64,000 nt of DNA from NCBI RefSeq assembly GCF_015277775.1, contig NZ_CP063849.1, forward strand, positions 3,410,001-3,474,000. Direction: 5' to 3'. Source of the stretch: Paludibaculum fermentans (lineage in GTDB: Bacteria; Acidobacteriota; Terriglobia; Bryobacterales; Bryobacteraceae). Shown piece after piece: positions 1-64,000 of the stretch; position 1 is the first letter of the stretch, and the number at the start of each line of letters is the position of its first letter. The position numbers and the translations under genes are program-made. Under the pieces are notes generated by a model, which had not been told where the DNA came from, searched no databases, and was given only the letters and a program-made list of their open reading frames with translations.

Positions 1-1
1 G

Positions 2-697
2 TCGGGCGCGGACGTGCTCCGCTGCCTGAACTACGCGCAGCCCATCCACGGCGCCAACAGCCAGGTCTTCCATACCATCCACGTCGATCTCAGCCTCACG
101 CCCGAAGAGATCCTGGCGCAGATGAAGCCCTCCACCCGCAGCGACGTCCGCCGGGCCGAGCGTGATGGCGTGCGTTGTGAAGCCACCGCCCAGCCCGACA
201 ACCGCTGGCTGGACGAGTTCTTCGCCTTCTTCGAACAGTTCGCGTCGGGCAAGGGCCTGCCCTCCCCCAACCGCGACCGCATCACCGGCATGCGCGATGC
301 CGGCATCCTCGACCTCTCCCGCGCCCTCGATGCCGACGGAAACGTCCTCGTCTGGCACTGCCAGTACGGCGCCCAGGCCCGCATCCGCCAGCTGCACTCC
401 GCCTCCCTGTTCCGCCATACGCCCGACAAGGACCGCGCCCGCCTCATCTCGCGTGCCAACCGCTACCACCACTACTGCGACATGCTGCGCTTCCGTGAGA
501 GCGGCTACGCCATCTTCGACTTCGGCGGCTGGTACGCCGGCAAGGACGACGTCGAAAAGCTCCGCATCAACGAGTTCAAGGAAAGCTTCGGCGGCCAGGT
601 CGTTCGCGTCTTCAACACCGACCGCGGCCTCACCGTGAAGGGCGTCCTCGCCGTCTATGCGCGCCAGGCGCTCGACCGCCTGCGGGGCGAGAGGTAA
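2..697 (+). CDS. FemAB/GNAT-like acyltransferase, 5' end cut by window
   Basis: The reading frame is open from the first bases of the window, so the N-terminus lies outside; 231 residues are visible. The segment STRSDVRRAERDGV followed by an acidic/aromatic helix and the C-terminal DFGGWYAG...INEFKESFGG block is typical of the C-terminal acyltransferase half of FemAB-like proteins (peptidoglycan-bridge or polysaccharide-modifying enzymes with a GNAT fold). Such proteins often accompany exopolysaccharide clusters together with polysaccharide deacetylases, which is the case here: the next gene starts 5 bases downstream and four more polysaccharide genes follow on the same strand. Family assignment comes from motif recognition; the acyl donor and acceptor are unknown. 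Confidence 0.75.
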   Translation, partial: SGADVLRCLNYAQPIHGANSQVFHTIHVDLSLTPEEILAQMKPSTRSDVRRAERDGVRCEATAQPDNRWLDEFFAFFEQFASGKGLPSPNRDRITGMRDAGILDLSRALDADGNVLVWHCQYGAQARIRQLHSASLFRHTPDKDRARLISRANRYHHYCDMLRFRESGYAIFDFGGWYAGKDDVEKLRINEFKESFGGQVVRVFNTDRGLTVKGVLAVYARQALDRLRGER

Positions 698-702
698 CCG
701 CC

Positions 703-1446
703 ATGGGCAACCGCTGGACCACTCGCTACCTGCTCCGCTTCGACGACATCTGTCCCACCATGAACTGGGCCGTGTGGCGCGAAGTCGAGCCCATCCTGCT
801 CGACAACGGCATCCGCCCCATCCTCGCCGTCGTGCCCGACAATCAGGATCCTCACCTCGTCAAGGGCGAGCACGACGCGGCCTTCTGGTCGAACGTCCGT
901 GCTTGGCAGGCTCGCGGCTGGACCATCGGCCTGCACGGCTACCAGCATAAGTACGAGACGAAGTCCGCCGGCATCATCGGCCGCAATCCATACAGTGAAT
1001 TCGCCGGCCTGCCCGAGGCCGAACAGCGCCGCAAACTGGCCGCCGCCTTCGGCATCTTCCGCTCACAGGGCGTCTGGGCCGACGCCTGGGTCGCCCCCGC
1101 TCACTCTTTCGACGCGCTCACCGTCCAGCTCCTGTCGGAGTTCGGACTGCACACCATCAGCGACGGTTACTCGCTGCTGCCCCACCTTGGCCCGCAGGGG
1201 ACGCTGTGGGTACCCCAGCAGGGCGGCCGGTTCCTGCCCGTGCCCTGCGGCACCTGGACCGTCTGCATGCACTTCAATAGCTGGACCCGTGAAGACATCG
1301 CCAGGTTCCGCGCCGACGTGACCAGGTACCGGGCCCACATCGCCACGTTGCCCGAAGTCGTGGCCTTGAACGCGCAACGCCCCGAGAGCTGGCACGACCG
1401 CCTGTTCTTCCAATCACTGCGCACCCTGCGCGGAATGCGCGGGTAA
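703..1446 (+). CDS. DUF2334-type polysaccharide deacetylase
   Basis: A 247-residue cytoplasmic-looking protein without signal peptide. The start is set by an ATG preceded by GAGAGG. The early RFDDICPTM motif supplies the aspartates expected of NodB-like metal sites, GLHGYQH supplies the histidines, and WVAPAHSF matches the later conserved block of DUF2334/polysaccharide deacetylases. Family members remove N- or O-acyl groups from polysaccharides, often with a divalent metal. It sits between the FemAB-like gene and a glycosyltransferase with almost no spacing, so it is probably co-transcribed with the exopolysaccharide genes. The substrate cannot be read from sequence. Confidence 0.82.
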   Translation: MGNRWTTRYLLRFDDICPTMNWAVWREVEPILLDNGIRPILAVVPDNQDPHLVKGEHDAAFWSNVRAWQARGWTIGLHGYQHKYETKSAGIIGRNPYSEFAGLPEAEQRRKLAAAFGIFRSQGVWADAWVAPAHSFDALTVQLLSEFGLHTISDGYSLLPHLGPQGTLWVPQQGGRFLPVPCGTWTVCMHFNSWTREDIARFRADVTRYRAHIATLPEVVALNAQRPESWHDRLFFQSLRTLRGMRG

Positions 1447-1458
1447 GTGGAGCAGACG

Positions 1459-2598
1459 ATGCATATCGCCTTTCTCATCACCAGAGCCGATGCCGTGGGG
1501 GGCGCCACCATCCACGTGCGCGACCTCGCCCGGTCACTGGCGCAGCACGGCTGCCGCGCCACCGTGCTGGTGGGCGGAGAAGGGCCTGTCACCGAAGAGT
1601 TCCAGCGTTACGGCATCGCTTATGAGAGCCTGCGCTGGCTCAGCCGCCCCATCCACCCCGTGCGCGATGCCCTGGCCACGGCTGAAATCGCCCGTGTCCT
1701 GCGCCGCCTGCGGCCCGACCTGGTGTCGCTGCATACCTCCAAGGCCGGCCTCGTCGGCCGTGTGGCGGCCGCCATCGCCGGCGTGCCGTCTGTCTACACC
1801 CCGCACGGCTGGACCGTCGGCGACCGCATCTCGCCAGCCGCCGGCAAGGTCTTCACGCTGGCTGAGCGCCTGGCCGCGCCCCTGTCCAAGCGCATCATCA
1901 ATGTCTGCGAGGAAGAACGCGCCCTTGCTTTGCGGAAGCGCATCGCTCCGGCCGCTCAACTCGCCGTGGTTCACAACGGCATGCCCGACGTCGCCGCGCA
2001 CCTGCGCGCCATGCCCGGACGGCAGCCCGCCCGCATCTTGTGTGTAGCCCGTTTCGAAGCGCCCAAGGATCATGCGACTCTCATCGAGTCACTGGCCCTC
2101 ATTGGCCACATGCCCTGGGAAGCTGAGTTCATCGGCGAAGGCCCGCTCGAAGAAGCGGCCCGCCAGTTGGTGGAGGCGCGCGGCCTGGCGAATCGGATTC
2201 GCTTCGCAGGTGTCAGCGCCAAAGTGGCCGACCGGCTTGCCGCCGGCCAATTGTTCGTCCTGCCGACCCTGTCGGAAGGCTTTCCGCGCAGCATTCTCGA
2301 AGCAATGCGCGCCGGCCTGCCCGCCGTGGCGTCGGATGTTGGAGGTGTGAGGGAGGCGATCGTCGATGGAATCACCGGCACGGTGGTTCCACGCTCTAAT
2401 GCCGCGGCCATGGCCTCGGCATTGGCGCAGTATGTGGCCGACCCGGCCTGCCGCGAAACACGCGGCGCAGCCGGCAGAAGCCGCTACGAATCCATGTTCA
2501 CATTCGATCGCATGCTTGCCAGGACTCTCCGCGTTTATGAGGAGATTCTGCCGGCCAATTCCACGCTGCGCGCCCTGGTACCCCTCGGAGGTCAATAG
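1459..2598 (+). CDS. Glycosyltransferase family 4
   Basis: A 379-residue GT-B fold transferase. N-terminal HIAFLITRADAVGGATIHV is the usual GT4 acceptor-domain start with the GG(A) loop; the C-terminal donor domain shows RFEAPKDH and EGFPRSILEAMRAGLPAVAS, the E-x7-E type nucleotide-sugar site. A GTG directly follows the upstream stop, but the ATG at 1459 is preferred because a GGAG lies 7-10 bases before it and it begins the core strand. It is expected to transfer a sugar to lipid-linked exopolysaccharide intermediates in the cytoplasm. It precedes the initiating sugar-phosphate transferase by only 2 bases, so the two are almost certainly one operon. Confidence 0.9.
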   Translation: MHIAFLITRADAVGGATIHVRDLARSLAQHGCRATVLVGGEGPVTEEFQRYGIAYESLRWLSRPIHPVRDALATAEIARVLRRLRPDLVSLHTSKAGLVGRVAAAIAGVPSVYTPHGWTVGDRISPAAGKVFTLAERLAAPLSKRIINVCEEERALALRKRIAPAAQLAVVHNGMPDVAAHLRAMPGRQPARILCVARFEAPKDHATLIESLALIGHMPWEAEFIGEGPLEEAARQLVEARGLANRIRFAGVSAKVADRLAAGQLFVLPTLSEGFPRSILEAMRAGLPAVASDVGGVREAIVDGITGTVVPRSNAAAMASALAQYVADPACRETRGAAGRSRYESMFTFDRMLARTLRVYEEILPANSTLRALVPLGGQ

Positions 2599-2600
2599 AA

Positions 2601-4019
2601 ATGGCTGCCACTTACCCCCTCTCCCTTCCCGCATCCCGTACTTTTCGCCCCGGACTGTGCACAACCGTCCTCTTCAGCGGCGACCTGATCGCCGTCGGCT
2701 TGTCGTTGGCCGTCGCCGCCACCATCCGGTTTGCACTCGGCGGCGAATACTCGCCGTCGTTCTATCTGCGGCTCATGCCGCTGTCAATCCTGTTTGCCCT
2801 CGTCTATGGTCTGTTCGGGCTCTACCCCGGCATCATCAATAGCGCCGTGACGGAGATCCGCAAGCTCTCCCTGGCCACCACCGTCGTCTTCGTCCTGCTG
2901 GGCACCCTGATGTTCCTCTTCCGCACCGGCGTCTACTACTCCCGCGCGGTGTTCTTCATCGCCTGGCTGATGGCGCTCTTCGCCGTGCCGCTCACCCGCG
3001 CCCTCGCCCGCGCCATCTTCGGACGCAGCGACTGGTGGGGTTACCCGGTATTCGTGATCGGACCTTCGGCTCTCACGGAAAGAGTGGTCGACGATATGCG
3101 CCGCCATCCCGAAGCCGGCCTGCGGCCTGTCGCCAGCTACGAAGCGGAAGCACTGGAAGAACTCGACAACTCGCATGGCGGCAGCTGGCTCGCCCAGTCG
3201 GCCAAGCTCCATGGCGTCGAACGCGCCGTCCTCGCCCTGCCCGAAGCCGGCCGTGAGGATATCCTGCGCTTCCTGGAATCCGAAGACTCCGTCTTCTCCC
3301 GGGTCTACCTCGTGCCCGGCATCGGCGGACTGTCCAGCTTCGGCGTCGAGACCCGCGACTTGGGCGACAGCCTCAGCCTCGAGGTTCGCCAGGATCTCGC
3401 GCTCTCCCGCTATCAGCTCGCCAAACGCCTCGTCGACCAGAGCCTCAGCCTCTTCGTCCTGCTTACGCTCAGCCCCGTGCTGGCGCTGGTGGCCGCCGCC
3501 ATCCGGCTCGACTCCCGCGGTTCCGTCTTTCACCGCCAGACTCGCCTCGGGCTGGGCGGCAAGCAGTTCCGCATCTGGAAATTCCGCACCATGCACAGGG
3601 ACGCGGCCCGCATGCTCGACGAGCACCTCGCCGCCTGCCCCGAAGCCCGCGAAGAGTGGGAAGCCAACCAGAAGCTCAAGAACGATCCGCGCATCACCCG
3701 CGTCGGCCGCATCCTGCGCAAGACCAGCCTCGACGAACTGCCTCAACTCGTGAACGTCCTGATGGGCGACATGAGCCTGGTCGGCCCGCGCCCCATCGTC
3801 CACAATGAAGTGTCCAAGTATGGCCGGCACTTCTCCATGTACACCCGCGTGCTGCCCGGTCTCACCGGACTGTGGCAGGTCTCCGGACGCAGCGATGTAG
3901 GCTACGGCCGCCGTGTGGAACTCGATACCTACTATGTGCGTAACTGGTCTCCATGGCTCGATGTCTACCTGTTGGCTCGCACAGTGCCCGTCGTGATCAA
4001 GGGCTCGGGCGCCTGCTAG
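2601..4019 (+). CDS. Polyprenyl-phosphate sugar-1-phosphate transferase (WbaP-like)
   Basis: A 472-residue membrane enzyme that starts exopolysaccharide repeat-unit assembly by moving a hexose-1-phosphate from UDP-sugar onto undecaprenyl phosphate. The N-terminal ~135 residues form four membrane helices, a central Rossmann-like domain follows, and the last ~210 residues are the catalytic bacterial sugar transferase domain: a re-entrant helix, FRIWKFRTMHRDA, DPRITRVGRILRKTSLDELP, VGPRP and LPGLTGLWQVSGRS. A GGAGGT lies 9-14 bases before the ATG. The long three-part architecture matches WbaP rather than the short PglC/WecP forms. The sugar specificity is not determinable here. Confidence 0.92.
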   Translation: MAATYPLSLPASRTFRPGLCTTVLFSGDLIAVGLSLAVAATIRFALGGEYSPSFYLRLMPLSILFALVYGLFGLYPGIINSAVTEIRKLSLATTVVFVLLGTLMFLFRTGVYYSRAVFFIAWLMALFAVPLTRALARAIFGRSDWWGYPVFVIGPSALTERVVDDMRRHPEAGLRPVASYEAEALEELDNSHGGSWLAQSAKLHGVERAVLALPEAGREDILRFLESEDSVFSRVYLVPGIGGLSSFGVETRDLGDSLSLEVRQDLALSRYQLAKRLVDQSLSLFVLLTLSPVLALVAAAIRLDSRGSVFHRQTRLGLGGKQFRIWKFRTMHRDAARMLDEHLAACPEAREEWEANQKLKNDPRITRVGRILRKTSLDELPQLVNVLMGDMSLVGPRPIVHNEVSKYGRHFSMYTRVLPGLTGLWQVSGRSDVGYGRRVELDTYYVRNWSPWLDVYLLARTVPVVIKGSGAC

Positions 4020-4036
4020 TCCGGAGATCCGGAGAG

Positions 4037-5287
4037 ATGCTTCGCACCGTTTCCATTCTGACCTTCCTCGGGCTGGCGCTCAGCGCACCGGTTCCCGCGG
4101 CGACCTATTACGTCGACCGCGTGAACGGCTCCGACGACGCCGACGGACAAGCGTCCAACAGCGCCTGGAGCAGCCTGGCGAAGGTCTCGAATTCGAAGTT
4201 TCAACCCGGCGACCGCATTCTGTTGCGGCGCGGCCAGCGCTGGAGCGAACGCCTCGTGGTGCCCTCCTCCGGCAGCCTGGATCTGCCGCTGTATGTCGGC
4301 GCCTTCGGGACCGGCAACCGGCCCATCCTCGATGGAACGAACGTGACTCTAGCCGACGATGCCTACGGCCTGTTGACCATCGAAGGCCACCTGAATGTCA
4401 CCGTCTGCGGCCTGGAAATCCGGGGCTCGGCCAGAAGCGGCGTTCACATCTACACCTCCTCGGGCATCCGCCTCTGCGACATGTCCTTGAATAACAATGT
4501 CGGGAACGGCGTCCTGGTCTTCGACTCCAGCCAGGTGGTCATCGATCGCAGCGAGATCTTCTCCAACAGCCAGGCGCCCTGGGAGTCGTTTGCCGGCATC
4601 CGGATCGATGGCGCCGGCGGCGACTGGAAGTCGTTCACCATTCAGAACTGTAAAATCCACCACAATTTGGGCGGCGCGGACTGGGCGTCAGGCAATGGAA
4701 TCGCCTTAGGCAACACGGGCAACAACATCCCGTTCCTGGAGCAGGTGCTGATCGAGAACAACCAGATCTACAACAACGGTAATCCTGACCAGAACCAGGC
4801 AGGCCGCGGCATTACAGCCAGCGCCCACGGGGATGTGACGGTGCTGGGCAACTCCGTCATGTCCAACGCTTCCGCCGGCATCTACCTGGGCGACTACGGT
4901 TTACGCCTGAACATCACGATCGAGCGCAATTATTTCTACAACAATGCCCTTAGGCAACTCGGGGGAACAACCGAGGGTTGGGCCACCGCCCGATACAATA
5001 CAATTCTCGTTGATACGCCCGACATCACCGCTATGGGTGTCGAGATCGGAGGACTGGGCACCTGGACGATCACCAATAACGTATTTCGCTATACCACCCC
5101 CACGGACGATACTTGGCGGGGCTTCATTCGAATCAACGACTCCGACCAGGAGCAGCATCTGGTATCGGACTACAATCTGTTTTACTCTGCGGGCCCGAGA
5201 CGCTGGAAACGATCAAATGACCAGGTCATCGATTTCAGGACCTGGCAGAAGTTCGGCTTCGACCAGCACAGCGTGGCGCCGCAGTAA
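4037..5287 (+). CDS. Secreted right-handed parallel beta-helix protein
   Basis: A 416-residue protein starting at an ATG with GGAGAG just upstream; the frame is open further 5' but that extension overlaps the preceding transferase. MLRTVSILTFLGLALSAPVPA is a Sec signal peptide. The mature part begins TYYVDRVNGSDDADG and then shows repeated short beta-strands with Asn-rich turns (NNNVGNGV, NNQIYNNG, ERNYFYNN), characteristic of right-handed beta-helix proteins. Such proteins act as polysaccharide lyases, hydrolases or epimerases, or simply bind glycans. In this cluster it may trim or modify the exported polymer, but no catalytic triad can be named. A second homologue lies at 61149-62762. Confidence 0.82.
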   Translation: MLRTVSILTFLGLALSAPVPAATYYVDRVNGSDDADGQASNSAWSSLAKVSNSKFQPGDRILLRRGQRWSERLVVPSSGSLDLPLYVGAFGTGNRPILDGTNVTLADDAYGLLTIEGHLNVTVCGLEIRGSARSGVHIYTSSGIRLCDMSLNNNVGNGVLVFDSSQVVIDRSEIFSNSQAPWESFAGIRIDGAGGDWKSFTIQNCKIHHNLGGADWASGNGIALGNTGNNIPFLEQVLIENNQIYNNGNPDQNQAGRGITASAHGDVTVLGNSVMSNASAGIYLGDYGLRLNITIERNYFYNNALRQLGGTTEGWATARYNTILVDTPDITAMGVEIGGLGTWTITNNVFRYTTPTDDTWRGFIRINDSDQEQHLVSDYNLFYSAGPRRWKRSNDQVIDFRTWQKFGFDQHSVAPQ

Positions 5288-5302
5288 CGAAAAGGACTCT
5301 TC

Positions 5303-6295
5303 ATGGCCGGAATACTGACCATTTCTCTGGACTTTGAGCTCATTTTGGGGAAGCTCGACAAGCCGGGATGGCAGCGCTTCGAGACGGTGTGTGAGACAGA
5401 ACGCCGGGTTGTCTTTGACGGCCTCATGTCTTTATTCTCCGAATTTGACGTAAGCGCGACCTGGTGCACTGTTGGACATCTGTTCCTGGATCAATGCAGG
5501 CGGCAGACCGGCAGTCCCTCGTCTAGTCACCATTCGCACGCTGGCCCATGCTTTCCTCTCGACCCTTGTTCGAACGAACAGACCGCGCCGCTCTACTACG
5601 GCAAGGATCTGATCGACCGCCTGATAGCGTGTCCGACTCCGCAGGAGATCGGCTGCCACACCTACAGCCATGTCATGTACGGCGATCCGAAGTGCACGGA
5701 AGCGATCGCGGAACGGGAAACCGCGAAGTGCGTCCAACTTGCTGAGGAGCGTGGACTGAAACTGCGATCGTTTGTGTTTCCGCGCAACCGTGTGGGCCAC
5801 CTGCCCGTCTTGGCCCGCCATGGCTTCGCGGTCTACCGTGGGCCGTCGCCGCGCTGGTTCGACCAGCCGGAAACGCCGCGCCTGTTGCGGAAAATCGGGC
5901 ACCTGGCCGATATCTTCACCGCCCGCACGCCTCCTGCCGTGGAAGCGACGCCGTCGGTGGATGGCCTGGTGAATCTGCCGGCGTCCATGCTCTTCACTCC
6001 GGCTTTCGGGATGCGCCGGTTCGTGCCGGTCTGGCTGCGCGTGCTCCGCGCCCGCCGCGGCTTGCGCGAAGCGGTGAAGCAGGGCAAGGTGTTCCACCTC
6101 TGGTTCCATCCGACGGATCTGGCCGTACGGCCGGAAGCCATGCTGCAGGGCCTGCGGCAAGTGCTGGAAACCGCGGATGAACTGCGCCGCGCCGGGGAAT
6201 TGGCGATTCTGCCCATGGGTGCCTTCGCGCCCCTCGAATCGCCCGCGCTGGTCCAATCCCGTTACTTGCCGGCCCGCGCCGTAGAGGCCTGGTAG
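5303..6295 (+). CDS. Polysaccharide deacetylase (NodB family)
   Basis: A 330-residue protein with ATG preceded by AAAAGGA. SLDFELILG gives the catalytic aspartates, EIGCHTYSHVMYGD gives the HxxxH metal ligands, and the later FVFPRNRVGHL and HLWFHPTDL blocks complete a NodB-type site. There is no signal peptide, so it probably acts on cytoplasmic lipid-linked sugars or is exported by an unrecognised route. It ends the polysaccharide operon; its last 34 bases overlap, tail to tail, the oppositely oriented VOC gene. Proteins of this form commonly accompany WbaP-type clusters in bacteria with exosortase or Wzx/Wzy export. Confidence 0.85.
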   Translation: MAGILTISLDFELILGKLDKPGWQRFETVCETERRVVFDGLMSLFSEFDVSATWCTVGHLFLDQCRRQTGSPSSSHHSHAGPCFPLDPCSNEQTAPLYYGKDLIDRLIACPTPQEIGCHTYSHVMYGDPKCTEAIAERETAKCVQLAEERGLKLRSFVFPRNRVGHLPVLARHGFAVYRGPSPRWFDQPETPRLLRKIGHLADIFTARTPPAVEATPSVDGLVNLPASMLFTPAFGMRRFVPVWLRVLRARRGLREAVKQGKVFHLWFHPTDLAVRPEAMLQGLRQVLETADELRRAGELAILPMGAFAPLESPALVQSRYLPARAVEAW

Positions 6296-7266
6296 GTCCA
6301 CAACAGCTCGACGTCAACTCCTCCGGCCGCGTGCAGATCGTGGTACGCAAAGCGGCCGGAGCCCGTCGCGCCCTTCTCCCCCCACGCCCCTGACATCGTT
6401 TCGGGGAAGCCCAGTTCCTTCCAACGCTCCGACTCTGTCTCGAGATTCTTGGCATCGAAGGCCACGTGATGGAAGCCTTCTCCCTGCTTCGCCATCTGGT
6501 CTTCATAAATGGACGGGCCCTGCACGGGCTGGATCCATTCCATGACGATCGGGAACTGGCGCTGAAAGCCGAGCTTCATCTCAAAGCGTCCAGCCGCGCC
6601 CTTATACAGCTTGTCGCGGATCTCCGTGTGGGACTCCGTGATGGGGGCAAAGCCAAGTTTGGCCCAGTAGGAGGCAACGCGGGTCATATCCTTGGCGATG
6701 AGAGCCAACTGGGCAACCTGCGGACCTTTGCTCTCGGGCACGGGATCGGGCTCGGCGTCATAGTAGAGGCATAAGGTGAACTTCCCCTCGCCCCCGGTGT
6801 CGAGCATGACATACGGGACCTTCCAGCCCTCGTCGAACTCGAAAACGCCCTCTTCCAGGCGGGAGACACCCAGCGACTGGAGGCGGGCCGCCTCCATGAC
6901 CATCTCCCCCATGGATGGCACTCGGAACATCAGCCCGAACACCCCTGGTCCGCGCTTGTCCAGGAACTCCTTCCAGGCCGAATCGCCCTTGACGGGCTGG
7001 ATCCAATCCGCGCGCAGGTTGCCGAAGTAACCGCTGAGCATCGAGAACTTGTGCCCGCCGGCCTTGCCGCGAAGTTCCACTTTCACCGCCTGGTAGGGCT
7101 CCATATCCCCTTCATTCGGCACGCCGGCCTTCTCCCAGGCATCCGCCGTCGCCTTCGCGTCTCGCACCACCCACATCAGCCGGGGTGTCTGTTTGTAGAA
7201 ATCGGGAGCTTGCCCGAAGAGGGGCAGGACGGTCGCCAGGAGCAGGCAGAAGGGGAGGCGGCGCAT
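6262..7266 (-). CDS. Exported tandem VOC (glyoxalase-fold) protein
   Basis: A 334-residue protein with signal peptide MRRLPFCLLLATVLPLFGQ; a GTG ten codons upstream is a possible alternative start. The body contains two VOC modules, about residues 22-160 (PRLMWVVRDAKATADAWEKAG) and 175-330 (QLALIAKDMTRVASYWAKLGF ... EGFHHVAFDAKNLE). VOC proteins are metal-dependent lyases, isomerases or dioxygenases, or binding proteins. Export to the periplasm is unusual for enzymatic VOC members, so a binding or sequestration role is as likely. It is transcribed convergently to the deacetylase and precedes the sugar operon's 3' end. Substrate unknown. Confidence 0.75.
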   Translation of the reverse strand: MRRLPFCLLLATVLPLFGQAPDFYKQTPRLMWVVRDAKATADAWEKAGVPNEGDMEPYQAVKVELRGKAGGHKFSMLSGYFGNLRADWIQPVKGDSAWKEFLDKRGPGVFGLMFRVPSMGEMVMEAARLQSLGVSRLEEGVFEFDEGWKVPYVMLDTGGEGKFTLCLYYDAEPDPVPESKGPQVAQLALIAKDMTRVASYWAKLGFAPITESHTEIRDKLYKGAAGRFEMKLGFQRQFPIVMEWIQPVQGPSIYEDQMAKQGEGFHHVAFDAKNLETESERWKELGFPETMSGAWGEKGATGSGRFAYHDLHAAGGVDVELLWTYQASTARAGK

Positions 7267-7349
7267 GGAGCGAACCGGCCTTATTGTACGATGCACCGGC
7301 GGCGGCTCACAATTCCGCGCTCCGCCGCCAGTGTTCTCAAGGCGTTGAA

Positions 7350-8759
7350 CTAACGGTGCCAGTGAATGTCCCAGCCCATGTACTTGGTCAGGGCTTCGTG
7401 GACCGCGGGCGCCACGCGCGCCATGTTGGCCGCCACGTGATGCTCGAAGCCGTTCTCGCAGATGTAGCGCAGCAGGGTCTGCAGGTTCGGGATCTCCACG
7501 ACACCGGCTCCGCCGAACGTCTCCAGCGGGTCGTCGGTGAAGTTGCCTTCGCCGATGTAGCCGCTGATCTTGCCCTTGCTGTCGGTGGTGGACACGCGCA
7601 GGTAGGTCATCGGGCTGGCCTTGACCTTGCCGACGACGGTACCAAAGGTGTTCAGCTTGCCCACCGTGCCGGCAATGATCTCCTGGTAATCCATGCGGGC
7701 GGACTCGAAGAAGTGCTTAGGCAGGTTGGAGCAATGGAAGCAGACCGCCTTGTTGGGGTCGCTGCCGTAGTTGTTGTTCCAGTCGAGCAGGGCGCTGGGC
7801 GTTTCCGAAGCGAGGGCGAGGGCATACATACCCACCACGCCCGGCACATCCACTTCGCATGCGCTGGGGAAGAGGTTGTTGCTCATCATGCTCATGATGG
7901 TGCAGGGCACGACGCCGAAATACTCTTCCATCGAGGTCCAGCACTGGATGGCGGTGACGGTGATCTCGTTGTCCTTCATCCAGCCGTCGATGACCGCGCC
8001 GAGCTTCGCCATCTTGATCAGGGCTTCGGCCGAGATGCCGGCGGTGGAGACATACTCGTGGATCTGCGCCAGTTTGGCGGTGACGGCGGCATCCTCATCC
8101 TTCAGCCGGTTGATGCGGCCGAAGATCTCTGAGAGGTCGATCGGATCAATGTCGATGCCGGAGCCTTCGAAGAGCTTCTCGCTGTAGCGCACGGTGTTGA
8201 AGGCCGTGGGACGCGCGCCGATGGCGCCCACGCGGCAGTTGCGCAGGCCCTTGACCACGCGGCAGACGGCGGCGAAATCGGTCAGGTCCTGGGCGAACTC
8301 GGGCGAATCGAGCGACTCCGTGTGGAGCGTGGTGAGCGAGTAGGGAATCTTGTACTGCTGCAGGTTGTTGCAGGCGCTCATCTTGCCGCAGAAGCTGTCG
8401 CGCCGCACGGCGATGGTCATGTTGTCGGCGCGATCGGGCGTGGCCTGGATCAGCACCGGCACGCGCAGGTCCGCCAGATTCAGGGCCTCGACGATTCCGC
8501 GCTCCTCGCCGAAGTTCGGCAGCGTGACGATGATGCCGTCGATCTCTTCGCGGTGCAGCTTGAATAGGCTCGCGCATTTGCGCGATTCGGCGCGCGTCTC
8601 CACGGCCCCATACTTGCTCTCTTCCGGCGACAGCACCACGACGCCGTAGCCCGCGGCTTCCAGCACGCGGATGATGTCTTCGCGGCCGGTCTTGGCCAGG
8701 TGGTCAGGGAAGAAGCCGCGGTTGCCGACGATTACGCCGAATGTCATTTTGCGTTGCAT
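7350..8759 (-). CDS. L-fucose/L-arabinose isomerase-family sugar isomerase
   Basis: A 469-residue cytoplasmic protein. The start is the ATG at 8759 with AAGGA seven bases upstream. The N-terminal half has the FucI/AraI Rossmann-like layout (VIVTLPNFGEERGIV, VPVLIQATPDRAD, KMSACNNLQQYKI), and the C-terminal half has AIQCWTSMEEYFGVVPC and ACEVDVPGVVGMYALALAS, where the glutamate and aspartate of the Mn2+ site are expected. It should interconvert an aldose and a ketose. It is the last gene of an operon with a small membrane protein and an SSS transporter, so it probably handles the imported sugar. It is not close enough to classic FucI or AraA to name the sugar; a sulfosugar is also possible. 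Confidence 0.82.
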   Translation of the reverse strand: MQRKMTFGVIVGNRGFFPDHLAKTGREDIIRVLEAAGYGVVVLSPEESKYGAVETRAESRKCASLFKLHREEIDGIIVTLPNFGEERGIVEALNLADLRVPVLIQATPDRADNMTIAVRRDSFCGKMSACNNLQQYKIPYSLTTLHTESLDSPEFAQDLTDFAAVCRVVKGLRNCRVGAIGARPTAFNTVRYSEKLFEGSGIDIDPIDLSEIFGRINRLKDEDAAVTAKLAQIHEYVSTAGISAEALIKMAKLGAVIDGWMKDNEITVTAIQCWTSMEEYFGVVPCTIMSMMSNNLFPSACEVDVPGVVGMYALALASETPSALLDWNNNYGSDPNKAVCFHCSNLPKHFFESARMDYQEIIAGTVGKLNTFGTVVGKVKASPMTYLRVSTTDSKGKISGYIGEGNFTDDPLETFGGAGVVEIPNLQTLLRYICENGFEHHVAANMARVAPAVHEALTKYMGWDIHWHR

Positions 8760-8762
8760 GAA

Positions 8763-8975
8763 TTATTCCTTTCCGGACGGCACGAACTTCCAGCAGTAGA
8801 ACGCGCCGATTAAGGTGAGTGCGACGCCCCACCAGATGTCGATATGCAGGCTCTCCAGGACTACGGGGTGTTCCGGCGGGTTCGAGAGGGCATAGATGCC
8901 GGCTCCGAAGATGATCACGCCGTAAACCAGCAGGAGGACGCCGGTGAAGAACCAGATTGAGATGTGTTTTGGCAT
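8763..8975 (-). CDS. Small two-helix membrane protein of the sugar operon
   Basis: A 70-residue protein with two hydrophobic helices (residues ~8-29 and ~47-65) joined by a short polar loop. It lies 5 bases after the transporter stop codon and 3 bases before the isomerase start, so it is clearly part of the operon. Small two-TM proteins in this position are common beside SSS transporters and may stabilise the carrier, but no family name is recognised. It carries no metal or catalytic motif. Confidence 0.72.
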   Translation of the reverse strand: MPKHISIWFFTGVLLLVYGVIIFGAGIYALSNPPEHPVVLESLHIDIWWGVALTLIGAFYCWKFVPSGKE

Positions 8976-8980
8976 GATGC

Positions 8981-10693
8981 TTACCAGAAGATGATCTGCA
9001 GAATCACGAAGACGATGGCAATGAGGATGGCCCAGAAGGCCGGCCGCTCATACAAAGGTACCTGACCTTCGCCTGGGATCTCGGTGCAGCCGTAGACCAG
9101 GCCGACCAGTTCCTTATCCGGCTTGGGTTTGGTCAACAGGCTGACCACGATGGTGACGACAAAACACACCAGCCAGGACCAGAGGGCGCGATACATGTTT
9201 TCGGCCATGTCCTTGGCGTTGGACGAGAAGGCGATGTAGCGGAGAGCGGAGGGGTCGGCTTTGACCCACGCCCACATGGCGATGGAGGCGCCGGTGCCGG
9301 TGAGCAGGCCCCAGAAGCCGCCCTGCGGAGTGGCCCGTTTCCACAGCATGCCGAGGATGACGGTGCCGAACAGCGGGGCGATAAAGAAACTGAAGAGCGC
9401 CTGGACGTAGTCCATGATGCTCTTGAACTCCATGACGAGGTACGCGGTGCCGATCGAGATGAGCACGCCGAGGACGGTGCACCAGCGGCCCATGAGAACG
9501 TAGTGGGCATCCGTCGCGTCCTTCTTCACAAACGCGCGGTAGATGTCGTAAGTCCAGACAGTGGCGAACGCGCTGACGTTGCCGGCCATGCCGCTCATGA
9601 AGCCGGCGATCAGGGCGGTGATGCCGAGCCCCAGCAGGCCCGGCCCGCAGTAGCGCGCCAGCATGATGGGCAGCACTTCGTTGTAGCTGTGGCCGCCGGC
9701 GGCGAGGGCGGCGCCTTCCCCGGTGAGCTTGAAGGGCAGCACGGCCAGGGCGAGCAGGCCGGGCAGGATAACGATGAAGGGGACCATCATCTTAAAGCCC
9801 GCGCCGATGATGGGCGCCATCTTGGCGGCGCGCAGATCCTTGGCGGCCAGCACGCGCTGGACGACCAGAAAGTCTGTAGTCCAATAGCCGAACGAAATCA
9901 CCCATCCGAGGCCGAGCACAATGCCCGTCCAGTGGATGCCCATGGGGTTGTCGGTGAACGAGCCCATGGTGCTCCACAGATGCGTGTAGTCCTGGCCCTG
10001 CCAGTTGGCGTGGATCTTCTTGACCATGCCGTCCCAGCCGCCGGCTTCGACAAGCCCGACAACGGGAATGACGAGCGCGCCGACCCAAATAAGGATGAAC
10101 TGCAGGACCTCATTGAAGATCGCCGAACGCAGCCCGCCGAGAGCCACATAGATAGCCACGGTAATCGACGAGACCCAGATGCTGAAATTGATGTCCCAAC
10201 CCAGCACGACCTTCATCACGAGGGCCATGGAGTACATGTTGATGCCGCTCATGAGCACGGTCATGAAACCGAAGGAGACAGCGGAGAGGGCGCGGGAGGG
10301 TTCGCCAAAGCGCAGTTGCAGATAGCCAGGAACTGAGTGGGTCTTGGAGATGTAGTAGAACGGCATCATCACGATGCCGAGGAACAGCATGGCGGGGATG
10401 GCGCCGATCCAATACCAGTGCGTGGCCAGGATGCCGTACTGATAAGCCGCGGCGGCCCAGCCCATCAATTCGAGGGAGCCCAGGTTGGCCGAGAGGAAGC
10501 TCAGCCCGGCGATCCAGGCGGTCATCTCGCGGCCGGCCATGAAGAAGTCCTCGCCTGTTTCGGACTGACCCTTCAGGTAGAAACCGATGAGGAGGACGAC
10601 GACAAAGTAGATGGCGATGATGGAGATATCGACGCCACCCAGGGAGATCAGTCGCGACGGAGCGGACTGCAAGAGCAACAGAGCTGGATTCAT
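8981..10693 (-). CDS. Sodium:solute (SSS/SLC5) sugar symporter
   Basis: A 570-residue integral membrane transporter with about 14 predicted helices. The start is the ATG at 10693 (MNPALLLLQSAPSRL) with GGGAG ~11 bases upstream; a TTG 15 codons earlier falls upstream of the predicted operator and near the transcription start, so it is unlikely. GEDFFMAGREMTAWIAGLSFLSAN is the SSS N-terminal signature region and GGLRSAIFNEVLQ the conserved helix with Na+ ligands. It should import a neutral sugar or related solute with Na+. It heads the isomerase operon and lies directly behind a LacI-type operator, which suggests substrate induction. Confidence 0.9.
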   Translation of the reverse strand: MNPALLLLQSAPSRLISLGGVDISIIAIYFVVVLLIGFYLKGQSETGEDFFMAGREMTAWIAGLSFLSANLGSLELMGWAAAAYQYGILATHWYWIGAIPAMLFLGIVMMPFYYISKTHSVPGYLQLRFGEPSRALSAVSFGFMTVLMSGINMYSMALVMKVVLGWDINFSIWVSSITVAIYVALGGLRSAIFNEVLQFILIWVGALVIPVVGLVEAGGWDGMVKKIHANWQGQDYTHLWSTMGSFTDNPMGIHWTGIVLGLGWVISFGYWTTDFLVVQRVLAAKDLRAAKMAPIIGAGFKMMVPFIVILPGLLALAVLPFKLTGEGAALAAGGHSYNEVLPIMLARYCGPGLLGLGITALIAGFMSGMAGNVSAFATVWTYDIYRAFVKKDATDAHYVLMGRWCTVLGVLISIGTAYLVMEFKSIMDYVQALFSFFIAPLFGTVILGMLWKRATPQGGFWGLLTGTGASIAMWAWVKADPSALRYIAFSSNAKDMAENMYRALWSWLVCFVVTIVVSLLTKPKPDKELVGLVYGCTEIPGEGQVPLYERPAFWAILIAIVFVILQIIFW

Positions 10694-10716
10694 TCGGAAA
10701 GGCGCTCCCGTAAATC

Positions 10717-10730
10717 TGCAAGCGTTTGCA
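10717..10730. promoter_or_regulatory. LacI/GalR-family operator
   Basis: TGCAAGCGTTTGCA is a near-perfect 14-bp palindrome with the central AAnCGnTT of LacI-family sites. It starts at the predicted +1 and ends 23 bases before the transporter start codon, where a bound repressor would block initiation. The cognate regulator is not in the window. Confidence 0.7.
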
Positions 10731-10737
10731 AAGGGCA

Positions 10738-10766
10738 ATTATATGCCCTCGCCAGAGAAGATTCAA
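10738..10766 (-). promoter_or_regulatory. Sigma70-type promoter of the sugar operon
   Basis: On the minus strand TTGAAT (10766-10761) is followed after exactly 17 bases by a perfect TATAAT (10743-10738). The predicted transcription start is near 10731, at the edge of the palindromic operator and about 38 bases before the transporter ATG. Confidence 0.75.
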
Positions 10767-11217
10767 CACTATCACGGAGAAGGCGGAATCAGAGCGGGTT
10801 TGGGATCGTTTTTCTACCGCCCGGCGGGGATGATTGGATTCATCGCGAGCATCGGGCTCGAGCGCCGCACAGCACCGCCGCGCAGGCTGATGACGGGGGC
10901 TCGACGCCATCCCGCCTCATTCCAAAGGATTGATTCCCATACATCGGAAGAGAGTTCGAATGCACGTTGCGTCCGGCCGCCTGGGATGCGGCGTCGAACC
11001 GATTCATTCCAGGAACGGAATGGCCGCCGGCGCGCCAGCTTGGGTGGTAGGTTTGCCAGGAGGCAGCGGATCCGGATAAAACCGGGTGGCTCCGTTTGCA
11101 GGGCACGGGCGGAGGCGCGGTGACCCGGGACCGCGCGCCAAACCGGAAAGCGTGGGTATAATGACGCGATATGCGCGGGTTGCAACCCGCGGAACTGGGC
11201 GTCGATCAGGAGGGACT
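10767..11217. other. Non-coding gap between divergent genes
   Basis: About 450 bases between the sugar-operon promoter and the dienelactone hydrolase start. No convincing gene is seen. The only clear signal is the AGGAGG at 11208-11213 in front of the ATG at 11218. Confidence 0.55.
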
Positions 11218-12078
11218 ATGTGCGATCAGGACCATTTTGAAGAGGACCGCCAGGAGTATGAAGCTCGCGGGCTGGTGACTCGCAAGCAATTTGGCGCCTT
11301 GTTGGGCGCCGGGGTCACGATGATGCTGCCGCAGGTGGCCAATGCCGTGACGGTGACCGAAAGCGAAGTGACTGTCACGACACCCGACGGCTCGGCCGAC
11401 TGCTACTTCGTGCATCCGGCGAGCGGCTCGGCCGCGGCTGTCCTGATCTGGCCCGACATCTTCGGCCTGCGGCCGGCGTTCAAGCAGATGGGCAAGCGCC
11501 TGGCCGAGTCCGGCTACTCGGCGCTGGTGGTGAATCCCTTCTACCGCATGAAGAAGGCGCCGACTTCGGAGGGCGGCGGGTCGACGAACATCCAGGACGT
11601 GATGCCGCTGGCGAGGGCGTTGAACGAGACGACCCACATGACGGACGCCAAGGCGTTCATCGGGTGGCTCGACGAACAGAAGTCCGTCGATAAGAAGAAG
11701 AAGGTGGGCACGCAGGGCTACTGCATGGGCGGCCCGATAGCGTTCCGGACCGCGGCGGCGGTGCCGGGCCGGGTGGGCGCGGTGGCGTCGTTCCACGGCG
11801 GCGGCCTGGTGACGGATGCTCCGAACAGCCCGCATCTCCAGGCGTCGAAGACGAAGGCCCAGTTCCTGATTGCGATCGCGGAGAACGACGACAAGCGCCT
11901 GCCGAACGACAAGACGGTGCTGAAGGAGACCTTCGAGAAGGCGGGCCTGCCGGCGGAGATCGAAGTCTATGGGGCCGCACACGGCTGGTGCCCACCGGAT
12001 TCGAAGGTATACAACCAGGAGCTCGCCGAAAAGGCCTGGAGCCGGCTGCTGGCGCTGTACGGGAAGGCGCTCGCTTAA
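11218..12078 (+). CDS. Dienelactone hydrolase family protein, exported
   Basis: A 286-residue alpha/beta hydrolase. The start is fixed by AGGAGG four bases before the ATG. Residues ~21-43 form a hydrophobic export segment (TRKQFGALLGAGVTMMLP, ending ANA) that resembles a weak Tat or Sec signal with a long acidic n-region. The catalytic triad of the DLH family is visible: nucleophile Cys169 in GYCMGG, Asp near 224 in AENDD, His255 in AAHGW. Family members hydrolyse dienelactones and other esters. It stands alone on this strand and ends tail to tail with the DUF1398 gene, so its physiological ester cannot be inferred. Confidence 0.87.
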   Translation: MCDQDHFEEDRQEYEARGLVTRKQFGALLGAGVTMMLPQVANAVTVTESEVTVTTPDGSADCYFVHPASGSAAAVLIWPDIFGLRPAFKQMGKRLAESGYSALVVNPFYRMKKAPTSEGGGSTNIQDVMPLARALNETTHMTDAKAFIGWLDEQKSVDKKKKVGTQGYCMGGPIAFRTAAAVPGRVGAVASFHGGGLVTDAPNSPHLQASKTKAQFLIAIAENDDKRLPNDKTVLKETFEKAGLPAEIEVYGAAHGWCPPDSKVYNQELAEKAWSRLLALYGKALA

Positions 12079-12163
12079 CTGGGCAAGCGGTTGTGGCGTG
12101 GGCCGGCTTTCGCGAATCTCCCGACGGGCGGTTCTAAGGCCGGCCGGGCAGATGACGGCGCTG

Positions 12164-12586
12164 CTATCGTTCTGCCACGGCTACGGCCGGATAGGCCTCG
12201 ACATACTCTTCGCCGCCAGCGCCAGTGTAGGTGACGGCCCGCAGGTCGAAGTTGACCTCGTAGCGGACAACACCAGCGCGCCAGGTGGACGCCAGGAACT
12301 CGGCAAAGGTGCTCTCGCCTGCCTGGTCCGTCCGCAGGGCCTTGATGAGGGCCTCGCGATGGAAGGCCGGTACATCGACGGGTCCGCTGACCAGAGGCGT
12401 GCCTTGGATCACGACCGGTCCGAGGCGGGTCAAATAGAGGCTCTGGCAGGCAGGCAGGCTCCACTGATTGCTCGTTACACCCGCCTGCCGGAGCGTCTCG
12501 GCCAGATAGGGGAAGCCGCCCACCCTCGGCCGGCCTGCCATTGCCCGCTGCAGCGCGGCTTTCAAATTGTCCAGCGCGGCGCTCAC
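12164..12586 (-). CDS. DUF1398 family protein
   Basis: A 140-residue soluble protein starting at GTG with GGGAG nine bases upstream. It has the layout of the DUF1398 (YbcV-like) family: RAMAGRPRVGGFPYLAETLRQAGV, then a beta-rich core ending FDLRAVTYTG and a C-terminal YVEAYPAVAV strand. No enzymatic function is established for this family. It follows the marR gene by 57 bases in the same direction and is probably co-transcribed, so it may be a MarR-controlled stress protein. Confidence 0.75.
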   Translation of the reverse strand: MSAALDNLKAALQRAMAGRPRVGGFPYLAETLRQAGVTSNQWSLPACQSLYLTRLGPVVIQGTPLVSGPVDVPAFHREALIKALRTDQAGESTFAEFLASTWRAGVVRYEVNFDLRAVTYTGAGGEEYVEAYPAVAVAER

Positions 12587-12643
12587 CGGATCGCTCCCAT
12601 GCAGGCAGTCTTCGTCCAGGACATCTCCATTCGGTGGTTCTCC

Positions 12644-13111
12644 TTAAGCGGTCGGCATTCTCTTTAGCTGGTTGGCGGCGACGAGCTTCCGGAGTATCGA
12701 CACAAGCTGTTCCCTCTCCTTCGCGGGCAGGTGAGAGAAGAACTCTTCGTCGTTCCGGTCAGCGAGGGCGGCCAATGCGGGTACGGCCGCACGCCCCGCG
12801 GCCGTTAGGTTCACTTCCTGAAACCGGCGGTCATCGCCGGCCTCCTTGCGGGTCACCAGGCCCTTGAGAAGGAGCCTGTCGATGAGTTTTGACACCGCCC
12901 CGCGCGTCAATCCGCTGGAAGCCGCCAGCCGGCTAGGTGACGTCTCCCGGGCGTCAAAGAGTTCACGGAGGATCACCCATTCCGCGACGGTCACTCCGGT
13001 GTTCTCCAACTTACGGGCGAAGCCCTGAGACACATGGTTGGACACGAATCGCAGCCAGAAGCCGATGTGGCTTTCCAGGCTGCTCACGGCCGGGGCGGCT
13101 TTGCTCTTCAC
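12644..13111 (-). CDS. MarR family transcriptional regulator
   Basis: A 155-residue winged-helix regulator. Recognition helix region SPSRLAASSGLTRGAVSKLIDRLLLKGLV and wing KEAGDDRRFQEVNLTAAG are textbook MarR features, flanked by dimerisation helices. The start is GTG; no Shine-Dalgarno is visible and the predicted transcription start falls on or within a base or so of this GTG, so the message may be leaderless. A palindrome placed inside the promoter spacer suggests autorepression. The DUF1398 gene downstream is its likely co-transcribed partner; the DUF899 pair upstream points the same way and may also be under its control. Confidence 0.93.
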   Translation of the reverse strand: MKSKAAPAVSSLESHIGFWLRFVSNHVSQGFARKLENTGVTVAEWVILRELFDARETSPSRLAASSGLTRGAVSKLIDRLLLKGLVTRKEAGDDRRFQEVNLTAAGRAAVPALAALADRNDEEFFSHLPAKEREQLVSILRKLVAANQLKRMPTA

Positions 13112-13117
13112 AGTTCC

Positions 13118-13146
13118 ATATTAGTTTCCTATTCAACTATTGTCAA
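13118..13146 (-). promoter_or_regulatory. marR promoter with embedded palindrome
   Basis: Minus strand: perfect TTGACA at 13146-13141, 17-base spacer, TAATAT at 13123-13118. The spacer and part of the -10 form TAGTTGAATAGGAAACTA (13139-13122), an inverted repeat of the size and style of MarR sites. The predicted start falls at about 13111-13112, the first base of the GTG. The -35 overlaps the stop codon of the small DUF899-partner gene. Confidence 0.7.
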
Positions 13147-13445
13147 GGAAACTGTATGAGAGAAGACTCCACTGCCGCGCAACGGGACCGGACGCTTCTT
13201 CGGGCACGCGATGTCCGCCGCCACAGGAAGACGGCCACGGCGGCGGTCCACAGCAGCAGGATGCCGGTCCTCATCCAGGTGACCGTGGCGGCCGAGATGG
13301 TGAGGCCGGTTGCCACGGTCAGCCAGGCCGCCAGACACAAGGGGCATTTCGGCAAGATCAGCAGAAGCAACCCGGACAGGATTGAAGCAGCGGCCCGGGC
13401 GGGCCGGCGTGGTACCGGCCCGCAGGCGCAACCCGGGGCAGTCAT
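13143..13445 (-). CDS. Small membrane protein with CPxC motif
   Basis: A 100-residue protein whose ATG overlaps the stop codon of the DUF899 gene in an ATGA arrangement, implying translational coupling. Two hydrophobic helices are visible (residues ~20-42, ending in PKCPLCLAAWL, and ~48-72), followed by an Arg-rich tail. The KCPLC motif at a membrane edge recalls small thiol/metal-related membrane proteins such as the MerC-like group, but the similarity is limited to this motif. Given the thioredoxin-like neighbour, a redox partner role is plausible and unproven. Confidence 0.65.
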   Translation of the reverse strand: MTAPGCACGPVPRRPARAAASILSGLLLLILPKCPLCLAAWLTVATGLTISAATVTWMRTGILLLWTAAVAVFLWRRTSRARRSVRSRCAAVESSLIQFP

Positions 13446-14251
13446 CGCGCCACGGCCTCGTGGCTGCAGCAGGCCGCCGCCGCCTGGACCCGCGGATACT
13501 CATCGTGACGCCGCCACCAGACGCCTGCCTCGTTGCGGCCCTTGGGGGCACGGTCGAGCCACTGGTACATGCCCCAGAGCCCGTCGACGCCACGCGCATA
13601 GCTGGAGTAGCAGTGGTAGATGGCTCCCTCCTCCTGCACGAAGGTACTCACGCCGGGCCGCTCGCGCCGGTATGCCGCCGTGTCGGTCCCGCACATGGCT
13701 GCGAACTGGGCAACCGCACCACCACTTTGCTGGGCGGCCGGCAACGGCAACGGCTTTTCGCGGCGATAGTTGTACTCGATCCCTTCGCTCTGTTGCTGCG
13801 GACTATAGGAGGCCGAGTAGTCGAAGTTGAAGCCTCCGTCCACGGAAGACGCCCAGGGGAAGGTCCAGCCCATGCGCTGCCGGTAAGCCAGCAGCTTCTC
13901 CAGAGGCGCGCGGGACACGGCCCAGAACATGACGTCGTGGTTGGCCAGGTGGACGGCGACGCCGTTGAAGCCGTCGGCCACGGCAGAGCAGGACGGGCAG
14001 CCCGCCTGAAACTCGGGGCCGTACATGAAGTGATAGACCAGGAGCTGCGAACGCCCGCGGAAGAGATCCGCCAGCGAGGCGCTTCCCTGCTCTGTATCGA
14101 ACTGGTAGTCCCTGTCGAGGCGCACCCAAGGCAGTTCCTGCCTGCGTTGCGCCAGTTCATCGCCGCGACGCGTCAGTTCCTTCTCTTCATTCAGAAGTTG
14201 CAGCCGCGCGGCCAGCCACTCTTCGCGGGTTCCGGTGGTGTGTTGTGTCAT
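13442..14251 (-). CDS. DUF899 thioredoxin-like protein
   Basis: A 269-residue protein. The ATG at 14251 is preferred over the one at 14266 because GAGGA lies eight bases upstream of it. The sequence carries DUF899 hallmarks: TREEWLAARLQLLNEEKELTR at the N-terminus, QLLVYHFMYGPEFQAGCPSC with a CxxC-like pair, and the C-terminal DGLWGMYQWLDRAPKGRNE. Structures of the family show a thioredoxin-like fold, but substrates are unknown. It is translationally coupled to a small CPxC membrane protein and lies upstream of marR in the same direction. Confidence 0.85.
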   Translation of the reverse strand: MTQHTTGTREEWLAARLQLLNEEKELTRRGDELAQRRQELPWVRLDRDYQFDTEQGSASLADLFRGRSQLLVYHFMYGPEFQAGCPSCSAVADGFNGVAVHLANHDVMFWAVSRAPLEKLLAYRQRMGWTFPWASSVDGGFNFDYSASYSPQQQSEGIEYNYRREKPLPLPAAQQSGGAVAQFAAMCGTDTAAYRRERPGVSTFVQEEGAIYHCYSSYARGVDGLWGMYQWLDRAPKGRNEAGVWWRRHDEYPRVQAAAACCSHEAVAR

Positions 14252-14358
14252 TGTGTTTGTCCTCATTTCCTTCGGTAGAATTCAGTAATCGCTGCCTGCA
14301 AGACCAACTTAGGCCCGGATGCTGAAATCGCGGGAGTGACAAGCGTGGCGGGATTCCC

Positions 14359-15579
14359 ATGGACTCACTGATCACGGCCGCGGCGCGGGCGCTGGCCGCG
14401 GGCGATCCGCTGGGCGCCTTGAAGCGTGTCGCCCTGCGTGACGATGCGCCGGCCCTGGCATTGCGAGGGATCGCGATGGCGCAACTGGGCGAGTTCGCGC
14501 GGGCGAAGATGCTGTTGCGCAGTGCCGCCCGGGCGTTCGGTCCGAGAGAGGCGGTGGCCCGTGCGCGCTGTGCCGTGGCGGAGGCGGAGGTCGCTCTGGT
14601 TTCGCGAGACCTGGGCTGGCCGGCGAAGGCCCTGGAGGCGGCGCGCACCACACTGGAAGCTCATGGCGACCGCTTGAATTCCGCCTATGCACGGTATCTT
14701 GCGATCCGGCGCCTGCTGTTGATTGGACATCTGAAGGAGGCGGAGCGAGGGCTGGCCGAGCTTGACCCGTCGTTGTTCCCGGCCCCCTTGCGGGCGACCC
14801 ACGAACTCGCCGTGGCCGGGGTTGCGATGCGGCGGCTGAGGACGCAGTCCGCGCGGGATGCGCTGGACCGGGCAGAGGAGGCGGCGCGGCAGGCGAAGAT
14901 CCCGGCGCTGATGGCGGAGGTGGAGAGCGCAGCCCGCTTGCTGCAGACTCCGGCGGCCCGGCTGATCGCGAGCGGCGAAGAGAGGCTGCTCCTCCTGGAA
15001 GAGGTGGAAGCGGTGTTGGCGTCGCGGGCGCTGGTGGTGGACGCATGCCGGCTGGTGGTGCGGGACCGAGGAACCGTTGTGCCGCTGGCCCGGCGGCCGG
15101 TCTTGTTCGCGCTGGCGCGAACCCTGGGCGAAGCGTGGCCTGGAGATGTGCCCAGGGATGTCCTGCTGACACGGGCGTTTGGAGCGAGGCTTGCCGATGA
15201 ATCGCATCGGGCGCGGCTGCGGGTCGAGATCGGACGGCTGCGGAGGGCGCTGCGAGGGATGGCCGTGGTCAGCGCGACCAAGCGAGGGTTTGCGTTGGCG
15301 CCGAGCCGTGCCGGCGAGATCGTCGTGCTGGCGCAGCCCGTCGAGGATGAGCATGCGGGGGTGCTGGCCTTCCTGATGGACGGGGAATCGTGGTCGAGTT
15401 CCGCGCTGGCGCTGGCGCTGGGCACAAGCCAACGGACCGTGCAGCGGGCGCTCGACTCACTGGCGGCGGCAGGCAAGGTGCAGTGGGTGGGCCGCGGCCG
15501 GGCACGGCGCTGGATGACGCCGCCGGTGCCCGGATTCACGACGATCTTGTTACTCCCTACGTTGCTGCCGGTTGATTAA
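14359..15579 (+). CDS. Two-HTH transcriptional regulator with helical-repeat N-terminus
   Basis: A 406-residue cytoplasmic protein. Residues ~1-215 are alanine/leucine-rich paired helices resembling degenerate TPRs. Residues ~225-315 look like an OmpR/BTAD-type winged helix (RRPVLFALARTLGEAWPGDVPRDVLLTRAF ... RLRVEIGRLRRALRG). Residues ~345-395 contain a second HTH (ALGTSQRTVQRALDSLAAAGKVQWVGRGRARRW). It is followed 9 bases later by a beta-propeller gene on the same strand, so the pair is likely a regulator plus sensor or effector. Domain identification rests on pattern recognition; ligand and targets are unknown. Confidence 0.7.
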   Translation: MDSLITAAARALAAGDPLGALKRVALRDDAPALALRGIAMAQLGEFARAKMLLRSAARAFGPREAVARARCAVAEAEVALVSRDLGWPAKALEAARTTLEAHGDRLNSAYARYLAIRRLLLIGHLKEAERGLAELDPSLFPAPLRATHELAVAGVAMRRLRTQSARDALDRAEEAARQAKIPALMAEVESAARLLQTPAARLIASGEERLLLLEEVEAVLASRALVVDACRLVVRDRGTVVPLARRPVLFALARTLGEAWPGDVPRDVLLTRAFGARLADESHRARLRVEIGRLRRALRGMAVVSATKRGFALAPSRAGEIVVLAQPVEDEHAGVLAFLMDGESWSSSALALALGTSQRTVQRALDSLAAAGKVQWVGRGRARRWMTPPVPGFTTILLLPTLLPVD

Positions 15580-15588
15580 GGTGGACAT

Positions 15589-16230
15589 ATGAAGGAATCA
15601 CCAGCCGAGATAGTGCGGGAGTATGGGCCGTTTCCGGGGGTTGAGCGCGTGAATGGAGTCACGTACGACGGGGCGAGCGTCTGGTTCGCATCGGGCGGCC
15701 AGTTGAATGCACTGGATCCGGCGAGCGGGGCGATGACGCGTTCGATCGAGGTGGCGGCCCATGCGGGTACGGCCTTCGACGGGCAGCACCTGTTTCAGAT
15801 TGCCGAGGACCGGATCCAGAAGATTGATCCGCAGACGGGCCAGGTGCTGGCGACGATCCCGGCGCCGGGCGGCGGCGGAGACTCGGGCCTGGCGTGGGCG
15901 GAGGGGTCGCTGTGGGTGGGCCAGTACCGGAGCCGGAAGATCCACCAGGTGGATCCGGGGACGGGGGCGATCCTGCGTACGATCGAGTCGAACCGGTTTG
16001 TCACGGGCGTTACGTGGGTGGATGGCGAGCTGTGGCACGCGACTTGGGAAGGGGATGAGAGCGAACTGAGGCACGTGGATCCGGGTACGGGCGAGGTACT
16101 GGAGCGGTTGGAGATGCCGGCCGGCGTGAATGTCTCCGGGTTGGAGTCCGATGGCGGGGACCGATTCTTCTGCGGGGGTGGGGGGACCGGCAAGGTGCGA
16201 GCGGTGCGGCGGCCGAAGTGGCAGGAGTGA
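15589..16230 (+). CDS. YncE/Vgb-like beta-propeller protein
   Basis: A 213-residue protein with an ATG after TAAGGTGG. It contains about four to five repeats of the form GLAWAEGSLWVGQYRSRKIHQVDPGTG, as in YncE, Vgb lyase or glutamine cyclotransferase-type propellers. There is no signal peptide, unlike secreted propellers, so it is probably cytoplasmic. It follows the two-HTH regulator by 9 bases and probably shares its transcript. It is shorter than a full 6- or 7-bladed propeller and no catalytic residues can be named. Confidence 0.72.
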   Translation: MKESPAEIVREYGPFPGVERVNGVTYDGASVWFASGGQLNALDPASGAMTRSIEVAAHAGTAFDGQHLFQIAEDRIQKIDPQTGQVLATIPAPGGGGDSGLAWAEGSLWVGQYRSRKIHQVDPGTGAILRTIESNRFVTGVTWVDGELWHATWEGDESELRHVDPGTGEVLERLEMPAGVNVSGLESDGGDRFFCGGGGTGKVRAVRRPKWQE

Positions 16231-16260
16231 CGGCGCGGGCCTCTGCAGTAAAATTGGGCC

Positions 16261-16629
16261 ATGATCCGTCAGATTGCGCCTTTGTTCTTCACGTTGGACA
16301 TTCCCGCTACGCTGGCCTATTACAGCGAGAAGCTCGGTTTCGAGTGCCTGGGGACCTGGCAGGATCCCCCGGTCTATGCGATTGTGGCGCGGGACGGGCA
16401 CGCGATTCATTTCCGGTGCGCTGAGCCTCCGACGGCGAATCCGGGCAAGTACGAGGATGAGCTGCTCGACGCGTATTTGTTCATTCAAGATGCGGACGCG
16501 CTGTATGCGGAGTATGCCGCCAAAGGGGTGGAGTTTGCGCGCGGGGTGGAGGATATGCCGTGGCTGGCGCGCGAGTTCGTGGTGAAGGATTGCGATGGCC
16601 GGCTGCTGGCCTTCGGGGCGAATTTGTAG
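16261..16629 (+). CDS. VOC family (bleomycin-resistance/glyoxalase fold) protein
   Basis: A 122-residue single VOC module: PLFFTLDIPATLAYYSEKLGFECLG, the central AIHFRC strand, DAYLFIQDADALYAEYAAKGV and the C-terminal EFVVKDCDGRLLAFG. The length equals that of bleomycin-binding and fosfomycin-type single-domain VOC proteins that dimerise to form two sites. The final glutamate of classic metal sites is replaced in the DGRLLAFG strand, so metal dependence is uncertain. It lies 30 bases after the propeller gene and just before a repeat cluster. Confidence 0.83.
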   Translation: MIRQIAPLFFTLDIPATLAYYSEKLGFECLGTWQDPPVYAIVARDGHAIHFRCAEPPTANPGKYEDELLDAYLFIQDADALYAEYAAKGVEFARGVEDMPWLAREFVVKDCDGRLLAFGANL

Positions 16630-16912
16630 GGGGGGCGGTGGGGCCGTACCGTTGGAGGCGCGGGGGGAATGGGTCGTCCGAATGGGGTCGTTGCAGCTCT
16701 TCAGCGGGCTATCCGCTCATTTACATTCGCGGCTCAATGCGGTTGCTCCGCTTTGGCACGTGGCTCGCTCCTTGCCAGTCGCGGTTCGCAGCGCGGTGGG
16801 GAGCCCTCCGGTGAGGAGGGCGGGCATGGGGGCGCGCTGCTGAATGGATTGGGGTCTTTCGGGGGCTATCCGCTCACTCACGTTCGCGGCTCCGTTTGGG
16901 GACGCGGGGCGG
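16630..16912. repeat. Non-coding gap with two copies of dispersed repeat family 1
   Basis: Copy A has its core at about 16690-16740 and copy B at about 16851-16897, both containing the GGCTATCCGCTCA...TTCGCGGCTC core. The rest is G-rich spacer with another recurrent string, CTCCTTGCCAGTCGCGGTTCG, also found with small changes near 26828 and 28520. Confidence 0.8.
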
Positions 16913-17923
16913 TTAGGAGTGGCGGCCGTACCACTGCAGGGAGGCCCACCAGATGGCGGCGGTTGCCACGGTCACTAGCGGGCCGTACTGGTTAGTGGTC
17001 GAGACGGCCAGGATCACGGCGAAGATCTGAAAGAGGCCGGTGGGGATCAACTGGCCGGCGGCGAATTGCCAGCGGGTCTGTTCCGTGGGCGGGCTCAGGA
17101 CCGTGCGGTGGCCGGCGGCCAGGACCAGGAAGCCGGCGGCGGCTGTGCGGTGCCAGCCGTAGGGGGACGTGAGAACCAGAAGCACCACGAACCAGGCCAT
17201 GTCGCGGGCCAAGAGGACGTCACGGCCGGTGAGGGGCAGCAGGAGGCGCCGGGCTATGGCCGATTCCGCGTCGAAGGCCGAGGTCGCCTGGGCGGCCGTG
17301 CTGAGGAGGATGACGATGAGTCCTCCGATGACGACCGCCGCCATGGGGTCGGGGTGCGGGTAGAGGATCCGGTAGAGGCAGCCGCCGAGGCTGAGGAGGG
17401 CGGCGAACCAGAGGTCCAGGGTCTGGAGGAGTTCGCGCAGGCGGTTCTGGACGAGTCCGCCGAGGCGACCGGGCAAGCTGGGCACCAGGCGCAGGAGGCG
17501 GGGCGGGTTCTTCCAGATGCGGAAGGCTCCGAGGGCGATGGGGGCGAGGATGCCGACGGAGAAGAGTCCGGTGCCGACGGCCGGGTGGCGGCTGAGGACG
17601 GCAAACATCACGGCCAGGGGCAGCATCGGGTTGAGGAGCAGGTTGACGGCGAAGACCGCGGCGCGCTGCCAGGCGGTGAGCGGCCAGAGGGCCATGCGGG
17701 CCTCGGGGATGCGGCGGGCCATGTCGCCGGCCAAGGGGAGGGCCGCGAGTGCTCCGATGACCAGATAAAAGATAGCGGTGCTGCTGGGGCGATCGAGCGG
17801 CTCTTCCGCCATCAGGATGAGGATCACAGCGAACAGGTTGTTGTGGGTGACGGAGCCGAACCGGCCGAAGCTGCGCTGCGCGCTGCGGCCGAGCGCGGCG
17901 ATCAGCCCTGTGAGCCCAGCCAT
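16913..17923 (-). CDS. ABC exporter membrane subunit
   Basis: A 336-residue polytopic protein with about eight hydrophobic segments (e.g. FYLVIGALAALPLAG, AVIGGLIVILLSTAA, FQIFAVILAVS). It has no signal peptide or soluble domain and overlaps the upstream ATPase gene by 22 bases, so it is the predicted permease partner of that ATPase. It resembles ABC-2-type permeases only in topology. The pairing of an ABC ATPase with an unusual integral membrane protein points to drug, lipid or membrane-stress export. Its gene ends in the repeat cluster. Confidence 0.72.
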   Translation of the reverse strand: MAGLTGLIAALGRSAQRSFGRFGSVTHNNLFAVILILMAEEPLDRPSSTAIFYLVIGALAALPLAGDMARRIPEARMALWPLTAWQRAAVFAVNLLLNPMLPLAVMFAVLSRHPAVGTGLFSVGILAPIALGAFRIWKNPPRLLRLVPSLPGRLGGLVQNRLRELLQTLDLWFAALLSLGGCLYRILYPHPDPMAAVVIGGLIVILLSTAAQATSAFDAESAIARRLLLPLTGRDVLLARDMAWFVVLLVLTSPYGWHRTAAAGFLVLAAGHRTVLSPPTEQTRWQFAAGQLIPTGLFQIFAVILAVSTTNQYGPLVTVATAAIWWASLQWYGRHS

Positions 17924-18660
17924 TGGAGTTCCGGAGCGGAAGGTTGTTCGACGAGCTGGAAGTAAAGCTCCTCGACGGTGGAGTGGGGCATCGCGCCAGC
18001 GGGTTCGTTGTGGAGGATGCGGCCGTCGCGCAGGAGGACGATGCGGCTGGAGATGCGGTCCACCAAAGAGAGGATGTGCGAGGTGAGGAGGATGGTGACT
18101 CCGCGGCGGGCGGCGGTTTCGAGCAGGACCCGAATGACCTCGACGGAGGCGGGATCGACGCCTTCAAAGGGCTCGTCGAGCATGAGGACGGACGGGTTGT
18201 GGAGGAGCGCGATGGCGAGGGCGGTCTTCTTGCGCATGCCGTGCGAGCACTCGCGGGCGTAGGTGTGGCGCTTGGCGGAGAGGGCCAGCGCCTGGAGGAG
18301 TTCCTCGGAGCGGGCGCGGGCGGTGGCGGAGTCGAGACCGTAGATGGGTCCGGTGAGGCGGAGGTGTTCCTCGATGGTCAGTTCGGGGAGGAGTGCGAGG
18401 TTTTCCGGGACCACGCCGATGCGGCGGCGGAACTCGAGGCGGGTGGCGGGCTGGGCGGGGTCGAAGCCGGCTACGGAGATGGAGCCGGAGTCCGGGCTGG
18501 CGAGTCCGCAGAGGAGACGGATGAGGGTGGATTTGCCGGCTCCATTGGGTCCGAGGATGGAGCAGATCTCGCCGGCGGGGACATCGAGAGAGACGTCGTT
18601 GACCGCTGTGAGGGAGCCGAAGCGGCGGGTGACCTGCCGGCAGTGGATGGGGGAGGACAC
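17902..18660 (-). CDS. ABC transporter ATP-binding protein
   Basis: A 252-residue ATPase of the ABC-2 exporter type. Walker A is LGPNGAGKSTLIR, the Q-loop region GVVPENLALLPELT, Walker B VLMLDEPFEGVDP and the switch histidine LLTSHI. The signature, usually YSxGM(R/K)KK in this subfamily, is CSHGMRKK. The start is GTG. The downstream gene for the membrane subunit overlaps by 22 bases. Role: power an exporter of unknown substrate. About 1.6 kb of non-coding repeats lies upstream, so the promoter must lie within or beside it. Confidence 0.9.
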   Translation of the reverse strand: MSSPIHCRQVTRRFGSLTAVNDVSLDVPAGEICSILGPNGAGKSTLIRLLCGLASPDSGSISVAGFDPAQPATRLEFRRRIGVVPENLALLPELTIEEHLRLTGPIYGLDSATARARSEELLQALALSAKRHTYARECSHGMRKKTALAIALLHNPSVLMLDEPFEGVDPASVEVIRVLLETAARRGVTILLTSHILSLVDRISSRIVLLRDGRILHNEPAGAMPHSTVEELYFQLVEQPSAPELQWLGSQG

Positions 18661-18750
18661 AATCGCAATCTAGCACTGCGGGGAGGGACGGGCGTGTAAC
18701 TTCCGGGTTGAGCGGTGGGGGCCGAGCGATGCGGAAGGGGGGCCTGAGGT

Positions 18751-19313
18751 GGCTTTGTTCCGTCGGAGCGAGTGGAATGACGGGATCGACTGGCTTGGGA
18801 TGGCCGACTGGCGGTCTTCTGCTGGAATGGGTTTGATCGCTCAAAAATGTGGGATTGCGGAGGCGGGTGCGGCGTTGGGGGAGTTGCGGGCCGGGGGGAG
18901 ATTGGCTTTGTTCCCTCGCAGCGAGCGGATTCCGGGATCGACTGGCTCGGAATGGCCGCTTGAGTGTCTTCCGTACGAATGGGTTTGATCCCTCAAAAAG
19001 GCTGGGTTTCGGAGACAGGTGCGGCGCTCGGGGAGTGGTTGGCCGGGCGGAGATTGGCTTTGTTCCAGCGCAGGGAGTGGATTCCGGGATCGGCTCGCTC
19101 GGAATGACCGCTTGAGTGTCTTCCGTACGAATGGGTTTGATCCCTCAAAAATGGTGGATTGCGGGGGCGGGTGCGGCGCTCGGGGAGTAGTTGGCCGGGT
19201 GGAGATTGGCTTTGTTCCAGCGCTGCGAGTGGATTGCTCGGGTCGACTGGCTTGGGATGGTCGCCTGGGGGTCTTCCGCTGGAATGGGTTTGATCCCTCA
19301 AAAATCACGGGAT
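18751..19313. repeat. Tandem array of ~152-bp units (about 3.7 copies)
   Basis: Units begin with GGCTTTGTTCC at 18751, 18904, 19056 and 19208, giving periods of 153, 152 and 152. Each unit contains GGATCGACTGGCTTGGAATG-like text and ends with GGGTTTGATCCCTCAAAAA. Units 2 and 3 are most alike. Frames read through the array without stops on the minus strand, but the unit-by-unit repetition, the Arg/Ser/Pro-rich composition and the absence of a ribosome-binding site argue against coding. Confidence 0.88.
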
Positions 19314-19444
19314 GCGGACCGGAGTGTGCCGCTGCGAAGCATTGGGCGGCCTGGACGTTCGCTGCGTTGCTCCTGATTTGCTGGAGGTCCACGGCGGCCG
19401 CGCTCCAAGACTTGTTTCCGGCCATTGGAGCGCGGGCTAGCATC

Positions 19445-19485
19445 CTGTGGCGGAAGCCGTGCGGCTAGCGGGACTTCCGCCACAG
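19445..19485. repeat. Hairpin repeat, copy 1
   Basis: CTGTGGCGGAAG ... CTTCCGCCACAG, a perfect 12-bp stem with a 17-base loop. A close relative lies at 19748-19783. No T-run follows, so it is not an ordinary terminator; a REP-like mobile hairpin is possible. Confidence 0.7.
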
Positions 19486-19747
19486 ACTGCTCAGGTGCAG
19501 GGGGAGGTGAGATTGTCAAAGATCTCCGGTTCCGGCGGCCCAGGAGGCAGCAGGATCCGTGCGGTCAGGAGTTGTCCCTGCCGCGCACAGATCATGGCAC
19601 GCCGATGTGCCGGAATTTAGAGGACCAAGGAAGAAGCTATTGAATCCAAAGGAGAAATTATCCTGCTTCCACGGGTAATGAAGGACGCTTAATGGGGAAA
19701 TCCGGACGGAAGTGGAGTTTCGTAGATGGGTTCAGGGGCCAGGCAGG

Positions 19748-19783
19748 CTGTGGCGGAAGTCGCGCAGCGGGACTTCGCCACAG
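19748..19783. repeat. Hairpin repeat, copy 2
   Basis: CTGTGGCGGAAGTC ... GACTTCGCCACAG, the same stem as copy 1 with one bulged base and a shorter loop containing GCGCAGCGG. The shared arms and loop text mark both as one family. Confidence 0.68.
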
Positions 19784-20226
19784 ACGGCTAGGGCGATCAT
19801 TGGGGGTGTAGCGTCTGGAGCCGACCTAGCATTCTTGTAGGCGAGGAACCGCGATGAGAGAGCGGATTCTGAACGAGCGTTGGAGCACAGGTTGCGGGGC
19901 TTGCCGAGCTCCACAAGAGAGGCTGCTGGCGGTGCAGCCCAAGCGCTTTGGGGCACATCAGTGCTTCCGGGCAGAGCTGCAAAGGGGGAGGGCGACTACC
20001 TCCCGCCCGGTTGGCTGTGCCGCTCAATGAAACTGGAGGCACAGGCAGAAGACACTGGTAAGATCAACTCACGAGATAGTCGTGGGCTCGGCGGCCGCGT
20101 CGGCGCTGGCCGCGAGAAGCGCCAGGGTTAGTTCATGGGGTTTCATCCTGGGGGATGGCGCTCCTGTTTGATGTAGACGGCGCTGGGGCTGTCGAGCTGA
20201 AATACCCGTCCTACTTTGGGGGATCA

Positions 20227-21465
20227 ATGTCGCTAAGAGGGTGGCGTGCGGTTACCTTTATTTGCAGTCTGGGACTGCTTTTGCACTTCCCTTCCACCAT
20301 GAGGGCTCAGGGCGTGGCGGCTGGAGATGTTTTTGCCAGCGGCAGCCCCTCCGGCGCACTCATGGGGGCAGTTCGCAGCCTGCGCCAGGATGCGGCGAAT
20401 GGCACGGGGGCGCCCCAATTGGCGGCGGGCGCCGAGTATCCGTCCAGCCTGCCGAAATGGAATGCGCTCCGAGGCAAGTATCCGGCGGATGCAGCCGCCT
20501 TCCAGCCCTGCGTCGATCCACTGCTGGAGGCCTTTCGAGAACTGAAGCAAGTGGGCCCGCTGATGAGCGGCAAGAACTACGCCGCGCAGGTGAACGCCGG
20601 CGTGAAACGCGCCAAAGCGTTGGTACGCCAAGCCGATGATTGCATCGCCAAACTGAATGATGAGGGACTGACGGCCACCGCGGGCCAACTGCAGCAGCAG
20701 GCACAAGACCAGACGCCGCGCTCCGGTTCAGATGATTTCGGATCCAATCCGCAAGGCAACGGCCGGCCCGGCGGAGGGGGCTATCCGTATAAGCCGCCGA
20801 AGTATGACCCTCGCCGGAAGAACCTGACACCGCATGCGCCGTACACGTCGGCTACGCCGACAGCAGACATGATGAAGGACTGCATCGAGGAGGCCACCTT
20901 GAACAATGAGTCCCGTCCTGATTCGGAGGTGCGCGAGATCTGCGCTCAGGTGGTTCAGAATATCAAGATGAATTTAGCCAAGCCCGATTGCGTTGTACCG
21001 GACGGCTCTGCGGGGCTGGTGGCCCAGACACCCACGCTCGACGGCGAGAGTCCGACTCCGCTCTGCGGCGGCCTGAAGGATACCCGGGCCATTTCGGTGA
21101 GGATCGGGACCGGAGCATCGGCAAGGACCGTTAAGTTGAACTTCGACGGCAATGTCCCCTATTTCAATGGATACATCGATGGTTACGGGACCCGGCCGAT
21201 TCCGATCACGATTGACATCACCAGAGAAGGGGCTCAATTGCATTTGAACCGTGCGATCAGCCAGAACGCCTTTCCGAACTACCTGGAGGGTACGATCACG
21301 CCGGTGGTGGGCACGGATGGGGTTTCCCTGGTGGCCATGAAGCTGGAGATTACCCGGATTGGGAGCGGCCCCAAGGGTCAGATCCATTCGGTGCCGCCCG
21401 GGAAAGTGGCCAACCTGTTTCCTAGCGCGACGAGGCTGGTCCAGCCGCAATGGACGGGGTTTTGA
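20227..21465 (+). CDS. Secreted protein of unknown function
   Basis: A 412-residue protein. The ATG at 20227 follows GGGGGATCA and starts a Sec signal peptide (WRAVTFICSLGLLLHFPSTMRAQG); an in-frame start 24 codons earlier lacks these features. The mature part has an alpha-helical segment with paired cysteines (FQPCVDPLLEAFRELKQ, ALVRQADDCIAKL), a Gly/Pro-rich linker at ~190-225 and a C-terminal beta-rich domain with further cysteines. No known domain is recognised. The lipoprotein gene starts immediately after its stop codon, so the two are one unit and their products may form an envelope complex. Confidence 0.7.
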   Translation: MSLRGWRAVTFICSLGLLLHFPSTMRAQGVAAGDVFASGSPSGALMGAVRSLRQDAANGTGAPQLAAGAEYPSSLPKWNALRGKYPADAAAFQPCVDPLLEAFRELKQVGPLMSGKNYAAQVNAGVKRAKALVRQADDCIAKLNDEGLTATAGQLQQQAQDQTPRSGSDDFGSNPQGNGRPGGGGYPYKPPKYDPRRKNLTPHAPYTSATPTADMMKDCIEEATLNNESRPDSEVREICAQVVQNIKMNLAKPDCVVPDGSAGLVAQTPTLDGESPTPLCGGLKDTRAISVRIGTGASARTVKLNFDGNVPYFNGYIDGYGTRPIPITIDITREGAQLHLNRAISQNAFPNYLEGTITPVVGTDGVSLVAMKLEITRIGSGPKGQIHSVPPGKVANLFPSATRLVQPQWTGF

Positions 21466-22407
21466 ATGAGAAAGAAGGCGGTTGTTGGTTGTATTGGGGG
21501 ATTGTTGCTGCTGGCGGCTTGCACGACTTCGCGCGGGACACCCCCGGCGTCGACGCGCCGGCTGGAGGTGGATGCCGAGCATTGGCCGATCCATCTGCTG
21601 GAGCTGGCTCAATCGACCATTCACCTGGTGCGCGAAAGAGGCGAACCGGCCTACCTGATCCAGATCTCAGTTCAGTTGCCGGACGTGAATCCGCCCGCCA
21701 CCACGGGGGTCACGTTTCAGTTCTATCTTCCCAAAACACGGAAGCGGCTGAATGTGACTTATGCGAGTTTCTCGGGCAGCGGCGTGACGTTGCCTCCGGA
21801 TCAACTGGAAGCGGCGCGGAAGGCGGGGGTTGCGCGCATATTTGAAGATGCGGCGAAGGCGGCGGTGGCTCCGGTTTTCACTGAACAGCCGCCGCCGGAA
21901 TATGACTTTGTCCCGACTCCGTTGTTAGGGGTGCAAGTTGACATGCGCGATGCCTACCAATTGGCCCGGAAAGGGGGGCTCCTTCGCGCCAATAGCATCG
22001 AGCTCAAAGTGAGCGTGAAGAATCCCAAGGTCCCCCTGGTGATCTGGAGTTTCGGGGGCCGTCACGACCTGGAAGACACCAAGCAAATCCACGTGAACGC
22101 GTTGACGGGCGCGCTGGTGGATGAAGATGACATTACGGCCATCACGCGAGCAGAGCGACACGCGCGTGAGGACGCGGACATGGCGATGATTCGAGCATTC
22201 TTTGCCCGCCGTGGGCATAGCGGGTGGACGCCACCGGGGCTGACGCCGGAAGCCGCCGCCGTTGTCAATGGTGGTACGGGCCAGCAGCAACACGGGATCT
22301 ACTTCGACGGGTTGCATGACTACACCGTCGGTCCCGCAGCGGATTGCGCAGCGCGTGGAGGAACCAACGCAGGCCCATCGAGCTTCGGCGGGAGTTTCTG
22401 CTACTGA
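21466..22407 (+). CDS. Predicted lipoprotein of unknown function
   Basis: A 313-residue protein whose ATG abuts the stop codon of the preceding secreted-protein gene. MRKKAVVGCIGGLLLLAAC has a lipobox (LLAAC) with Cys at 19. A beta-rich central part (YLIQISVQLPDVNPP) is followed by a charged helix (ITAITRAERHAREDADMAMIR) and a Gly-rich, Cys-containing tail. No family is recognised. Coupling to the upstream secreted protein suggests a joint envelope role. It lies at the left border of the decayed region. Confidence 0.7.
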   Translation: MRKKAVVGCIGGLLLLAACTTSRGTPPASTRRLEVDAEHWPIHLLELAQSTIHLVRERGEPAYLIQISVQLPDVNPPATTGVTFQFYLPKTRKRLNVTYASFSGSGVTLPPDQLEAARKAGVARIFEDAAKAAVAPVFTEQPPPEYDFVPTPLLGVQVDMRDAYQLARKGGLLRANSIELKVSVKNPKVPLVIWSFGGRHDLEDTKQIHVNALTGALVDEDDITAITRAERHAREDADMAMIRAFFARRGHSGWTPPGLTPEAAAVVNGGTGQQQHGIYFDGLHDYTVGPAADCAARGGTNAGPSSFGGSFCY

Positions 22408-23747
22408 TGCCGCGGGCCACGTAGCAGGCGCGTGGCTGGCATTCTCAGCCGGGCTGAATACACTTGCGCCTTCGCTCTCGCTTACGCCAGCGCCGGGATT
22501 GACCGGAGTCTCCGACTGACGCCTGATCCGGATTCCGGGCCACCTCGGGCACGAGGTCGATGCCGCGTTCCCGCACATTGTGGCGCATTTCTTCGAGACG
22601 GTGGAGATTCGATTGCTTGAGGGCCGGCCGATTGACGAGCGGGCCGTGGCCGCGGGCGCGAAGGTGGAGGTCGGCAATGAGGATTTCGCCGCCAAGTACT
22701 TCGAGGGGGCGAACGAGGTGGGGCGCCATTTCTACCGGGGCACGGCCGGCCCGGAGATGGAGTTCGAGATCGTGGGTGTTGCGCGAAACGCCCGGTATCC
22801 CTCGCTGAAAGATGAGTTGTCGCCGGTGGCCTATGTGCCGTCTACGCACAGCCCGAATTCCATGGGGCACCTGACGTTCCAACTGCGCGCGGCGGGGGAT
22901 CCGCCGATGCTGGCGAATGCGGTGCGGGCGGTGGTGCGGCAGGCGGACTCGCGGGTGGCGCTGGCCGGGGTCCGGACGCAGGACAAGATTGTTGACCGGG
23001 CGATTGGGCAGGAGCGGACCTTCGTCGAGTGGTGCATGGTGTTCGCGGCAGTGGCTGTGGGGATTGCGGGTGTCGGCCTGAATGGAGGGTGCAAACGCGT
23101 TTGTACCTATTGTGAAATGTGCCGACGGGTTAGTCCTGGTGGCCGGACTGGCGCGGTCGTTGGGCGCGCAGCCCGTGACGACAGCCTCGAAGCGGGCAAA
23201 GAAATGGGTCACCCCCGCCGGGCTCCTGCGCACTCAAACCTAATTAGGGACTCGGTTCTCATCATTCGCATAGCGAGCGGACAGGCGATAGGGCATCCGA
23301 GGCTCAGTCGAGCGGACGCGCGCGAAAGTGAAGCGGGGCGCAGCATTTTGGTCATGTTTCCGGCGCCTTCCTCACAATCACTGTTGCGCCAAACACGCTA
23401 AAGGTCGGCGTTCTGGACGGGTAAAGTCATTTCTTTCGTGCAGCATCCTATCCGGCCGGACTTGGGTCTCAGTCACCTTCACAACCTAGTCCCAAACAGC
23501 GGACAGCGGTTTGCCGCCTTCGGTTTGCCCCAAATCGCCCCAGGACACCGACATTGGTTAGTTTCGGAGGTTTCCAGGCCCATTCTGCGGCGCTGGGCGG
23601 GTGCTCCGCCCTGGCCGGAAGGCCGGGCGAGAAAACTGTATTGGACAAGAGTGATTCCCGATCGGAGATCTACGTTTGGAGATTCGTGGCTGTACGGGTC
23701 AAGCTTAAGGACACTCTGCTGGCAACACTGATGACAATTGCGCTAAA
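22408..23747. other. Decayed region with a permease remnant
   Basis: About 1.3 kb without an intact gene. The part from about 22560 to 23090 is a permease pseudogene fragment; 23091-23747 shows no recognisable gene, only short open stretches. The AIPR gene begins at the right end. Confidence 0.6.
22560..23090 (+). pseudogene. Fragment of an ADOP-type (MacB/FtsX) permease
   Basis: The frame from ~22580 encodes HFFETVEIRLLEGR, NEDFAAKYFEGANEVGRHF, IVGVARNARYPSLKDE and AVRAVVRQADSRVAL, matching in order the middle-to-C-terminal periplasmic part of the intact permease at 33169-35568 (VSPGYFRTLKIPLLSGR, NETFARRYWPGDPNPLGRR, VIGLARDVRHEG, MRAAVWQLDREQPL). The match ends at the start of a membrane helix (FAAVAVGIAGVGLNGG). 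The N-terminal ~500 residues and the last FtsX domain are missing, so this is a remnant. Confidence 0.7.
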
Positions 23748-25529
23748 ATGACTTCGATTCGCTGCAGGCCATCAAGAACGACAATGCCAACCGCACATCA
23801 GCTTGCTCAAACCTATTCCTTTATTAGGCCTTTGCAGGGCGACCCAGTACTTGCGAAGTATGGCGACAATGCCTTGCCACTGTTCGCAATTGCACTCCAT
23901 CTGGACATTGACGACCTCGCCAGCTTCGCAACAGAGAGCCTCACGGACCACGCTTCGGACAAAAAGGCCGATATCATTTACATCAATGAGGCGGACGGAG
24001 TCGTCTGTGTCGCTCAGGGCTATACGGCTAGAAGCTGGGGAAAGCAAGCTGCACCAGCGCGAAAAGCTAGCGACCTAAATACGGCAGCGGCATGGCTACT
24101 TAGCACTCCAATCCATAGCGTGCCGAACAGAATCCGGACTCACGCGAAGCTATTGAGAGATGGGCTTCAGAAGCGAACTATCACAAAAATTATCTTCGCC
24201 TACGCTCATAATGCATTTGAATCTCAAAATGTCGAAGACGAGTTAAAAACCGTCAGACATCTCCTCAACAGCCTGCCCCTTGTTAGGGGCGCAGATGTGG
24301 AGGTAGTTGAACTCGGGCTCAGACGGATCGAAGCTCTTTACCTAACTTCGCTTGGCTCAATCCAAGTCACCGATGAGGTAATCCTCCCGGCAAGAGAAAT
24401 TATTCATCAGACAGGTCCTGGCTGGCGCGCGTTCGTGCTGTCTCTCAACGGGGAAATCCTTCACGACCTGTATGAGACACACAAGAATGCTCTCTTCAGC
24501 GCTAATCTCCGAGACTTCCTAGGCGCAAGAAGAGTCGCTGGCAACGTGAACAACCGCATACAGGAAACGGCACAAAAGAGGCCAGAAGATTTCTTCGTCT
24601 TGAATAACGGAATAACAATCGTCACGAAAAAAGCCAAACTCGACGCCAAGAAAGGTCACTTGATAATCAGCGGTGTCTCGGTAGTCAATGGGGCCCAAAC
24701 GACCGGGGCAGTCCATGGTGCCGGAAGAGGACCCGCCAAGAAAGTGTGCGTCTTGGCACGCATCATCACAGTAGACAATCACTCAACCATCTCTGCCATC
24801 GTATCCGGCAACAATACGCAAAACTCAATTGTTGCTTGGGACCGGAGGAGCAACGATGCGGTCCAGAAACGAGTAAAGCAGGAATTCCAAGCTCGCGGCG
24901 TGGACTATGTGCACCGAAGAGACAGTGCACGAAAGCCCGCGACTTCGATCTTCGCGGATCAAATTGGGCAGATGCTTTGCGCGTTTCGCGGCGATCTCCA
25001 AACCGCTATTCGGGCGAAGGCTGATATCTTCGAATCGGATGTAACGTACAGCAAGGTATTCCCTCAGTCGCTGAGCATCGCCCACATCTACGCTATCCAG
25101 GCACTAGGATGGGCCTATGATGCCCTAAAGCAGGAGTTGAAGGCGAAGTCGGAATCGGGCAACATGACCGAGATAGAACAGAAGCAGCTTCGACTACTCG
25201 ACTTCCCGGCATCAAAACAATTCCTCATTTTTGTTGCTGGCGGGCTGAGGGAAGAAATAGCGGGAGCGAAGTTGACGGAGCCAATGAGCTTTCAACTCAA
25301 GGCAGATGCAATACACCCCGACAACAAGGAGGTCGTGGGGGCCTGGCTCAAAGTACTGAAGTCTATCTTACCGATTTTGGTATCGAGCTTGCCGGTGGAG
25401 GAATATCAGCTTGTCCGATCAACGGAGCATGCTGAGGCCGTGATCAAGACAACCAGGGCTGTGCTGGCCGGTGTCGCAATCGTCCAGTCGACATTTGAAG
25501 ATCTACGAGCTTTTATAGGACCCCGTTAG
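23748..25529 (+). CDS. AIPR-family (abortive infection phage resistance) protein
   Basis: A 593-residue protein; an alternative ATG at 23784 would give 581 residues and neither start has a strong ribosome-binding site. Core AIPR features are present in order: DKKADIIYI near the N-terminus, LFSANLRDFLGARRVAGNVNN, FFVLNNGITIV, GVSVVNGAQTT, IVSGNNTQNSI and RRDSARKP. AIPR proteins are linked with abortive infection against phage. Base composition is clearly lower in GC than the neighbours, and the gene stands alone between a decayed region and an unrelated secreted protein, which fits acquisition by transfer. The biochemical activity of the family is not something I can state. Confidence 0.8.
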   Translation: MTSIRCRPSRTTMPTAHQLAQTYSFIRPLQGDPVLAKYGDNALPLFAIALHLDIDDLASFATESLTDHASDKKADIIYINEADGVVCVAQGYTARSWGKQAAPARKASDLNTAAAWLLSTPIHSVPNRIRTHAKLLRDGLQKRTITKIIFAYAHNAFESQNVEDELKTVRHLLNSLPLVRGADVEVVELGLRRIEALYLTSLGSIQVTDEVILPAREIIHQTGPGWRAFVLSLNGEILHDLYETHKNALFSANLRDFLGARRVAGNVNNRIQETAQKRPEDFFVLNNGITIVTKKAKLDAKKGHLIISGVSVVNGAQTTGAVHGAGRGPAKKVCVLARIITVDNHSTISAIVSGNNTQNSIVAWDRRSNDAVQKRVKQEFQARGVDYVHRRDSARKPATSIFADQIGQMLCAFRGDLQTAIRAKADIFESDVTYSKVFPQSLSIAHIYAIQALGWAYDALKQELKAKSESGNMTEIEQKQLRLLDFPASKQFLIFVAGGLREEIAGAKLTEPMSFQLKADAIHPDNKEVVGAWLKVLKSILPILVSSLPVEEYQLVRSTEHAEAVIKTTRAVLAGVAIVQSTFEDLRAFIGPR

Positions 25530-25774
25530 GCGGCCGTCGTGGGGCGGCAATCGGGCATTTCGCCTCCGGACGAGGCCCGCAGAATGAAATCTAACTGCGG
25601 TGGGTCACTTGGCACGCTCGCCGATGTACTGATTGCGTTGTAGTCCATAGATGTGAAATGCTGACCGGCTCTTGATGCCGCATCTGTTTGAGACAATCTG
25701 ATCGAGACAATCAGTTACCAGGTGCAGTTCGGCCCCGGGCAACGCCGGTAGCCGGCGGCGCTACACTTTGTGGC

Positions 25775-26515
25775 ATGGTTACTCGCCTTCTGGTTGTCGG
25801 CCTGTGGCTGTTGGCTGCTGCCGCCACCCGAGCGGATGAGGTGGTCCAGTGTATGAGGGTGAGATACAGGCCTGTTGATGCCAAGCCGGGGAGGGGCATA
25901 GGAGAAATTTATGATTTTACCGTCGAGAATCAATGCGATCAGGACGTCGTTGCGTTCACAATAGCGGTGAGGCGGCCTTTTGATGGCGAGATGCACACGA
26001 CTGATGCGTGGCCGCTCGATCTGGCGCTTCGTGGCAACGACTTGTCGGAGCTCGATTTCGACGCTCCCGAGCCCGGCAAGATCTTTACGACGGGCAGTCG
26101 CAGCCAGTATCGAAGAAATCCCGTACATCCACTCGGCGAGCACGACCGTGCGGCTATTACTGCCGCTGTGTTTGTCGACGGCAGCACCTCTGGCCAGCTG
26201 CCCGACCTCCAGTTCTTGGCTCGGCAAAGGTGTAGCGTGCTCGATGGCTTCCTGCGTATCCAAGGAGATCTGGAAGCAACGCGAGACTTCGACCAGGCCA
26301 AGTACTACTGGAATCAGACCGCCCTCCAAGCTGACAATACAAACCGGTCGCCCAGCGTGGCGGTCGAGCGTGGCTTCCACGCAGCTACCAGGAGATTTCT
26401 AAAGGCGGCGGATGCGGCGGCGTGGGCGGCTTATCACGATGAGAAGATGCAGTGGGTGTCGAGCCATATTGCCAGCATCCGTGAAGTGAAGAAGAAATTC
26501 GGCTGCAAAGACTGA
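25775..26515 (+). CDS. Secreted protein of unknown function
   Basis: A 246-residue protein. The ATG at 25775 begins a signal peptide (MVTRLLVVGLWLLAAAATRA). The mature protein has a beta-rich first half (YDFTVENQCDQDVVAFTIAV) with cysteines and an alpha-helical second half (FDQAKYYWNQTALQ, AATRRFLKAADAAAW). No domain is recognised. It lies 245 bases after the AIPR gene; GC content is intermediate. The AIPR association is positional only. Confidence 0.6.
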   Translation: MVTRLLVVGLWLLAAAATRADEVVQCMRVRYRPVDAKPGRGIGEIYDFTVENQCDQDVVAFTIAVRRPFDGEMHTTDAWPLDLALRGNDLSELDFDAPEPGKIFTTGSRSQYRRNPVHPLGEHDRAAITAAVFVDGSTSGQLPDLQFLARQRCSVLDGFLRIQGDLEATRDFDQAKYYWNQTALQADNTNRSPSVAVERGFHAATRRFLKAADAAAWAAYHDEKMQWVSSHIASIREVKKKFGCKD

Positions 26516-26860
26516 GATCACCGAACCCGAAAGACGCCAGCCAGACGGGGTGGCATGCGGGGTCGAGAGAGCCGAGGTCGAAGCGGGAGCGCGCGCAGGA
26601 GATTGCCGCAGACTCGGGCGGACTCCTCGGGATCGTGTTCGAAGCCCTTGGGTCTGTGCGGCGTTCGAACCCGAACGGGAATGTGGCGTCGCCCGCAAAG
26701 GTTGGGCGTTCGCCTCCGGACGCCAGGCGGACCTCGCCTTGGGCGGGTGTGTCTCGGCACGTGCGGCAGGCGACCATGACCGGCGCGTGGAACGGGGCGT
26801 AGATGATGCGTGGGTGTCCGTGGCCCGCTCCTTGCCAGTCGTGGTTCGCAGCAGGGGGAC

Positions 26861-26997
26861 GACTCCCTGACGGTCGTGGTTCGTCGCGGCTTCGGTTGAT
26901 TTCGCGGCCAGGTGGGCCATGGGGGACTCCCTGGATGACTCTTTGACGATGCATCCCGTTGTTGAGTTGGTTGGAGCCTTTCGGTGGCTATCCGCTC
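26861..26997 (+). repeat. 137-bp direct repeat, copy 1
   Basis: Runs from GACTCCCTGACGGTCGTGG through TTCGCGGCCAGGTGGGCCAT and GACGATGCATCCCGTTGTTG into the family-1 core. The equivalent segment at 27328-27464 has the same length and only a few differences. Confidence 0.8.
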
Positions 26998-27014
26998 ATT
27001 TACATTCGCGGCTC
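26973..27014 (+). repeat. Dispersed repeat family 1, copy C
   Basis: GGAGCCTTTCGGTGGCTATC ... CGCGGCTC; the last base of the 3' arm is changed (GGCTCA rather than GGCTCC). Confidence 0.75.
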
Positions 27015-27327
27015 AATTTGAGGCGTCCGCTTTGGTGGTGCGGGGGACGGGTGGGGGCTCGGACGAGGTTCGGATGGATGTGGTGCCTCTTTTGCTGGTG
27101 GGTTGGGGCTTGGCGTTGCTCCCCCGCTCCTTGCAGTCGCGGCTCGGTTTGCGGGTTTGTGCGGGGCGGCGGCGGTGTTTGGGCCTTGGGGTCGCCGGGC
27201 TCGTTGTGGTTTTCGGCGCGGCGGGGACCACTCCATTGAAGGCGCCCGCGTAGCCCGTCGCTGCGCTCCGGGACTGGGGATGTTGGGGCGGCTTCCTCCG
27301 ATTTGGCGGCCCGCAGGGCCATACTGA

Positions 27328-27464
27328 GACTCCCTGACGGTCGTGGTTCGTTGCGGCTTCGGTCGATTTCGCGGCCAGGTGGGCCATCGGGGACTCCCTG
27401 GATGACTCTTTGACGATGCATCCCGTTGTTGAGTTGGTTGGAGCCTTTCGGTGGCTATCCGCTC
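27328..27464 (+). repeat. 137-bp direct repeat, copy 2
   Basis: Same text as 26861-26997 with scattered changes; it ends in the family-1 core just before the inverted transporter fragment. A third copy, lacking the first ~44 bases and carrying a 6-base insertion, begins at 28221. Confidence 0.8.
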
Positions 27465-27484
27465 TAATCGACATTCGCTGCTCC
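27440..27484 (+). repeat. Dispersed repeat family 1, copy D
   Basis: GGAGCC at 27440; the 3' arm is degenerate (GCTGCTCC). It forms the left border of the inverted transporter fragment. Confidence 0.75.
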
Positions 27485-27527
27485 GTTTGCGGCTTCCTTC
27501 GTTTGCGGCTGCCTTCGCTTTGGCAGG

Positions 27528-28222
27528 GCATCGAAGACCACGGTGGAGCCCAGCGACTCAATCAACTCAGTAGGCTGGCCTGTCCTCTCGTGGATGCGGC
27601 CCGACATGATTCGCGAAAGGATGTACTGCTCGGTGAAATTCTTGGCTCCGATCCGTACCGGCCGCGCTCCCCGCCTGCGAACGCGCCAGCCAGTCGTGCG
27701 AGCGCCACGCCGCCAGCGCCGCGAATACACACAACGCGCCGATCCAGAGTGCCCGGCGGCGCAGCCTCAACCCCAATTCGACCACGCGAATCAGTCCGTC
27801 CAGCGCCAGCGCCAGCAGCGCCGCCGCCACACAGCCCACCAGCACCGCCGCATAATTGCGCGTTTGCAGGCCGCTGAAGATGTAGTTCCCCAGGCTCGGC
27901 GCGCCCACCGCGTAGAGAGCGTGGCCGTGCCCACAGTCCACACCGTCGCCGTTCGGATCCCCGCAATGATCATCGGCAGGGCCAGGGCAGTTCCACGCGG
28001 AAAAGCTGTTCCCCGGAGTCATGCCAACGCTCTGTGCTGCCTCGAGAAGCGCCGGTTCGATACTGGCCAGGCCCACCAGCGTATTGCGCAGGATGGGCAG
28101 CACACTATAGAGACACAGCCCGATGAGCGCCGGCAGATAGCCGATGCTCTGCATGCCCAATGCCGCCAGCGCCGGCACCATGAAGGCCAGCAGCGCCAGG
28201 CTCGGTACCGTCTGGATCACGC
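27528..28222 (-). pseudogene. Inverted partial duplicate of the EgtU-like transporter gene
   Basis: This 695-bp minus-strand segment matches 39669-40368 (700 bp, + strand) base for base except for five missing single bases, each in a run of two to five identical bases: the runs at 39877-39881 (G5), 39905-39908 (C4), 39983-39984, 40190-40191 and 40223-40227 (G5). I found no substitution. It covers the transmembrane permease from about residue 52 and the first ~40 residues of the binding domain. It has no start or stop region of its own and is flanked on both sides by copies of the local direct repeat, so it cannot be functional. Confidence 0.92.
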
Positions 28223-28295
28223 GGCCAGGTGGGCCATCGCCGTCGGGGACTCCCTGGATGACTCTTTGACGATGCATCCCGTTGTTGAGTTGGTT

Positions 28296-28338
28296 GGAGC
28301 CTTTCGGTCGCTATCCGCTCATTCACATTCGCGGCTCC
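28296..28338 (+). repeat. Dispersed repeat family 1, copy E
   Basis: GGAGCC ... GGCTCC spanning exactly 43 bases. It is followed by the second module of the family, GGCGGCCCGCAGGGCCATGA, which can fold as GGCCC-GCA-GGGCC. Confidence 0.8.
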
Positions 28339-28429
28339 GTTTGCGGCTTCCTTCGATTTGGCGGCCCGCAGGGCCATGATGGGACTCCTTTGAAGGCGCG
28401 CTGGCGAAGGGTCGTGAGACTGCCGGTGT

Positions 28430-28472
28430 GGAGCCTTTCGGTGGCTATCCGCTCATTTACATTCGCGGCTCC
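28430..28472 (+). repeat. Dispersed repeat family 1, copy F
   Basis: GGAGCC ... GGCTCC over 43 bases, again followed by the GGCGGCC..GGGGCCATG module and GGGACTCC. It directly neighbours copy E in the same orientation. Confidence 0.8.
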
Positions 28473-28722
28473 GTTTGCGGCTTCCTCCGGTTTGGCGGCC
28501 TGCGGGGCCATGGGGACTCCTGGCCAGTCGCGGTTCGCAATGCGGGGGACTTGCGCCTTGATGGTCGGGGGTCGTTGCGGCCTCGTCCGTCTTCGCACTG
28601 TGCGGGCTATGCTGGACTCTAAGAACCGGTGGGGACGAAGAGTGTCAGTTCGGGTTCCCGGGGATGCGGGCGGACGCGCGGCGGCCGCTCATCCACAACG
28701 AAAGGGCTGAGGATCGCGGGTC

Positions 28723-29862
28723 ATGAAACTACCTCTCACTCTCCTTCTCAGCGCGGTCCTTGTTGCCGCGCAGAGCACCAAAGTGCCAGTGAAGGTCGAT
28801 GGGGAATCGCACAAGCTCATTCTCTTTGCGGATGGCACCATTGGCGGCTGGGGCGATAGCCGGGACGGACAACTGGGTCCGCGGGCGGCCATTCCCAATT
28901 CGAGCGGGCACTCGACGGCTTACGTGCCCATCGCCCTTCCTGGTAAGGCTCGCGACATTGCCGCCGGCGCGCGCACCTCCTATGTACTGCTGGAGAACGG
29001 CACGGTGGTCGCCTTCGGCGCAGGGTTCGATGGCCAACTGGGCTGCGGTGAACGCGGTCTTTCGGGCTCGGAGACTCCGGTGGAGGTTGCGGGGCTGACG
29101 GAGGTGGCGCGGATCGTGGCGCGATTCAATTCCGCGTTCGCCGTGCATCGCGATGGCAGCGTCAGCATGTGGGGCGGCCGCTTCCTGGGCGAGGGAGAGC
29201 GCCGGATCGTCACGCCGGAGCGCGCCGTGGGTCTTCCGCCGGTCACGCAGGTTGCCCTTGGGGGTGGATTTCTGATGGCGCTGACGCCCGAAGGCCGGGT
29301 CTGGATGGCGGGCAAGCTGCCGTTCGGCCGGATCTACGCCGATGATCCCGTCCAGCCCCTGGCGGAGGTGCCCGGCCTCACCGATGTCGCGGGTATTGTC
29401 GCCACGCAGGTAGCGGCCGTGCTCAAGAAGGATGGCACGGTGTGGGTGTGGGGCAATAATGACCAGGCGCAGTTCGGGAATGGGCGGCGGGACATTGATG
29501 AGCGCACGCGTGTGCCTGTTCGGGTTCCCGGCGTGGCGAATGTCACGGCGCTGTGCGGCGCAATGTCCGGCCGGCATTTTCTGGCGCTGCTGAAGGACGG
29601 TACGCTGCGCACTTGGGGCAATACGGATTGGGGGCAGGCCGGCATCGGCGTTACGGGGCGCGAGCAGGCGACGGTGGCGACGCCACGGATCAACGGAGTG
29701 AAGGCTGTCTTTGCGGCGGGCAACAATTCCCTGGCCATCCTGCCCGATGGGTCGCTTTGGATCTGGGGTAACGGCTCTCCCTATCCAGGAGTGTGGCCGT
29801 TGACGCGGAGGGCTCCGTTCCCAGTGCAGTTGCAGATCCCGGAGGGGGTTGTGCAGAAGTGA
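28723..29862 (+). CDS. Secreted RCC1-repeat protein
   Basis: A 379-residue protein with signal peptide MKLPLTLLLSAVLVAAQ. The rest consists of about six RCC1-type blades, each with a phrase such as GTVVAFGAGFDGQLGCG, GTVWVWGNNDQAQFGNG or GTLRTWGNTDWGQAGIG, which builds a seven-bladed propeller like that of the eukaryotic chromosome condensation regulator. Bacterial secreted RCC1 proteins are common in Acidobacteria and other environmental phyla but their ligands are unknown. It stands alone, bounded on both sides by dispersed repeats. Confidence 0.88.
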   Translation: MKLPLTLLLSAVLVAAQSTKVPVKVDGESHKLILFADGTIGGWGDSRDGQLGPRAAIPNSSGHSTAYVPIALPGKARDIAAGARTSYVLLENGTVVAFGAGFDGQLGCGERGLSGSETPVEVAGLTEVARIVARFNSAFAVHRDGSVSMWGGRFLGEGERRIVTPERAVGLPPVTQVALGGGFLMALTPEGRVWMAGKLPFGRIYADDPVQPLAEVPGLTDVAGIVATQVAAVLKKDGTVWVWGNNDQAQFGNGRRDIDERTRVPVRVPGVANVTALCGAMSGRHFLALLKDGTLRTWGNTDWGQAGIGVTGREQATVATPRINGVKAVFAAGNNSLAILPDGSLWIWGNGSPYPGVWPLTRRAPFPVQLQIPEGVVQK

Positions 29863-29877
29863 GGGGTGGTTATCCGG

Positions 29878-30103
29878 TCCGTTGAAGACGCGACGGTGCC
29901 AGGTACCCGTTTACTGCCGTGCGCGGTTCGTAGCGTAGTGGGGACCCCTCCCTGACGGTCGGGGTTCGAGGCGGCTTCCTTCGCATTGGCGGCCCGCTGG
30001 GCCGTGCGGGACTCCTTTGAAGACGCGTGGGTGGTTGTGCTGGGGAGAAAGATGGCCGGCTCGAGAGCCGGCCCGCAAGCCTGGTGGCTCGCCCCACCTT
30101 TCT
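29878..30103 (+). repeat. 226-bp direct repeat, copy 1
   Basis: Begins TCCGTTGAAGACGCGACGG and ends GCCCCACCTTTCT. It contains the GGCCGGCTCGAGAGCCGGCC hairpin followed by CGCAAGCCTGGTGGC. About ten mismatches separate it from copy 2, with no indel. Confidence 0.88.
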
Positions 30104-30111
30104 AACTGATT

Positions 30112-30154
30112 GGAGCCTTTCGGAGGCTATCCGCTCACTTATGTTCGCGGCTCC
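30112..30154 (+). repeat. Dispersed repeat family 1, copy G
   Basis: GGAGCC ... GGCTCC over 43 bases, followed by GGCAGCCCGCAGGGCCATG, then GGGACTCC that runs into the second 226-bp copy. Confidence 0.8.
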
Positions 30155-30200
30155 GTTTGCGGTTTCCTCTCATTTGGCAGCCCGCAGGGCCATGCGGGAC

Positions 30201-30426
30201 TCCGTTGAAGACGCGACGGTGCCAGGTACCCGTTTACTGCCGTGCGCGGTTCGTAGCGTAGTGGGGCCCCCTCCCTGACGGTCGGGGTTCGTAGCGGCTC
30301 CCTTCGCTTTGGCGGCCCGCTGGGCCGTGCAGGACTCCTTTGAAGACGCGTGGGTGGTTGAGATGTGGAGAAAGATGGCCGGCTCGAGAGCCGGCCCGCA
30401 AGCCTGGTGGCTTGCCCCACCTTTCT
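30201..30426 (+). repeat. 226-bp direct repeat, copy 2
   Basis: Same length and order as 29878-30103, about 95% identical by eye. The hairpin GGCCGGCTCGAGAGCCGGCC is unchanged. Confidence 0.88.
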
Positions 30427-30543
30427 CGCGGGGCGAGGTGGGGCTCCGTGAAGTTGCTTCTCGCCCTGACGCTCAGCACAGCGGAGGGGCTCCCGATACG
30501 CGAGCCGGAGGTCCGAAATGCGGTACTTTGAGAGGGAATCGCA

Positions 30544-32850
30544 TTGAAACTCCTTACTCTCTCCCTCATTCTGGCTGCCTCCGCGGCGGCTGCCGAGCCT
30601 GGTATTGCTTACCGGTCCGTTGATCCTTTCATTGGAACGGGCGAGGACGGCCATACTTTTCCGGGCGCTACCGTGCCGTTTGGCATGGTTCAGTTGAGCC
30701 CCGATACCCAGATCCGCCACTTCAAACAGAGCTATAAGTGGGCGGCCGGGTACCGGCACGAAGACACGACCCTGCTGGGGTTTTCGCATACCCATTTCTC
30801 CGGGGCGGGCCACTCCGATCTCGGCGACTTCCTGGTGGTGCCGATTTCCGGCCAGGTGCAACTGGAACCGCAGACGGCCGAGAAGCCGGGGTCGGGGTAT
30901 GGGTCGCGGTTCAACCACTCTTCGGAGATCGCGCAGCCTGGATATTATGCCGTGACGCTGGAAGACTCGCGGATCCGCGCAGAGCTGACGGCCACGACGA
31001 GGGTAGGCGTGCACCGGTATACGTTCCCGGCCGGTGCTCCGGCGCGGATCCTGCTCGACTTGCGGTCGTCCATCTATAACTACACGGGGAAGGTGCTGTG
31101 GTCGCGAATTCGCACTCGCGGCGACGGCACGATGACCGGGCTACGCGAGACCCGCGGGTGGGCTCCCGGGCGGCAGTTGTATTTCGCGATGCGGTTCTCG
31201 AAAGCCCCGGTGAAGCGGGAGTTGATGAACCGGGAGCCGGCGGTGGAGTATCGCGGGTTCAAGACGCCGGGTACGAGTGCTGAGGATACGGCGGCGCTGG
31301 AAGGTCGCGGACTGGTGGGCGTGTTTGATTTCGGCGAGCTGAGCGGTCCGCTGGTGGTGAAGGTCGGGCTGTCGACTGTCAGTGAGGATGGAGCGATCGC
31401 GAACCTGAATGCGGAAGTGCCGGGGTTTGATTTTGACGCGGTGCGGTCGGCCGCGCAGGCGACGTGGTCGGCGGCGTTGGAGGCGGTGGAGGTGAAGGCT
31501 CCGGCGGATACGCTGAAGAACTTCTATACGGCGCTGTATCACACGCTGATGGCACCGAGTGTGGCGATGGATGTGGATGGCAGTTATCGCGGTCCGGACA
31601 ATCAGGTGCACAAGGCGAGCGGGTTTACGTTTGTGTCGACGTTCTCGTTGTGGGATACGTACCGGGCCGAGCAACCGTTGATGACGTTGATCCAACCGGA
31701 CCAGCGGACCAATGACGTGGTGCGGTCGCTGGTGGCGTCGCAGCAGCGGAGTCCGTATGGGATCCTGCCGATCTGGCAGTTCCAGGGGATTGAGACGTGG
31801 TGCATGATCGGGTATCACGCGCTGCCGGTGATCGCCGATGCCTATATGAAGGGGATCCGGGGCTATGACGCCGATGCGGCGCTAAAGGCGATGATTGCGA
31901 GCGCGACCTATGGGCCGTTCGGGCATCTGGCGGATTATATGAAGCTCGGGTATGTGCCGACGGATCGGGATGCGGAGGGCGCGTCGCAGACGATGGAGTA
32001 TGCGTTTGACGACTGGACGCTGGCGCGGATGGCAAGAGCGATGGGGCGGGCGGAGGTGGCCGCGCAGTTCGAGAAGAGGGCCAACAACTGGCGGAATATC
32101 TTCGATAACCGGCTGGGGTTTGTGCGGCCCAGGAAGGCCGATGGGACGTTCGCGGAGCCGTTCGATCCGGCGCTGGCGGGCAAGGATAGCGGGTTCACTG
32201 AGGGCAATGCCTGGCAGTACTCGTGGTATCAACCGCAGGACGAGGCGGGCCTGATCCGGCTGCTGGGCGGCGATGACAAGCTGGTGGCCAAACTGGATGC
32301 GATGTTCGATGCGAAGGTGGACCCGAAGCAGTACGCGCATGTCGAGGACATTTCGGGGATGATCGGGCAGTACATTCACGGGAATGAGCCGAGCCACCAC
32401 CTAGCGTATCTATACAACTATGCCGGACAGCCCTGGCGCACGCAGGAGCGGTTGAAGCAGATTGTGGAGAGCCAGTATAAGCCGTCTCCGGAGGGTCTGG
32501 TGGGGAACGATGATCTGGGGCAGATGTCGGCTTGGCTAGTGTTTACTGCGTTGGGGTTTTATCCGGTGGCTCCCGGGTCGAATGAGTATGTTCTCGGGCG
32601 GCCTTTTGTGGAAGAGGCGAGTCTGCGGCTGCCGAACGGGAAGGTGTTCCGGGTGACGGCGGAGGGGCTTAGCGAGGGTAACCGGTATGCCGGGCAGGTG
32701 CTGTTGAATGGGAAGCCGCTGGTTCGGGCGTTTCTGCGGCATGAGGAGATTCTGGCTGGGGGTGAGCTGAAGTTTGTGATGAGTGCGCAGCCGAATAAGA
32801 CTTGGGGGACGGGGGAGCGGCCGTTTTCGATGTCGACGCAGGGGCGGTGA
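30544..32850 (+). CDS. GH92 family exo-alpha-mannosidase, secreted
   Basis: A 768-residue protein starting at TTG with GAGAGGG about eight bases upstream, then a signal peptide (LLTLSLILAASAAAAEPG). The GH92 pattern is complete: VDPFIGTGEDGHTFPGATVP, FGMVQLSPDT, GFSHTHFSGAGHSDLGD in the N-terminal beta-sandwich, and FTEGNAWQYSWYQPQDEAGL, GNEPSHHLAYLYNYAGQPW and GNDDLGQMSAWLVFTALGFYP in the catalytic (alpha/alpha) barrel. Family enzymes are Ca2+-dependent, inverting exo-alpha-mannosidases acting on alpha-1,2/1,3/1,4/1,6 links of N-glycans or mannans. Length is normal. It stands alone, so mannan or glycoprotein use is inferred from the family. Confidence 0.93.
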   Translation: MKLLTLSLILAASAAAAEPGIAYRSVDPFIGTGEDGHTFPGATVPFGMVQLSPDTQIRHFKQSYKWAAGYRHEDTTLLGFSHTHFSGAGHSDLGDFLVVPISGQVQLEPQTAEKPGSGYGSRFNHSSEIAQPGYYAVTLEDSRIRAELTATTRVGVHRYTFPAGAPARILLDLRSSIYNYTGKVLWSRIRTRGDGTMTGLRETRGWAPGRQLYFAMRFSKAPVKRELMNREPAVEYRGFKTPGTSAEDTAALEGRGLVGVFDFGELSGPLVVKVGLSTVSEDGAIANLNAEVPGFDFDAVRSAAQATWSAALEAVEVKAPADTLKNFYTALYHTLMAPSVAMDVDGSYRGPDNQVHKASGFTFVSTFSLWDTYRAEQPLMTLIQPDQRTNDVVRSLVASQQRSPYGILPIWQFQGIETWCMIGYHALPVIADAYMKGIRGYDADAALKAMIASATYGPFGHLADYMKLGYVPTDRDAEGASQTMEYAFDDWTLARMARAMGRAEVAAQFEKRANNWRNIFDNRLGFVRPRKADGTFAEPFDPALAGKDSGFTEGNAWQYSWYQPQDEAGLIRLLGGDDKLVAKLDAMFDAKVDPKQYAHVEDISGMIGQYIHGNEPSHHLAYLYNYAGQPWRTQERLKQIVESQYKPSPEGLVGNDDLGQMSAWLVFTALGFYPVAPGSNEYVLGRPFVEEASLRLPNGKVFRVTAEGLSEGNRYAGQVLLNGKPLVRAFLRHEEILAGGELKFVMSAQPNKTWGTGERPFSMSTQGR

Positions 32851-32896
32851 CGGGGGGGGCCAGGGGGACGGGCTTGGCGGGATTCCATTGGATGGC

Positions 32897-32950
32897 AGAA
32901 GAAGAAGGCCGGCACGATTGCCGGCCCGCAAGCCTGGAGGCATACCCCAC
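32897..32950 (+). repeat. GGCCGGC hairpin element
   Basis: AAGAAGGCCGGCACGATTGC continuing CGGCCCGCAAGCCTGG and ending CCCCAC, the same element that sits inside both 226-bp repeats (30046-30098 and 30368-30420) but with a different loop (ACGATT), so the stem is kept while the loop varies. Confidence 0.78.
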
Positions 32951-33053
32951 GAAAGACCTGGGGCTGGATAGTTTCCTGGTTTTTTTGGGGGGTGGTGGGT
33001 CTGGCGGATTGCTTTGAAGAGGCTTGGGGATTTGCGGCGCCGGTGGGTTGATT

Positions 33054-33096
33054 GGAGCCTTTCTGGGGGTCATCCGCTCACTCACGTTCGCGGCTC
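33054..33096 (+). repeat. Dispersed repeat family 1, copy H
   Basis: GGAGCC ... GGCTCC, 43 bases, with the internal text changed to CTGGGGGTCATCCGCTCAC. The arms and spacing are kept although the interior has drifted. Confidence 0.75.
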
Positions 33097-33168
33097 CGTT
33101 TGAGGTTCGTTGCGGCGGCCTTCGGTTTGATGGGGTGGGCTTCGCCGGGCTCAGCCTTCCCAGGACGA

Positions 33169-35568
33169 TTATTCGCTTCGGAGTACTGTGGCCGGGTCGA
33201 CTCGCATGGCGCGCCTTGCGGGGGCCAGGCTGGCGGTTAGGGCTACCGCGAAGAGGAGCAGCGCGACGGCCAGGTAGACTCGCGGGTCCTGCGGCTCCAG
33301 GCCGTCGCTGGCGGCTCTTAGTAGCGGCGTGACTGCGTAGGCGGCGGGCAGGCCCACTAGCAGGCCGATGCCCGCCTGGCGGGCTCCGCCCTGGAGGACC
33401 ATGCGGAAGACGGAGCGGTGGGTCGCTCCCAGGGCGAGGCGGATGCCTATTTCCCGGATGCGGCGGGCGGCCGTGTAGGCCATGACGCCGTAGGTTCCGA
33501 CCGCGGCGAGGATGAGGGCGATGATCGCGAGTCCGAATAGGACCTTGGTGGTGGCGCGCTGGCCGGAGGTGCGGGTGAGTAAGAGTTGCTCCATGGTCTG
33601 GAGGCGGAAGAGCGGCTGCTCGCGGTCGAGCTGCCAGACGGCGGCGCGCATGGAGCCGGCCGCGGACTGACCGGCCTGGCGGCTGCGGGCGACGAGGGTC
33701 ATGATGCGCTCGGCGGCCTGGGCGTGGGGGCGGTAGATTTCGGGGCGCGGCGGATCGTCGATTCCTTCGTGGCGGACGTCGCGGGCCAAGCCGATGACGG
33801 TGAGCCAGGGCTCGTTGTCGTGAGCGATGCGGAGGCGGCGGCCCAACGGGTTGGGATCGCCGGGCCAGTAGCGCCGGGCAAAGGTCTCGTTCACGATGAC
33901 GACCCGCCTGGCGGATGAATCGTCCTGGGGGGAGAAGTCGCGGCCGGAGAGGAGGGGGATCTTCAAGGTGCGAAAGTAGCCGGGGCTCACGATCATGCTG
34001 CCGGCGGCCTGGTCGCGATCTTGCTCGCGGGTACCTTCCACCTTCACGGAGAGATAGCTGTTGTCACCGGTGAGGGGCAGGGTCTGGACGAGGGCGGCGG
34101 ACTCCACCTGGGCGTCGCGGCGGAGGTTCTGGAGGGCGCGGTCGTAGAAGTCGACGACCTGCGGGCCGGTGGCATAGCGGGTCTGAGGGAGCAGGATGTA
34201 GGCGACGGTGAGGTTTCGCGTGTCGAAGCCGGGCGTGAGCGACTGTTGGCGAATGAGACTGCGGATCATCATGGTGCTGGCGGTGACGAGGACCAGGGCC
34301 AGTGCCATTTCGGCGACGACGAGGCTATTGAGGACGATGTGGCGGCCGGAGGAGGAGCCGCGGCCCGCGTCCTGGAGCGAGCCCGCCAGATTACCGCGCG
34401 TGAGGAGCAGGGCGGGCAGGAAGCCGAAGACGACGGCGCAGCCGACGGAGAGAGTGAGGCCGAAGGCGAGGGCGGAGAGGTCGACATGGGCGAGTTCGAA
34501 GATCTGCATTTCGGGCGGGGCGATGCGCTTGAGGAGGGGGACGGTGCAGTAGGAGGTGAGGACGCCGACGGCTCCGGCCAGGAGGGAGACGAGGAGGCTC
34601 TCGACGAGTTGGAGACGCACCAGTGTGCCGCGGCTGGCACCGAGGGCGGCGCGCAGGGCGAGTTCGCGGTGGCGCTGGGTGCCTCGGGCGAGTTGAAGGC
34701 TGGCGACATTGGCGCAGGCGATGAGGAGGACGAAACCAACGGCGCCGAACATAGCTCCGGCGGATGCACGGGCGGCCTTGGGGATGACACGATCAGAGAG
34801 AGGGCGGACGGAGCCGCGCCACTGCTCGCCGTTCTGCGGGTCCTCTTTGGCGATGCGTTCGGAGATGGCGCGGACCTGGGCGTCGGCCTGGGCGGGGGAG
34901 ACTCCGGGATGGAGGCGGGCGATGGCGTTCAGGCCGCGCGCGCCGCGGGTGCGCTGGGCTGGCTCGAGGGCAAGGGGCAGCCAGAGGTCGGACTGGCGGT
35001 AGAGGAAGTGGAAGGTGGCTGGCATGACGCCGATGACGGTGTAGTTGCGGCCGTTGAGGCGGAGGTCGCGGCCGAGGACATCCGACGCGCCCCGGAAGAG
35101 GCCTTGCCAGAGGGCATAGGAGATGACAGCGACGCGGGCTTCGGTCGTCGGCCCCTCGGAGGGAGTGAAGGCGCGGCCCATGGCGGGCGCGACGCCGAGG
35201 GTCGGGAAGAAGTCAGGAGTCACCTGCATGGCGGGCAGGTGCTGGGGTTCGCCCTCGCCGCTGTAGGCGACGGGCCGCGAGGTGTAGGCGGCCAGGGAGG
35301 CGATGCCGGCGGCGGCGCGCCAGTCGGCGATGTCCTGCAGGCTGACGGAGGCCTGGCGGAAACCGCGGGCGGCGTTGGTCTGGGGGACTCCGGCGAGTTC
35401 GGACACATGGGGATAGGGCAGCGGCACGGAGATCATCAGGCCGACGACGGAGAAGATGGCGACGTTGGCGCCCACGCCGAGCGAGAGGGCGAGGATCGCC
35501 ACGAGAGCCCAAACGCGATTGCGCGCCAGCATCCTGGCGGCGAGATGGAAGTCCTGCAGGAGCGCCAT
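33169..35568 (-). CDS. ADOP-type ABC transporter permease (MacB/FtsX)
   Basis: A 799-residue orphan permease of the kind abundant in Acidobacteria. The ATG at 35568 begins MALLQDFHLAARMLARNRVW, the usual ADOP start; the open frame continues upstream but is antisense to the lipase. Order: N-terminal helix (LALSLGVGANVAIFSVV), MacB-like periplasmic domain, first FtsX block (~residues 265-420, ACANVASLQLARGTQRHREL), a second periplasmic domain (~480-650) and a C-terminal FtsX block (LAAVGTYGVMAYTAARRIRE). No ATPase is adjacent, as is typical for this family. Probable role in export or signalling to the envelope. A decayed relative lies at 22560-23090. Confidence 0.92.
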   Translation of the reverse strand: MALLQDFHLAARMLARNRVWALVAILALSLGVGANVAIFSVVGLMISVPLPYPHVSELAGVPQTNAARGFRQASVSLQDIADWRAAAGIASLAAYTSRPVAYSGEGEPQHLPAMQVTPDFFPTLGVAPAMGRAFTPSEGPTTEARVAVISYALWQGLFRGASDVLGRDLRLNGRNYTVIGVMPATFHFLYRQSDLWLPLALEPAQRTRGARGLNAIARLHPGVSPAQADAQVRAISERIAKEDPQNGEQWRGSVRPLSDRVIPKAARASAGAMFGAVGFVLLIACANVASLQLARGTQRHRELALRAALGASRGTLVRLQLVESLLVSLLAGAVGVLTSYCTVPLLKRIAPPEMQIFELAHVDLSALAFGLTLSVGCAVVFGFLPALLLTRGNLAGSLQDAGRGSSSGRHIVLNSLVVAEMALALVLVTASTMMIRSLIRQQSLTPGFDTRNLTVAYILLPQTRYATGPQVVDFYDRALQNLRRDAQVESAALVQTLPLTGDNSYLSVKVEGTREQDRDQAAGSMIVSPGYFRTLKIPLLSGRDFSPQDDSSARRVVIVNETFARRYWPGDPNPLGRRLRIAHDNEPWLTVIGLARDVRHEGIDDPPRPEIYRPHAQAAERIMTLVARSRQAGQSAAGSMRAAVWQLDREQPLFRLQTMEQLLLTRTSGQRATTKVLFGLAIIALILAAVGTYGVMAYTAARRIREIGIRLALGATHRSVFRMVLQGGARQAGIGLLVGLPAAYAVTPLLRAASDGLEPQDPRVYLAVALLLFAVALTASLAPARRAMRVDPATVLRSE

Positions 35569-35832
35569 GTATTCAGGTACGAAGGTCCGTTGTGGAAGGT
35601 TCCGTCGGGTGGAGTGGCGTCGGGCAGGCTGCCGGGGTTTGTCAGAGATGCAGAGGTCAATGTTCCCCTGCCGGATGCTCGACGCTCCTCGATCGTGATT
35701 GGGTTCGATTGGGAATGATTGCCTGGAAGTTAGGCTCCTGCAGGGAAATGGCGGGTTATACTTGACACCTCGCCAGTGGAGCCGACGGGCGGCCTTCGGA
35801 GCAGTCACGCTGGTGCAGAGGGAGGTTCCAGG

Positions 35833-36786
35833 ATGAAGAGCGCGTTCCAGTTCGATCCCAACGCCACCGAGTACACGACCAGCAATGCCGCGTTCCTTTG
35901 CGACGCCGCCGCACAGGCCTATGAGAATGAGGGCTCCTGCCGGGCGTGGGCGGCAGAGAACGGCTTTGCAGAGGGTTTCCACTTCATCGACACCAGCAAG
36001 CTCGACCCGCAGAGCGGGACACAGGGCTACGTGGCAGAGAGCGAGGCCGCGATCCTGGTTGCTTTCCGGGGGACCGAACCGGCGCAACTTCCCGATGTGG
36101 GCAGCGACCTCAAGACGATTCCGATCCCGTGGGAGGGCCTGGCGCGCGTTCACGGCGGCTTCTTCCGTGCGTTCTTCGCTGCCTGGAATAAGGACTTCGG
36201 CGGAGGCCGCATCTTTCCGGATCTGCTCCGGAACAGTGGCGGCCGCAAGATCTGGATCACGGGCCACAGCCTGGGTGGGGCGCTGGCGCAGATCTGCGCG
36301 ACGCAGACGGAACTGCGCGATGCGATTCCGGTTCACGCGGTCTACACGTACGGCCAGCCTCGTGTCGGCGACGAGCAGTTTGCGCGGATCATGAACGAGA
36401 AACTGGGCCACAAGATCTTCCGGCTGGTGAATGACCGCGACATCGTGCCCCGGGTCCCGCTTTACACGATGGAATACCGCCACTATGGGCGGCAATTTTA
36501 CTTCGACCGAAATCGCAGCATGACCGAGAGCCAGGCCTCCGTGGAGACCCTGATGGAGGCCTTGAACTCCTTTCGACAGACGATCCGGATGGATCAACTG
36601 CAGGGCGCGTTGGCGGATGCGGTGCGCCACCTGATTGGGCCCTCCCGCGGCGGGCTGGATGACGGGAGCCTGCTGAAAGAACTGGAACAGGCGCTGGACC
36701 TAAAGAAACTAGCCGCTGAGAATACGGAGCAGATCGGCGACCATCTGATGCCATCGGGATACAAGCTGCTGTTCCCGGCGAGCTAG
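35833..36786 (+). CDS. Class 3 (fungal-type) lipase family protein
   Basis: A 317-residue protein starting at an ATG with GGGAGG 8-13 bases upstream. The nucleophile elbow is WITGHSLGGALAQ (Ser146), the aspartate is in LVNDRDIVPRVP and a histidine follows in YRHYGRQFYF, the normal order for the Lipase_3 family. The oxyanion-hole region is LVAFRGTEP. There is no signal peptide, so an intracellular lipase or esterase, or release by another route, is expected. A ~70-residue C-terminal helical extension with leucine/lysine content follows the hydrolase core. It is divergent from the ADOP permease gene. Confidence 0.9.
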   Translation: MKSAFQFDPNATEYTTSNAAFLCDAAAQAYENEGSCRAWAAENGFAEGFHFIDTSKLDPQSGTQGYVAESEAAILVAFRGTEPAQLPDVGSDLKTIPIPWEGLARVHGGFFRAFFAAWNKDFGGGRIFPDLLRNSGGRKIWITGHSLGGALAQICATQTELRDAIPVHAVYTYGQPRVGDEQFARIMNEKLGHKIFRLVNDRDIVPRVPLYTMEYRHYGRQFYFDRNRSMTESQASVETLMEALNSFRQTIRMDQLQGALADAVRHLIGPSRGGLDDGSLLKELEQALDLKKLAAENTEQIGDHLMPSGYKLLFPAS

Positions 36787-36820
36787 CCGGTTCCGCTTGA
36801 GGCCGATTTCCCGGAAGGCC

Positions 36821-37234
36821 CTATTTGGGGTTTGCCGGTTTGGCTGGTTCGGCGGCAGGCGCGTCCTTTGACTTGGCCAGCGACTCGTTGACGCGTTTCA
36901 CAAAATCGCCGGAGTCGTTGTGTTCAAAGCCGCTGTAGTTGGACTGCACCTCCATCTCGCAGCCGGACCCTTGAGGGTTCAAGGAGACTGTGTTGGGGCG
37001 TTGGCGGAGGGTGCCCGTGACGGTGACGTGCGCTGAGTGCTTCACGCTGTAGGTGGCGATCATGCGGGTCTCATCCGAGACTTTGATTGTGTAGTTTTCC
37101 GCGTTCCCGAGGGTGGCCTTGACGGCTGTCCACACATCGCCGCAAGCCTGGGAGTATGTGGATTTGTGAGCCTTGCCGCGTACGGGGAGGGCGCATACGC
37201 AGAGAAGAAGAGCAACTGTGGCTAATCTCAGCAT
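36821..37234 (-). CDS. Small secreted protein of unknown function
   Basis: A 137-residue protein starting at an ATG with AGGA about ten bases upstream and a signal peptide (MLRLATVALLLCVCALPVRG). The mature ~115 residues contain one Cys pair (ACGDVW, GCEME), alternating beta strands (HVTVTGTLRQRPNTVSL) and an Ala/Pro/Lys tail. The layout recalls small lipocalin-like or DUF-type periplasmic proteins, but no family is recognised. It is convergent with the lipase gene, 34 bases away. Confidence 0.68.
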   Translation of the reverse strand: MLRLATVALLLCVCALPVRGKAHKSTYSQACGDVWTAVKATLGNAENYTIKVSDETRMIATYSVKHSAHVTVTGTLRQRPNTVSLNPQGSGCEMEVQSNYSGFEHNDSGDFVKRVNESLAKSKDAPAAEPAKPANPK

Positions 37235-37682
37235 GGCATTTCGTCCTACTTCGACCGTTTTCTCCTGATTAGAGAGGAGACCAGGGGGGAGTATACGTCC
37301 GCGAACGTGTGGGAGCAATGGGTGGGCAGGAGATGTGGGCAGGAGATGACTTTGCTCCGGTTGGTTGGGGGAGTCCGGTGAACTATTCGTTGAACACGCG
37401 TGGGGGGCCGTGGCCCGCTCCATTGACGACGCGCCGGCAAAGGGTCGTCCGGATGGGGTCGTTGCAGCTCTTCAACGGGCTATCCGCTCACTCACGTTCG
37501 CGGCTCAATTTGCGGCTTCCGCCGCTTTGGCGGCCCGTGGGGCCACACAGGGACTCACTTAGCTGCGCGGCTCCAAACAGGGCACGACATCTTGCCGTGG
37601 CGCCGGGTGAGGACCGGGCTCAACGGACTTTCCGGTCTGGAATTGGAGTAAGATACGAGGTCGTCCAGGGAGGACGCTCCTC
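37235..37682. other. Non-coding gap with dispersed repeat copy I
   Basis: About 450 bases upstream of the aldo/keto reductase. Family-1 copy I lies at about 37460-37510 (GTTGCAGCTCTTCAACGGGC then TATCCGCTCACTCACGTTCG), nearly identical to copy A near 16690, and is followed by the GGCGGCCCGTGGGGCC module. No gene is seen. Confidence 0.7.
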
Positions 37683-38618
37683 GTGAATCGAAGAGTTTTT
37701 GCCGGCGTGGTGTTTGCGGGTCTGGCAGCGCCGAGAGCGGCGCGGGCGAAAGCGGGCGATATCCCCATGCGCACGCTGGGGCGGACGGGGGAGAAGATCA
37801 CCATCATCGGCCAGGGCGGCGCGCGCTTCGGCCTGATTCCGCTGGATGAAGGAAAGGCCGTGGTACGGCGCGCCTATGAACTCGGGATCAACTATTTCGA
37901 CATGGCTCGCGCGTACACCAAGGGCTATGGCGAAGAGGTCTACGGGGCTGTGATTCCGGAGTTCCGGAAGGAGATTTTCCTCACCACCAAATCGCTGCAA
38001 AGGACAAGGCAGGGGGCGGAGGCGGACCTGGAAACCTCGCTGCGGACGATGAAGACCGATCACGTGGATCTGTGGCAGCTACACATGGTCTCGACGATGC
38101 GGGAGGTGGAGCAGATCTTCGCTCCGGGCGGCGCGATCGAGGCATTCGAGGCGGCAAAGAAGGCCGGCAAGTGCCGCTACATCGGATATACGAATTGCCG
38201 CGATCCCCAGGTGCATGTGGAGATGCTGAAGCACGCCGAGCGGTTCGACACCTGCCTGATGCCGCTGCATGTGGCGGACACCTGCTTTTCCGAGTCCCCG
38301 AAGATGAGCTTCGAGCAGACGGCCCTGCCGGCAGCGGTGGAGCGAGGGGTGGGCATTTTCGCCATCAAGGTGTTTGGCAATGCCTTCCTGCTGCGCACAT
38401 TCAGCGCGGGGGATTGCCTGCGGTACACGCTGAGCCTGCCCATCACAGCAACGCCGCTGGGCGCGTGCACGCTGGGGCAGATCGAGGATGATGTGCGCAT
38501 CGCACAGAAGTTCAAGCCGCTCACCGCGGAGGAGAAGCAGGCCCTGGTGGCGCGGGCAGCGAGCGGGAAGTTCGATGCGATTCGGGGTCCGGCGCTGGAG
38601 TACTGGAAGACGCGCTGA
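37683..38618 (+). CDS. Aldo/keto reductase with export signal
   Basis: A 311-residue protein starting at GTG. MNRRVFAGVVFAGLAAPRAA is a short signal with an RRxF pair, suggesting Tat export of a folded, cofactor-loaded enzyme. The reductase core shows the catalytic tetrad: Asp and Tyr in NYFDMARAYT, Lys in LTTKS and His in LWQLHMV, on a TIM barrel. The cofactor is normally NADPH. It precedes the transporter ATPase by 120 bases on the same strand; whether it belongs to the ergothioneine locus is uncertain because that gap may hold a promoter. Confidence 0.88.
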   Translation: MNRRVFAGVVFAGLAAPRAARAKAGDIPMRTLGRTGEKITIIGQGGARFGLIPLDEGKAVVRRAYELGINYFDMARAYTKGYGEEVYGAVIPEFRKEIFLTTKSLQRTRQGAEADLETSLRTMKTDHVDLWQLHMVSTMREVEQIFAPGGAIEAFEAAKKAGKCRYIGYTNCRDPQVHVEMLKHAERFDTCLMPLHVADTCFSESPKMSFEQTALPAAVERGVGIFAIKVFGNAFLLRTFSAGDCLRYTLSLPITATPLGACTLGQIEDDVRIAQKFKPLTAEEKQALVARAASGKFDAIRGPALEYWKTR

Positions 38619-38738
38619 GAGGCTGGACTGGGCCGATTGGCGGCCTCACCCAGCGGGCTGTGATGGTGAGATACAGAGGCCAGGAGTCGACACACCCAGT
38701 CGACTTTCCGTTGCTCTGAATGCTAGACTTTGGCGATC

Positions 38739-39518
38739 ATGATCCAGCTGGAGGCGCTCACCCGGCGCTTCGACGGGCAACGGGCGGTGGATTCGGTTTC
38801 ACTGGAGGTGGCCGAGGGCGAGCTGCTGGTGCTGCTCGGCGGGTCGGGCTCCGGCAAAACCACGACGCTCAAGATGATCAACCGGCTCATCGAGCCGACC
38901 AGCGGCAGGGTGCTGCTATCCGGTGAGAACGTAGCGGGGATGAAGCCGTACGAGCTGCGGCGGCGCATCGGGTATGTCTTCCAGCGGATCGGGCTGTTTC
39001 CCCACATGACGGTGGCCGAGAATATTGCGATTACTCCGGTGCTTCTGGGATGGGATCGGGACCGGATCCGCTCGCGCGTGGATGAGCTGCTGGAACTGGT
39101 CGAACTGGGTCCTGCCATGTATCGAGATCGCCGGCCGGAGGCGCTCTCGGGCGGCCAGGCGCAGCGGGTGGCCGTGGCCCGGGCGCTGGCGGCGGAGCCT
39201 CGGGTCATGCTACTGGATGAACCCTTCGGCGCGTTGGACCCGCTGACGCGGGGCAGGCTGCAGCAATCGTTCCTGCGGATCAGGCAGACGCTTGGGCTCA
39301 CGGCTATCTTTGTCACGCACGACGTGATGGAGGCGATCCTGCTGGGTGATCGTATCGCAGTCATGGATTCAGGGCGGGTCAAGCAGGTGGGCACGGCGCG
39401 GGAGCTACTGGACTCACCCGTGGACGAGTCCATTCGCGCATTGATCAATGCGCCCTGGAGCCAGGCCGAGATTGCATCGGACCGCGTGGGCCGCGGTCAC
39501 GGGACCACGCCAGCTTGA
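38739..39518 (+). CDS. Quaternary-amine-type ABC ATPase (OpuCA/EgtV-like)
   Basis: A 259-residue ATPase, ATG at 38739. Walker A LGGSGSGKTTTLK, Q-loop VFQRIGLFPHMTV, signature LSGGQAQRVAVARAL, Walker B VMLLDEPFGALDP and switch IFVTHD are all intact. It has no C-terminal CBS pair, unlike osmosensing OpuA-type ATPases. Its stop overlaps the TTG start of the permease/binding-protein gene (TTGA). Because the following genes include egtB and egtD, an ergothioneine importer (EgtUV-type) is more likely than an osmoprotectant importer; this is inference from architecture and context. Confidence 0.88.
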   Translation: MIQLEALTRRFDGQRAVDSVSLEVAEGELLVLLGGSGSGKTTTLKMINRLIEPTSGRVLLSGENVAGMKPYELRRRIGYVFQRIGLFPHMTVAENIAITPVLLGWDRDRIRSRVDELLELVELGPAMYRDRRPEALSGGQAQRVAVARALAAEPRVMLLDEPFGALDPLTRGRLQQSFLRIRQTLGLTAIFVTHDVMEAILLGDRIAVMDSGRVKQVGTARELLDSPVDESIRALINAPWSQAEIASDRVGRGHGTTPA

Positions 39519-41038
39519 ACGAGCAACTCCAACTCCTGCCGGGGTACCTCTCGGCGCACCTGGGCCTGACGCTGGCGGCGATCCTGGTGGGTGTGCTGGT
39601 GAGTGTCCCGCTGGGTGTGCTGGTGGCGGGGTCGAAGCGGCTGGAGCCGTTTGTCCTGGGGACGGCGAGCGTGATCCAGACGGTACCGAGCCTGGCGCTG
39701 CTGGCCTTCATGGTGCCGGCGCTGGCGGCATTGGGCATGCAGAGCATCGGCTATCTGCCGGCGCTCATCGGGCTGTGTCTCTATAGTGTGCTGCCCATCC
39801 TGCGCAATACGCTGGTGGGCCTGGCCAGTATCGAACCGGCGCTTCTCGAGGCAGCACAGAGCGTTGGCATGACTCCGGGGGAACAGCTTTTCCGCGTGGA
39901 ACTGCCCCTGGCCCTGCCGATGATCATTGCGGGGATCCGAACGGCGACGGTGTGGACTGTGGGCACGGCCACGCTCTCTACGCCGGTGGGCGCGCCGAGC
40001 CTGGGGAACTACATCTTCAGCGGCCTGCAAACGCGCAATTATGCGGCGGTGCTGGTGGGCTGTGTGGCGGCGGCGCTGCTGGCGCTGGCGCTGGACGGAC
40101 TGATTCGCGTGGTCGAATTGGGGTTGAGGCTGCGCCGCCGGGCACTCTGGATCGGCGCGTTGTGTGTATTCGCGGCGCTGGCGGCGTGGCCGCTCGCACG
40201 ACTGGCTGGCGCGTTCGCAGGCGGGGGAGCGCGGCCGGTACGGATCGGAGCCAAGAATTTCACCGAGCAGTACATCCTTTCGCGAATCATGTCGGGCCGC
40301 ATCCACGAGAGGACAGGCCAGCCTACTGAGTTGATTGAGTCGCTGGGCTCCACCGTGGTCTTCGATGCGCTGCGAAACGGGCAGATCGATGTTTATGTCG
40401 ATTACACGGGGACGTTGTGGGCGAACATCCTGGAGCGCAAGGACCGGCCTCCGAACCGGGCGGAAGTGCTGGAGGGCACGCGGAGCGGCTTGCGCGAGCG
40501 ATTCGGCGTGGAACTGCTGGCGGCGCTCGGCTTTGAGAATGCGTATGCGCTAGCGATGAACGGGCAGCAAGCCGAGGAGCTGAACGTCAGAAAGATCAGC
40601 GACCTGATCCCGTATGCGCCGAAGCTGCGATTGGGCAGCGACTACGAGTTCCTTTCGCGGCCGGAATGGAAGGCGCTGGAGGCGCGGTACGGACTCAGGT
40701 TTCAGGAGCAGAGGTCGATGGATCCGGCGCTGATGTACCAGGCGTTACGGAGCGGCGGGGTCGACCTGATCAGCGCGTTTTCCACGGATGGGCGGATCGT
40801 GCCATATCATCTTCGTGTGCTGGAAGACGATCGCGGAGCCATTCCGCCGTACGATGCGGTGATCCTGGTGAATGCCGTGTTTGCCCGCGAGCAACCCGCG
40901 GTGCTCGACGCTTTGCGTTCCCTGGCACAGAGCATTGATGGCGAGCGGATGAGAGCGTTGAATGCCGAGGTCGACCAGAGCCGGCACTCGCCCGCAGAAG
41001 CGGCCGCGGGGTTCCTCAAAGGCGCGGGCCACCGTTAA
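39515..41038 (+). CDS. Permease/substrate-binding fusion, EgtU/OpuC-like
   Basis: A 507-residue protein starting at TTG in a TTGA overlap with the ATPase gene. Residues ~1-220 are the six-helix permease with the EAA-type loop (LLEAAQSVGMTPGEQLFRVELP). After a linker helix, residues ~240-505 are a periplasmic type-II binding domain (RIGAKNFTEQYILSRIM, VDYTGTLWANIL, SDYEFLSRPEWKALE, DLISAFSTDGRIVPYHL). This fused layout is shared by OpuC-like betaine importers and by EgtU, the ergothioneine importer reported from Streptococcus pneumoniae and Helicobacter pylori. The adjacency to egtB and egtD argues for ergothioneine; the ligand pocket could not be checked. A partial inverted copy lies at 27528-28222. 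Confidence 0.85.
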   Translation: MNEQLQLLPGYLSAHLGLTLAAILVGVLVSVPLGVLVAGSKRLEPFVLGTASVIQTVPSLALLAFMVPALAALGMQSIGYLPALIGLCLYSVLPILRNTLVGLASIEPALLEAAQSVGMTPGEQLFRVELPLALPMIIAGIRTATVWTVGTATLSTPVGAPSLGNYIFSGLQTRNYAAVLVGCVAAALLALALDGLIRVVELGLRLRRRALWIGALCVFAALAAWPLARLAGAFAGGGARPVRIGAKNFTEQYILSRIMSGRIHERTGQPTELIESLGSTVVFDALRNGQIDVYVDYTGTLWANILERKDRPPNRAEVLEGTRSGLRERFGVELLAALGFENAYALAMNGQQAEELNVRKISDLIPYAPKLRLGSDYEFLSRPEWKALEARYGLRFQEQRSMDPALMYQALRSGGVDLISAFSTDGRIVPYHLRVLEDDRGAIPPYDAVILVNAVFAREQPAVLDALRSLAQSIDGERMRALNAEVDQSRHSPAEAAAGFLKGAGHR

Positions 41039-41101
41039 GCAGCTCAGTGCGAAATTGCAGCGGTTGTGCGGGAAGGTCCCAAATCGCGTTATCATCGGCG
41101 C

Positions 41102-42502
41102 ATGGACCGGGCTGTTACGGGGCAGTACAGCGCGATCGTGATCGGAACTGGGCAGGCGGGACCGTCTCTCGCCGCGAAGTTAGCGGGCGCGGGACAGAAG
41201 GTCGCCATCATCGAGCGTGCCAAGTTCGGAGGCACGTGTGTCAACACAGGGTGCATTCCCACCAAAACCCTCGTCGCCAGCGCACGGGCTGCCTACATTG
41301 CGCGCCGTGCGGCCGACTTCGGGGTGATGATCGACGGCTCAATCAGCGTCGATATGAAGCGCGTGAAAGCGCGCAAGGACCAGGTCTCCGGGGCGTCACG
41401 AACAGGCCTCGAACACAGGCTCAAAAATACGCCCAACTGCACGGTATACGAAGGACATGCGCGATTCCTGTCCGACCGTGAAGTACAGGTGGGCGACGCT
41501 GTCCTGACCGCTGAGCGGATCTACATCAATACCGGAGGACGGGCCACGGTGCCGGCCATTTCCGGCCTGGACCAGGTGCCGTATCTCACCAACTCGTCGA
41601 TGATGGACGTCGACTTCCTGCCGCCGCATCTCGTCATTATCGGGGGCAGTTACATCGGCCTCGAGTTCGCGCAGATGTACCGGCGGTTTGGCAGCAAGGT
41701 GACGATTGTGGAGCGTGGCGCGCGGCTGATCGCCCGGGAAGATCCGGCGGTTTGCGATGCGATCCGGACGATCCTGGAAAACGAACAGATCGAGGTCCGC
41801 CTGAACGCGGATTGCATCGCGGTGGCGAAGACGGCCGAGGGCGTGGAAGTCCGGGTGAACTGCGGCTCCGGCGACAACACGGTGCACGGATCCCACCTGC
41901 TGCTGGCGGTGGGACGGCAGCCCAATACGGACGACCTGGGCCTGGAGAATACGGGCATCCGGCGCAACCGGCGAGGCTACATCGAAGTCGACGACCAACT
42001 GCAAACCAGCGTACCCGGCGTATGGGCGATGGGCGATTGCAATGGACGAGGCGCGTTTACGCATACGTCCTACAACGACTTTGAGATCGTGGCGGCGAAC
42101 CTGCTGGACCACGATCCGCGGCGTGTATCAGACCGCATTACGGCTTACGCACTCTACATTGATCCGCCACTGGGGCGTGCCGGAATGACTGAGTCAGAGA
42201 TCCTGAGCTCAGGACGCCCTGCCCTGGTTGGAGCGCGCCCGATGACACGGGTTGGGCGGGCCAATGAGAAGGGTGAAACACAGGGCTTCATGCGGGTCAC
42301 GGTCGACGCCGAAACGAAGATGATTCTCGGCGCGGCTATTCTCGGCGTCGAAGGCGACGAAGCAATCCACTGCATTCTGGATGTGATGTACGCGAAGGCC
42401 CCGTATACGGTGCTGCAGCGGGCGATGCACATTCATCCCACCGTCTCCGAACTCATCCCAACAGTGTTGGGCGAACTGAAACCACTCGAGAAAACCACCT
42501 AA
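41102..42502 (+). CDS. Class I flavoprotein disulfide reductase
   Basis: A 466-residue FAD/NAD(P)H enzyme. The ATG at 41102 begins the FAD-binding strand (YSAIVIGTGQAGPSLAAKLAG). The redox disulfide is C46-C51 in GGTCVNTGCIPTK, the NAD(P) fold is GGSYIGLEFAQMYRRFG, the second FAD motif is GVWAMGDCNG, and the C-terminal HPTVSE contributes the catalytic His-Glu pair to the partner subunit. It lacks the N-terminal heavy-metal domain and the C-terminal vicinal cysteines of mercuric reductase, so a low-molecular-weight disulfide substrate is likely. Lying 2 bases before egtB, it may reduce oxidised ergothioneine or a mixed disulfide (inference). Confidence 0.9.
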   Translation: MDRAVTGQYSAIVIGTGQAGPSLAAKLAGAGQKVAIIERAKFGGTCVNTGCIPTKTLVASARAAYIARRAADFGVMIDGSISVDMKRVKARKDQVSGASRTGLEHRLKNTPNCTVYEGHARFLSDREVQVGDAVLTAERIYINTGGRATVPAISGLDQVPYLTNSSMMDVDFLPPHLVIIGGSYIGLEFAQMYRRFGSKVTIVERGARLIAREDPAVCDAIRTILENEQIEVRLNADCIAVAKTAEGVEVRVNCGSGDNTVHGSHLLLAVGRQPNTDDLGLENTGIRRNRRGYIEVDDQLQTSVPGVWAMGDCNGRGAFTHTSYNDFEIVAANLLDHDPRRVSDRITAYALYIDPPLGRAGMTESEILSSGRPALVGARPMTRVGRANEKGETQGFMRVTVDAETKMILGAAILGVEGDEAIHCILDVMYAKAPYTVLQRAMHIHPTVSELIPTVLGELKPLEKTT

Positions 42503-42504
42503 CC

Positions 42505-43758
42505 ATGGCAACCCAGGAAGCTGTTGCCCATGACCGCACGACACTAATTGGCCGGCTGCACGAGGCGAGAGAGGAGACGGATGCGCTCCTTGACATCGTG
42601 CTGCCCGAGGCGCTGTATGACCGGCCCATTCCCGAGCGCCACCGGATTGTTTTCTACCACGGCCACCTCGAGGCGTTCGACTGGAACCTGCTGAGCGGGC
42701 CGTGCGGCCTAGCCAGCAGCGAACCGGAACTGGATCGCCTTTTCGCCTTCGGCATCGATCCAATTGACGGCAGGCTGCCTTCGGATGCGCCGGGCGATTG
42801 GCCGCGACCGGAGCAGGTGGCCGGATACAGAAACCGGGCCAGACGGGCGCTCAATGAAGCCATCCACCGCGTACCGAATCCGGAACTGCTGCTGAATGTC
42901 GCCATCGAGCACCGGCTGATGCACGCCGAGACGCTGGCCTACATGTTCCACCAGATGCCCTTCGAAAAGAAGGCGCGCCGGGCCGTGCGCCGCGTGCTGA
43001 ACGGCGGTGAGTGGACACCGGCATCGGTGGAGATTCCCGAGGGCCAGGCCGTGTTGGGGCTGCGCAGGGAATCCGGTGTTTTCGGCTGGTGCAACGAGTT
43101 TGAGGAATGCCGCGCGCCAGTGCCCGCGTTCCGTGTCGACAAGTACAAAGTGAGCAATGGACAGTTCCTGCGGTTTCTGACAGAGGGCGGATATGACGAC
43201 CGCGGGCTCTGGCCGGATGCGGATTGGGCCTGGAAGTCGGAGCACGGCATCAAGCATCCCGCATTCTGGTTGAATCGCGGCGGCCGGTGGGTTTACCGGT
43301 CGATGTTCGATGAGTTGCCGCTGCCGCTGGACTGGCCCGTCTATGTCAGCCACGCCGAGGCGAGCGCCTACGCCCGGTGGGCAGGCAAGCGATTGCCGAC
43401 AGAAGCGGAATGGCATCGCGCCGCTGAAGGTCCGGCCCAGCAGCATGCGGATCCGCAGCGCGACATCTGGGATCCTTCACCGGTGCAGGTCTGTGGATCC
43501 AGCGAATTCGGAGTCGAAGGCCTTTTCGCCAACGGGTGGGAGTGGACGTCCACATCGTTTGCGCCATTGCCCGGATTTCGGGCATTTCCGTTCTATCCGG
43601 GGTACTCGTCGGATTTCTTCGACGGCCAGCACTTTGTGTTGAAGGGCGGCAGCGAAAGAACGGCCGCCTGCATGCTGCGCGGAAGTTTCCGCAACTGGTT
43701 CCAACCGCATTATCAATACGTCTACGCGGGTTTCCGCTGCGTGAGAGTGGAGGACTGA
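42505..43758 (+). CDS. egtB: Ergothioneine sulfoxide synthase EgtB
   Basis: A 417-residue two-domain enzyme. The N-terminal DinB-like bundle carries the iron ligands: His52/His54 in FYHGHLEAF and His136/His140 in IEHRLMHAE (the HxxxHxE motif). The C-terminal formylglycine-enzyme-like domain has FRVDKYKVSNGQFLRF, KRLPTEAEWHRAA, GNGWEWTS-like NGWEWTSTSF and a final GGSERTAAC...NWFQPHYQYVYAGFRC block. EgtB joins hercynine with a thiol donor using O2 and Fe(II). No egtA, egtC or egtE is in the window; the acidobacterial enzyme from Chloracidobacterium thermophilum uses cysteine directly, which would dispense with EgtA and EgtC. It ends 6 bases before egtD. Confidence 0.92.
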   Translation: MATQEAVAHDRTTLIGRLHEAREETDALLDIVLPEALYDRPIPERHRIVFYHGHLEAFDWNLLSGPCGLASSEPELDRLFAFGIDPIDGRLPSDAPGDWPRPEQVAGYRNRARRALNEAIHRVPNPELLLNVAIEHRLMHAETLAYMFHQMPFEKKARRAVRRVLNGGEWTPASVEIPEGQAVLGLRRESGVFGWCNEFEECRAPVPAFRVDKYKVSNGQFLRFLTEGGYDDRGLWPDADWAWKSEHGIKHPAFWLNRGGRWVYRSMFDELPLPLDWPVYVSHAEASAYARWAGKRLPTEAEWHRAAEGPAQQHADPQRDIWDPSPVQVCGSSEFGVEGLFANGWEWTSTSFAPLPGFRAFPFYPGYSSDFFDGQHFVLKGGSERTAACMLRGSFRNWFQPHYQYVYAGFRCVRVED

Positions 43759-43764
43759 TTCGCC

Positions 43765-44730
43765 ATGGCAGCCACAGCGACCGCCGTTGCCCCGCTGGAG
43801 CAGTTTGCTACCGACGTCCGGAGCGGACTCGCCAAGCCGCGGAAGGAGCTGCCGTCGAAGTACTTCTACGACGCGTTAGGTTCCGCGCTGTTTGAGGCGA
43901 TCTGCCTGCTGCCGGAGTATGGCCTGACGCGCGCGGATGAGCGAGTTCTCTCCCGGCATACCCAGGAGATTGTGAGCCGCATTCCGCATCCGGTGCTGGT
44001 CTCCGAGCTCGGCAGCGGCAGCGGACGGAAGACGCGCCAGATTCTGGGCGCCTTGTGCAAGCGTGGGCCGGTTTCGTACTACCCGATTGAGATCTCACCT
44101 AAGGCACTTGCCTCTTGTGCAGCGGAGCTGGATGACATCGACTGCCTGAGCATCGTGGGCATCGAACGGGAGTACCTGGACGGCCTGAGGTCCGTGGCCG
44201 CGGCGCGGCCCGCGGGCGCGCACATGCTGGTTCTATTCCTCGGCAGCACGATTGGCAATTTCGATACAGGCGCCGATGCAAGGTTTCTGCGGGAGGTTCG
44301 AGGTACTCTGCGACCCGGTGATTCGCTGCTGCTCGGAACGGACCTGGTCAAACGAGCCGACCTGATGCTGGACGCGTACAACGACTCACTTGGGGTCACG
44401 GCAGCCTTCAATCTCAACCTGCTCTCGCGCATTAATCGCGAGCTGGAGGGAAACTTCGAGCTGCGCCAGTTCGAGCATCTGGCGCGATTCAACGAAGCAA
44501 CGTCGAGCATCGAGATGCACATCGTGTCCAAGCAGCGGCAACTGGTCAGTGTGCGGCACAGCGGGATTGCGACCACATTTGAGGAGGGCGAGACCATCTG
44601 GACGGAGACGTGCCACAAGTACACTCGTCCCGAGATTGCGCGTCTCGCGGCTGCTTCCGGATTCCGCGTCGAGGCCCAGTGGGTGGATGAAGCGTGGCCC
44701 TTCGCCGAGAGCCTGTTTTTGGCCGAATGA
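43765..44730 (+). CDS. egtD: L-histidine N-alpha-methyltransferase EgtD
   Basis: A 321-residue SAM-dependent enzyme that trimethylates histidine to hercynine, the substrate of EgtB. Family features are LPSKYFYDALGSALFEAICLLPEYGLTRAD at the N-terminus, the SAM loop SELGSGSGRKT, the histidine-binding LFLGSTIGNFD (Asn) and ITxxY-like DAYNDSLGVTAAFNLNLL, and the C-terminal RHSGIATTFEEGETIWTE with the conserved glutamate. Length is typical. It is the last gene of the locus, 6 bases after egtB and followed by a hairpin. Confidence 0.95.
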   Translation: MAATATAVAPLEQFATDVRSGLAKPRKELPSKYFYDALGSALFEAICLLPEYGLTRADERVLSRHTQEIVSRIPHPVLVSELGSGSGRKTRQILGALCKRGPVSYYPIEISPKALASCAAELDDIDCLSIVGIEREYLDGLRSVAAARPAGAHMLVLFLGSTIGNFDTGADARFLREVRGTLRPGDSLLLGTDLVKRADLMLDAYNDSLGVTAAFNLNLLSRINRELEGNFELRQFEHLARFNEATSSIEMHIVSKQRQLVSVRHSGIATTFEEGETIWTETCHKYTRPEIARLAAASGFRVEAQWVDEAWPFAESLFLAE

Positions 44731-44767
44731 ACAGCAGGAAACAGAGCGAATTGGATCGAGGGTGAGG

Positions 44768-44789
44768 CTGGCGGCGATTCGCCCGCCAG
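44768..44789. terminator. Hairpin between convergent genes
   Basis: CTGGCGG-CGATTCGC-CCGCCAG: a 7-bp GC stem with an 8-base loop lying between the ends of egtD and the SMP-30-like gene. There is no T-run on either side, so it is at best a weak or factor-assisted terminator. Confidence 0.45.
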
Positions 44790-44798
44790 GGTCGAAAG

Positions 44799-45731
44799 CT
44801 AACGTCCAGGGGGCTGGCCGCCTGGGGCAGTTGGTAACGGGACGCCTCGGCGCCTGGCCGGGCGCCGGTAGATTCTGTCCACTTCGGTTACGTAGAGCCA
44901 CTGAAATCCGGTGCCTCCAAAGAAGACATTGGTGAGGCCGCCGGTACCCGGAGGCCGAAGGATTGCGCTGACCCGGCCTTGTGGATCGCATACCTGCACA
45001 CCCTGCTGTGTCGCGACGTACAAATAGCCTTGCGAGTCAAATGTCATGCCGCCGGAATCGATCCCGGAGGTTGCGTCTCCGGCCTCCAGGCCGCAGAACT
45101 GTTTCGGGTTGAGCAGGGAGCCATCGCCGCCTATCTGAAAGAGCCAGACCCAGGGGGTGCGCGAATCCGCAATTGCGAGAAGCGGCTGGGTATTGGAAGC
45201 ACGCACTCCGCGCGGCCACTCCATGCCTTCGTGAACAACACGCTTACGCCCATCCGGCTTTACCAACCACACCATGTGGGCGGGAGGCTGGCTGAGGTAG
45301 ATGTCATTCCGAGCGGTGACCGTGAGGTGGTGCGACTGGACCCCTTCCGCAAGCACCGACTCCTCGCCGCCGGGCGAGAAGGCCACGACTCTTTTGCGAT
45401 CGTGCTGGCCGGCGTAGAGGCGGCCGTCCGGGCCAAAGGCAATGCCATGCGCGCCGTTGCTGTTCTCCTTCCAGGTGGTGATCCTGCCGGCGGGATCGAC
45501 CTTCATGATCCGATTGCGGTAGGAGTCGGTGAAGTAGACATTGCCGCTGTTGTCCACGGCGGAATCCGCGGTGAGCTGATAGCCCTGGCCTAGCAGCACC
45601 CACTGCTCGCCGGGTGTGAGGATCGCGCCGGCACCGCGGCCATCAATGGGAGTTGTGGACCGGGTGTCCTGCGGGTACACACGCGCAATCGAGACGAGAG
45701 CCAGGAGTGCGAGCGGGACGGTGCGAAGCAT
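44799..45731 (-). CDS. Secreted SMP-30/gluconolactonase-like propeller
   Basis: A 310-residue protein. The start is placed at the ATG before the signal peptide (MLRTVPLALLALVSIARVYPQ); one in-frame ATG eight codons upstream is an alternative. The six-bladed propeller shows the SMP-30/Gluconolactonase motifs STADSAVDNSGNVYFTDSYRNRIMKV, NGAHGIAFGPDGRLY, SHHLTVTARNDIYLS and SGIDSGGMTFDSQGYLYV. Family members hydrolyse sugar lactones or other esters using a bound Ca2+/Zn2+; secreted forms are common in Acidobacteria. It is convergent with egtD and has no operon partner. Confidence 0.85.
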   Translation of the reverse strand: MLRTVPLALLALVSIARVYPQDTRSTTPIDGRGAGAILTPGEQWVLLGQGYQLTADSAVDNSGNVYFTDSYRNRIMKVDPAGRITTWKENSNGAHGIAFGPDGRLYAGQHDRKRVVAFSPGGEESVLAEGVQSHHLTVTARNDIYLSQPPAHMVWLVKPDGRKRVVHEGMEWPRGVRASNTQPLLAIADSRTPWVWLFQIGGDGSLLNPKQFCGLEAGDATSGIDSGGMTFDSQGYLYVATQQGVQVCDPQGRVSAILRPPGTGGLTNVFFGGTGFQWLYVTEVDRIYRRPARRRGVPLPTAPGGQPPGR

Positions 45732-45945
45732 GGACACAGTATTCCATGGCATTCGCGCCGGCGATGCTGAAATTGTGCGTGGTGGCGCAGTTGATACAGC
45801 CGGTGGGTAACCGGACCGGCTCGGTTCTTCCCGCAGGGCGTTGGCAAGTTCCGGATGAACGGTCCGGCGGCAGGATCGAGTCGCCCTCCACTTGTGATGG
45901 TCACCGTATGATAGCCACCTGCCGCACACCGCCTCAGGGGTGAGT

Positions 45946-46146
45946 TCATCCAGCCGCCGGCGTCCTGTTCCTGCAGGCTTTCCGGAAGACGAGGCGGTAG
46001 CCCACCGGCAGCAGGCTAATGATCGCCGCGGCGACCCAGAAGGCGGTGGCGGGCACGGCGATGTAGGTGTGGTAGTAGGCGTACGCGATCATCGCGCAGG
46101 CCGTACAGAGAGCGGTGATGATGTTCGAATCGAATCGTCTGGGCAT
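45946..46146 (-). CDS. Small membrane protein
   Basis: A 66-residue protein; the ATG at 46146 is preferred over an upstream GTG because GGAAGG lies five bases in front of it. Two hydrophobic segments are visible (NIITALCTACAMIAYAYYH and FWVAAAIISLLPVGYRLVF), followed by a basic tail. No family is recognised. It lies 76 bases after the anti-sigma-like gene on the same strand and may belong to that operon. Confidence 0.55.
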   Translation of the reverse strand: MPRRFDSNIITALCTACAMIAYAYYHTYIAVPATAFWVAAAIISLLPVGYRLVFRKACRNRTPAAG

Positions 46147-46222
46147 GTTCACCTTCCGTCAGTTGGATCGCCTATCGCATTCGGCGGGCGTCATTGCTCC
46201 AGTCGCGCGAAGGTCCCGAATC

Positions 46223-46816
46223 TTACATTTCGCCCATGATTGCCTGCAGCTTGCTGCCGAGGTGCTGAACCTGGGCACGCCGCGCTCGCTCCAGCAGGAG
46301 ACCAGCGAGCATCATGGCCAAAATCGCCGCCACACCTGCCCCCGTCTGCAGGGCATGAAGCCGCGGGCTGACCACACTTGCCTGCGACGATGCGCCGAGG
46401 CCTGCCGCCTTCGCCGCCAGGTAGGCGATGATTGCCCCGAGGGGTGCGCCCACGTAAAGGCATCGCGCGAGGAAGAGATCGCGCTTCGCACGCACAATCA
46501 TCTGCCTGAGCAGGCTGACCATGTCCCGCGTTACCAGACTGGCGAGACTATTCTGCTGGCGGCGACGGTAGATAACGCCAAGGGCAAGCCCGAGCGTCCA
46601 CAACGCGCTGAGAATTCCATAGGACGAAAGACGCCCGGTAGCTTCTTCGAAGATCAGCAGGATATCGAAAGCGCACAGGATCGCCACGAGGGTCCGGCGC
46701 AACCGCAGGTGCAGATGCTTCAGGCGCTCGAGTTCCGATAGCAGATGGCTGGTATCGGCCGCTGGAGTAGTTTGCCAAAGGGCAATTAGCGGATCGCTGG
46801 GGGTTTGAGGGGTCAT
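46223..46816 (-). CDS. Membrane partner of ECF sigma factor
   Basis: A 197-residue protein whose start overlaps the stop of the sigma-factor gene by 4 bases (ATGA). A cytoplasmic N-terminal helix (SDPLIALWQTTPAADTSHLLSELERLKHLHLR) is followed by four membrane helices in two pairs. The position and topology fit an anti-sigma factor or membrane sensor, but no zinc anti-sigma motif (HxxxCxxC) is present, so the assignment rests on context only. Confidence 0.65.
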   Translation of the reverse strand: MTPQTPSDPLIALWQTTPAADTSHLLSELERLKHLHLRLRRTLVAILCAFDILLIFEEATGRLSSYGILSALWTLGLALGVIYRRRQQNSLASLVTRDMVSLLRQMIVRAKRDLFLARCLYVGAPLGAIIAYLAAKAAGLGASSQASVVSPRLHALQTGAGVAAILAMMLAGLLLERARRAQVQHLGSKLQAIMGEM

Positions 46817-47298
46817 AAAGGATCTCCCATGCTGAGCCTGATGGCCGATTTGACGCGATGGAGCCGGACTGAGACATTGCCTTCGCTGATGCCCAGGGCG
46901 ACGGCAATCTCCCTGATCGGCATCTCCTCGAGATAAAGGGTTGCGACCGCTTTGAGACTGTCCGGCAACGCCCGCACCGCCTCCAGGAGACGATTGACGC
47001 GAGCGGACTGTGCCATCGCGTCGTGAACAGGCATGGCCGGATCAGGGAAAGTGTCCGTAAGAGCCTGAGCAGGCCGTGCGACGGCGCGGCGGACATGGGT
47101 AACACATACATTCTGGGCGATTCGGGCAATGAATCCCCTGATGGTGGCCTGGTTCCTCAGCAGCGGCAAGGCCCGCCAGACAGCGAACCAGATGTCCTGC
47201 ATGAGGTCCTCGATGCGGCCGGGATCGCGTTCATAGACTGACGCGATGCGCCGCACCATGGATGCGTGGTGGTCGACAATCTCGTGAAACTCAGACAT
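46813..47298 (-). CDS. ECF RNA polymerase sigma factor
   Basis: A 161-residue regulator if it starts at MSEFHEIVDHHASMV; an ATG 14 codons upstream and a further start at 47352 are also in frame and no strong ribosome-binding site decides between them. Region 2 is SMVRRIASVYERDPGRIEDLMQDIWFAVWRALPLLRN ... FIARIAQNVCVTHVRR, and region 4 is ALPDSLKAVATLYLEEMPIREIAVALGISEGNVSVRLHRVKSAIR. Both match ECF (sigma70 group 4) factors. It is translationally coupled to a four-TM protein that is the likely antagonist. Confidence 0.9.
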   Translation of the reverse strand: MSEFHEIVDHHASMVRRIASVYERDPGRIEDLMQDIWFAVWRALPLLRNQATIRGFIARIAQNVCVTHVRRAVARPAQALTDTFPDPAMPVHDAMAQSARVNRLLEAVRALPDSLKAVATLYLEEMPIREIAVALGISEGNVSVRLHRVKSAIRLSMGDPL

Positions 47299-47522
47299 TC
47301 CGCCCAACGCCAACTTCCATTGCGCCTTCGCCTGAATCATAGTCGCTGACAATGGCCGAATCTTACAAACTCACGCGCTTGCGGAGCAGCGGCCTTACCG
47401 TGGCCCATTCCTTACCGCACCTGGCCATGAGCTAACTGGCCGGATCTCACGCCTTACCGGCGATGAGCTGCATCGCCGCGAGTATCCGGCTAAAATGCGC
47501 CGGGAGTTGATAGATTGAAACG

Positions 47523-47792
47523 GTGTTCAAACGAGTGATGCTGGCGATGGCGTTTACAGCCGCCGCTTATCCCGCCGTGAAGCCCCGCGTGCTGGTTCTG
47601 ACCGACATTTCGAGCCTGGCCGCGGGCGTGCGGGAGCCGACCAAGGCGAAGCATCCACCGAACGTGAAGCTGAGGGTGAATGGAGACCGGTTGGACGCTC
47701 GCGGCGCCAACGATCTGGACCGAGATCAGCCTGACTCACGCCACACCGCACTGCCGGGTACGATCCAGGCGCGGGACACGGAAGTGAACTGA
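47523..47792 (+). pseudogene. Remnant of a secreted DUF1593 (nucleoside hydrolase-like) protein
   Basis: An 89-residue frame from GTG: a signal peptide (MFKRVMLAMAFTAAAYPAV) followed by KPRVLVLTDISS, the opening strand of DUF1593/nucleoside-hydrolase-like proteins, then an abrupt jump to HPPNVKLRVNGDRLDARGA, which resembles a C-terminal part of the same family, and an out-of-family tail. I read it as a gene with a large internal deletion. The match is short, so it could also be a small expressed secreted protein. Confidence 0.4.
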
Positions 47793-47808
47793 CGCCCTGG
47801 GCGCCGGG

Positions 47809-48519
47809 TTACCGCGCAACAGGTGGTCGAGGCTTAGGCCGAGGGGACCGGGCGCCGACCACGCGCCGCAGCCTGGCGAGGATCTCCCTTCGTTCCCGCT
47901 CAATTACGTCAGGCTGGTCTATTGACTCGTACTTCCTGACTGTCATGAAGCGGTCCGCCAGAGTGTAGAAGGAGCCGTTGTGCTCTAGAGACCGGCGCCA
48001 AAGGTACGCCGAGATTATGTAACGATGCTCGCCGTAGTGGCCTTCATCCATTCCGAGAACATAGTCGGCGGTGACGAAGATCGGAGAAGCCGAGATGCCG
48101 GGTTGCCGGATGAATTTGTGCTCGCTCTGGTTGGATACGGTCGTATCCGACAGAAAGAGGTCTTCCAGTGTTTCGTCCGGTCCGGGGCGCAGAAGCGCGA
48201 AGTGGACACGCCATCCGCTTACTCCGCCGCTGGCCACCGAGAATAGCAGCGCCGAAGTGCCCCTGCTGATTTCCACGATCTCGGCCCGGGGAAATCGCCC
48301 AAATTCCTCCTCGGCTTTGTAGCATTGGCGCCGCGGGGGGCCCTCCAGGCAGAGAGAGGCCGGCCCTTTGGGGAAGAACCCATCGGCGTCCAGCGCAGGT
48401 TCCGTGATCGTCACCGGACGGCCCAGGAAGCGCGCAGCAGCGTGGCGATCCGGGACCGGCTGAGCGGTGATGGCCGCGGCCGAAATCAGCCAGGCTGCCG
48501 CTAACGGGAAGGCACGCAT
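47809..48519 (-). CDS. Secreted protein of unknown function
   Basis: A 236-residue protein; the ATG at 48519 begins a signal peptide (MRAFPLAAAWLISAAAITAQ). The mature part begins PVPDRHAAARFLGRPVTI, contains one Cys pair (LCLEGPPRRQCY), beta-rich central strands (AEIVEISRGTSALLFSVAS) and a basic, proline-rich C-terminus. No domain is recognised. It is divergent from the Old Yellow Enzyme gene, 235 bases away, where both promoters must lie. Confidence 0.7.
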   Translation of the reverse strand: MRAFPLAAAWLISAAAITAQPVPDRHAAARFLGRPVTITEPALDADGFFPKGPASLCLEGPPRRQCYKAEEEFGRFPRAEIVEISRGTSALLFSVASGGVSGWRVHFALLRPGPDETLEDLFLSDTTVSNQSEHKFIRQPGISASPIFVTADYVLGMDEGHYGEHRYIISAYLWRRSLEHNGSFYTLADRFMTVRKYESIDQPDVIERERREILARLRRVVGARSPRPKPRPPVAR

Positions 48520-48754
48520 ATTCGACCCGATTCTAGCTGTTTCTTCCCTGCCCCCGTTGATTCCTTCGAAGGAACCGGTCCCGTTCGAAGAGTCTTGCCC
48601 GCGCTCGCAGAACCGGAGGCCTGACATACGGAGGCCGGCCGGTAGGACTGAGGCTACCTGCCATGACAGGATGGTAGTTGCGGACGTTGGGCCAAGGCCA
48701 CCCTGTGTTGTGCAATTCGAACACGGGAGCGCCGCGCGGGGGAATAGATCTACG

Positions 48755-49846
48755 GTGCCTGAGCAAAAGGGACTGTTTTCGCCGATTGTGATCGGTGAGC
48801 TGGAATTGCCAAACCGGATTGTCATGTCGCCCATGACACGGATCCGGGCCGAGGAGGACTGCTCGCCTAGTGAACGCATGGTCCGCTATTATGCGCAGCG
48901 GGCGGCGGCGGGGCTGATCGTTACCGAAGGGACGCATCCCAGCCCGATGGGACGCGGCTACACCTATCCTCCCGGGCTGCACACCGAGGAACAGGCAGCC
49001 GGCTGGCGAAAGGTAACGGATGCGGTCCACGATGCCGGGGGGCGCATTTTCGTTCAGTTGATGCATGCGGGGCGTGTTTCCCACTCGTCGCTGCTACCGG
49101 ATCACGCGCTCCCGGTGGCTCCATCGGCCATCCCCATCTACGGAGAGATCCACGCCTTCGACGGAAAGTTTCCGTTCGAAACGCCGCGGGCGCTGGAAAC
49201 CGGGGAGATCCCTGTAGTCGTCGAAGAGTATCGCCTGGCAGCAGAGTTGTCCATCGCGGCTGGTTTCGACGGTGTGGAACTGCATGCGGCGACGGGCTAC
49301 CTGCCTAACCAGTTCCAAGTCACGGGGTCGAACCATCGGACCGATGGCTATGGCGGCTCACTGGAAGGCCGGACCCGCTTCACGATGGAAATCATGGACG
49401 CACTCTGCGGGGTGAGGGGCGCGAACCAGGTGGGCATCAAGATCGCACCGGGCTTCACCGTGAATGACACGTACGACGAAGATCCCGCGCAAACATATAC
49501 TTATCTCGCGCAGCGCCTGAACTCGTACGGGCTGGCGTATCTTCACGTAGGCTACGACAGTGGCTACGCCCGGGGCACGCCTCCGTCTTTCAATCCCATC
49601 GATCTCATTCGCTCAGTTTACAGCGGGACGCTGATGGCCGTGGGCGGTTTCACCAAGGCATCAGGAGTAGCAGCAATCGCGGCCGGGCGGGCCGACATCA
49701 TCGCCTACGGCCGGCCCTTCATCTCCAATCCCGATCTGGTCGAGAGATTTAAGATTGACGCGCCATTGACTCCCTGGGACGTTCGAACTTTCTACGGCGG
49801 GGACGACCACGGCTACACGGACTATCCGGTGCTCAGCGCAGAGTAG
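48755..49846 (+). CDS. Old Yellow Enzyme family NADH:flavin oxidoreductase
   Basis: A 363-residue FMN enzyme. The start is set at GTG (48755) with GGGGGA about 11 bases upstream; the longer frame is antisense to the previous gene. LFSPIVIGELELPNRIVMSPMTR is the standard OYE start, GGRIFVQLMHAGRVSH the FMN-binding strand, GFDGVELHAATGYLPNQF the catalytic/substrate histidine block, RTDGYGGSLEGRTRF the next signature, and GRPFISNPDLVERF the C-terminus. Family enzymes reduce alpha,beta-unsaturated carbonyls, nitrate esters or related electrophiles with NAD(P)H. It is monocistronic. Confidence 0.93.
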   Translation: MPEQKGLFSPIVIGELELPNRIVMSPMTRIRAEEDCSPSERMVRYYAQRAAAGLIVTEGTHPSPMGRGYTYPPGLHTEEQAAGWRKVTDAVHDAGGRIFVQLMHAGRVSHSSLLPDHALPVAPSAIPIYGEIHAFDGKFPFETPRALETGEIPVVVEEYRLAAELSIAAGFDGVELHAATGYLPNQFQVTGSNHRTDGYGGSLEGRTRFTMEIMDALCGVRGANQVGIKIAPGFTVNDTYDEDPAQTYTYLAQRLNSYGLAYLHVGYDSGYARGTPPSFNPIDLIRSVYSGTLMAVGGFTKASGVAAIAAGRADIIAYGRPFISNPDLVERFKIDAPLTPWDVRTFYGGDDHGYTDYPVLSAE

Positions 49847-49891
49847 GGCGGGCACACGCGCGAATGCAAGTTGAGACGGGACAGGGACCGG

Positions 49892-51547
49892 TCATTTTAG
49901 CCGTGCCCTGAGCCCCTTCACGTCCAGGTCGCAGAACGCGGGCCGGCTCTTGGCCCGCGCCTGGACCTGGCCCAGCCGAGTGAACTCCATCGAAGCCTGA
50001 CTGCCGGCATCGAAGGCCGGCCAGTTGGGGAGTTTGGGTCCATTCGGGTTCCCGGTCTTGGCGAAGTTCGTCCAATAATCCATGATGGATTCGCCCAAAG
50101 CGTAATCGACCGGCTCAAAGGGAAGCCAGTTCCAGGCCGCTTTGCGGAATGCGCCGAAGACGTAAGGCAGTTCGAGGCTGTGGAAGGAACCCAGCGTCTT
50201 CTCTCCCTTGCCGGGTATGGAACGCAGGAACTGATAGACGTAGGCAGGGTGACCGGTGCCGGCATTCAGCAACGACATCGCCATGGCCGGGCAGGCGCAG
50301 ACGACGTCATTGATCCAGCTATCGGCGGACTCCGTCCGGCCCAGGACGTTGTTGATCACGAAGAGCCCGGTCACAACCGACGCAGAGCCTGCGTAAAAGA
50401 TGCGGATGGTTTCCTTGACCGAGTCGCCGGCCAGGCCGCGATTCGCACTCCCTGAGGAAGACGGGCCTCGAAAGACGCTCATCTCCCGGCCGTTGTTGCC
50501 GATCATCAGATCCACCGGCAATTGACGGCCCTCGGCAAATATCTTCGCCGGAGGCTCGCGCAGGCACCATCCATCCAATACGAACCCCGGATCCGCTGCA
50601 TGGGTTGCCGCCTCGCGAGCCGCATTGACCACACTGTCAGGAGACGAGTCGCGCAGCTTCTGAAGATTGGCGGGGGCGCCGAGGGAACGGGCCACGCTCT
50701 CACCGAACAGCTCACCCTTCTCCCGCGCGACCGGGTGATGGGCCAGGCTGAGTACCGGACCACTCTCCAGAATGACCCGCTGGAACAGGCCCACCGACAG
50801 CGGGGAGCAAAGTAGAAGCCCCGCGTTGATGGAACCGGCTGATTCGCCGAAGACGGTGACGCGCTTGGGATCACCACCAAACTGAGCGATGTTCTGCCGG
50901 ACCCACTGCAGCGCCGCTAGCTGATCGAGCAGGCCGTAGTTTCCGGAGGCGTGATGGGGTGACTCGCGAGTGAGCTCCGGATGAGCAAAGAAGCCAAGCA
51001 CACCGAGGCGGTAGTTGAGAGTGACGACCACGACGCCTTTGCGAGCCAGGGCAGCGCCGTCGTAGCCGTTCTCGCCGCCGCTGCCGATTGTGTTTGAACC
51101 ACCGTGAATCCAGACCATGACCGGAGCCGGGTTCCTGGCCGGCCACTGGGGCGCCCAGACGTTGAGGTAAAGGCAATCCTCGGAGATCGTGATGGGCGTG
51201 TGGTTGTATTGCGTGCCGTACCGCTCGGCCAGCGGCTTGAGGAAACGCCCGTTGCCAAGCGCAGGCTGGATGCAGGAAGCGGACACCCGGTTGGCGTCGC
51301 GGACGCCCTTCCACGGCTGAACGGGCTGTGGCTCACGCCAGCGGAGATCTTTCACAGGCGGCCGGGCGAACGGGATGCCTTTGAACACGCCTCCTCCGGG
51401 CAATGAGGAATCGAGCAGGCCGCGGATCGAGCCGCCAGTCACGCTGGCGACCGGTGCTTCGGCCGCAGCCGGAGAAGTCGGGTTGGACAAGGCGGCGAGC
51501 GTGAAGAGGAAGAGGCCGGCTGCAGTTCGCACGATTCGTCGGTTCAA
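49892..51547 (-). CDS. Secreted type-B carboxylesterase
   Basis: A 551-residue alpha/beta hydrolase. The TTG at 51547 is chosen because AGGACCAGGAC lies just upstream and it starts a signal peptide (NRRIVRTAAGLFLFTLAAL ... AAAEA); a longer TTG start at 51613 is possible. Family features: GSIRGLL and FKGIPFARPPV near the N-terminus, EDCLYLNVWAPQ, PVMVWIHGGSNTIGS (oxyanion hole), TVFGESAGSINAG (nucleophile Ser) and the late LGSFHSLELPYVF (His). It hydrolyses carboxylic esters outside the cytoplasm. It is convergent with the OYE gene and lies downstream of a TonB receptor. Confidence 0.92.
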   Translation of the reverse strand: MNRRIVRTAAGLFLFTLAALSNPTSPAAAEAPVASVTGGSIRGLLDSSLPGGGVFKGIPFARPPVKDLRWREPQPVQPWKGVRDANRVSASCIQPALGNGRFLKPLAERYGTQYNHTPITISEDCLYLNVWAPQWPARNPAPVMVWIHGGSNTIGSGGENGYDGAALARKGVVVVTLNYRLGVLGFFAHPELTRESPHHASGNYGLLDQLAALQWVRQNIAQFGGDPKRVTVFGESAGSINAGLLLCSPLSVGLFQRVILESGPVLSLAHHPVAREKGELFGESVARSLGAPANLQKLRDSSPDSVVNAAREAATHAADPGFVLDGWCLREPPAKIFAEGRQLPVDLMIGNNGREMSVFRGPSSSGSANRGLAGDSVKETIRIFYAGSASVVTGLFVINNVLGRTESADSWINDVVCACPAMAMSLLNAGTGHPAYVYQFLRSIPGKGEKTLGSFHSLELPYVFGAFRKAAWNWLPFEPVDYALGESIMDYWTNFAKTGNPNGPKLPNWPAFDAGSQASMEFTRLGQVQARAKSRPAFCDLDVKGLRARLK

Positions 51548-51816
51548 GAGTCCTGGTCCTTTCGCACATGCAGACCGGCTGAAGTGAACCGGACCGCTGT
51601 GGATGAAAGACAAGGATATCCGCTCAGCCGGGCGATTGGGGCAGGAGCGGAATCGGGGTTCCCAGGCGAATCTGATTCTTGTCCCGGAGACGGGATGGAT
51701 CGCAGGAAGACGTGTCCACCGGGGAGAAGATTGGGAAGGCGAAAGGGGAAAGGGGAAAGGGCCGGCCGTGCCCGTTGAGAGCTCGGCCGGCCCTATCGAG
51801 GGATCACAAAGCAGGA

Positions 51817-54800
51817 CTAGAACAGGATCTTCAGGGCCAACTGGCCGATGCGGGGATCCTGGGCGCTGGTGATGGTGCCGAAGCCGCCGGCGCTCTGGGT
51901 CACGTTCGGGTTGTTGAAGTTGGCGTGATTGAAGACATTGAAGAACTCCGCGCGGAACTGAAGGTGGTAGCGCTCAGAGCCGAGGGGGAAGTCCTTGAAG
52001 ATGCCGGCGTCCCAATTGACGAGCTTGGGCCCGTGGAGGGCACCCTTGCCCATATTGCCCCAGTTGCCGGTGACGGGGAGGCCGAAGGCAGCGGGATTGA
52101 GGTAGGAGACGCAGGTGCCGGAACCGGTGCAGGCATTGGAGCCGTAGGAGTCGCCGCCGAGGTAATTGGCGCGGTCGCTGCCGATGCCGGTCTGGGACTG
52201 GTCCTTGCCTGCGAGGAGCGTGAGCGGGCCGCCGGTCTGAACGGTGACGATGCCGGAGAGCTGCCAGCCGCCCAGGGCCGTGCGGACAAACATATTGGAA
52301 CCGGCGAGCTTCGGCACATCGTAGACATAAGAGGCGACAAACCGGTGACGGTGGTCGAACTCCGACAGGCCGCGATCGAACTGGTGGCGGCCGGTCATGT
52401 ACCACGGGACGGGCGAGTTGCTGCCCTGGGCAACACCCGTGATGCCCATGTTGGCAGGGGTGCTGTCGATGGACTTGGACCAGGTGTAATTCACCATCGT
52501 GGTGAAGCCCTTGGAGTAGTGTTTCTGCAGGGTGGTCTGGAATGAGTTGAAGCTGGAGTTCTCGTCAAACGAGGCCTGGCTGATGGAGCCGTAGGGCTGG
52601 AACAGGCGGCGGGCGTCGGCTGACAGCTTGCTGCCGGCAGTATAAACCGCGGGATTCATCTCGATGGCTTCGCCGAGATGGGAGCCGTGAGATCCGACGT
52701 ACGCCACACGGCCGACCCACGCATCCGCGAGCTGGCGTTCGACGATGAGGTTCCAGTTGTAGATGACCGGCGCGACGGCCTTGCCGCCATTGGCCGGATC
52801 GTAGGAGATCACCAGCACCGGACCGGGGAAGGCGACGTCCTTGGGGGGCGGCCAAGCGGCTGGATAGGGGTTGGTGATGCCCTTGTACGGGTTGGAGAAG
52901 GAGCCCTGGGGCTGGGTCAGACTGATCTGGGGGCTGAAGGGTGTGACGTCGACGAAGCGGTTGTTATAGACGCCGGGCTGGAGCGCATCGTAGAACATGC
53001 CGATTCCGCCGCGGAGGCTGGTCTTGTTGTCAGAGGTGAGGGCATAGGCGAAGCCGGCGCGGGGGGAGAAGTACTTGAGGTTGGACTTCTGACCCCAGAA
53101 GGGCATGCCCGAATCGCCAGGGAAGAGGAGGCCGGCCGGGGCGTTGGTGTAGACGGAGGAGTGCTTGTTGGCGATGTAGTCAGCGGGCGAGAACTGCTCC
53201 ATGCGGTTCTGCATTTCGTGCCACGGGAAGAAGGGCTCCCAGCGCAGTCCCATGTTGACGGTGAGGCGCTGGCTGGCATGGTAGTCGTCCTGGATATAGA
53301 GGCTGTAGGAGTACAGCTGATTGTCCTTGTACTCGCCGTAACCCTGCGCGAAGGTGCGGACGTAGCCCAGCATGAAACTGGCCAGCGCGTCGTTGGTGTT
53401 ATCCGCGGTGAAGCTGAAGGATCCGGAGGTGCGGAACAGGTTGCGCAGCAGGACCTGGCCGCGAATGGCAGCGCCGCCGAAGGCGATGTTGTGCTTGCCG
53501 CGGATCCAGCTCACGTCGTTGCTGAGGTTGTACTGGTTGCGAATGAACGAGGCGGGATCCGTTTGTCCCTGGCTGAAGAAACCGGAGACGGAGATGCCGT
53601 TGAGCGCCTTAATGGTGGGCTGCCAGATATTCACGCCGAGGTCGGCCAGGTTGATGGTGTCGAGCGACGGGCCGCGGATCGAAGTCTCACGGGAGAAGGA
53701 GGCGCGGAACTCATTGATGACCGAAGGCGAGAACATGTGCGTCTCGCTGATCAAAGCGTTCTGGCTGATGATGGTTGAGTAATTCGAGTTGGCGAGATAG
53801 TTCGCCTGCTCCAGGAAGCTCTTGTTGCTGAACTTGTCGTAGAAGTAGCGGGCGCTGAGGCGATCTTTCTCGCTGAACGTGTGGTCGCCGCGAGTGAGGA
53901 ACTCGTTGAAGTTCTGCGCGAGCGGAGTGGAGTAGAAGATGCGGCCATTGCCGGAGCCCTGGACCGGAATGTACTTCATGAACTTCACAGCAGCGGGGTC
54001 GAGGCGGCTGGTGGGGATAATGTTGCCGGCGAATGGGGTGCCCGTGGTGGGATCGAGGACGGTGGTCGCTTTGGAGAACGGGTTGGCCGGGTCAGTGGCA
54101 CTCAGGACATTGGAGAAGTCTCCTGTGGTGTTCTGGGTGAGGGGCACGTAGGCGTTTGACGTGTTGCCGACGTTGCGGATGAGGGTGCCCTGATAACCGA
54201 AGAAGAAGAAGTCTCTGTTCTTACCGTTATAGACGCCAGGAATCGTGATGGGTCCGCCGACGGTGCCGCCGAACTGGTTGCGCTTGAGCAGGTCGCGCTT
54301 GGCGGCGAAGAAATTGCGGGCGTTGAATTCGGCATTGCGGACAAATTCGAAGCCGCTGCCGTGGAACTCATTGGTTCCTGACTTCGTGACAACGTTGACG
54401 ACGCCGCCGGCATTGCCTCCAAACTTGGCGGCGTAGTTCGAGGTCTGCACGGAGAACTCCTGCAGGGCGTCCGGGAAGGGGAAGGGCTGGTTGACGTTGG
54501 TGTAGATGTCGTTGTTGTAGGAGCCGTCGAGACGGAAGGAGATCTGGTTCTGGCGGCTGCCGTTGGTGGACACCGTGACAACAGACGGGAAGGTCTTCGT
54601 ATTGCCCTGGTCAACGTCGTTGGCGGGCGCAGGGATGGCGCCAGGCACGACGAGCAGGAGGGAGGCGGCATTGCGGCCGTTGAGCGGCAGATCCACAACG
54701 CGGCGCTGGTCTACGACAGCGTTGGCGGTGGCGCTGGTGGTATCGACCTGGATCGATTCGGCACTGACGTTGACGCTTTCCACCGCCTGCTGAACGGAAA

Positions 54801-55134
54801 GCGGAAGATTGACGGTGAGGTTCTGGTCCGCCTGCAGTTGGATGGCTTTGCGGGTGAGGTTGGCAAAACCGGAAGATTCGACCGTGATGGTATAGAGCGC
54901 GGGCCGAAGGGCAGGCACGACGTAGTAGCCCTGGTCGTTGGTATTGGTTTCGCGTGAGTTGGCTGTGGCTTCGTCGGTGATGCGAATTTTGGCGGAGGGA
55001 ACAACGGCACCCGTGGGGTCAGTAACTGTACCGACAATGGTGCCGAAGCCCTGACCAAAGGCGGCGAGGCCGGTGATCGACAGGAGGAGGAGTGGCGCAA
55101 CTTTGCGCAGTGAGCGAAGGCATGGTGACGACAT
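51817..55134 (-). CDS. Oar-like TonB-dependent outer-membrane receptor
   Basis: A 1105-residue receptor. The ATG at 55134 follows GGAAGGG and begins a signal peptide (LRSLRKVAPLLLLSITGLAAFGQG). Residues ~28-110 are a carboxypeptidase-regulatory-like domain (GTIVGTVTDPTGAVVPSAKI), then a plug region (DLPLNGRNAASLLLVVPG, RLDGSYNNDIY, AKFGGNAGGVVNVVTKSGTN) and a long C-terminal beta-barrel ending QLALKILF with a terminal aromatic. This architecture is that of the large Acidobacterial Oar-like families that import oligosaccharides or other ligands. The divergent region upstream contains several palindromes; the genes beyond it encode secreted degradative enzymes. Confidence 0.93.
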   Translation of the reverse strand: MSSPCLRSLRKVAPLLLLSITGLAAFGQGFGTIVGTVTDPTGAVVPSAKIRITDEATANSRETNTNDQGYYVVPALRPALYTITVESSGFANLTRKAIQLQADQNLTVNLPLSVQQAVESVNVSAESIQVDTTSATANAVVDQRRVVDLPLNGRNAASLLLVVPGAIPAPANDVDQGNTKTFPSVVTVSTNGSRQNQISFRLDGSYNNDIYTNVNQPFPFPDALQEFSVQTSNYAAKFGGNAGGVVNVVTKSGTNEFHGSGFEFVRNAEFNARNFFAAKRDLLKRNQFGGTVGGPITIPGVYNGKNRDFFFFGYQGTLIRNVGNTSNAYVPLTQNTTGDFSNVLSATDPANPFSKATTVLDPTTGTPFAGNIIPTSRLDPAAVKFMKYIPVQGSGNGRIFYSTPLAQNFNEFLTRGDHTFSEKDRLSARYFYDKFSNKSFLEQANYLANSNYSTIISQNALISETHMFSPSVINEFRASFSRETSIRGPSLDTINLADLGVNIWQPTIKALNGISVSGFFSQGQTDPASFIRNQYNLSNDVSWIRGKHNIAFGGAAIRGQVLLRNLFRTSGSFSFTADNTNDALASFMLGYVRTFAQGYGEYKDNQLYSYSLYIQDDYHASQRLTVNMGLRWEPFFPWHEMQNRMEQFSPADYIANKHSSVYTNAPAGLLFPGDSGMPFWGQKSNLKYFSPRAGFAYALTSDNKTSLRGGIGMFYDALQPGVYNNRFVDVTPFSPQISLTQPQGSFSNPYKGITNPYPAAWPPPKDVAFPGPVLVISYDPANGGKAVAPVIYNWNLIVERQLADAWVGRVAYVGSHGSHLGEAIEMNPAVYTAGSKLSADARRLFQPYGSISQASFDENSSFNSFQTTLQKHYSKGFTTMVNYTWSKSIDSTPANMGITGVAQGSNSPVPWYMTGRHQFDRGLSEFDHRHRFVASYVYDVPKLAGSNMFVRTALGGWQLSGIVTVQTGGPLTLLAGKDQSQTGIGSDRANYLGGDSYGSNACTGSGTCVSYLNPAAFGLPVTGNWGNMGKGALHGPKLVNWDAGIFKDFPLGSERYHLQFRAEFFNVFNHANFNNPNVTQSAGGFGTITSAQDPRIGQLALKILF

Positions 55135-55341
55135 GGTAGAACCCTTCCGGCGGGCTGGAAGGAGACTCACTCTGTCGAGGGTGCGAGTTTCCATTCCGAC
55201 CTGCATTTCTATTCGTACATGCGCAAGGATCGGGATCAGACCCTTTGCAGCAAAACTGGCTCAGTATGCACCTACATCTCATTGTCATGCCAGTGTGATG
55301 AAGAGACCGGCGATATGTCACCCCAGGAATCGCTACAACTG

Positions 55342-55355
55342 ACTGATAAATCAGT
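55342..55355. promoter_or_regulatory. Palindrome ACTGAT-AA-ATCAGT
   Basis: A perfect 6-bp inverted repeat with a 2-base centre, within the divergent control region. Which regulator binds it is unknown. Confidence 0.45.
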
Positions 55356-55405
55356 AAAAGATCGCGCGTCAAGCGTGGGACAGACATCAACGGCACTGAG
55401 TGTGT

Positions 55406-55422
55406 ATTCCGCAATGCGGAAT
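55406..55422. promoter_or_regulatory. 17-bp perfect palindrome, IclR-like site
   Basis: ATTCCGCA-A-TGCGGAAT, perfect 8-bp arms. The TTCCGCn(n)GCGGAA form resembles operators described for IclR-type regulators; the assignment is tentative. Confidence 0.5.
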
Positions 55423-55431
55423 TAACAAAAA

Positions 55432-55441
55432 TAAGCGCTTA
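55432..55441. promoter_or_regulatory. LacI-like palindrome TAAGCGCTTA
   Basis: Has the AAnCGnTT core seen at 10717-10730, flanked by ATAAAA and CATG. It lies 9 bases after the IclR-like palindrome, so two regulators may act here. Confidence 0.45.
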
Positions 55442-55681
55442 CATGAATTCGGCCAGGCAAGACTCAATGGCCAATCTTTCGAGAGGAGCGGGATCGGCGA
55501 AGCCATGGGCGATGTGGCATTCGCCCACGCCAGCGGGAACCCAACCGCAGGGGTTCACTCTTACCGGTTGCTATCGATTGATCAATCCACCCCCGGTTGC
55601 AGGGAGCCGGCGGGTCCCGGGCAGGATTGGGATAGACTCCTATTGATCTGGAAACGTTCTCACCGAAAGGCGCGCAATCTC

Positions 55682-56590
55682 ATGACAGCATCCCGTGGCC
55701 TCGTCGCCCGCCTCGTTCGTCCCAGGCTCTCCCTGGGCGCCGCCCTTACCCTCTGCCTGGCGGGGCTCCCCGCTGGGTTATCCGGCCAATCCGTACCACC
55801 AGCATTGGAGTCCCCTGGGGTGCGTCCGCCCCAGACGGGCCCCAATGGCGAGAAGTACATCGGCATGCCCAAGTTTCACGAGCCGGCGCCCTATGACATT
55901 AACGAGCACACCGGGTACCACCAGATCTTTGATGGGAGCAGCTTCCAGGGATGGGATGCCGACCCCGGCATCTGGCGTGTGGAGAACGGCGTGATGATTG
56001 GCGAAACACTGGAAGGCAAGCCGAAGGGAAACAACTACATCGTCTACAAAGGCGACAAGCCTCGCGACTTTGACCTGAAGCTCCAGATGAAGATCGAGAA
56101 GGGCGGCGGAGGCGGGATTCAATACCGCAGTGTAACGGGAATACCCTGGACACGGCCGCAGCCGCAGGGACAGCCGCCTTACGACCTCAAGTTCATGATG
56201 ACCGGACCGCAGGCGGATTTCTGGTTTCCGGTGACCGCGCGCACGTCGGAGTACACCGGGCAATGGTACTCGGAGAACACGATGCAGGGCATCCTCGCGT
56301 ATCGAGGCCAGGTCACGCAGGCACTGCCGGGCCAGACCAACCGGCTGGTCGCGAACATCGGCGACCGCCAGGCCCTGGGCGGATATGTGAAGGTGAACGA
56401 ATGGAACGACTACCAGATCATCGCCCGCGGCGGAGTGATGATGCACATCATGAACGGCCAATTGATGGCTGTGTTCATTGATGACACGAAGGACTCAGTC
56501 AACAACCAACCCGGGCTGATCGGCTTCGAGATCGAAAGCCAGCCATGCAAGATCTCCGTAAGGAATATCTGGCTGCGGAAATTTGATTAG
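55682..56590 (+). CDS. Secreted DUF1080 (3-keto-disaccharide hydrolase-like) protein
   Basis: A 302-residue protein. The ATG at 55682 begins a signal peptide (LVRPRLSLGAALTLCLAGLPAGLSGQ). The DUF1080 concanavalin-like domain starts at GYHQIFDGSSFQGWDADPGIWRVENGVMIGE and continues through DFDLKLQMKIEKGGGGGIQYRS, EWNDYQIIARGG and the closing strand KISVRNIWLRKF. DUF1080 proteins are frequent in Acidobacteria, Planctomycetes and Bacteroidetes, and some hydrolyse 3-keto-glycosides. It is divergent from the TonB receptor, so the pair may handle the same glycan (inference). Confidence 0.9.
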   Translation: MTASRGLVARLVRPRLSLGAALTLCLAGLPAGLSGQSVPPALESPGVRPPQTGPNGEKYIGMPKFHEPAPYDINEHTGYHQIFDGSSFQGWDADPGIWRVENGVMIGETLEGKPKGNNYIVYKGDKPRDFDLKLQMKIEKGGGGGIQYRSVTGIPWTRPQPQGQPPYDLKFMMTGPQADFWFPVTARTSEYTGQWYSENTMQGILAYRGQVTQALPGQTNRLVANIGDRQALGGYVKVNEWNDYQIIARGGVMMHIMNGQLMAVFIDDTKDSVNNQPGLIGFEIESQPCKISVRNIWLRKFD

Positions 56591-56614
56591 GGAGCATCGC
56601 GGCGCCCTGGAAGG

Positions 56615-58192
56615 TCAGGGCTGGACGCAAGTGAAGTTCGCCGCCTCGTCGATGCTGCCGCTGCCTTTGTACCTGGCGACCTGCGGGTAGGCGCACAACG
56701 GCCGGGTGCGCACCGGATTCCCCTGCACTACCCTGGCTGCTTCGATGCGGGTGGGTGCCTTGGCCTGCTCCACCCAATTGAGCAGCGGGGTGGTTGCGTC
56801 GAACTGGCTGGTGCCCACGCCGCCGCCGCAGTGAAACATTCCAGGCACCATGAAGAGCCGGAAGAAGTCGGTGGTGGAGTCGCCCATGGCGGCAAGCACG
56901 CGCTCGTAGTATTCGACACCCATCAGGGGGTTCAACTGCGGGTCGGCCCAGCCGAAGTACATGAGCAGCTTGCCGCCGTGCTTGCGGAAGGCGGTCAGAT
57001 CCGGATCGTTGGCGTCGATGACCTGACGCAATTCCTCCACCTGCGGCGGCGCGCTATCGATGTCAAACAGGCGAAATGCCTCCGCCGGATTGTCGTCGAC
57101 TTTGCCCCCTAGAACGGCCGGCGCGACGTAGCGCAGGAAGTTGTAGCCGTAAGAGGTCCAGGCGCCCGGGCCGTTCGAACCGGGTATCTCCTGCCCGATC
57201 CAGCCACTCTGCCCGTTGGGCCCGGCCACTTCCGGGCCTACCGGCCATCCGGGAAAGAATCGCTTTCCATGGCTCATGACGTCGCTGTAGATCCGTTCCA
57301 GCGACTTCACCTGATCCGCTGTGACGCAATCGGCACCGTCGACTCCGGCGGCGCAGCGGGGCAGATCCCGAGCAGGTTTGAAATCGCAACGCCGCGGATC
57401 TTCGATGAGCCCATCCTTCAGGCCATCCCGGGCATCGCACTTGTCGTAGACCACCTGGGCCAGCAGCCCGAGTTTCGAGGCCGGGAACGGGTTGGCGTTC
57501 ATCCCCTGCATCCAGTAAGCGCGAGAGAGATGAGTGGCTGTCTGGAACAAACCGGGAGCACCGGCGATGATGCCATCGAAGTCGTTGGGGAAGCGCTGCG
57601 CGAGTGTGAGTCCCTGACGCCCGCCCTGCGAGCAGCCTTCGTAGTAAGACTTGCGGGGCGCTTCTCCATAGAACGTCCTGGCCATCAGCTTCGCTAGCTC
57701 CGCGGTCAGATGCAGCGACCGGAAGCCGTAGTCGAGCAACTCCTGCCGGTTGAGCGCGAAGCTGGCGCCGGGCTCCGCCGCGGCCGAGTGCCCCGTGTCT
57801 GTCGAGGCGGTAACAAACCCGGCCTTCAGGCCCCGCGCGGCTGTCGTCAGGCGCCCAGGGGATTCAAAGGATTCCCCCGCCCAGCCACCGTTGCCGAACA
57901 TGTAGAGACGCCCGTTCCATGCGGTGGGCAGTTTGACCTCGATGTTCAGAGCCGGCTGGATGAAGATCCGCACCTGACAGTGCTCAGGTGCCGCGGTGCT
58001 GGCGTCGACCACGGTCGCGCTCACTACGGAGTACTCGAAGTTGGTCAGGCTTCGCAGGTCCGCACACAGGATGGCCGGCTTACCAGTGGGGGCGGGCACC
58101 GGCCAATCCCTTAGGGGTACAACCTGGGCCGACAGCGCGGCGGCGCAGAAGAGAGGAAACAGCGGCTTGAGTTTCGAAATAGTCTTTCGCAT
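56615..58192 (-). CDS. Tannase/feruloyl esterase family protein
   Basis: A 525-residue secreted hydrolase; the ATG at 58192 begins a signal peptide (TISKLKPLFPLFCAAALSA). Family landmarks are WNGRLYMFGNGGWAG, SYYEGCSQGGRQGL (catalytic Ser with the preceding Cys) and MFHCGGG (catalytic His followed by Cys), so the tannase-family CS-D-HC motif with its disulfide is complete; the aspartate lies in the NDPDLTAFRKHGGKLL-WADP region. Enzymes of this family cleave gallate, ferulate or other aromatic esters in plant material. It is convergent with the DUF1080 gene. Confidence 0.92.
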   Translation of the reverse strand: MRKTISKLKPLFPLFCAAALSAQVVPLRDWPVPAPTGKPAILCADLRSLTNFEYSVVSATVVDASTAAPEHCQVRIFIQPALNIEVKLPTAWNGRLYMFGNGGWAGESFESPGRLTTAARGLKAGFVTASTDTGHSAAAEPGASFALNRQELLDYGFRSLHLTAELAKLMARTFYGEAPRKSYYEGCSQGGRQGLTLAQRFPNDFDGIIAGAPGLFQTATHLSRAYWMQGMNANPFPASKLGLLAQVVYDKCDARDGLKDGLIEDPRRCDFKPARDLPRCAAGVDGADCVTADQVKSLERIYSDVMSHGKRFFPGWPVGPEVAGPNGQSGWIGQEIPGSNGPGAWTSYGYNFLRYVAPAVLGGKVDDNPAEAFRLFDIDSAPPQVEELRQVIDANDPDLTAFRKHGGKLLMYFGWADPQLNPLMGVEYYERVLAAMGDSTTDFFRLFMVPGMFHCGGGVGTSQFDATTPLLNWVEQAKAPTRIEAARVVQGNPVRTRPLCAYPQVARYKGSGSIDEAANFTCVQP

Positions 58193-58259
58193 CACGGGAA
58201 GTTTCGAGTCTATCCCATGCCGGCGTTCGCAACCCGCCGGGGCAGGCTGACCGGAGCCG

Positions 58260-60806
58260 CTAAGGGTGGACGAGTACGCCATCCAGCGCAGCCCGCATCC
58301 GCCGGGCGAGAACCCGGACATGAGGCTGCCGGAAAATCCGGTCGGCTTTGCCCGAAGTGGCCGCCACTTCGAACTTTCCGCGAACGAACTCCCGCCAGGC
58401 CGTCAGCGGATCATCCAGCACCGTCGTGCTGTGCTCCTCCTCGGCGGACACCAATTGCAGCACATCGCAGTGCAGCGGCTTCAGCCGGTATTCGCGCCCC
58501 GCCTTCCAGTTGGGATGCTCGTCGCGCGCACTGGAATGCGCCAGGGGAGCGAGGACAGCCACGCGCCGCCCCATGGAAAAGGCTCTCTTCCGGCACAGGC
58601 CGAGCAGGACGCGGGCGTGCGACTGCAACTCCTGGAACCCGACTTGACGTTCGCCCTTTAAGACGGCCATGGCTTGCCGGCCGTAACCCTTCCAGTGGCG
58701 CAGCACCTTGGGATAGCCCGGAGCGGGCGTCTCAAACAGCACAAGCCTGTCGACCCTGTGCCCTTGCGCCACCAGTTGACGCGCCATCTCGTAAGCGACA
58801 ATCCCACCAAAGCAATGTCCGCCGAGCAGGTAAGGACCGTCCACCTGAACGGCGCGGATCTGATCCACAAAGCGTGCCGCCATCTCCTCAACGGTGTAGG
58901 CGGAGCGGTCTTCCATCGGCCGCGGATCCCTGACGATGTAGAAGGGCTGCTCCTCGCCATGCTCCTGCGCCAGTTCCCTGAAGTAGTAAGGGTTCTCATC
59001 CGCACCCGGCACGCAATAGAAAGGAGTGCGGCCACCATGCCTCTGCAGTGCCAGCAGCGGCTGCCTGAGCACGTTCTGCTTCCGGAATGGAGCGGCGGTC
59101 TCTCCCTCCAACAGGCTGGCAAGGGTCGCGATTTCGGGCGTCTCAAAGAAAGTGGAGGTATCCAGGGCCGTGGCGGCGGGGCCGAATTCCGCTTCGAGCT
59201 CCGCCATCATGAGGGTGACCGCAAACGAGTCGCCGCCCAGATCGAAGAAGTCGTCGTGAACGCCCACTCGCTCCACATTCAGCACCTTGCGCCAGATACC
59301 CGCAATCGATCTCTCCAGGCTGGAGCGCGGCGCCTGGTGGTGTGCGATGCGAGTGGACAGATCCCTTGCCAGATCGGCGCGCCGCACCTTGCCCGTCGCG
59401 CCGACGGGGATGGCCTCGACGAAGAAGATCCGACGGGGCACTTTGAAAGCCGTCAGGTGTCCCGCGGCGTGGCTGCGCAATTCCCACTCGTTCGCCCGGG
59501 CCCCTTTGTGCAGCACCACCGCAGCAGCGACGTCCTCGCCAAGCGTGGGATGCGGCCGCCCGAAAGCCGCGGCCTTCTTCACAGACGGATGCGCCAGCAA
59601 CACATCTTCCACTTCCGCCGGCAGCACCTTTTCGCCGCCGCGGTTGATCATCTCCTTGATGCGGCCCGTGACGTAGAGGAAACCCTCTTCGTCCAAGTGC
59701 CCCAGGTCGCCAGTGAGAAACCAACCGTCCTGGAAGGCTCTGCGCGTCGCCGCTTCATCCTCACGGTAGCCCCGCATGACAGAAGGGCCCCGCACGGCGA
59801 TCTCACCCTCCTGCTGAGGCCCCAGCCACGTTCCATCGGAACCCAGAATCGCGACCTCCGGACCGCAACTCCTGCCGACCGATCCGGGCTTGCGCTGTCC
59901 CGGCGGGCACGCATTGCTTGTCACCAGGCCTGTTTCTGTCAGTCCGTAGCCCTCGAGCACAGGCACGCCCAGGGCCTTCTCGACATCCGCCATCAACTGA
60001 GGCGCCATGCGCGCACCAATGGAACGGACGAACCGCAGGCGGCCCGCTTCGACAGATCCCGCGGAGAGGATCGCGCCGTGCAGCGCCGGCCCTGCTGTGT
60101 ACCACGTCGGCAAGTATTCGCGGATACACGCCCCGAGCCGGCCCGCTTCCAATCCACCGAGAAACACGATGCTTCCGCCGGCCAGCAACTGCGACAACGT
60201 ACTAATGAGTCCCTGCAGGTGGAACAGCGGCATCATGCTGAGGAACCGGTCGTTCTCGCTCAATGCCAGCGCCCGCTGCGTACTGGCGAGCATTGCCGCC
60301 AGATTGCCGTGCGTCAGCGGAACGCCCTTGGCGCGGTCTGTCGTCGCCGACGTGAAGATCACCACGGCGACATCGCTGCTCCCAGGCGAGTCGAGCGCCG
60401 GTACGCGCGCGTCCACCGCCGGAAGTTCCGGAAACTCAATCACCCGCAGGCCCATCACAGCCGCCACTGCGGCGGCGGCGCTGTCGCGACTGTCCACAAC
60501 CAACGCACGGGGCCGCAGTTCACCAAGCGAGAATTCAAACTCCGCCCGGGAGGAGGCGGGGTTCAGTGGCGCGCACGCGGCCACAGAGGTGATTCCGGCA
60601 AAAGCCAGCACGAGATCGACCCCGTCCGGCAGGACCATCGCCACGACGTCGCCATGCTTGACGCCGGCATCGGCGAGATACTTCGCGATGGTTCTCGTGG
60701 CCGCCACCAGTTCGGCACGGCTCACAGGGTCGCGTCCGGGGGACAGCAAAGCGGGCGTCTCCGGCGACGCCGCTGCCCACCGCGTCAATTCGTCAAGGAT
60801 GCCCAT
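58260..60806 (-). CDS. A-PCP-TE synthetase-like protein (no condensation domain)
   Basis: An 848-residue protein. Adenylation domain residues ~1-480: A3 region is TSATTDRAKGVPLTH instead of TSGTTGxPKG, A5 GYGLTETG, A7 GWFLTGDLG, A8 GRIKEMINRGGEKV and the catalytic Lys473 in TGKVRR. Carrier domain ~490-570 with DFFDLGGDSF (Ser527 for phosphopantetheine). Thioesterase ~590-840 with GGHCFGG, so the nucleophile is Cys665 rather than Ser. It activates a carboxylic acid, loads it on the carrier and releases or dimerises it. No condensation domain, MbtH or phosphopantetheinyl transferase is adjacent. Substrate unknown; an acyl/aryl acid is as likely as an amino acid. Confidence 0.88.
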   Translation of the reverse strand: MGILDELTRWAAASPETPALLSPGRDPVSRAELVAATRTIAKYLADAGVKHGDVVAMVLPDGVDLVLAFAGITSVAACAPLNPASSRAEFEFSLGELRPRALVVDSRDSAAAAVAAVMGLRVIEFPELPAVDARVPALDSPGSSDVAVVIFTSATTDRAKGVPLTHGNLAAMLASTQRALALSENDRFLSMMPLFHLQGLISTLSQLLAGGSIVFLGGLEAGRLGACIREYLPTWYTAGPALHGAILSAGSVEAGRLRFVRSIGARMAPQLMADVEKALGVPVLEGYGLTETGLVTSNACPPGQRKPGSVGRSCGPEVAILGSDGTWLGPQQEGEIAVRGPSVMRGYREDEAATRRAFQDGWFLTGDLGHLDEEGFLYVTGRIKEMINRGGEKVLPAEVEDVLLAHPSVKKAAAFGRPHPTLGEDVAAAVVLHKGARANEWELRSHAAGHLTAFKVPRRIFFVEAIPVGATGKVRRADLARDLSTRIAHHQAPRSSLERSIAGIWRKVLNVERVGVHDDFFDLGGDSFAVTLMMAELEAEFGPAATALDTSTFFETPEIATLASLLEGETAAPFRKQNVLRQPLLALQRHGGRTPFYCVPGADENPYYFRELAQEHGEEQPFYIVRDPRPMEDRSAYTVEEMAARFVDQIRAVQVDGPYLLGGHCFGGIVAYEMARQLVAQGHRVDRLVLFETPAPGYPKVLRHWKGYGRQAMAVLKGERQVGFQELQSHARVLLGLCRKRAFSMGRRVAVLAPLAHSSARDEHPNWKAGREYRLKPLHCDVLQLVSAEEEHSTTVLDDPLTAWREFVRGKFEVAATSGKADRIFRQPHVRVLARRMRAALDGVLVHP

Positions 60807-61148
60807 TCTCGCTTTGTCACCTCCCCGATGCTACGGATGCAGCGGAGACTCCTCAATCCGCCGGGCGCGCCACGTCCCTCACACGGTATCGAACTGATTC
60901 CAGAGGCAAAAACCAAGTTAAGCATATCTGTGACAAACGTTACAAAGCGAAGAGGCCGGGATCCACTTATGTGGATGAGTGCACCCTGATGCGGGCTATC
61001 CGGCTGGGGAGAGCCTGTATTTGGAGGCTTTCGCCGCCGGCCAGGACGATGTGCGAACACCCCAGGGTCGTGAACACAAGGAGGGCCGAAATCCGAGTCT
61101 TCTCCCCGCTGGCCTGGACAATCGAGTGCAGCATCAGGCGTGCGCCGG
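60807..61148. other. Non-coding gap upstream of the synthetase-like gene
   Basis: About 340 bases. The only notable element is TGTGAC-AAAC-GTTACA (60929-60944), an imperfect inverted repeat about 120 bases before the synthetase start that could be a regulator site. No gene is seen. Confidence 0.5.
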
Positions 61149-62762
61149 CTACCTCGTCCGATGCTGGAACGCCCCTATATCCAGGGCGCCGGCCGGCAGT
61201 GAATTGCCCCAGAAGTCGCGGCCGCCGCTATTTGCGATCGCGGCACCGCGCCCCAGGCACGGTGAATCGGCCCGAAGCTGATAGCCCTCCAGGCTGTCGA
61301 GTCCGATGCCCCCCCGGCCGGGCGCGACAAAGAGAGGATCTTGCGTCTTGCCGGGCAGGTTGGAATCATTGGGGCCGGCGCCCACCCAGGGACCGAAGTA
61401 GCAGTTTTCGAGGAAGAGGCGGTTGTCGCCCGGATTGAGGTCAGGCTGCGTGGGCGCGAGGTAGAGCACCTTGAACCGTCCCTGCCCGGCGGCGTAGAAG
61501 ATGTTGTTGCGCAGCGGCACGCCGGCTTTGGTCTTGTCCCTGATCTGCGGGTTGTCCATCATCTCGATCTCGACCGTTCCGTGATCGACATAGAAGACAT
61601 TGTTGTGAATCAGGTTGCCGTCGTCGAGGTTGGAACGCAGCGCCAGCAGGTGCGTCTGATCGTTCTCACTGATGTTGTAGCGCGCGATATTGCCTGAAGT
61701 CCGCTGCATGATCAGCAGCAGTCCGTAATTGTTGCGGCTGTAGTTGTACTGCAGAATGCAGTCGCGGCAACCGAAGTCGAAGTCATACGCCTCGCCGTCG
61801 CCGTTCCCTTTGCAGCGGCCGGTATCGTAGACCTCGTTGAACTGCATAATGCCGCCGGTACAGTTCTGCAGCCAGATGGCGGCCGAGTGCGGATTGTAGC
61901 GCTTGTCCGCCAGGGTGAGATCCGGATCGCCAGTGCGCAGGCAGGAACGTGTTACGATATTGCGCTCCACCAGGACGCCATCGCAACCCTCGGGAAAGAT
62001 GCCGTCGCCGCCGAGATTCTCCATGCGATTCTGGCGGATCACCACACCCTTGCCCCCACGCCAGACGATGATGCCGCAGCGGTCAACCCGCTCGATGCGG
62101 TTCCCTTCGATGAGCAGGTTCTCCACGGAGCCGGTGCGGTGCCGGTCAGTCTGCCGACGGCCGGCAAAGATTGCGGAGCTGTTGTACATATCCAACGGCC
62201 CGCCGCCGCCCAATGTGCCCCAGACATCGTGGATGAAGCAGCCGCGGATCACGATGTTTGAGCAGGTGCCTTCTCCAGTCACCAACGCAACAATCCCCTG
62301 CCGGCCGATCCTGGGAACCGCCGGAGCACCGCTGGTCACCTCGATCCCGGAGATCTGCCACCAACTCCGGTTCTCCAGCAGCACGGCTGCGCCTTCCACT
62401 GCGCCCATGTCAATGACAGGCAGCGGACCACTGCCGTAACGCCCCAGAACAATGGGCTTATTCTCGGCTCCGGAGCCGTGCAACTGGAGCCGCCCCTTCC
62501 AGGCGTCGCCGGACCTCAGCAGAACCGCGTCGCCGGGCTGGAAGGTCTCCCGACTCACTCGCTCCAAGCTCTTCCACGGCTTCTTCGGAGACAAGCCGCT
62601 GGCCGAGTCATCGCCGCCCGCGGCGACGTGGAACTTGCGGCCGGCGGGAGCCGCCGCTGCGGTGTCGATGAATCCCAGGGCGGACGAGACGACACCGGCT
62701 GTCGCGTCTCTAAGAAAAGAGCGTCTGTCCGTCGAACCAACACGATCTTCCAAGGTCGCCAC
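61149..62762 (-). CDS. Tat-exported right-handed beta-helix protein
   Basis: A 537-residue protein starting at GTG with GGAG six bases upstream. DRRSFLRDATAGVVSSALGF is a Tat signal (RRSFLRD). The mature part begins KFHVAAGGDDSASGLSPKKPWKSLERV, a phrase shared with the beta-helix protein at 4037-5287, then runs through repeated helix rungs (RQNRMENLGGDGIF, VERNIVTRSC, LQYNYSRNNYG, IHNNVFYVDHG) to an ADSPCLGRGAAIANSGGRDFWG and DIGAFQH close. Many such proteins are polysaccharide lyases or hydrolases; Tat export suggests folding or metal loading before secretion. Confidence 0.87.
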   Translation of the reverse strand: MATLEDRVGSTDRRSFLRDATAGVVSSALGFIDTAAAAPAGRKFHVAAGGDDSASGLSPKKPWKSLERVSRETFQPGDAVLLRSGDAWKGRLQLHGSGAENKPIVLGRYGSGPLPVIDMGAVEGAAVLLENRSWWQISGIEVTSGAPAVPRIGRQGIVALVTGEGTCSNIVIRGCFIHDVWGTLGGGGPLDMYNSSAIFAGRRQTDRHRTGSVENLLIEGNRIERVDRCGIIVWRGGKGVVIRQNRMENLGGDGIFPEGCDGVLVERNIVTRSCLRTGDPDLTLADKRYNPHSAAIWLQNCTGGIMQFNEVYDTGRCKGNGDGEAYDFDFGCRDCILQYNYSRNNYGLLLIMQRTSGNIARYNISENDQTHLLALRSNLDDGNLIHNNVFYVDHGTVEIEMMDNPQIRDKTKAGVPLRNNIFYAAGQGRFKVLYLAPTQPDLNPGDNRLFLENCYFGPWVGAGPNDSNLPGKTQDPLFVAPGRGGIGLDSLEGYQLRADSPCLGRGAAIANSGGRDFWGNSLPAGALDIGAFQHRTR

Positions 62763-63171
62763 TGTTCACTCCTTCAATAATTCGGATCCGAATACCCGCT
62801 CCGCGCCGCCAAAGCCAAGATACAGGATCATCAGGGCCGCCGCGTGGCGATGCCTACCGGCGGTGTGGAAAGTCAGAGTTTCTGCCCTCGCAGTTGACGG
62901 GATCTTGCATTTCGCCACGGAGACAGGCCAAAATACTGGAGGGAATGCGCGGGCTCGCGTATTTTCCAATTCTCGACCCAAGGAAGCGGAGGCCAGTATG
63001 TCCCCTATTGCACACCGCCCGATGCCGTCGAGCCCCCTCGCCCTGGCATAACCTAAGCCTGCCGGCCGGGCTCACGCCCATCGCGCTCACCCACACAAAC
63101 CGCAGTTGAGAGATCTCCGCACCCGTGTGCGCGGAGCTCGGGTATTCGTGTGTGCAATTAGGGGAACATTC
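62763..63171. other. Non-coding gap before the RbfA-like gene
   Basis: About 410 bases between divergent genes, with no gene seen. CTCCGC-(10 nt)-GCGGAG at 63115-63136 can form a hairpin about 36 bases before the TTG start of the RbfA-like gene. Confidence 0.5.
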
Positions 63172-63582
63172 TTGAAAAAGCATAGCCGCGGCTCGAGGGA
63201 GCCGCATTTGATCGATCCGGACTTCGTGGAAGCCCTGGACGAAAGCGAATCGTGCCGCGCGTCAGCCCGCCGGCAGGAAGAACGAAAGACACTGCAGTTT
63301 TGCCGCCAGGTTCAGCGGGCATTGAACGTCGCCCTGGCGGGCCGTGGGACCGGTGAGGGCATCGACGTCTTGTTCGTAGAGGAGGTTTCCGCCGCACCCG
63401 ATTGCGGACGCCTCTTAGTACACGTGCTCATCCCGGACGGCCGGCCGGTGTCCGAGGTAATGGGCCTATTGAGCCGCGAGACCCCGCGTCTCCGGTCGGA
63501 AGTGGCAGCGGCAATCACTCGCAAAAGAGCACCGGAGCTACTGTTTGCGCCTACGTGGGCCGGAGGTGGCGATGAGGAGTGA
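63172..63582 (+). CDS. RbfA-like small protein
   Basis: A 136-residue protein starting at TTG with GGGGAA five bases upstream. The first ~40 residues are charged; residues ~40-125 resemble the KH-like ribosome-binding factor A fold: QRALNVALAGRGTGEGIDVLFVEEVSAAPDCGRLLVHVLIPDG, then a helix SEVMGLLSRETPRLRSEVAAAI and the closing RKRAPELLFAP strand. RbfA matures the 16S rRNA 5' end region in 30S assembly; this copy may be a paralogue or a divergent RNA-binding relative. Its last 11 bases overlap the start of the rtcB gene, so the pair is co-translated. Confidence 0.65.
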   Translation: MKKHSRGSREPHLIDPDFVEALDESESCRASARRQEERKTLQFCRQVQRALNVALAGRGTGEGIDVLFVEEVSAAPDCGRLLVHVLIPDGRPVSEVMGLLSRETPRLRSEVAAAITRKRAPELLFAPTWAGGGDEE

Positions 63583-64000
63583 GCCGCAGCTTGCCCCCAT
63601 GCGAACCTGGCTCACGGCGCCACTCAGCCACGATGTGTCGGGGGCGCTCGAACGCCTCCGGCGCGCTCCGGATGTCCAGCAACTGGCAATCATGCCCGAT
63701 GTGCATCTCTCCGCCGACGTCTGCATCGGCGTAGCTGTCGCCACAACACACCTGCTCTATCCGCAGGCCGTGGGAGGCGACATCGGCTGCGGCATGTTTG
63801 CAGTCGCGCTGGATATCGAAGCGTCGGCGCTGGCGTCACCTGGCATCGCGGGGAAGGTTCTCGCGGAGATCGGCCGGGCCGTGCCGGCGCGCCGCCGGAA
63901 CCGGAGATTGGTCATCGAGCAGCCGGAAGCAGCCGTGGGCGGTACACTAAGCCATCCCAGCCTTGAGTCCCTTCGCCGCAATGAAGGTGCCCTTGAGTTC
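63572..64000 (+). CDS. rtcB: RtcB RNA ligase, 3' end cut by window
   Basis: The ATG at 63572 follows GGAGGTGGCG and overlaps the end of the RbfA-like gene. 143 codons are visible to the window edge. QLAIMPDVHLSADVCIGVAVAT and YPQAVGGDIGCGMFAVAL are the characteristic RtcB N-terminal metal-site segments (Asp and Cys/His-containing loops). RtcB joins RNA 3'-phosphate or 2',3'-cyclic phosphate ends to 5'-OH ends using GTP and Mn2+ in tRNA splicing or RNA repair. Full length cannot be assessed. Confidence 0.88.
   Translation, partial: MRSEPQLAPMRTWLTAPLSHDVSGALERLRRAPDVQQLAIMPDVHLSADVCIGVAVATTHLLYPQAVGGDIGCGMFAVALDIEASALASPGIAGKVLAEIGRAVPARRRNRRLVIEQPEAAVGGTLSHPSLESLRRNEGALEF

Follow-up and report, generated by a model that had tools for sequence, protein, structure and literature searches.

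A candidate ergothioneine operon in Paludibaculum fermentans that joins synthesis genes to a ProX-type importer and a disulfide reductase

Gene content of the block

The window analysed here is the whole 64,000-nucleotide stretch of the genome of Paludibaculum fermentans, a soil-type bacterium, from position 3,410,001 to 3,474,000 of contig NZ_CP063849.1. Five co-directional genes at 38739-44730 form a single tight block within it:

38739-39518, + strand: ABC ATPase gene, 259 aa, ProV/OpuCA-like, without CBS domains; Walker A GGSGSGKTT and LSGGQ
39515-41038, + strand: permease/solute-binding-protein fusion, 507 aa, TTG start; ProX-type binding domain at residues ~240-505
41102-42502, + strand: class I FAD disulfide reductase, PRK06370/NF004992 type; CVNTGC redox Cys pair and C-terminal HPTVSE
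42505-43758, + strand: EgtB-IV/OvoA-like iron sulfoxide synthase, 417 aa, without methyltransferase domain
43765-44730, + strand: EgtD, histidine N-alpha-trimethyltransferase, above the curated NCBIfam cut-off

The ATPase and fusion genes overlap by 4 nt, and gaps of 63, 2 and 6 nt separate the fusion from the reductase, the reductase from the EgtB-like gene, and the EgtB-like gene from EgtD, respectively. These coordinates confirm the initial annotation, which had described five same-strand genes with small gaps or overlaps, and the gene order was the same in three genomes (G000, G002 and G006), the last two being congeneric. A consensus scan, which is a weak kind of evidence, found no promoter-like site and one terminator-like site, within egtB. 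The five genes are an apparent operon.

Most of the gene identities first proposed were upheld. Pfam gave ABC_tran only for the ATPase, with no CBS domain, and its score against the OpuC/ProV osmoprotectant family TIGR01186 (282.3 bits) was under the NCBIfam cut-off of 326.6. The fusion carries BPD_transp_1 (residues 31-204) and OpuAC (241-502) in one protein. EgtD scored 311.6 bits against the curated NCBIfam equivalog cut-off of 290.9; among the positions that we take, by role and numbering, to be EgtD substrate residues, Y39, N166, Y206 and E282 are kept and S284 is replaced by Cys. The reductase passed NF004992 (791.8 versus 629 bits), an NCBIfam entry named “FAD-containing oxidoreductase” without a specific function, and has both the CxxxxC pair (GGTCVNTGC at 43) and the C-terminal His-Glu (HPTVSE at 445) of class I enzymes.

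The assignment of the fourth gene as EgtB stood in part. The protein is a predicted sulfoxide synthase of the EgtB-IV/OvoA type, its nearest structures being EgtB-IV (8vih, 230 bits) and then OvoA (8khq, 189 bits), and it has the motifs GHLEAF and IEHRLMH, which hold the likely iron-binding His residues. It fell under every curated cut-off, namely EgtB (TIGR03440, 233/360 bits), OvoA (241/400) and SenA (223/420), and has no C-terminal methyltransferase. Its identity to a group of proteins encoded next to egtD elsewhere in the Acidobacteriota is ~47-58%. Selenoneine- or ovothiol-related readings of this gene were dropped as first choice, because the SenA and OvoA cut-offs were not reached and EgtD is present.

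Binding domain of the fused importer

In the window importer the permease is fused to a binding domain of type F-III and works with a separate ATPase, a layout in common with EgtU/EgtUV (S. pneumoniae, L. monocytogenes BilEB and H. pylori; the fusion being of the S. pneumoniae type). The initial annotation had taken this layout as a sign of an EgtUV relative mistaken for OpuC; permease-binding fusions, however, were found in several clades, some with the domain order reversed. The best sequence and structure match of the fusion was instead the glycine/proline betaine-binding ProX of Archaeoglobus fulgidus (200 bits, 40-41% identity), its closest solved relative, which was deposited as a binding protein on its own. 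With EgtU the importer shares 30% identity and the same fold, and the predicted structure (pLDDT 95.8) lay near both ProX and H. pylori EgtU.

Comparison of the pockets indicated that the quaternary-amine cage is kept in the fusion (P0002) as Y297, Y344, Y446, F422 and N342, with one cage Tyr changed to Phe. The carboxylate-site residues K247, T300 and R382 are also kept, as is E378, the equivalent of EgtU E375; these features, with an equivalent of Asn339, are common to EgtU and the window importer. According to PMC9732360, the ergothioneine pocket of S. pneumoniae EgtU uses G244, F293 (a Y-to-F switch) and Y337, and a G244F mutant binds ergothioneine ~100-fold more weakly. The corresponding residues in the fusion are F249, Y297 and F340, that is F, Y and F as in ProX (F15, Y63 and F107), and across the importer clade G244 and F293 occurred in 0/86 rows each and Y337 in 2/86. 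The pocket differs from that of EgtU at positions close to the thione and its waters (I243, G244 and T274). It also differs from ProX: the clade has N at D109, S where EgtU has T274 and ProX has G, E or Q at 338, and F or Y at 419.

The phylogeny placed the window binding domain in a clade of fused proteins (support 97/94) that was sister to ProX (99/97, with only one ProX reference in the tree) and apart from EgtU. Constraining EgtU and the clade to a single group was rejected (p-AU 0.0324) in a tree of 23/86 clade rows and three EgtU references. The ProX-sister placement, together with the conserved aromatic cage, goes largely against the EgtUV reading.

Occurrence of importer and reductase with ergothioneine genes

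The neighbourhood search was made on the best 80 fused-importer loci of a larger scan, some of which end at contig ends. Linkage to ergothioneine genes recurred, with egtB and/or egtD lying <=8 kb from the fused importer in 13 of the best 80 loci, in several phyla and with both EgtB types. Beyond the transporter's own genes, EgtD (12 loci) and EgtB (nine) were the most widespread neighbour families. None of the Caulobacterales loci among these 80 was egt-linked, and several neighbour families were confined or nearly so to that order, some of them presumably flagellar. No betaine-metabolism family was recognised among those recurring in at least four of the best 80 loci, representatives being judged by eye. 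A short-chain-dehydrogenase-like family was found beside six of the 80 loci, and other families in four.

Fifty genomes carrying the clade were hand-picked from the best 80 loci, including all 13 egt-linked ones; EgtD was found in 44/50, and in 31 of the 37 whose importer locus was not egt-linked. We also compared 297 Acidobacteriota genomes at thresholds of E 1e-40 (EgtD), E 1e-120 (reductase) and E 1e-60 (importer). The importer set comprised the 38 full-length proteins among 48 genomes with matches, ten binding-domain-only matches being excluded. EgtD was present in 30/38 genomes with a full-length fused importer versus 84/259 without, and the association persisted within families (permutation p 0.015) with a modest excess. 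Ten of the 38 importers scored >600 bits and are nearest to that of the window; seven of these ten genomes had EgtD (p 0.04). The other 28 scored 335-409 bits, and some of them (G119, G185, G306 and G368) are fusions of the F341/N419 group, so that the 30/38 does not describe the window clade alone. Detected EgtD was missing in 8/38 genomes with the importer, including 3/10 of those nearest to the window. When one egtD neighbourhood was taken from each of 73 Acidobacteriota genera, 11 had an OpuC-type importer next to egtD, and these importers belonged to three binding-domain groups. The neighbourhood counts exceeded chance rates calculated for genomes of average size with one or two copies. 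The fused importer clade is statistically tied to egtB/egtD across phyla.

The gene most strongly tied to EgtD is the reductase, more so than the importer. EgtD was present in 36/37 Acidobacteriota genomes with the reductase versus 78/260 without (p 5e-16), and within families 36 co-occurrences were observed versus 28.8 expected, a value reached in 0/20000 permutations; one family accounted for 16/36 of the overlapping genomes. The reductase lay near egtD in only 4/36 genomes having both. Such proximity was seen at L248, L263 and L264; at L119 of GN15 the reductase near egtD is a fragment cut by the end of the contig. The mercuric reductase control showed no association (6/15 with EgtD), and lipoamide dehydrogenase, near universal at 285/297 genomes, was uninformative. 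The initial annotation had overlooked the tie between reductase and EgtD.

Proposed function and alternatives

This distribution suggests that importer and reductase alike have a part in the metabolism of the antioxidant ergothioneine. We think it somewhat probable, from gene content and comparative genomics, that the block is an ergothioneine operon for synthesis, uptake and recycling, with the importer an independently recruited ProX-type carrier and the reductase a candidate ergothioneine-disulfide reductase. EgtD would convert histidine to hercynine, and the EgtB-IV/OvoA-like synthase would form the C-S bond. The importer, recruited independently of Firmicute EgtU, may take up ergothioneine or recapture leaked ergothioneine, or may instead carry its betaine precursor hercynine; the Tyr/Phe cage would hold the trimethylammonium group, and Lys247, Thr300 and Arg382 the carboxylate. 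The reductase, with a nicotinamide nucleotide, would return the oxidised disulfide form to ergothioneine. The earlier proposal of one operon for scavenging and synthesis is retained insofar as synthesis genes and fused importer share a block and their linkage recurs across phyla, and is abandoned as to EgtU identity.

There is a considerable, though less than even, chance that the reductase acts on another oxidant or metal, as do enzymes of the RclA, hypothiocyanite or copper type, and is a general oxidative-stress companion only. Its nearest solved structures are 6kgy, which we take to be RclA, and other class I reductases, although its scores were under the NCBIfam cut-offs for RclA (366/740 bits), hypothiocyanous acid reductase (328/650) and mercuric reductase (324/454). 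Against this stand its near-exclusive occurrence with EgtD, within families too, and its physical linkage, neither of which mercuric reductase shows. Glutathione and mycothiol each have their own reductases; a literature search found no bacterial enzyme reducing oxidised ergothioneine.

For the importer, the main rival is an ordinary osmoprotectant carrier of the ProX type, for glycine betaine, proline betaine or choline, that merely shares the operon. We regard this as rather unlikely, given the egtB/egtD linkage in several phyla and three importer groups, the frequency of EgtD in the hand-picked clade genomes and the fact that inspection by eye recognised no betaine-metabolism family among the recurrent neighbours. 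It is favoured by the ProX-like F244/Y293/F337 pocket, the match to ProX and the sister position; moreover, the window genome lacks both BCCT carriers and any further OpuC-type binding protein whose cage is intact, so the importer could be its general betaine importer. Within our preferred reading, import of hercynine (histidine betaine), or of some other betaine of histidine, as a precursor for EgtB in place of ergothioneine seems improbable: the kept cage, carboxylate site and E378, the altered thione- and water-proximal positions and an adjoining EgtB that would use hercynine fit it, but the same operon's EgtD already makes hercynine. A true EgtU orthologue, as first annotated, is very improbable and was rejected as a candidate, since the tree separation and the missing G244, F293 and Y337 oppose it despite the shared layout and fold.

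In PMC9732360, EgtU, the characterised bacterial ergothioneine importer, is described in bacteria unable to make ergothioneine. In contrast, the window clade occurs mostly in genomes with EgtD, and the window importer lies in an egtB-egtD operon. We advance only tentatively the broader proposal that bacteria of several phyla that make ergothioneine have a second importer for ergothioneine or a histidine betaine, of ProX type and independent evolutionary origin, and that the PRK06370-type reductase is dedicated to ergothioneine disulfide; the genes to make, import and reduce the thiol would then be one genetic module. If true, the importer clade would explain how producers retain or recapture ergothioneine, its osmoprotectant-transporter annotations would need correcting, and the reductase would resolve the question of enzymatic recycling of oxidised ergothioneine in cells.

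A search of the window genome for the C-S lyase EgtE gave 12 matches, none over the cut-off (best 69 versus 400 bits). Elsewhere the same genome has another egtB-egtD pair, of canonical type II, which the initial annotation overlooked; its EgtB scored 541.7 bits, over the cut-off.

The five-gene block and its synthesis genes

The window block (38739-44730), whose gene order is also present in two congeneric genomes (G002 and G006), consists of five co-directional genes with spacings of -4, 63, 2 and 6 nt, which bears out the initial annotation of same-strand genes with small gaps or overlaps:

38739-39518, ABC ATPase without CBS domains
39515-41038, permease/OpuAC-domain fusion (P0002)
41102-42502, class I FAD disulfide reductase
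42505-43758, EgtB-like sulfoxide synthase
43765-44730, EgtD

A consensus scan of 38450-45050 returned no promoter-like site and one terminator-like site, the latter within egtB. The genome (G000) comprises 9.53 Mb in two contigs.

The window EgtD exceeds the curated cut-off and retains the equivalents of Y39, N166, Y206 and E282, with a Cys at the Ser284 position; the roles and numbers of these residues are those we assume for this family. The Cys (residue 283, 44611-44613), at the position taken as 284 and usually Ser, was found in 6 of 25 EgtD adjoining EgtB-IV/OvoA-like genes (three of these from the window genus triple), in 0 of 22 adjoining type II EgtB, and in 1 of 31 without EgtB nearby. 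The window sulfoxide synthase scores under the EgtB, OvoA and SenA cut-offs, and its nearest solved structure is EgtB-IV, followed by OvoA. A canonical type II EgtB and an EgtD are encoded together elsewhere in the genome (C1:5652381-5654726; locus L083, 5381-7726). This EgtB scores 541.7 bits where the cut-off is 360, and reaches 434 bits against the solved 'EgtB (Cabther)' group. The window pair thus represents a second route, of the EgtB-IV/OvoA type, in this genome. The counterpart of the window egtD is the sole egtD found at E 1e-20 in several relatives. No match over the cut-off was obtained for EgtE in the genome.

As the families of both enzymes imply, EgtD would make hercynine and the sulfoxide synthase would add sulfur from a putative cysteine donor. 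The gene context suggests that the importer may recapture external ergothioneine or hercynine, and that the reductase may regenerate oxidised ergothioneine.

Binding domain of the importer

The importer had been proposed to be an EgtUV relative, and neither the pocket comparison nor the phylogeny suggested with that proposal bore it out. Against PDB, the binding domain scored 200 bits to Archaeoglobus fulgidus ProX and approximately 124 bits to Streptococcus pneumoniae EgtUC. When mapped onto the published EgtU pocket (PMC9732360), the window protein shares K247, T300, R382, E378, N342, Y344 and Y446, but has F249, Y297, F340 and F422 for EgtU G244, F293, Y337 and Y419. Among 86 rows of the fused clade (permease/ProX-type binding-domain fusions including P0002), G244 and F293 occur in none and Y337 in two, while position 419 carries F in 62 rows and Y in the other 24. 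In a tree of 49 sequences, where 23 of the 86 rows stood for the clade and the references included three EgtU and one ProX, the fused clade formed one group (support 97/94) with ProX as its sister (99/97). A tree joining the fused clade with EgtU was rejected (p-AU 0.0324, three EgtU references). The AlphaFold model (mean pLDDT 95.8) matched ProX best (TM 0.93), with Helicobacter pylori EgtU third among the matches listed. Judged by sequence, the window importer is not an EgtU.

Zhang and colleagues (PMC9732360) state that proteins of the cluster lacking G244 and the Y-to-F switch may differ in, or relax, specificity, and that H. pylori work shows some such members to aid ergothioneine uptake with much lower affinity. 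On that account, missing hallmarks alone do not exclude ergothioneine as a ligand.

Association of the importer with egtB and egtD

We scanned 84,980 species genomes with a pattern from an alignment of five fused proteins and took the best 80 loci, which came from Acidobacteriota, Myxococcota, Planctomycetota, Zixibacteria, GN15 and Proteobacteria. This neighbourhood search, also suggested by the initial annotation, found egtB and/or egtD within 8 kb in 13 of the 80, with either EgtB type adjoining. Outside Caulobacterales, and the transporter's own genes aside, the most widespread neighbour families were EgtD (12 loci) and EgtB (9). No Caulobacterales locus among the 80 was linked to egt genes, and in many of these loci the adjoining genes are ones we take to be flagellar. 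EgtD was found in 44 of 50 genomes searched from these loci (40 exceeding the cut-off), and in 31 of 37 once the 13 egt-linked ones were set aside.

Of 297 Acidobacteriota genomes, 114 have EgtD. Full-length fused importers (the window clade mixed with other fusions) occur in 38 of the 297, and 30 of these 38 have EgtD vs 84 of the 259 without such an importer. A within-family comparison leaves a modest excess (30 observed vs 26.4 expected, p 0.015); among ten importers above 600 bits, seven were accompanied by EgtD (p 0.041). We surveyed 73 egtD neighbourhoods, taking one from each genus, some of them truncated where a contig ends; 11 contain an OpuC-type importer, with about 0.5 expected on a simple assumption. 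These 11 fall into three binding-domain groups.

Binding-domain groups of egt-linked OpuC-type importers
Group 1: L250, L257; window type
Group 2: Phe or similar at 341, Asn at 419; split in Bryobacteraceae-like relatives and L209, fused in L217, L237, L254, L261, L269
Group 3: L220 9013-11076, L256 3-2423, L265 4261-5754; distinct clade, binding domain before permease in frame

In the window's family and order, a split ATPase, permease and binding protein adjoin egtD in seven genomes, six of which also have egtB, the seventh being cut by a contig end.

The strongest counter-reading is that the importer is a general betaine carrier, because its pocket resembles that of ProX and the genome encodes neither a BCCT carrier nor any further OpuC-type binding protein whose cage is intact. 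The strongest argument for a ligand belonging to the pathway is that such importers have been repeatedly recruited. Although not EgtU, the window importer is, on this genomic evidence, tied to ergothioneine. In the literature searched, which did not include the H. pylori paper, we saw no ergothioneine operon described as carrying a ProX-type importer of its own; we do not claim absence from print.

On a Leuconostoc carnosum plasmid typed as mobilizable (L095 2947-6854), a Firmicute EgtU-like importer precedes an ATPase and a glutathione-reductase-like flavoprotein, with a manganese catalase nearby.

Disulfide reductase and a fragment of the fusion gene

The reductase exceeds the cut-off of the PRK06370-type model NF004992 and carries the redox pair CVNTGC and the HPTVSE motif; its nearest solved relative is 6kgy, which we take to be RclA. 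Its subfamily occurs in 37 of the 297 Acidobacteriota; 36 of these have EgtD, as do 78 of the remaining 260 (Fisher p 5e-16). At genus level the counts are 25 of 26 vs 49 of 141. One family (f8) contributes 16 of the 36, and within-family shuffling gave 28.8 expected, with none of 20,000 shuffles reaching 36. The related mercuric reductase showed no association (15 of 297 genomes, 6 of the 15 with EgtD). The reductase lies near egtD in three other Acidobacteriota genera (L248, L263 and L264; 46-64% identity), but of the 36 genomes having both genes, only 4 have them close together. In a GN15 locus with importer, egtB and egtD, it is a 112-residue fragment at the contig end. We saw no bacterial ergothioneine-disulfide reductase reported in the literature searched; this does not imply that none has been published.

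An approximately 700-nt copy of the fusion-gene interior (39669 to about 40375) lies on the reverse strand at 27509-28222. Substitutions are confined to its end, and the frame is broken by five single-base deletions that fall in short runs of G or C. G002 and G006 each give one match to the fusion protein, so no fragment copy is seen there; the fragment either arose by very recent copying or is an artefact of assembly. Copies of a dispersed intergenic repeat flank it. This repeat, whose core is approximately 52 nt, occurs at 26925-28346 and at other places in the genome. A 99-nt repeat probe gave 48 genome matches, of which three were full-length, all in the window around the gene fragment.
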